Source: Planctomycetota bacterium (GTDB lineage Bacteria > Planctomycetota > Planctomycetia > Pirellulales > Pirellulaceae). From it: a stretch of DNA of 19,131 nucleotides. The translations under genes were made by a program, and so were the position numbers. The stretch is from assembly GCA_026692885.1 (NCBI GenBank), contig JAPLNJ010001103.1, positions 1 through 19,131 on the forward strand, given 5' to 3'. Of this stretch, positions 1 to 19,131 are shown piece by piece. Position 1 is the stretch's first letter. Each line of letters starts with the position of its first letter. Below the pieces are notes generated by a model. The model ran no database searches and was not told where the DNA came from. It saw nothing but the letters and a program-made list of their open reading frames with translations.

Positions 1-1880
1 CGCGACGTACGAATGCTCTGCGCGATCACGTCCAGGGCATGTGATTGGCCCACAATGGTCCGTTCCATCAATTCCTTCAGGTTCAACACCGTGCGGACCT
101 CATCGGCGACCATGCGGCCCAGGGGGATCCCCGTCCAGCCCGCCACGGTCTCGGCCACGGCCTGCGCGTCGACGCACACGTGCACCAGGGGGTTCTCCCC
201 TTGGAGTTGTTTGAGTTGTGATTCGGTTGCGTCCAATTCGCCTTGGATGCGAACACGCTCTTCCGGAGCGAGCGGTGGGGGTGCCGGCTCTGCTGGGGGC
301 GGCGACGGTTGCTGGGCGTCGGTGTCTATGGCGGTCGGAAGTCCCTGCTCCAACTGGTCACGCCACTGGCGAATCTTGGCCACCCCTTCTCTTTCCTGTT
401 CCCAGCGTGTCTGGAGTTGCTCCAACTCGACTTCCGCGGTCTGTTTGCGTTCGCCCAACTCGGCCAACTCAAGCTGATGATTCCGACCGGTGGCCGCTTC
501 ACGCGTGAGAATATCGATCCACACACCCAGTTGTTGGATACGGCGCCGACAGTCTTCGATCAGCGGCGGTACGGCCGACTGGCTGATGGCGATGCGGGCG
601 CAGGTCGTGTCCAGCACGCTGACCGCCTTGTCCGGCAACTGCCGCCCCGAGATGTAGCGGTTTGACAGACGCACGGCCTCGGTCAGGCCCTCCTCCAGGA
701 TGCGGACCTGGTGGTGTTTTTCCAGCGTGCCGACCAGACCCCGCAGCATCTCGCAGGCGCTCCGCTCGTTCGGCTCTTCCACCTTGACGACCTGAAACCG
801 CCGCGCCAGGGCGGCGTCCTTCTCGAAATACTTCTTGTACTCAGCCCAAGTCGTGGCCGCGATGGTCCGCAATTCCCCGCGTGCCAGTGCCGGTTTCAAC
901 AGACTGGCGGCATCGCCGGAGCCGGCTTGGCCGCCCGCGCCGATCATCGTATGCGCTTCGTCGATGAACAAGATGATCGGCGTCGGCGAGGCCTTCACCT
1001 CCTCGATCACTGTCTTTAGCCGATTTTCGAATTCGCCCCGCACGCCGGCGCCGGCCTGGAGCAGGCCCAGGTCGAGCGTGCGAATCGAAAGATTTCGCAG
1101 CGCGGGAGGCGAGTCACCCGCGGCCACGCGCAAGGCGAATCCCTCGACGACCGCCGTCTTCCCGACGCCAGCTTCGCCGGTCAGAATCGGGTTGTTCTGG
1201 CGGCGGCGCGTGAGAATGTCGATGATTTGGCGGATTTCCGGATCGCGTCCGAGCACGGGATCGATGTCACCGCGGCGGGCACGTGCGGTCAAGTCGATCG
1301 TGAACTGATCCAGCGCCGGCGTCTTGGTCGGCCCTCCCGGTTTTCCCGCGACCACCGGTCCAGCCGCCGCGGTCCGCTCGACGGCTTGGCTGGCTTGGCT
1401 AGCTTCGTCCGTACCAGCCACCAGTGTGGGCAGGTCCCTGCGCAGGGCTTCGGGCGAGATTTTCTCGAATTCGGCGGACGCCGCGGACGTCACCCGCATC
1501 AGGGTCTCCTCCGACAGCAATGCGCACAACAGGTGGCCGGAGCGAACGGCCTGTTCTCCAAAATTGACCGTGCCTAACAGCCACGCCTCCCGGACCAGAT
1601 CGACGATACTCTGGTTGAGTGCCGGCGGCCGCGCGTTGCCGGTCTTGAGCCGATCGATCTGCTTGGTGAGGTCGGCCGAGAGGCGGGAAGTGTTCACGCC
1701 ATAATGCCGCAGCAGCACGGCCAGATCGGTATTGGAAACTTCCAGCAGCTTCAGCAGCCAGTGCTCGATCTCGACGTTGTAGTTGGTGCGCGACAGACAC
1801 AAGCCCGCGGCACCTTCCAGGGATCGGCGGCAGGTGTCATTGAGTTTGCTAATCAGCTCTTTGAGATTCAGTGGGGTCAT
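1..1880 (-). CDS. clpV: Type VI secretion ATPase ClpV/TssH, 3' end outside window
   Basis: Hexameric AAA+ ATPase that pulls apart the contracted TssB/TssC sheath in the cytoplasm so it can be reused. About 626 residues are visible, reading from the ATG at 1880 and running off the left edge. Residues 1-150 form the double Clp-N repeat. D1 follows with Walker A GEAGVGKT (235-242) and Walker B IILFIDEAH (302-310), then a ClpB-type coiled-coil middle region (about 430-520) rich in E, L and Q. The linker before the second AAA domain (TVAGWTGIPLGRM) is also present; D2 lies outside. ClpV rather than the disaggregase ClpB is inferred from the divergent N-domain and from tssA, tssB, tssC and tagJ in the same window. 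No clear Shine-Dalgarno precedes the start. It was originally divergent from the operon that now begins at 6.2 kb, with a transposon between them. Confidence 0.93.
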   Translation of the reverse strand, partial: MTPLNLKELISKLNDTCRRSLEGAAGLCLSRTNYNVEIEHWLLKLLEVSNTDLAVLLRHYGVNTSRLSADLTKQIDRLKTGNARPPALNQSIVDLVREAWLLGTVNFGEQAVRSGHLLCALLSEETLMRVTSAASAEFEKISPEALRRDLPTLVAGTDEASQASQAVERTAAAGPVVAGKPGGPTKTPALDQFTIDLTARARRGDIDPVLGRDPEIRQIIDILTRRRQNNPILTGEAGVGKTAVVEGFALRVAAGDSPPALRNLSIRTLDLGLLQAGAGVRGEFENRLKTVIEEVKASPTPIILFIDEAHTMIGAGGQAGSGDAASLLKPALARGELRTIAATTWAEYKKYFEKDAALARRFQVVKVEEPNERSACEMLRGLVGTLEKHHQVRILEEGLTEAVRLSNRYISGRQLPDKAVSVLDTTCARIAISQSAVPPLIEDCRRRIQQLGVWIDILTREAATGRNHQLELAELGERKQTAEVELEQLQTRWEQEREGVAKIRQWRDQLEQGLPTAIDTDAQQPSPPPAEPAPPPLAPEERVRIQGELDATESQLKQLQGENPLVHVCVDAQAVAETVAGWTGIPLGRMVADEVRTVLNLKELMERTIVGQSHALDVIAQSIRTS

Positions 1881-1944
1881 GCTTGTTGCTCGACTTGTTG
1901 GCGGAAAGAAGGGCCGTCAAATAGGAGATTGCACGAATCGGGAC

Positions 1945-1971
1945 ATTATACGCTTTTGAACACGGAATCAA
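1945..1971 (-). promoter_or_regulatory. Putative clpV promoter
   Basis: Read on the minus strand, a perfect TATAAT (1950-1945) lies about 65 bases upstream of the clpV start. TTGATT (1971-1966) sits 15 bp farther up, which is shorter than the ideal 17 bp. The -10 match is strong and the -35 is uncertain. Confidence 0.45.
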
Positions 1972-2020
1972 CCAGGGCTGACGGTGGAACGGCAATCGCC
2001 GCTCACGACAAAAGCCGGGC

Positions 2021-2028
2021 AAGACGCG
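2021..2028. repeat. Target-site duplication, left copy
   Basis: The 8-bp sequence aagacgcg lies directly outside the left terminal inverted repeat. The same 8 bases in the same orientation lie directly outside the right one (6133-6140). This is the footprint of a DDE-transposase insertion; IS1-family elements usually make 8-9 bp duplications. Confidence 0.9.
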
Positions 2029-2067
2029 GGTAGTGGGTCAGTTTCGATGACACGGTAGGTCACGGGG
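2029..2067 (+). repeat. Left terminal inverted repeat (39 bp)
   Basis: This is the exact reverse complement of 6094-6132. It begins GGTAGTG at the outer tip; classical IS1 ends also start with GGT. The inner part contains the stop codon (2060-2062) of the first minus-strand passenger gene. Confidence 0.93.
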
Positions 2068-2644
2068 CGGTAAATTTGGCCGGCGCATCACTCGACTGCC
2101 GAGATTGATATTCAGCACAAAGACGGTTCCTTCGTGCAATCAGCATCGCATCAAGCTGGCCCATCGCGACCTTGAATAATATCGCGGAATCGTTGCTTAA
2201 TTTTCTGGCTTCCGATACCGCCAAGACAAACTGATTCCGCTCTTTCTTTCCAAAGTTGGCTTGCAGCATAACCGGCAGAACGATTTCCAGTTCGTTATTC
2301 ACAACCTTGGCGAACTGCTTATACTGCCGCTTCTTGCCCAGCCATTGGGTGTGTTCAAAGAGGCGGTCCCGGTAGTCGGTAACGTACTGGTCTTCGGGAG
2401 GGAGGTAAGTTGGATACCGTTGATGGCGTGGCCGTTGGCCCCACGGGAGCCAGACCAGGACGATAAAGAAGATGGTCACACTTGATAGGCCGACTGCCCA
2501 CCAAAACGTAGGGCTATCCATCCACACCGGAAGTTCCTTCCAGTAGAGCGCGATTATCTGTGGAACGCCAAGCAAAATAGTGACAAAAATACTGACCGCC
2601 CCCGCAACTCCGATCACTGTTGTGCAGAGTTTCTTGATGTCCAT
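2060..2644 (-). CDS. Transposon passenger: two-TM membrane protein, unknown function
   Basis: A 194-residue protein starting at the ATG at 2644, with a good Shine-Dalgarno GGGAGG six bases upstream. Two hydrophobic helices (about residues 7-34 and 47-67) are separated by a short loop containing several Trp residues. A charged cytoplasmic-looking domain of about 125 residues follows, rich in Arg, Lys and Gln and probably helical. I do not recognise the family. Its last two codons and stop lie within the left terminal inverted repeat, so it belongs to the transposon. It has its own putative extended -10 promoter downstream of the transposase. Its role is unknown; a membrane-anchored effector or helper of the linked methyltransferase is possible but unsupported. 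Confidence 0.8.
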   Translation of the reverse strand: MDIKKLCTTVIGVAGAVSIFVTILLGVPQIIALYWKELPVWMDSPTFWWAVGLSSVTIFFIVLVWLPWGQRPRHQRYPTYLPPEDQYVTDYRDRLFEHTQWLGKKRQYKQFAKVVNNELEIVLPVMLQANFGKKERNQFVLAVSEARKLSNDSAILFKVAMGQLDAMLIARRNRLCAEYQSRQSSDAPAKFTAP

Positions 2645-2732
2645 GATGCCTCCCGGCTATTGTTCCAAATTCCGGGAGATGCTACGATATGCGTACTTGA
2701 ACGCACGGCTCTCCCGACATGAGAGCCAAAGG

Positions 2733-2754
2733 AACCGCCCTGCCAGGGGCGGTT
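2733..2754. terminator. GC-rich hairpin between transposase and membrane-protein gene
   Basis: An 8-bp stem (aaccgccc / gggcggtt) with a 6-nt loop. The T-run (2753-2757) follows it on the plus strand, so it is a textbook terminator only for plus-strand transcripts. On the minus strand it would sit at the extreme 5' end of the transcript from the promoter at 2767-2795, before the gene at 2644. A second small inverted repeat, ggctctc/gagagcc, lies at 2708-2727. Confidence 0.55.
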
Positions 2755-2766
2755 TTTCATGCGCGT

Positions 2767-2795
2767 AGCATACCAGATGCGTCTATGCCTGAGAA
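2767..2795 (-). promoter_or_regulatory. Putative promoter of the two-TM passenger gene
   Basis: On the minus strand TTCTCA (2795-2790), 17 bp, then TATGCT (2772-2767). The -10 box is preceded by TGG, giving an extended -10 (TGnTATGCT). It lies immediately after the transposase stop codon at 2808. Confidence 0.4.
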
Positions 2796-2807
2796 TACCG
2801 GCAACTC

Positions 2808-3719
2808 CTAGCCGTACTGAATCACGGCGTTGTAGAGGTCCTGGAAGGACCACAGGCGGTCGGTGACCTTAGCGGCCATCGCGGCGGTCACTCGTTGTCG
2901 TCCGGCCTGTCCGCTGTCGTCGCTGTGCCGTGTTCGCCAGCAGAAGTTGTAGTAAGCGGCGAACATGCCCACTGCAGCCGCGAGGCAGTCGAACTTCTTG
3001 GAAAACGCGCAGGTCAACCGCGTGAACCGCTTGACCAGATGCCGAATCGTGCCGTTGTTTCGCTCGACATGGCTGGTGCAGATTTCGCGAGCATTGAACT
3101 TCCCCTTAATGACGGTTCGCTTGGTTCCGACCATTTCCGAGGGGTCGTAGGCCATGCCGGCGTTGCGGTACTGCTTGATGAGTTGGCCGTATTCGGCGTA
3201 GGGACCGAAGGCCAAGTCCACGGCTTCCGGGTAGCCCGCAAAGCCGTCCGTCGAGATTCGGGTGGTGATCGTGTACTGCCCGGTCTGGTATGCGTGGTCG
3301 TCCGAGGCGTGCGGCTTGGGGCGATTCATGCGGCTGGCAAGGTCAGTCATTAGGCGGCGGGCCATGTCGGCAGACCGCTTGCCAACCGCGTAGGTGGCCA
3401 GTAGTTTGGTGTCGGCGTCTAAGCAGGTCCAAAGGTAGATGTCGCCGATGTCGGAACGCTCGGCTTTTTCGTCAACCGTCAGGCGGGCTTGCTTCTTTCC
3501 GCAGAACGTCCAAACCTCGTCCACTTCGACGTGCCGCAGATTCAATCCCTGAAGGCGGTCGTCAAGGAAATCCTTGCATGCGTTGCCGAACAACTGGAGG
3601 TAGCGGATAATCGTGCCCTTGCTGACGCCAGTTACCCGCGCGATGGAGCGGATTGAACTGCCTTCGCACAACAGACGCAGAACCAAAAGACGCTTCTCAG
3701 TCTTGAGTACGTTGGCCAT
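2808..3719 (-). CDS. IS1-family DDE transposase
   Basis: A single-frame 303-residue transposase that cuts and joins the element ends. Residues 5-45 form an N-terminal helix-turn-helix (SIRSIARVTGVSKGTIIRYL). The catalytic triad is recognisable: D67 in VEVDEVWTF, D158 in STDGFAGYP and E219 in SHVERNNGTIRH, followed by the basic stretch LVKRFTRLTCAFSKK typical of IS1. Classical IS1 needs a programmed frameshift; this one does not, as in several other IS1 subgroups. I chose the ATG at 3719 because GGGAGG lies 8 bases upstream. The alternative ATG at 3725, two codons earlier, is too close to it. The 8-bp target duplication fits IS1. IS1595 is the nearest alternative family but its motif context differs. 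Confidence 0.92.
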   Translation of the reverse strand: MANVLKTEKRLLVLRLLCEGSSIRSIARVTGVSKGTIIRYLQLFGNACKDFLDDRLQGLNLRHVEVDEVWTFCGKKQARLTVDEKAERSDIGDIYLWTCLDADTKLLATYAVGKRSADMARRLMTDLASRMNRPKPHASDDHAYQTGQYTITTRISTDGFAGYPEAVDLAFGPYAEYGQLIKQYRNAGMAYDPSEMVGTKRTVIKGKFNAREICTSHVERNNGTIRHLVKRFTRLTCAFSKKFDCLAAAVGMFAAYYNFCWRTRHSDDSGQAGRQRVTAAMAAKVTDRLWSFQDLYNAVIQYG

Positions 3720-3766
3720 TGTCATTCCCTCCCGTTAGTGTATTCGGTGCTTGTCCGTCTGTATTT

Positions 3767-3795
3767 ATTGTAGTTACGCTAATTAGGACAGACAA
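3767..3795 (-). promoter_or_regulatory. Transposase promoter
   Basis: Minus strand: TTGTCT (3795-3790), exactly 17 bp, TACAAT (3772-3767). The predicted start near 3760 gives a leader of about 40 nt containing the GGGAGG ribosome site. Its -35 box is separated by only 4 bp from the -35 box of the plus-strand promoter. Confidence 0.7.
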
Positions 3796-3799
3796 GGGC

Positions 3800-3828
3800 T
3801 TGACGTTATTATTTTCTGTAAATACAAT
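3800..3828 (+). promoter_or_regulatory. Promoter of the regulator-methyltransferase operon
   Basis: TTGACG (3800-3805), exactly 17 bp, TACAAT (3823-3828). The start codon at 3835 is only 6 bases after the -10 box, so transcription should begin at or next to the ATG, giving a leaderless mRNA. The interrupted dyads gttatt...aataac (3805-3830) and cttgtc...gacaag overlap the promoters and could be operators. Confidence 0.72.
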
Positions 3829-3834
3829 AACTGC

Positions 3835-4038
3835 ATGAAAACCAAACGCGGGAGAGGCAGGCCGACCAAGCTGCCCGGAGAAGTCCTGGACAAGACGCTG
3901 CAATTGCGGCTTCGTGAATCGGAGCACGCGGCGTGGTCGCAGGCTGCTGAGCGGGCCAACATGGTCTTGTCGGTGTGGATTAGGCGAGTGCTGGCCAAGG
4001 AAGCCAACGCAGGGAGCGGCGAACAGCCGACAGTGTAA
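3835..4038 (+). CDS. Ribbon-helix-helix DNA-binding protein, probable regulator
   Basis: A 67-residue basic protein. Residues 1-15 are rich in Lys and Arg (KTKRGRGRPTK). Then comes a strand LDKTLQLRL (about 18-26), helix SEHAAWSQAAERA (28-40) and helix LSVWIRRVLAKEA (45-58), the CopG/Arc-type ribbon-helix-helix layout. Such proteins bind DNA as dimers through the strand and often autoregulate. It is the first gene after a strong promoter, with the ATG so close to the -10 box that the transcript is predicted to be leaderless. Its stop overlaps the methyltransferase start by one base (TAATG), so the two are translationally coupled. The likely role is repressing this promoter and the back-to-back transposase promoter, to control enzyme dose and transposition. 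That role is inferred. Confidence 0.78.
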   Translation: MKTKRGRGRPTKLPGEVLDKTLQLRLRESEHAAWSQAAERANMVLSVWIRRVLAKEANAGSGEQPTV

Positions 4039-5513
4039 TGGGCAAAGCACGGAAGCCAGCCGGACAGCAAGACCTGTTTCCGCTACGGCGCACCCAGGCG
4101 ATCTACTGCGGCGACAATCTCCAGCAACTGCCGCAAATCCCCAGTGAATCCGTAGACTTGATCTACATCGACCCACCGTTTAACTCCAACCGCAGCTACG
4201 AGGTCTTCTGGGGCGAGGCCAAGGAGAAGCGGGCCTTTGACGATCGGCACGCATCGACGCAAGCCTACATCGAATACATGCGTCCCAGGTGTACGGAGCT
4301 GGCTCGCGTCCTAAAGAAGACCGGCAGCTTCTACTACCACTGCGACTGGCACGCCAGCCACTACGTCAAGGTGATGCTAGACGAGATCCTTGGGGAAAAT
4401 GCTTTCCAGTCTGAAATCATTTGGAAGCGGGCGACAGCGAAAAGCCTCGCTTTCAAGGGATTCCCGAACAATCACGACGCGATTCTGTATTATACGGGAG
4501 GCCCAGACTTTACATGGAACAGGCCGTTCATCGGGTATGACACTGACGACCTCGACGCAAAGACCCTACGTAAATACTGTCATGTCGATCCCGATGGCAG
4601 ACGTTATACGCTCGGCGATCTCACTAACCCGAATCCAGATAGGCCAAACCTCAAGTACGACTTCATGGGTCACACCAAGGTTTGGCGATGGACGAAAGAG
4701 CGAATGCAAGATGCGTATAATCAGGGGATAGTCATTCAGCCAAGTGCTGGGGCTGTTCCGCGAGTAAAGCGGTATCTTGATGAGCAAGAGGGGCGATCGG
4801 TAGATACAGTATGGATAGACATTGCACCCATTAACTCGCAAGCCGACGAGAGGATTGGCTACCCCACACAGAAGCCGCTAGTGCTATTGGAGCGTATCGT
4901 CAGCGCCAGCAGTAACCCCGGCGACCTAATCCTTGACGCCTTCTGCGGCTGTGGTACGGCCCTAGTGGCAGCCGAGAAATTGGACCGCCGTTGGATTGGC
5001 ATCGACATCTCGCCCACGGCCTGCCGTGTCGTGGGTGATCGCCTGGAAGTGGTGTGCAAACTGAAAAACGGCCCAGACTTCGCAATCCTTGGACTTCCCC
5101 GCAAGGAAGCGGAACTCCGCGACATGCCGCCGTTTGAGTTTGAGAGTTGGGCCGTCATTGCCCTGGGTGGCAACCCGAATCGTGCCAAGGTTGGCGACAT
5201 GGGCATGGACGGGAAAATCTTCCCGGTGTCATCCACGCCTGTGACCGGCAAGCAACCCGGCGAGTTGGGATTCATGGATGCCTGGTATCCCGTCCAGGTC
5301 AAGCAGAAGGACAAGGCCGGCAGACCCGATATCGACGCATTCGAGGCGGTGATGATGCGTGAGAATCGCGACAAGGGATACTTTGTCTCGTTCGGCTTCA
5401 CGTCAGACGCATTGACGGAGATCGGGGCATTCTTCAAGCGGACCGGCAAGTCTATTGTGCCCCTGACCGTCCGCGACATCCTAGACGAGATGATCGCCAT
5501 GAAGTTGACGTAG
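4038..5513 (+). CDS. Beta-class amino DNA methyltransferase fused to Mrr-like PD-(D/E)XK nuclease domain
   Basis: A 491-residue protein with two parts. Residues 20-345 form a DNA adenine-N6 or cytosine-N4 methyltransferase. The catalytic motif DPPF (45-48) comes first and the AdoMet-binding motif DAFCGCGT (300-307) last, which is the beta-class order. GYPTQKPLVLLERI (274-287) is the usual segment before motif I. Residues about 150-260 would be the target recognition region. Residues 365-491 look like a restriction endonuclease-like fold of the Mrr type: FESWAVIALGG, then GMDGKI (D391 as metal ligand), then WYPVQVKQKD (Q420-x-K422), then a strand and helix. One chain could therefore both methylate and cut, or the nuclease-like part may only bind DNA. 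The gene is coupled to the regulator before it. Confidence 0.88.
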   Translation: MGKARKPAGQQDLFPLRRTQAIYCGDNLQQLPQIPSESVDLIYIDPPFNSNRSYEVFWGEAKEKRAFDDRHASTQAYIEYMRPRCTELARVLKKTGSFYYHCDWHASHYVKVMLDEILGENAFQSEIIWKRATAKSLAFKGFPNNHDAILYYTGGPDFTWNRPFIGYDTDDLDAKTLRKYCHVDPDGRRYTLGDLTNPNPDRPNLKYDFMGHTKVWRWTKERMQDAYNQGIVIQPSAGAVPRVKRYLDEQEGRSVDTVWIDIAPINSQADERIGYPTQKPLVLLERIVSASSNPGDLILDAFCGCGTALVAAEKLDRRWIGIDISPTACRVVGDRLEVVCKLKNGPDFAILGLPRKEAELRDMPPFEFESWAVIALGGNPNRAKVGDMGMDGKIFPVSSTPVTGKQPGELGFMDAWYPVQVKQKDKAGRPDIDAFEAVMMRENRDKGYFVSFGFTSDALTEIGAFFKRTGKSIVPLTVRDILDEMIAMKLT

Positions 5514-5533
5514 GAGCTTGGTTGAATCGGGTA

Positions 5534-5562
5534 GTGATTCGTTTCCTGTGATGTGCTACAAT
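5534..5562 (+). promoter_or_regulatory. Putative extended -10 promoter of the last passenger gene
   Basis: TGC-TACAAT (5554-5562) with a weak GTGATT at -35 (5534-5539), 17 bp apart. It matches the design of the promoter before the two-TM gene: an extended -10 immediately followed by a GC-rich hairpin. Confidence 0.4.
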
Positions 5563-5564
5563 GC

Positions 5565-5594
5565 AAAACGCCACGGCTGGAACCGTGGCGTTTT
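5565..5594. terminator. Strong symmetrical hairpin after the methyltransferase
   Basis: A perfect 12-bp stem, aaaacgccacgg / ccgtggcgtttt, with a 6-nt loop. It is A-rich on the left and T-rich on the right, so it can terminate in both directions. It lies 52 bases after the methyltransferase stop. It could equally be a 5' hairpin on the transcript starting just before it, leading to the gene at 5684. Confidence 0.7.
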
Positions 5595-5683
5595 GTCGTT
5601 TCAGGCCGGAGGCGGCCGGCGCTGTAGGTACGCGCATCGTATGCCTTCCGGCTACTTGGGTCAATAGCTTGGAGGGTGATTTA

Positions 5684-6049
5684 ATGGTGGAGTGGATCAT
5701 GTCTATTGCCACGGTATGCGAGGCGGCAATCGCTACGGGAAAGGTTCTGCAAAAACTCCTCCCTGACCAATTGTCCGCAAAGGAGCAAGAATTGCTCAGA
5801 TCGGCATCAGCCGACGGTTTGATTCACCTTCGTTATGACGACCTGGCCGGCAAGCATGTCGCCACGTCGACGAGGGAATTCGCAGACGATGACGCAGCGA
5901 TAACCGAAAGTTATCTCCACGCCTTTGTAAAGATTTGCGACTACGGCCTTGTAACGCACCAGAAGGAGTCAGTGTTTCGTTTAAGTCATAAAGGGTTTGG
6001 AATTGCTAGAAAACTCAAAAACGGCACGTCAGGACACGAGGGATTGTGA
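5684..6049 (+). CDS. Small passenger protein with winged-helix-like end, unknown function
   Basis: A 121-residue protein. The ATG at 5684 is chosen because GGAGGG lies 7 bases upstream; an in-frame ATG at 5561 falls inside the -10/hairpin region and is unlikely. The N-terminal half is helical (ATVCEAAIATGKVLQKLL, then LSAKEQELLRSAS). The C-terminal half ends with a beta-hairpin and helix (LVTHQKESVFRLSHKGFGIARKL), as in winged-helix DNA-binding domains. I do not recognise the family. It ends 45 bases before the right terminal inverted repeat and is the last gene of the transposon. A DNA-binding or regulatory role is only suggested by shape. Confidence 0.72.
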   Translation: MVEWIMSIATVCEAAIATGKVLQKLLPDQLSAKEQELLRSASADGLIHLRYDDLAGKHVATSTREFADDDAAITESYLHAFVKICDYGLVTHQKESVFRLSHKGFGIARKLKNGTSGHEGL

Positions 6050-6093
6050 TCCGCTGCCGTCGAACATAAACGGACTGATCGCCGACCATCCAA

Positions 6094-6132
6094 CCCCGTG
6101 ACCTACCGTGTCATCGAAACTGACCCACTACC
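6094..6132 (-). repeat. Right terminal inverted repeat (39 bp)
   Basis: Exact reverse complement of 2029-2067, with no mismatch over 39 bases. The match breaks at once on both sides (a/g inside, target duplication outside), which fixes the transposon end at 6132. Confidence 0.93.
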
Positions 6133-6140
6133 AAGACGCG
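6133..6140. repeat. Target-site duplication, right copy
   Basis: aagacgcg, identical and in direct orientation to 2021-2028. Removing the element and one copy restores a small hairpin (ccgggc ... gcccgg) with the target in its loop. Confidence 0.9.
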
Positions 6141-6147
6141 CCCGGTC

Positions 6148-6176
6148 TTGACAGCATGGCTGCCAACTGCTAGCTG
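6148..6176 (+). promoter_or_regulatory. Putative promoter of the type VI operon
   Basis: A perfect TTGACA (6148-6153) is followed 17 bp later by TAGCTG (6171-6176). The latter is a poor -10 box but is preceded by TGC, as in extended -10 promoters. It lies only 8 bases outside the transposon duplication, so the insertion just missed it but removed whatever regulatory DNA lay upstream. Confidence 0.35.
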
Positions 6177-6270
6177 ATGGAAGCAAGGTGCCCCTTACCA
6201 TTCCGGAAAATCTTTTAGAATATCGCCGGGCACCCCTGTCTTGATCGCTCTGACCGATGGTGAGAGAATA

Positions 6271-6756
6271 ATGCGGGATGGCGGATCGGACGTTTCGAAG
6301 TTGATGGAAACCGGCGAGATCGGGTTCGTACCTTTCCTCCTAGAGCGCGGGGTGAGCATGTCCTCTTCTGGGTTCCCTTCGCACGATGCTGCCGAAGAAC
6401 GGTCGCCGGACCAAGTGCCCGCTCCTGCGGCGGATCCGACAGAAGAATCCGGGTTGATGGAACGGGTGCTGCAAGAAACATTGGCTGTAACTGAGGCCGA
6501 CGTGCCGCTGGAAGGTGCCGAGTTGACCGCGTTAGAGGACGTAGCGCGGCGGTTTATCGGCACCGCCCTGTCGCTGCACCCGGTGGTGGTAGCACTGGTG
6601 CAAGCGATCCTGTCCGCGCGTTTCGGTTCCCTGGCCTGCCGCCCGGACGTAGGTCAGGCCGTCTCCCTGCGGATCGCCGAAACGTTGTGGGAGGATCCCA
6701 CTTCGCAGGTTCGTCTGCTGCGGCTGTGGGCTCGATTGACTGAGGCCGTTCGATGA
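6271..6756 (+). CDS. Unknown protein at head of type VI operon
   Basis: A soluble protein of about 161 residues that I do not recognise. The first 70 residues are acidic, Ser/Pro/Glu-rich and probably disordered. The rest is helical (LEDVARRFIGTALSLHPVVVALVQAIL, then VRLLRLWARLTEAV) with no membrane segment long enough to be confident. The start is uncertain: the ATG at 6271 has GGTGAG 7 bases upstream, the ATG at 6358 has GGGGTGAG close by, and TTG at 6241 is unlikely. It overlaps the sigma-factor start by 4 nt (ATGA), implying coupled translation. A partner or regulator of that sigma factor, such as an anti-sigma-like protein, is a guess from position only. Confidence 0.65.
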   Translation: MRDGGSDVSKLMETGEIGFVPFLLERGVSMSSSGFPSHDAAEERSPDQVPAPAADPTEESGLMERVLQETLAVTEADVPLEGAELTALEDVARRFIGTALSLHPVVVALVQAILSARFGSLACRPDVGQAVSLRIAETLWEDPTSQVRLLRLWARLTEAVR

Positions 6757-7445
6757 CTTCCGTGGATGTTCCTGCACAGGTGCTGATGAACCAAGGCCAG
6801 GCGCTCGTGAGATCGCTGGCGGGCAAGATCGCGCGGACCACCGGGGTGCCTGTCGATCTGGATGACCTGATTGCCTACGGTCAAATCGGTTTGGCGGAAG
6901 CAGCTCGGGATTATCATCCCGCACGCGGCAGCCAGTTCACCTCGTATGCGTACTACCGGATTCGCGGCGCGATCTACGACGGCATCTCCAAAATGAGTTG
7001 GACCAGTCGCTCGCGTTACCACCGGTTGCGGTACGAGCAGCTGGCCAATGAGACCTTGCGGGAAGTGAACGAAGCTGCCGAAAGAAACTCCCCGGCAGGA
7101 GACTCCAACTGGTTTCGCGGGGTGACGGAAAAACTGACCGTCGTCTTTCTTTCCAGTCGTGGCGAAGAGGACGCGGGATGGAGCGACGTGACGATCGAGG
7201 ATCCCTCCGCCGCGCCGCCGGTGGAAGTCGCCTCACGGGAAATCGCCCAAAAGCTGCGTGAGTTGGTCGCTACGCTGCCGGCGGCCGAGCAGCGGTTGAT
7301 CCGCACGATCTACTTCGAAGGCGCCACGCTGCAGGAAGCGGCCACCGCCTTGGGGATTAGTAAGTCCTGGGCCAGCCGGCTCCACGCCAAGACGCTCAGT
7401 CAGTTGGCGATGAGGTTACACAGCCTGGGAGTAAAAGAAGCTTGA
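6753..7445 (+). CDS. FliA-like RNA polymerase sigma factor
   Basis: A 230-residue group 3 (FliA/SigB-like) sigma-70 protein that directs RNA polymerase to a dedicated promoter set. Region 2 spans about residues 15-82, with DLDDLIAYGQIGLAEAARDY and FTSYAYYRIRGAIYDGI (core binding and -10 recognition). A linker of some 80 residues corresponds to a degenerate region 3. Region 4 (172-222) ends in the helix-turn-helix TLQEAATALGISKSWASRL that reads the -35. It is 4-nt coupled to the unknown gene before it and only 37 bases ahead of tssA, so it is placed to control the type VI genes. No repeated sigma-28-like promoter was recognised before tssA, tssB or clpV. Confidence 0.9.
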   Translation: MTSVDVPAQVLMNQGQALVRSLAGKIARTTGVPVDLDDLIAYGQIGLAEAARDYHPARGSQFTSYAYYRIRGAIYDGISKMSWTSRSRYHRLRYEQLANETLREVNEAAERNSPAGDSNWFRGVTEKLTVVFLSSRGEEDAGWSDVTIEDPSAAPPVEVASREIAQKLRELVATLPAAEQRLIRTIYFEGATLQEAATALGISKSWASRLHAKTLSQLAMRLHSLGVKEA

Positions 7446-7482
7446 AAATTCAACCACGGGAATTGCACCAGGAGACCGCAGT

Positions 7483-8649
7483 ATGACGTCGCCGGACATG
7501 CTGGACTTTGCACCACTGCTGCAGCCGATCTCGGACGCGGAGCCGACCGGAACGGAATTGAAGGACGATGTGGTCCAAAGCGCGGTTTATTACCGGATCA
7601 AAGACGCCCGCGACGCGGCCCGCGCTGCCGAGCGGCAATTGGCCCAAGCGGCGCTGTACGGCGACGACGCGGATCCCGGCTCCGTCGCGCCTCCCAATTG
7701 GAAGTTGGTGCGTGAGTTGGCGACGGAGGCCATCGCGCACAGTTCCAAGGATCTGTGGATCGCGGCGTGGCTGATCGAAGCCCTGACCCGCGCTCACGGC
7801 TTCGCCGGATTACGCGACGGGTTACGTCTGACGCGAGAGCTGAGCGAGCGATTCTGGGACGGCATCCATCCTCGGCCGGACGACGAAGGCTACGCCCACA
7901 CCGTCGCCCAGTTGACCGGCTTGTGCGGCGACGAATCGGAAGGGGCGCTGGTCGCTCCCATCCTGGCCATCCCGATCACGAACGGTACGTCGACCCGGCC
8001 GTTGTCCAGTAGCGATTACCAGCAGGCGACACAGATCGAACAGATCGCCGATCCCGAACGCCGGGCGCAACGGATCGACAAGGGGGCCGTCACCCTGCAG
8101 ATCTTCGAACAGGCGGCCCGGGAGACGCCCGACCCGTGGTATCGGGCGCTGCTTGAAGACGTGGATCAATGTCTGGATGAATTTACGCTCCTGAATCAAG
8201 TCCTGGAGGCGAAATGCGGCCAGAATGCCGACGGTTATTCAGCGGCTCCGCCCGCGTCGCAGATTCGGAGAACACTAGAGGAATGCCGCGACCGGGTGCG
8301 AAGCTTGGCCCGGCGTCTGACCGGGACCGACGTCGCGGCGTCGGACGAGCCGCTGTCGGCGACCGGGAGTTTGGCCACCGTACCCGGCAATCCGCAGACG
8401 GCCCTCGCGACGGGTAAGGTGATCACTCGCGATGACGCCTTCCGCGCGCTGCTGCAGGTGGCGGATTTCTTCCGGCGAACAGAACCCCATTCGCCGGTTT
8501 CGTACGCCTTGGAGCAGGCCGTGCGCTGGGGCCGGATGGCATTGCCGGAACTGATGTCTGAGCTGATTTCCGACGAAACCGCCCGGCAGGAAATCTTTCG
8601 GCGGGTGGGGATCCCCAAGCCGGAAAGCAAAGAACACAAGGATTCCTAA
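7483..8649 (+). CDS. tssA: Type VI secretion protein TssA (ImpA family)
   Basis: A 388-residue cap protein that helps start the baseplate and coordinates growth of the TssB/TssC sheath and Hcp tube. The N-terminal ImpA_N domain is clear (PLLQPISDAEPTGTEL at 11-26, then a helical stretch to about 130). The middle is variable. The C-terminus (about 325-385: DAFRALLQVADFFRRTEPHSPVSYALEQAVRWGRMALPELM) is the conserved helical end of the long TssA class. The ATG at 7483 has GGAG 9 bases upstream. The next gene, tssB, follows after 138 bases. Confidence 0.92.
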   Translation: MTSPDMLDFAPLLQPISDAEPTGTELKDDVVQSAVYYRIKDARDAARAAERQLAQAALYGDDADPGSVAPPNWKLVRELATEAIAHSSKDLWIAAWLIEALTRAHGFAGLRDGLRLTRELSERFWDGIHPRPDDEGYAHTVAQLTGLCGDESEGALVAPILAIPITNGTSTRPLSSSDYQQATQIEQIADPERRAQRIDKGAVTLQIFEQAARETPDPWYRALLEDVDQCLDEFTLLNQVLEAKCGQNADGYSAAPPASQIRRTLEECRDRVRSLARRLTGTDVAASDEPLSATGSLATVPGNPQTALATGKVITRDDAFRALLQVADFFRRTEPHSPVSYALEQAVRWGRMALPELMSELISDETARQEIFRRVGIPKPESKEHKDS

Positions 8650-8787
8650 AAAACAGCAACTCGGCCCTGCCGCCGGTTGTCAGACCGGACCAAACAGCGT
8701 AAAACCATAAGTACTGGGTCCTGACCTTTGTGGCGTCCTCAACTGAGTCTCGTCCTCGTTTCCATCCTGTTCTCGGGAGACTGATCC

Positions 8788-9303
8788 ATGAGTGAAAGCG
8801 TTCACCAAAAACTGAAGCGAGTCCGCAAACCTCGTGTCCACATCACCTACGACGTGGAAACCGAGGGGGCTGTCGTAGAAAAGGAGTTGCCCTTCGTCGT
8901 CGGCGTGGTGGGTGACTTCTCCGGCCATCCTGTGGAGAAACTCAAACCGCTCAAAGACCGAAAGTTCATCCAGATCGACCGCGACAATTTCGACGGCGTG
9001 ATGAAACGCATGACTCCGGGCCTGAACATCCGGGTCGAGAACACGTTGTCGGACGATGGCACCGAAATGCCCGTCCAACTCAAGTTCGAGTCGTTGTCTG
9101 ATTTCGAGCCGACCCAGGTGGCCAAGCAAGTCGAGCCGCTGCGGAAGCTGCTGGAAACACGCGACAAGCTGCGCGATCTGCTGACGAAGATCGATCGTAG
9201 CGAGGATCTGGAGAACGTGTTGGAGCAGGTGCTGCAGAACACGGAAGATCTCAAGAAGTTTTCGTCCGAGCTGGGCGTCGAAGTTCCAGAGAAAGGGAAA
9301 TGA
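8788..9303 (+). CDS. tssB: Type VI contractile sheath small subunit TssB/VipA
   Basis: A 171-residue small sheath protein that pairs with TssC to form the contractile tube. Visible family features are the N-terminal basic segment with [12 protein letters not shown], the conserved [13 protein letters not shown] (about 34-46) and the C-terminal coiled region ([32 protein letters not shown]), which lies alongside TssC. Length is normal for the family. GGGAGA lies 8 bases before the ATG. Only 8 bases separate its stop from the tssC start, so the two are made together as their stoichiometry requires. Confidence 0.95.
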
Positions 9304-9311
9304 GGTAAACC

Positions 9312-10808
9312 ATGAGCGCTGCAGAACAACGAAAAGCACAAACCCAGGCCCAAGCGGAAACCGCGGAGGGAAGTCTGCTGGAATCGGCCATTGCCGCCAC
9401 CAAACAGACGGAACGCGATCGCGCCCAGGACCTGCTCAAGACCCTGACCGAAGAAGCCCTCAAGGGTACGGTCACTTGGAACAAGGACGTGACCCGGACC
9501 ATCAAGTCCGGCATCGCGGCCATCGACCAAGCCATCTCCAAGCAGTTGGCCGCCGTGCTGCACCACCCCGAGTTCCAAAAGCTTGAGGGGACGTGGCGCG
9601 GGCTGAACTACCTGGTGATGAACAGCGAAACCAGCACGCAGTTGCGGCTCAAAGTGCTCAACTGCAGCAAGCGGGAGCTATTCAAAGATCTCGACAAGGC
9701 CGTGGAGTTCGACCAGAGCCAGTTGTTCAAGAAGCTGTATGAAAACGAGTTCGGTACGCCCGGCGGCGAACCCTACGGCAATCTGATTGGCGACTTCGAG
9801 TTCACGAACCATCCAGAGGACATCGATCTGCTGAACAAGGTCTCCAATGTAGCCGCGGCCGCCTTCTGCCCGTTCATCTCCGCCGCGTCGCCAACACTGT
9901 TCGGTTTCGACAACTGGACCGAGTTGACCAAACCACGTGATCTGGAGAAGATCTTCGACACGGTCGAGTACACCAAGTGGCGCTCGTTCCGGGAGAGCGA
10001 CGATTCCCGGTTCGTGACCCTGACCATGCCCCGCGTGTTGGCCCGTTTGCCGTACGGTGCCAACACCAAGCCGGTCGAGGACTTCGACTTTGAGGAAGTC
10101 GCCGTGGGCGTGGGTGGTAAAGCCGTGCAGGTTCCGCACGATCAATACTGCTGGATGAACGCATCCTACGTGATGGGGACGAAACTCACGGATGCCTTTT
10201 CCAAGTACGGCTGGTGCACGGCGATCCGTGGCGCCGAAGGCGGCGGCAAAGTGGAAGGCTTGCCGGCCCACGTGTTCCAGAGCGACGACGGCGACATGGA
10301 TCTCAAGTGCCCGACCGAGGTGGGCATCACGGATCGCCGCGAGGCAGAAATGAGCAAGTTGGGCTTCCTGCCGTTGTGCCACTACAAGAACACGGACTAC
10401 GCGGTGTTCTTCGGGGCTCAGACCACCCAGAAACCCAAGAAGTACGACCGGCCGGAGGCCACGGCCAACGCGGCCATCTCGGCACGCTTGCCGTATATCA
10501 TGGCTACATCCCGGTTTGCCCACTACTTGAAGGTCATCGCCCGCGACAAGATCGGGTCCTTCATGGAAGTCGAGGATTGCCAGGCTTGGCTCGACCGCTG
10601 GATCCACAACTACGTCAGTGCCGATCCAAAGCCCAGCGCGGATACCAAGGCCCGCTACCCATTGCGCGAAGCAAAGATCGAGGTGAAGGAGGTGCCCGGC
10701 GCGCCCGGCACGTACAACGCCATCGCTTGGCTCCGCCCCTGGTTGCAGTTGGAGGAACTGACCACCTCGTTACGTATGGTGGCGCGGATCCCGAAGATCG
10801 GCGGTTAG
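9312..10808 (+). CDS. tssC: Type VI contractile sheath large subunit TssC/VipB
   Basis: A 498-residue large sheath protein of full family length. The helical N-terminus (residues 1-60) carries the ClpV-interacting region in homologues. [18 protein letters not shown] (85-102) is the family signature. Next come [41 protein letters not shown] and [11 protein letters not shown], all hallmarks of TssC, and a normal C-terminal end ([15 protein letters not shown]). GAGG lies 6 bases before the ATG. The stop codon is itself part of a repeat element that begins at 10805. Confidence 0.96.
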
Positions 10809-10935
10809 CGACTGTAATGAAGTAACTTGGCGAATCGGTGGTAGGACGGATTGGCAATTCGGCTCGAAACATCGGGCCGAAGTGCCAATCCGTCCTACGC
10901 TCAAACTACGGATTTGTTCTTTTCCAGCCGCTTAG
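10805..10935. repeat. MITE-like element, degenerate copy 1
   Basis: It starts at the tssC stop (ttagcgactgtaatgaag...cgaatcggtgg) and ends ccagccgcttag. Both ends are diverged versions of the ends of the adjacent element at 10931-11084. The core is a separate strong palindrome at 10841-10898. It shares CTTAG (10931-10935) with the next copy. Confidence 0.55.
10841..10898. repeat. Palindrome, 23-bp arms
   Basis: Arms gtaggacggattggca...ttcggc (10841-10863) and their complement (10876-10898) pair with a single mismatch around a 12-nt loop. It could fold into a long hairpin downstream of tssC. No T-run follows, so it is not a classic terminator. Confidence 0.85.
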
Positions 10936-11084
10936 TCGCTGTAACAAAATAAGTTGCTCGAATCGGGTGGTATGCCCTGAGATACGAAGGGCGAGTTGAG
11001 GCCGCAAACCACGCCCTTCGCTGCGCTCAGGGACGTGCCACCCAGTTGAAGACATGGTGAACTTATTTTGTTACAGCGACTTAG
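10931..11084. repeat. MITE-like element, copy 2
   Basis: Perfect 22-bp inverted repeats (10934-10955 and 11060-11081; core cgctgtaacaaaataagtt) surround an imperfect inner palindrome (gggtgg...gccctgag...gaagggcg against its complement). The direct repeat CTTAG is present at both outer ends (10931-10935, 11080-11084), a candidate 5-bp target duplication. It has no coding capacity. It ends 33 bases before tagJ. Confidence 0.75.
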
Positions 11085-11116
11085 TGCCTTCTGCCACAAT
11101 CAAAAGGCGAGAACTC

Positions 11117-11926
11117 ATGACTCCCAGCGAACTGTATCAGGCGGGCCAGTTGACAGCGGCGATCGACGCTGGGCTGGCCGATGTCAAGAAACATCCGACC
11201 GACACAGCCCGCCGCGGGTTGCTCTGCGAACTGCTGTGCTTCGCCGGTGCCTGGGAGCGGGCGGATAAGCAGTTGGATACGATCGGCCAACAGGAGCCTC
11301 TGGCCATTCCCCGCATCAGCCTGCTCCGGCAGTTGATTCGGGCGGAGTTGGCGCGGCAACAGTTCTTCACCGAGGGCCGACTGCCGGAGTTCCTGGGCGA
11401 ACCGACCCCGGTCCTGCGTCTGCAGCTACAGGCTTCGATCGCGTTGCGCGAGAATAATTCGGCTGAGGCAGCCGCGCTCCTGGCTCAGGCGGAAGCGCTA
11501 CGCGTACCACCTCGCGGCGAGTGCGACGGTCAGCCGTTCGAAGGTTTTCGGGACCTGGACGATCTCTCGGCCAGCTTCTTCGAGGTGCTGACGAGCACGG
11601 GCAAGTACTACTGGATCCCCATCGAAACCGTGGAATTCGCCGAATTCCGGCCTCCGGAACGGCCCCGCGATCTGCTGTGGCGCCCGACCCACATGGTGGT
11701 GACCGACGGGCCGGATGGCGAGGTGTTCCTGCCTACGATCTACCCCTTGACGTTTGCCAACGGGGACGATCAGTTGCGACTTGGGCGCGGCACCGATTGG
11801 CGGGGCCAGGAAGGTGAACCAGTGCGCGGCGTGGGCCTCCGCATGTTCCTGGTGGGGGACCAGGAGAAGACCATCCTGGAACTGAAAGAATTCCGCGGAG
11901 CTGCAGCATCGGACCCTGTCGTGTGA
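11117..11926 (+). CDS. tagJ: Type VI accessory protein TagJ/ImpE
   Basis: A 269-residue ImpE/TagJ family protein. In studied systems it binds the sheath subunit TssB and the ClpV N-domain and modulates sheath recycling. The N-terminal 130 residues are tetratricopeptide-like helices (PSELYQAGQLTAAIDAGLADVKKHPTDTARRGLLCELLCFAGAW). The C-terminal half has the conserved beta-rich core (YYWIPIETVEFAEFRPPERPRDLLWRP, VFLPTIYPLTFANGDDQLRLGRGTDW). I chose the ATG at 11117; the upstream in-frame start at 11054 would be coded by the inverted repeat of the MITE. GGCGAG precedes the ATG. It is separated from tssC by about 300 bases of repeats. Confidence 0.9.
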   Translation: MTPSELYQAGQLTAAIDAGLADVKKHPTDTARRGLLCELLCFAGAWERADKQLDTIGQQEPLAIPRISLLRQLIRAELARQQFFTEGRLPEFLGEPTPVLRLQLQASIALRENNSAEAAALLAQAEALRVPPRGECDGQPFEGFRDLDDLSASFFEVLTSTGKYYWIPIETVEFAEFRPPERPRDLLWRPTHMVVTDGPDGEVFLPTIYPLTFANGDDQLRLGRGTDWRGQEGEPVRGVGLRMFLVGDQEKTILELKEFRGAAASDPVV

Positions 11927-11946
11927 GCGCCAGTTTTGCCGCCGTT

Positions 11947-12005
11947 GTAGGTCAGCCGTTCCAGGCTGACACTCGGTACGTGTCAGGCTGGAAAGCCTGA
12001 CCTAC
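11947..12005. repeat. Palindrome, 26-bp arms
   Basis: Arms gtaggtcagccgttccagg... (11947-11972) and their near complement (11980-12005), 22 of 26 positions paired, 7-nt loop. It lies between tagJ and the Rieske gene. No T-run follows. Confidence 0.8.
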
Positions 12006-12051
12006 TTGGTTGCGGCTCCGCCACATCACGGCAAAAGGAGGCAACTCGTCG

Positions 12052-12363
12052 ATGTCGAATTGGGTCCGCCTCTGTGCCGTTGGCGACTGTCCTCCGGGAG
12101 AGGCCCGCGAGTTTGTGGCGGGCGACCGCGTCGTCGCCTTGTTCCACGTCGGCGACAGCTTTCACGTCTTGGACGGTATCTGCCCGCATCAGGGCGGCCC
12201 GTTGGGTCGGGGCCCGTTGACCGGCAGCGTGGTGACGTGTCCTTGGCACGGCTGGCAATTTGACGTTGGCTCTGGCCAGCACCAGGCCAACCGCACGCTG
12301 GTCCACCCACGGTTTGCCGTCCAGGTCCAGGGCGATGACGTCCTGGTCAATCTGGATTCATGA
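12052..12363 (+). CDS. Rieske [2Fe-2S] ferredoxin-like protein
   Basis: A 103-residue small electron-transfer protein of the soluble Rieske type. Both cluster-binding boxes are intact: C44-P-H46-QGG and C63-PW-H66-GW. The last strands (HPRFAVQVQGDDVLVNL) close the fold, so it is complete. No signal peptide or membrane anchor is present, so it is cytoplasmic. The ATG at 12052 follows AGGAGG by 10 bases; the in-frame start at 12010 is rejected. Such proteins usually serve oxygenases or nitrite reductases, but no partner gene is visible here. Its place after tagJ and before an eroded restriction locus gives no clue to its role. Confidence 0.9.
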   Translation: MSNWVRLCAVGDCPPGEAREFVAGDRVVALFHVGDSFHVLDGICPHQGGPLGRGPLTGSVVTCPWHGWQFDVGSGQHQANRTLVHPRFAVQVQGDDVLVNLDS

Positions 12364-12886
12364 TTCTCAAGGGCCGCAATTCTTCTTGCGTTTTTCGCAC
12401 GGATGGCAGAGCCAGAGCACGGATGTTTTCCTTGTTCGGTCTTCATCCGTGCTCTGGCTCTGCCATCCGTGCGGACAAGAAACATGAGGAACGCAGACAG
12501 AACGCAGACAGGGAGTCAAGGCCACACTTTCGAACGGTCGGTGTCAGCCCCTTGATGACTTAAACGGGGTTAGAGAAGACGCGGCCCGTGGGTAGCGACG
12601 AACGTAATCACCATTGTCTTTCGTGGCTTGCCGTCGCGAACTTGCTGTGGGCTGTTGACCGGCACCCCCGAGGCGGCTAGCCTACGGCCTTGAGTATCCG
12701 GTGCGCGGCCACGCGCCGGGCTCAAATCGGTCTGTGAGGCGTCCGTGTCCAAACTGCCTTTCCACGGAACCCCGTAGGCTGGCCCACGGGAGGCCAGGTG
12801 GCTCGATAGCTGCTTGACCAGCCCCGATTTTCTGATCCTCACGGAATGCTTCAGCGGCGCAGCGCGCACAGGATGAAACAGGAACG
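12364..12886. other. Intergenic stretch of about 520 bases with repeats only
   Basis: It contains a 30-bp palindrome (12396-12473), an 11-bp tandem duplication (gaacgcagaca, 12489-12510) and a distant 13-bp inverted repeat ggctagcctacgg / ccgtaggctggcc (near 12675 and 12771, one mismatch). I see no convincing gene; the minus-strand reading frame 12570-13076 crosses the hsdM remnant and has no recognisable motif. Confidence 0.6.
12396..12473. repeat. Perfect palindrome, 30-bp arms
   Basis: Arms cgcacggatggcagagccag... (12396-12425) and 12444-12473 are exact complements around an 18-nt T-rich loop. This is the longest perfect repeat outside the transposon. It lies 32 bases after the Rieske stop. 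The lack of any mismatch implies recent origin or active maintenance. Confidence 0.9.
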
Positions 12887-13052
12887 ATGGCGAAGGGGAA
12901 GACAGCGAATAGCACCGGTGCCAACCTGGGCTTCGAGGCCAAGCTGTGGGATGAAGAGGCTGGTGGCCACGCTGAATGAACAGTTCGCCGAATCGGCGAA
13001 ACTGGAGAAGGCGATCCGCAACAATCTGAAAGGGCTGGGATATGGGCGTTGA
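12887..13052 (+). pseudogene. hsdM remnant: N-terminus joined to C-terminus
   Basis: Type I modification methylase reduced to its ends. The ATG at 12887 opens MAKGKTANSTGANLGFEAKLW, the usual HsdM beginning, and then hits a frameshift near 12950. The other frame continues KRLVATLNEQFAESAKLEKAIRNNLKGLGYGR-stop, the usual HsdM C-terminus. About 450 residues between them are missing, including the AdoMet and NPPF motifs. It cannot be functional. It marks the first gene of the former type I system. Confidence 0.85.
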
Positions 13053-13056
13053 GGCA

Positions 13057-13071
13057 GTCGCAATCTGCGAC
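13057..13071. promoter_or_regulatory. Palindromic site 1 of the ORF6N gene region
   Basis: gtcgca-atc-tgcgac, perfect 6-bp arms with a 3-bp spacer. Located just after the hsdM remnant, 43 bp centre to centre before site 2. Confidence 0.55.
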
Positions 13072-13094
13072 CACATCGGTCCCTTATGGATGGT

Positions 13095-13119
13095 TTGAGG
13101 TGGCAGTTTGCGACCTCAA
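13095..13119. promoter_or_regulatory. Palindromic site 2 of the ORF6N gene region
   Basis: ttgaggtggca-gtt-tgcgacctcaa, 11-bp arms with one mismatch and the same 3-bp spacer. Confidence 0.55.
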
Positions 13120-13168
13120 GTTCGGACGGGCTTGGGATCACGGAAGGAATAACTGTCGGGTCTTCAAT

Positions 13169-13224
13169 GTAGTCATCACGCTCCGCCGTGATGACATGTC
13201 GTCACGGCGGAGCGTGACGACTAC
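13169..13224. repeat. Palindrome, 27-bp arms
   Basis: gtagtcatcacgctccgcc... (13169-13195) pairs with 13198-13224 at 25 of 27 positions with only 2 bases between the arms. It is unrelated to the other palindromes in the window and lies between sites 2 and 3. Confidence 0.85.
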
Positions 13225-13277
13225 TTTCTGTGTGACACCTATTGATTCGCCGGTCCTTGGTGGAGTTGAGGCGAGGT

Positions 13278-13294
13278 GGTCACAATTTGTGACC
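13278..13294. promoter_or_regulatory. Palindromic site 3, upstream of ORF6N gene
   Basis: ggtcaca-att-tgtgacc, perfect 7-bp arms and 3-bp spacer, 39 bases before the ORF6N start. The position suits a repressor operator. Confidence 0.6.
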
Positions 13295-13332
13295 AGTTCA
13301 CGGCAGATGCAGTCAGATGGAAGAGACGTCGT

Positions 13333-13878
13333 ATGGCCGAGGCATCCTCGCTCATCCTGGTTGAAGAAATCGAGCCGCGCATTCTGTTGATGCGAGGCCA
13401 GAAGGTGATACTGGACGGGGACTTAGCGGAATTGTACGGCACGACGACCAAGAGGCTGAACCAACAGGTCAAGCGTAATCGTCATCGATTTCCAAACGAC
13501 TTCATGTTCCAACTGACGGAGGAGGAGGCTGATTGTTTGAGGTCACAAAATGTGACCTCAAAAACCGGGCGTGGAGGCCGGCGCTATTTGCCCTATGCCT
13601 TCACGGAACACGGAGCGATCATGGCGGCCAGCGTGTTGAACACGCCGCGGGCGACCGACGTGAGCGTGTACGTGGTCCGGGCGTTCGTCCGCTTGCGCGA
13701 GGTGTTGGCCACCCACAAAGAGCTGGCTCACAAGCTGGCGGAGCTCGAACGTAAGGTGGCTGGCCATGACGAGGCGATCTGCTCACTGGTCGATGCCATC
13801 CGGCAACTGCTGGCTCCGCCCCCCGCACCAAAACGCCGGTCGATCGGGTTCCATGCCCAGGAGGCACGAAATGGATGA
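13333..13878 (+). CDS. ORF6N (KilA-N-type) DNA-binding domain protein
   Basis: A 181-residue protein with the ORF6N domain at about residues 8-100. ILLMRGQKVILDGDLAELYGTTTKRLNQQVKRNRHRFPNDFMFQL is the diagnostic segment, followed by GGRRYLPYAFTEHG. A helix-rich coiled tail follows (RLREVLATHKELAHKLAELERKVAGHDEAICSLVDAI). Such genes are common accessory members of type I restriction operons and of phages; their role is not settled, and a DNA-binding regulator is likely. The ATG at 13333 follows GGAAGAG by 6 bases. The frame is intact although the hsd genes on both sides are broken. A perfect 27-bp palindrome lies inside the gene (13536-13562) and codes for residues around LRSQNVTSK. Confidence 0.88.
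   Translation: MAEASSLILVEEIEPRILLMRGQKVILDGDLAELYGTTTKRLNQQVKRNRHRFPNDFMFQLTEEEADCLRSQNVTSKTGRGGRRYLPYAFTEHGAIMAASVLNTPRATDVSVYVVRAFVRLREVLATHKELAHKLAELERKVAGHDEAICSLVDAIRQLLAPPPAPKRRSIGFHAQEARNG
13536..13562. promoter_or_regulatory. Palindromic site 4, inside the ORF6N coding region
   Basis: tttgaggtcaca-aaa-tgtgacctcaaa, perfect 12-bp arms and 3-bp spacer. It is the best of the four sites and lies within the reading frame. Confidence 0.6.
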
Positions 13879-14047
13879 TCGCTCGAAGTCTTGGAAAGGC
13901 GGGCAAGAGGGAAGCAATAGGCGGGGGTCACATCGCAACGTGAGAATACGGAAAGATCCTGCAAAGCTACGAGGACAGCTACCGAAGTTATTGTCGGGCG
14001 AGGTCCGTGCAAAGGACGCCGAACGAACCATCGAAAGGAACACATGA
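13871..14047 (+). pseudogene. hsdS remnant (C-terminal end)
   Basis: A 58-codon frame from the ATG at 13871 ends LRGQLPKLLSGEVRAKDAERTIERNT. LPKLLSGE(I/V)R is the typical end of type I specificity subunits. The DNA recognition domains are absent and the first 30 codons look random. It overlaps the ORF6N stop at its start and the DUF262 start at its end (ATGA), so it may now act only as a translational link between the two neighbours. Confidence 0.75.
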
Positions 14048-15810
14048 GCGAACTCAAGACGTGCTTCAAGCGGGTAGACTACGATCTGTCTGGCCTACTT
14101 CACTACATCGACATCGGCGACATCGGCCTGCCGGAGATCCAGCGGCCATTCGTGTGGTCCAACGCCAAGGTGAGGGACTTGTTCGATTCCATGTATCGTG
14201 GTTTTCCGGTGGGCTACCTGCTCTTCTGGGAGAACGCACAGAGCAATGGAGCGAAACAGATCGGCGTGACTGTCAAACAGCACACCGTGCCCTCGCGGCT
14301 GATCGTGGACGGTCAGCAGCGGCTCACGTCGCTTTACGCGGTCTTTCGGGGCCGCAAGGTGTTCGACGAGGATTACCGCGAACGGCAAATCGAGATTGCC
14401 TTTCGGCCTCGCGATGGGAAGTTCGAGGTGGCCGATGCTGCCATCCGCCGTGATGTCGAGTGGATTCCGAATATTTCGGAATTATGGGCGTCCGGTAAGT
14501 CCAGCTACCTGTTGGTGAAGGGCTTCCTGGAGGCAGTACGCAGCAAGGTTGAGCTGACGAGCGAAGAAGAAGAGCAGATCAGCCACAACCTGGACCGCCT
14601 CTTCGATCTACAGAAGTACCCGTTCACCGCGTTGGAGATCGCGCCGACCGTCGAAGAAGAACAGGTGGCAGACATCTTCGTGCGCATCAACAGCGAAGGC
14701 GTGAAGCTCAATCAGGCGGACTTCATCCTGACCCTGCTCTCCGTGTTCTGGGACGACGGACGGCACGCCCTTGAGCAGTTCTGCCGTGCTTCGCGTCAAG
14801 TGCCCGTCACGGGTGCCGGGCCGTCTCCGTTCAACCATTTCATCGAACCAGCTCCGGATCAACTTCTGCGGGTTTCGGTCGCGCTCGGGTTTGAACGCGG
14901 ACGCTTGAAGAGCGTATATCAGGTCCTGCGTGGAAAGAACGTGGACACTGGTGAATTTTCCAACGAGCGGCGGGACTCACAGTTCAAAGTGCTGCAGGAG
15001 GCGCAGGCAGAAGTTCTCGACCTGACCCATTGGCACCAGTTCCTGAGCGCCCTTGTGGGGGCGGGCTACCGCAGCCGTGAGATGATCTCGTCGCAGAGCG
15101 CGTTGCTCTATGCCTATGCCTTCTACCTGATTGGCCACATTCGGTTCCAAGTGCCGGAGCACGTGCTGCAGAAGGCTATCGGCCGGTGGTTCTTCTTCTC
15201 TAGCCTGACAGGCCGCTACACCGGTTCTCCCGAGTCGGTGATGGACGGCGACCTTAACCGCCTCAAAGGCGTAAAGTGCGCAACCGAATTCGCCCACATA
15301 ATCGACGACATCGTCGCGTCCGAGTTGACCAATGACTATTGGACGATCACTCTGCCGGCGAATCTCGATAGTTCCTCGGCGCGGAATCCGCAACTGTTCG
15401 CCTACGTGGCCGCCCAGAACCGCCTGGGCGCTCCCGTGCTGTTCTCGCATAAGAAGGTCGGGGAATTGATCGATCCGGCCTTGCAGACCAAGAAGAAGGC
15501 CCTGGAGCGTCATCATCTCTTCCCGCGGGCATGGCTGGAGAAAGAGGGGGTGAAGGATATGAAACTGATTAACCAGATGGCCAACTACGCATTGCTCGAA
15601 TGGCCCGAAAACCTAGCGATCAGCGACGCGCCCCCATCCAAGTACGTGCCTGAAATCCAGGGCCGCTTCTCCGCCGCCAAGTGGGACACCATGCAGGAGC
15701 TACACGCCTTGCCTGACGGCTGGGAAAAGATGGACTATCCCGTGTTTCTCGATGAACGTCGCAAGTCGATGGCAGCAATCATCCGCCGAGGTTTCGACAC
15801 GTTGAGGTAG
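14044..15810 (+). CDS. DUF262-HNH protein (GmrSD-like restriction family)
   Basis: A 588-residue protein. The N-terminal DUF262/GmrS-like domain shows LPEIQRPFVW (29-38), LFDSMYRGFPVGYLLFW and the nucleotide-related motif VDGQQRLTSL (88-97), then FVRINSEGVKLNQADFILTLL. The C-terminal part has an HNH-type nuclease signature: HHLFPRAWL (490-498) followed by NQMANYALLEWPENLAISD. Full-length GmrSD proteins use NTP to cut modified phage DNA; this shorter version keeps both motif sets and is plausibly a defence nuclease, though the substrate is unknown. AAGGA lies 6 bases before the ATG. It overlaps the hsdS remnant by 4 nt and is followed 5 bases later by the hsdR fragment, i.e. it sits inside the former type I operon. 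Confidence 0.88.
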   Translation: MSELKTCFKRVDYDLSGLLHYIDIGDIGLPEIQRPFVWSNAKVRDLFDSMYRGFPVGYLLFWENAQSNGAKQIGVTVKQHTVPSRLIVDGQQRLTSLYAVFRGRKVFDEDYRERQIEIAFRPRDGKFEVADAAIRRDVEWIPNISELWASGKSSYLLVKGFLEAVRSKVELTSEEEEQISHNLDRLFDLQKYPFTALEIAPTVEEEQVADIFVRINSEGVKLNQADFILTLLSVFWDDGRHALEQFCRASRQVPVTGAGPSPFNHFIEPAPDQLLRVSVALGFERGRLKSVYQVLRGKNVDTGEFSNERRDSQFKVLQEAQAEVLDLTHWHQFLSALVGAGYRSREMISSQSALLYAYAFYLIGHIRFQVPEHVLQKAIGRWFFFSSLTGRYTGSPESVMDGDLNRLKGVKCATEFAHIIDDIVASELTNDYWTITLPANLDSSSARNPQLFAYVAAQNRLGAPVLFSHKKVGELIDPALQTKKKALERHHLFPRAWLEKEGVKDMKLINQMANYALLEWPENLAISDAPPSKYVPEIQGRFSAAKWDTMQELHALPDGWEKMDYPVFLDERRKSMAAIIRRGFDTLR

Positions 15811-15815
15811 CGAGC

Positions 15816-16229
15816 ATGTCCGAGATTACCGAGTCGATTCTCGAAGAAGCCGCCCTGTCGTGGTTCTCGGAGTTGAGCTACGCGGTCCAGCATGGTCCTG
15901 CCCTCGCACCTGGTGAAGCGGCGGCCGAAGGCGAGTCCTTCGGCGACGTGGTGTTGATCCAGCGGCGACGAGATGCGATCGACCGGCTGAATCCCAAGAT
16001 TCCGCATGAAGCCCGCGACGAGGCGTTGCGGAAAGTGGTGCGGCCCGATTCGCCATCGCTGGTGGGGAACAACCGCAAGTTCCAGGCGATGTTGCGGGAT
16101 GCGGTCGAAGTGGAGTACCGGCGACGGGATGGAACTCTTGTCACCCTCCGTGACGCCCTGCTGCCGAAGCTGCTGTCGGGCGAGATCCGCGTCCCGGAGT
16201 CGCAGCAAATGGTGGGGAGGTGCGTTTAG
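15816..16229 (+). pseudogene. Chimera: HsdR N-terminus joined to HsdS C-terminus
   Basis: An open 137-codon frame. Residues 1-106 match the start of type I restriction subunit R (SEITESILEEAALSWFSELSYAVQHGP, LNPKIPHEARDEALRKVVRPDSPSLV, VEVEYRRRDG). Residues 108-131 are an HsdS ending (LVTLRDALLPKLLSGEIRVPES). The nuclease, helicase and translocase parts of HsdR (about 900 residues) are missing. The join near position 16131 keeps the frame, so a short protein could still be made, but it cannot restrict DNA. It is probably a deletion or recombination product; a real gene function is not expected. Confidence 0.82.
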
Positions 16230-16231
16230 GC

Positions 16232-17641
16232 ATGGCGACTACCCCCGCACAGATCGACCGGTGGCGGCAGGCTCGATCGGAGCACGAACGGCTGGAGTTC
16301 AAGGAAGCCAAGGCCCAGTTCGACAACCGCAAGCTCTACGAATACTGCGTGGCTCTCGCCAATGAGGGCGGGGGTTACCTGCTGCTCGGTGTGGCAGACA
16401 AGCCGCCGCGCCCGGTGGTGGGCACGCAGGCGTTCAACGACCCCGTCGCGATGACAGAAAAGCTCTTCAACGCGATTGGCTTCCGCGTGGATATCGAAGA
16501 AGTCTCGCATCCCGACGGCAGGGTTCTCGTGTTTCACATTCCATCCCGGCCGCGTGGGACCGCTTATCACCTGGAGGGGAAGTACCTGATGCGGGCAGGT
16601 GGATCTCTGGTGGCGATGAGCGAAGATCAACTGCGACGAATCTTCGCGGAAGGTGAACCGGACTGGCTGGAAGAGCACACACAAGCGGGCATGGATGCGC
16701 AGCAGGTTGTCGACTTGCTCGACACCCAGGCGTTTTTCGAGCTACTGAAGTTGCCATACCCTACGGACCGCGCGGGCGTCATGGACCGATTGACGCACGA
16801 ACGGCTGGTGGATGAGGCAGACGGCGCCTACGCGATACGGCGTCTGGGTGGCTTGTTGTTGGCGAAACGACTGGAGGATTTCCCCGATTTGGCTCGCAAA
16901 GCCGCCAGGGTCGTGGTCTATACGGGTACGTCAAAACTGGAAACGCGGCTGGATCAAACGGGCACGAAGGGGTATGCGGCGGGGTTCCAGGGACTGGTTG
17001 GGTTCGTGATGAATCAGTTGCCTCAGAACGAGGTGGTCGAGGATGCCATTCGCAAGGAGGTCAAACTGGTGCCCGATATCGTGATCCGCGAACTGGTGGC
17101 CAACGCGCTGATCCACCAAGACCTGACGATACCTGGAACGTCGGTGATGGTGGAGGTCTACTCCAACCGCGTCGAGATTTCCAACCCCGGCGAACCGGTC
17201 GTGCCGGTCGAACGCTTCATCGACGGGTACCAGTCCCGCAACGAGCGACTCGCCGACGTCATGCGGCGCATGGGTATCTGCGAGGAGAAGAGCAGCGGAA
17301 TCGACAAGGTAGTGCGTGCGGCCGAGGTGTACCAACTGCCGGCGCCCGATTTCCACGCAGGATACCGACGTACCATCGTAACCATCTACGGTCCAAAGGA
17401 CTTCGAGGCGATGGACCGGAACGACCGAATCCGAGCCTGCTATCAACACTGCGCACTGAAGTGGGTGATGACGGAACGAATGACCAATCAGTCCCTGCGC
17501 GAGCGGTTCACGCTCCCGGAAAGCAAGAGTGCTGTGATTTCCCAGATTATTGCGGCGACGATCGATGCGGGACTCATCAAACCGGATCAATCGGTAGGAA
17601 GCTCCAAAAAGTTCGCGAGATACCTTCCTTTCTGGGCGTGA
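16232..17641 (+). CDS. AlbA_2 (Schlafen-like) and ATPase-domain protein
   Basis: A 469-residue protein of the 'ATP-binding / RecG-like transcriptional regulator' family. The N-terminal AlbA_2 domain has LEFKEAK (21-27) and ALANEGGGYLLLGV (41-54). A GHKL-type ATPase fold follows, with the N-box ELVANALIHQD (287-297) and the G1-like box ISNPG (316-320), then GIDKV. A C-terminal winged helix occupies about 400-469 (LRERFTLPESKSAVISQIIAATIDAGLI). Members occur often in or beside type I restriction operons; their role there is not settled. The ATG at 16232 is chosen because GGGGAGG lies 11 bases upstream; a GTG at 16220 lacks a ribosome site. It begins 2 bases after the hsdR/hsdS chimera. Confidence 0.88.
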   Translation: MATTPAQIDRWRQARSEHERLEFKEAKAQFDNRKLYEYCVALANEGGGYLLLGVADKPPRPVVGTQAFNDPVAMTEKLFNAIGFRVDIEEVSHPDGRVLVFHIPSRPRGTAYHLEGKYLMRAGGSLVAMSEDQLRRIFAEGEPDWLEEHTQAGMDAQQVVDLLDTQAFFELLKLPYPTDRAGVMDRLTHERLVDEADGAYAIRRLGGLLLAKRLEDFPDLARKAARVVVYTGTSKLETRLDQTGTKGYAAGFQGLVGFVMNQLPQNEVVEDAIRKEVKLVPDIVIRELVANALIHQDLTIPGTSVMVEVYSNRVEISNPGEPVVPVERFIDGYQSRNERLADVMRRMGICEEKSSGIDKVVRAAEVYQLPAPDFHAGYRRTIVTIYGPKDFEAMDRNDRIRACYQHCALKWVMTERMTNQSLRERFTLPESKSAVISQIIAATIDAGLIKPDQSVGSSKKFARYLPFWA

Positions 17642-17859
17642 CTCTATTTAAGCCGTTGGCCTCTGACGCTGACTTGATCGCCGTAACTTATTGTCCACAA
17701 GCTAGTTGCTTATTTAAGCGTTAACCCGCGCCGACCGCTTCCGTCTACGAATCGACCCTCGAACCCGGGTCCGGTCAGAGTTCGCGGAACTCGCCTCCTT
17801 GGCGCCGCCCCACTAGCAGTCTTTCAATTCTGTTCCAGTTCTCTTGCGGCCACTTGGTG
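17642..17859. other. Convergent intergenic region
   Basis: About 220 bases between the converging AlbA_2 gene and the minus-strand membrane-protein gene. The only pattern noticed is a short repeated motif tatttaagc (near 17645 and 17712). No hairpin terminator, tRNA or small gene is evident. Confidence 0.5.
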
Positions 17860-19131
17860 CTAGAACAGCCGGTTGACAATCTCCAGGGATTTCCCTTCGA
17901 GTTGCGCCGCGGGAAGCGTCAATTCGATTTGCACTTGACCCCTGGACGCGGAGACCTGCGTTTGCGTCAGCACCTGCCTGAGGGATTGCGGTGTCTTGGG
18001 GTCTTGAGCCTCGGCGAGCAGCGAACTCTGCAACGAGGTTTGAAGTTCGTCACCGGTCCGTGAGTCGCCGAGGTGGAACGTCCGCGTCAGGCAGATCTGG
18101 TCACCATACCGAAAACTCGCGGTTGTTCCGCGAACCATGTCGGCCAAGTGGCTGGGCACCTGCAGACCGTCTTTCAACACCGGGGCCGGCCCGCGGGCGG
18201 AGATCACCACGCTGGTGGCGGAGAGATCCGCGGCTTGCAGGTACGCACGCAACGGTTCCGCGATCCCGTGCGACCAGCGTCCCAAGACTTGACGCACCAA
18301 TTCCGTCTCGCCGTTGATGACTACCTGAGGTTCCGGAAACGCAATCACCGTCGGTCCAAGGGAGTAAAGGGGCACACCGCCAATCGTCTCCAGCGGGCCG
18401 GCGGACTTCCTGCGGCTGCGGAACGGGTGCAAGTCCGCCACGACTTGGGCCTGCACGGCACGCGACAGTTGGTAGACCACCACCATCCCGGACCCGTCCG
18501 CTGCCCGGCCCGCGTTCACGCGTTCCACATCCTCGTCGCGCAACCCCGCATTGCGTAGGAACAGGCGGCAGCGCTCAACCAACATCAGGCCCGGCAGTTC
18601 CTCCGGCACTTTCTCCGGCCGTTTCTGCCGTGTCGAGGCAACACCGCTCGGCGGCAAATCACTCCACTTCAGCGAGACCACCAGATCACAGTCGCGCGGT
18701 AGATAGCGAGCCTGGGGTGGGCCAGAGGAACCCGATAACAGCCAGGTGCCTCCCACGGACAAGGCGATGGCCACCAGCACCGCGGCCACCACCGACAGCG
18801 CGAAACCTCGCCCTTTCGCGAGCGAGGGTTGCGCGGTCCGCTGGTACGCCGGTTGTACGCGAATGGCGCCCGACTTCTTCGCAGACGCTGAAGTCCTTCT
18901 CGCCGTCCGTGAGGTCTGCTTCGGAGGTTCAGCGATCGCCGTCGCGCAGTTCTCCCTGAACGGGACAAAGCCCGACGGCGGTGTATCCTGGGGATCAACC
19001 AATAGGTCGACATCCGAGTTGCCAACGGGCTGCTCCTCGGCGGCCTTGATTTCGTCGGAGTTCGATTCTTGCGTCGGCGGGGAGGGCGAGGCTCCTGCCG
19101 AGCCGCGCGTCGTCACCGGCTCGGCAGGAGC
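17860..19131 (-). CDS. Unknown single-pass membrane protein, start uncertain
   Basis: A reading frame of about 418 residues from GTG at 19116; the frame stays open to the window edge, so the true start may lie outside. The first 100 residues are polar, Ser/Pro/Glu-rich and probably cytoplasmic. A basic stretch (SLAKGRGF) precedes one membrane helix (about 104-127, LSVVAAVLVAIALSVGGTWLL). The remaining 290 residues would face outward and include RYLPRDCDLVVSLKWSDL and FPEPQVVINGETELVRQVLG, mixed alpha/beta and without catalytic motifs I recognise. The extreme N-terminus (GSAGASPSPP) is encoded by a palindromic repeat, so it may be repeat-derived or non-coding. The family is unknown. Confidence 0.65.
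   Translation of the reverse strand, partial: APAEPVTTRGSAGASPSPPTQESNSDEIKAAEEQPVGNSDVDLLVDPQDTPPSGFVPFRENCATAIAEPPKQTSRTARRTSASAKKSGAIRVQPAYQRTAQPSLAKGRGFALSVVAAVLVAIALSVGGTWLLSGSSGPPQARYLPRDCDLVVSLKWSDLPPSGVASTRQKRPEKVPEELPGLMLVERCRLFLRNAGLRDEDVERVNAGRAADGSGMVVVYQLSRAVQAQVVADLHPFRSRRKSAGPLETIGGVPLYSLGPTVIAFPEPQVVINGETELVRQVLGRWSHGIAEPLRAYLQAADLSATSVVISARGPAPVLKDGLQVPSHLADMVRGTTASFRYGDQICLTRTFHLGDSRTGDELQTSLQSSLLAEAQDPKTPQSLRQVLTQTQVSASRGQVQIELTLPAAQLEGKSLEIVNRLF
19091..19131. repeat. Palindrome at the window edge, 14-bp arms
   Basis: gctcctgccgagcc (19091-19104) and its exact complement (19118-19131) around a 13-nt loop. It probably continues past the edge, since the preceding bases (ggggagggcgag) could pair with sequence outside. 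It overlaps the 5' part of the membrane-protein frame. Confidence 0.75.

Follow-up and report, generated by a model that had tools for sequence, protein, structure and literature searches.

IS1 elements are marked by GG...TG tips and an 8-9-bp target duplication. The classic IS1 is about 0.8 kb long with two overlapping frames, and bare insertion sequences (ISs) measure about 0.7-1.2 kb. An IS1 subgroup sized several kb may exist in ISfinder, which would lower the novelty of the element described below. ISs that carry passengers (tIS) are already known as a general class and are described in sections of four papers (PMC9330008, PMC3129680, PMC7986276, PMC5704250), while the available sections of PMC6209633 yielded no mention of tIS. 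The cargo-bearing IS1-type clade examined here was not found described in the open-licence literature searched.

The window analysed here is the whole 19,131-nt stretch of DNA from a Planctomycetota bacterium. Based on the sequence read and ORF calls, positions 2029-6132 form a single complete transposon of 4,104 bp, with terminal inverted repeats, a target duplication, an IS1-type DDE transposase and five ORFs in total. Its features are as follows.

2021-2028, no strand: left target duplication, 8 bp, aagacgcg, read in the sequence
2029-2067, plus strand: left terminal inverted repeat, 39 bp, tip GGTAGTG, by repeat comparison
2060-2644, minus strand: 194-aa cargo protein, downstream of the transposase on the same strand, by ORF call
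2808-3725, minus strand: IS1-type DDE transposase, single ORF, 305 aa (PF03400, D-D-E)
3726-3834, no strand: divergent intergenic stretch between the transposase and RHH genes, with promoter-like matches at 3800-3828 (plus) and 3795-3767 (minus)
3835-4038, plus strand: RHH/NikA-like protein, 67 aa, probable regulator or accessory protein, with a weak NikA-like match (1.1e-3, Pfam)
4038-5513, plus strand: 491-aa fusion of an N6/N4 DNA methylase (residues 39-331) and a predicted Mrr_cat-type nuclease (385-461) (PF01555, PF04471)
5684-6049, plus strand: 121-aa cargo protein (162 aa if the start is at 5561), by ORF calls
6094-6132, minus strand: right terminal inverted repeat, 39 bp, by repeat comparison
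6133-6140, no strand: right target duplication, 8 bp, aagacgcg, read in the sequence

The two repeat arms were 100% complementary over 39 nt, and, with up to 3 mismatches allowed, the first 31 nt of the end occurred at these two sites only within the window (chance expectation, 0.00). A sequence-only reading of this DNA had already described mismatch-free 39-bp repeats, aagacgcg on both outer sides and four extra genes, three of them transcribed away from the transposase (3835-4038, 4038-5513 and 5684-6049), and each of these observations was reproduced. In agreement with its suggestion of a complete transposon that moved recently, we conclude that 2029-6132 is a complete IS1-type transposon carrying a methyltransferase and that its insertion was probably recent.

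The transposase exceeded the Pfam cut-off for PF03400 DDE_Tnp_IS1 (30.5 bits, cut-off 24.1), and D69, D160 and E221 were invariant in all 30 aligned sequences, confirming the IS1-type transposase and D-D-E residues read earlier. The IS1 equivalog NF033558 was its best-scoring NCBIfam model, yet the score of 69.2 bits fell below the cut-off of 100; the element is therefore named IS1-type here, not IS1 proper. Membership of the IS1595 family was rejected, as no IS1595 model was found for the transposase among Pfam matches up to E 0.1 or among NCBIfam matches.

The passenger at 4038-5513 had been read as a DNA methyltransferase. The methylase domain was clearly present (PF01555, 6.3e-46, Pfam), but this description was incomplete, as it missed a probable Mrr-type nuclease domain at the C-terminus. 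The C-terminus scored just under the cut-off for PF04471 Mrr_cat (20.8 bits, cut-off 21.0), and Mrr_cat was matched (E <= 0.01) in 67 of 76 fusion family members. D391, G392 and V421 were invariant and K422 nearly so in the 76 fusion-family sequences, and Q420-V-K422 was invariant in 21 of 21 sequences. A first structure model of the fusion protein (mean pLDDT 52.1) was discarded. In the predicted structure with a mean pLDDT of 84.6, the methylase part had a PDB fold match, with the comparison spanning residues 17-352 only, so the assignment of the nuclease part rests on sequence. The C-terminal domain is a probable Mrr-type nuclease. In PADLOC, the fusion matched methylase models and no type IIG model among the 25 listed of 73 matched models, and no complete whole-defence-system model was matched within the element.

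The fusion most likely represents a one-gene restriction-modification or addiction module. Alternatively, the transposon may be real while the fusion acts in epigenetic regulation or, as a type-IV-like enzyme, cleaves foreign methylated DNA through its Mrr half. Methyl-dependent enzymes include some with Mrr-type domains, and phages and plasmids commonly encode relatives of the methylase part (543 phage records, 1 covering at least 80% of the query, and 2,405 plasmid records, 15 covering at least 80%), for which other roles are possible. However, the catalytic-type residues of both halves were kept over 76 diverse sequences, pointing to a joint need for the two activities, and we hold this alternative to be possible rather than probable. 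The two other passengers could not be placed in a clear family. The 194-aa protein, whose stop codon falls inside the left repeat, had no Pfam match above cut-off and none in NCBIfam or PADLOC; by eye, it contains hydrophobic stretches. The 121-aa protein had no Pfam or PADLOC match and a single chance-level NCBIfam match.

We compared the element with those of its relatives, which were sampled from genomes as the best 80 of at least 544. An end-finding script delimited elements at 67 of 86 real loci; in the controls it did so at 1 of 430 loci after block shuffling and at none of 348 pseudo-anchors placed in real flanks. The other 19 real loci, some on contigs that end too early, gave no ends and were left out. 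From 17 further loci, 11 were counted, L113, L114, L115 and L126 being without ends and L127 and L129 repeating L003 and L005. The resulting 78 delimited elements comprised the window, 66 other loci and 11 further copies, all with an exact 8-bp duplication, which was a selection rule and favours intact copies. The transposase match in L123 was partial, and L117 and L124 sat on long branches with unsure placement. Host labels of the clade sample spanned 12 bacterial phyla, with many metagenome-assembled genomes.

The 77 other elements shared a common plan, with GGTAGTG-type ends, an 8-bp duplication and cargo next to the transposase. GGTAGTG itself was the left tip in 63 of the 78, and the perfect terminal repeat of the window (39) was the longest among them (next 29 and 27; median 17). 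Element size ranged from 1,966 to 4,846 bp, and none of the 78, the 4,104-bp window element included, was a bare IS. DNA outside the transposase match amounted to 1,153-4,006 bp in all 78. Cargo is thus the rule in this transposase clade (78/78), contrary to the earlier statement that the family normally carries only the transposase.

The clade end motif gave 28 matches in 14 related genomes, 20 of which formed 10 convergent pairs around a transposase; six of the eight unpaired matches lay in one fragmented genome, and a control pattern gave 0 matches. The repeats were thus mostly paired around transposases in relatives rather than occurring separately in unrelated contexts; it was separate occurrence that the sequence-only reading had named as refuting its view. 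The exact 39-mer end of the window had 0 matches in the genome contigs searched, and its first 25 nt had 0 matches in viral contigs. The proposed search for the 39-bp end in related sequences therefore failed for the window's own 39-mer but succeeded for the clade motif.

A gene of the RHH family was present in 13 of the 78 elements, every time divergent from the transposase, with 0 matches in the flanks. A different small 'KGG' gene was present in 56 of the 78. One or the other was found in 68 elements, and the two types were almost mutually exclusive. The RHH-like gene at 3835-4038 probably belongs to the element proper. The earlier count of three other passengers is correct in that further genes are present, but this one looks like the element's own gene. 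The scanned region held 7 promoter-like matches compared with 2.4 ± 1.5 in shuffles, all being consensus matches only.

The RHH gene might instead stand at the head of the methylase cargo, serving as a control or antitoxin gene outside the transposon core. Its stop codon overlaps the methylase start codon in the window (TAATG), and similarly tight spacing was seen in L048 (-14) and L118 (+1), which have a cargo family in common. Nevertheless, the same RHH family occupied the same divergent place beside kinase, AIPR, PIN, PemK and other methylase cargo, and 0 RHH matches were found in 80 viral loci retrieved with the fusion protein (best 80 of 123). We consider it unlikely that the RHH gene belongs to the cargo.

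Transposase pairs with at least 80% identity were without common cargo in 11 of 12 cases, as were 62 of 72 pairs with 70-80% identity; these pairs have members in common and do not count as independent. In PADLOC, 157 models were matched by 74 cargo ORFs and 244 by 76 cargo ORFs, compared with 12 by 150 control ORFs (one ORF each), these tallies counting matched models rather than matched proteins, with the first 25 families listed. Control ORFs were length-matched and came from the DNA beside the elements at those same loci; cargo and control ORFs were called mechanically alike (at least 100 aa), and some cargo ORFs are spurious. One control ORF sits in a neighbouring element copy in L010. 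By sequence similarity, the cargo often resembles anti-virus or toxin-antitoxin genes. This leaning could be mere background if random flanking DNA had been captured in defence-rich islands, and beyond the element the window does hold another defence-like cluster (13276-17641). The scarcity of matches among the length-matched outside ORFs argues against such a background effect, which we judge improbable.

The insertion site is AAGACGCG, between a clpV-like gene and an ORF at 6241. Searching for the sigma factor gave matches in 154 of 392 planctomycete genomes (E <= 1e-15), with 14 matches at 41-53% identity, and a clpV-like gene was within reach in only one (L225) of 20 sigma-factor loci. In this distant relative, the clpV-like and sigma genes are divergent and about 0.9 kb apart, with no 4-kb insert. 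An empty site with a single aagacgcg had been suggested as a check; no base-exact one was found among the planctomycete loci examined. A single copy of the window element was available for study, but a composite structure or chance pairing of the repeats at 2029-2067 and 6094-6132 is scarcely credible given one transposase, an exact duplication, a plan shared with 77 other elements and the near-empty end-finding controls. A composite transposon with two IS copies around the cargo was likewise rejected, with one transposase and the 31-nt end present only twice.

The fusion gene (E <= 1e-100) was absent from all 199 planctomycete genomes searched, and a blastn comparison of the element with plasmids gave one 63.5% stretch only, inside the methylase gene. 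L134, a viral contig, contains an independent transposase-less element carrying a 60%-identical fusion gene. Among viral relatives of the fusion protein (best 80 of 123), 1 of 16 loci with a near-full-length fusion gene had clean ends of this type, so most fusion relatives cannot be assigned to such elements. In L140 (17/20) and L142 (15/20), candidate repeats with a duplication enclose the fusion gene, but their tips were of another type and they were not counted. L130 and L135 have IS1-type transposase fragments in the vicinity of the fusion gene, with no clean ends.

We favour, with good confidence, an overall explanation in which a complete IS1-type transposon, routinely loaded with cargo, combines an RHH regulator with a one-gene restriction-modification module and exchanges its cargo. 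The transposase would recognise the 39-bp ends and move the whole 4.1-kb unit, and the RHH-like protein, whose gene runs divergently from that of the transposase, may regulate expression of the transposase and cargo. The methylase half would mark resident DNA and the Mrr-type half would cut DNA without the mark, with the result that the cell is protected from phage or that loss of the element is penalised. Cargo would be exchanged often, while the transposase, together with the small gene that accompanies it, would persist.

The routes by which single-operon defence and toxin-antitoxin systems spread among distant bacteria are understood only in part. We lean slightly towards the broader view that compact IS1-type elements, each with a transposase, usually an RHH or KGG partner and an exchangeable cargo slot, form a widespread and mostly overlooked clade that shuttles one-operon immunity and addiction modules between bacteria, and that transposase-less versions move cargo even into phage-like contigs. 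If so, short IS-like ends (GGTAGTG, 8-bp duplication) would delimit ready-made cargo cassettes, offering a simple route to new defence or toxin-antitoxin genes and a case in which cargo exchange between transposons with near-identical transposases can be tested. If the clade is as it seems, the RHH- and KGG-type families may represent new protein partners of an IS1-type transposase, or new regulators of it.

Compared with known enzymes, the fusion differs from beta-class DNA methylases (MboIIA, CcrM, RsrI, M.BceJIV) by ending in a predicted Mrr_cat-type domain that bears a QxK site. It resembles single-chain, type IIG-like restriction-modification enzymes in joining modification and a predicted nuclease part in one protein, but has the methylase first and the Mrr-type nuclease last. 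At the level of the element, the DDE_Tnp_IS1 domain above the Pfam cut-off, the GGnnnTG tips and the 8-bp duplication are shared with the IS1 family, whereas the single 305-aa ORF, the 4.1-kb length and the four further genes are not. Like tIS elements, for example of the IS1595 family, the window element has IS-type ends around transposition-unrelated passenger genes and one transposase, in line with the concept in sections of PMC9330008, PMC3129680, PMC7986276 and PMC5704250. It differs from them in its IS1-type transposase and in belonging to a clade in which all 78 delimited elements bear cargo and 68 have a small gene of the RHH or KGG type.

The element at 2029-6132 is a real, intact passenger-carrying IS1-type transposon. 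Its base-level description in the sequence-only reading, with paired ends, a duplication, a transposase and four further genes, was borne out; the parts are these:

2021-2028 and 6133-6140: 8-bp direct repeat AAGACGCG, flanking both arms
2029-2067 and 6094-6132: terminal inverted repeats, arms complementary over 39/39 nt
2808-3725, minus strand: transposase, 305 aa, with a Pfam IS1 domain above cut-off
Minus strand, as the transposase: gene for a 194-aa protein
3835-4038, divergent from the transposase: RHH-like protein, 67 aa
4038-5513, divergent from the transposase: N6/N4 DNA methylase fused to a probable C-terminal Mrr_cat-type nuclease domain, 491 aa, its start overlapping the preceding stop
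5684-6049, divergent from the transposase: 121-aa protein

The first 31 nt of the inverted repeat occurred at two places only in the window, namely the two arms (chance expectation 0.00). The top NCBIfam match of the transposase was an IS1 model, at 69.2 bits and thus below the model's cut-off of 100, and residues D69, D160 and E221 were invariant in 30/30 aligned sequences. The insertion is probably recent. We infer that the element is active in transposition, and it may have a restriction or addiction function. In two relatives (loci L125 and L128), the transposase ORF opens with CxHxRK...CKDCG, a cysteine motif that precedes the HTH; this motif was absent from the window transposase ORF, and one upstream frame (3726-3905, minus strand) has stops.

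The left neighbour of the element is a clpV-like gene on the minus strand, starting near 1880, and on the right a plus-strand ORF at 6241 is followed by a sigma-factor gene (Pfam) and T6SS-like genes. The sigma-factor relatives (best 53%) and the transposase clade point to a planctomycete contig. In a distant relative, L225, divergent clpV-like and sigma genes are separated by ~0.9 kb without an insert, which fits insertion of the element into an intergenic gap. As the empty site envisaged in the sequence-only reading, L225 offers the gap without the insert but is not base-exact. Close transposases (E <= 1e-60) were rare, being present in 2/294 planctomycete genomes, one of them the search centre.

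Outside the element, a separate candidate defence cluster lies at 13276-17641, encoding an ORF6N protein (PADLOC PDC-S05, 2.5e-51), a GmrSD_N protein (HEC-05, 5.5e-35) and an AlbA_2 plus HATPase_c_4 protein. A 30-nt direct repeat in this cluster (13978-14007 and 16160-16189, 83% alike), in the tails of the short ORFs 13766-14047 and 15816-16229, may reflect duplication or reshuffling of a gene end. The T6SS-like region also has inverted repeats of 27-35 nt with 90-94% complementarity, located within or close to its intergenic sequence (10841-10898, 10926-11089, 12391-12478 and 13166-13227).

Using an alignment of 30 transposases, we collected the best 80 of at least 544 genome relatives and five viral loci, and a script searched around each transposase for an exact 8-bp duplication with a matching inverted repeat. 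With the window counted in, 67 of 86 loci were delimited (genome loci being the best 80 of at least 544), as were 1/430 block-shuffled loci and 0/348 pseudo-anchors in real flanks. Another 11 elements came from additional copies of the transposase in these genomes. All 78 delimited elements were 1,966-4,846 bp long, of which 1,153-4,006 bp lay beyond the transposase match; therefore, the premise that family members normally carry only the transposase fails for this clade. The left tip was GGTAGTG in 63/78 elements, and an end motif of the clade had 28 matches in 11 of 14 relatives' genomes scanned, where a control pattern had none. Twenty of these matches faced each other as 10 convergent pairs with a transposase in between, and eight were unpaired, six of them in one many-contig genome.

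Two small genes recurred in these elements, the RHH gene and a different one, the KGG gene. Because their HMMs, which started from a few seeds and were refined iteratively on the elements translated in six frames, were trained and scored on the same elements, independent support comes from the flank comparison and constant position only. The RHH-like protein was found in 13/78 elements, always on the strand opposite to the transposase and 76-384 bp upstream of its match, with no hits in 872 kb of flank. In the transposase tree, the window falls within a 14-member clade (100/96), mostly planctomycetes, in which 10 members have the RHH gene. Given this position, flank absence and clade distribution, we infer that 3835-4038 is part of the element. 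The RHH protein is a probable regulator or accessory protein of the element. Five of six members scanned had a NikA-like match (above cut-off in one), and one had a weak RHH_7 match.

The KGG-type protein, a candidate undescribed partner of the transposase, occurred in 56/78 elements, mostly near the transposase-distal end. It had two flank hits, one beside L010, where a second element copy adjoins. Both small genes were present in one element and neither in 10. Among five KGG members scanned, four had no match, Pfam families included, and one had a sub-threshold KGG-motif match. The sequence GGxARAxxLTPExRSEIA characterises this protein type, exemplified by L011:652-891. L010 itself has two identical-scoring transposase copies in tandem, ~2.8 kb apart (contig G010:C13, 32744 and 35547), with element ends in common. 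A transposase-less element of the same kind lies on a viral contig (L134:2548-5052), where it encodes a KGG-type protein, a methylase-Mrr fusion (60% identical) and one further protein of 139 aa; the adjoining ORF is presumably a phage prohead protease-capsid gene.

Cargo turns over within the clade. It was shared in 1/12 transposase pairs at >=80% identity and 10/72 at 70-80%, and two of the 12 pairs (L001/L125 and L005/L128) combined unlike cargo with residence in the same genome. In or near the window's clade, cargo included a protein kinase and SocA/Panacea (both in L001), other methylases (L006, L085), AIPR (L007), PemK (L125) and PIN (L083); the L128 protein was the only one of 10 scanned there without a match.

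We scanned 150 cargo ORFs (>=100 aa) from 66 delimited relatives, as sets of 74 and 76. Among the Pfam families listed (the first 25 of 32 and 25 of 45, respectively), the tallies were 11 and 5 for HTH_3, 9 and 5 for ImmA/IrrE peptidase, 6 and 2 for P63C, 2 and 1 for N6_N4 methylase, and 1 and 2 for SocA/Panacea. PemK, HicB, PIN, AIPR, Abi_2, GmrSD, type I methylase and specificity subunit, AbiEii-like AAA, AlbA_2 and others had one or two cases each. Cargo differed from the flanks in PADLOC matches, counted as models rather than proteins: the two sets matched 157 and 244 models, versus 12 (one ORF each) for 150 length-matched ORFs outside the elements at the same loci, whose Pfam families were ordinary, a contrast inflated because a single protein can match many models. 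The top models, of the XRE-ImmA/IrrE type (RmrA), matched up to 7/74 and 4/76 cargo ORFs versus 0/150 controls, and may also pick up ordinary regulators.

In the open-licence literature searched, we did not find this clade described, nor cargo in 78/78 delimited members, the small partner genes or the defence-leaning cargo. The general kind of element, the passenger-carrying (transporter) insertion sequence, or tIS, is already known.
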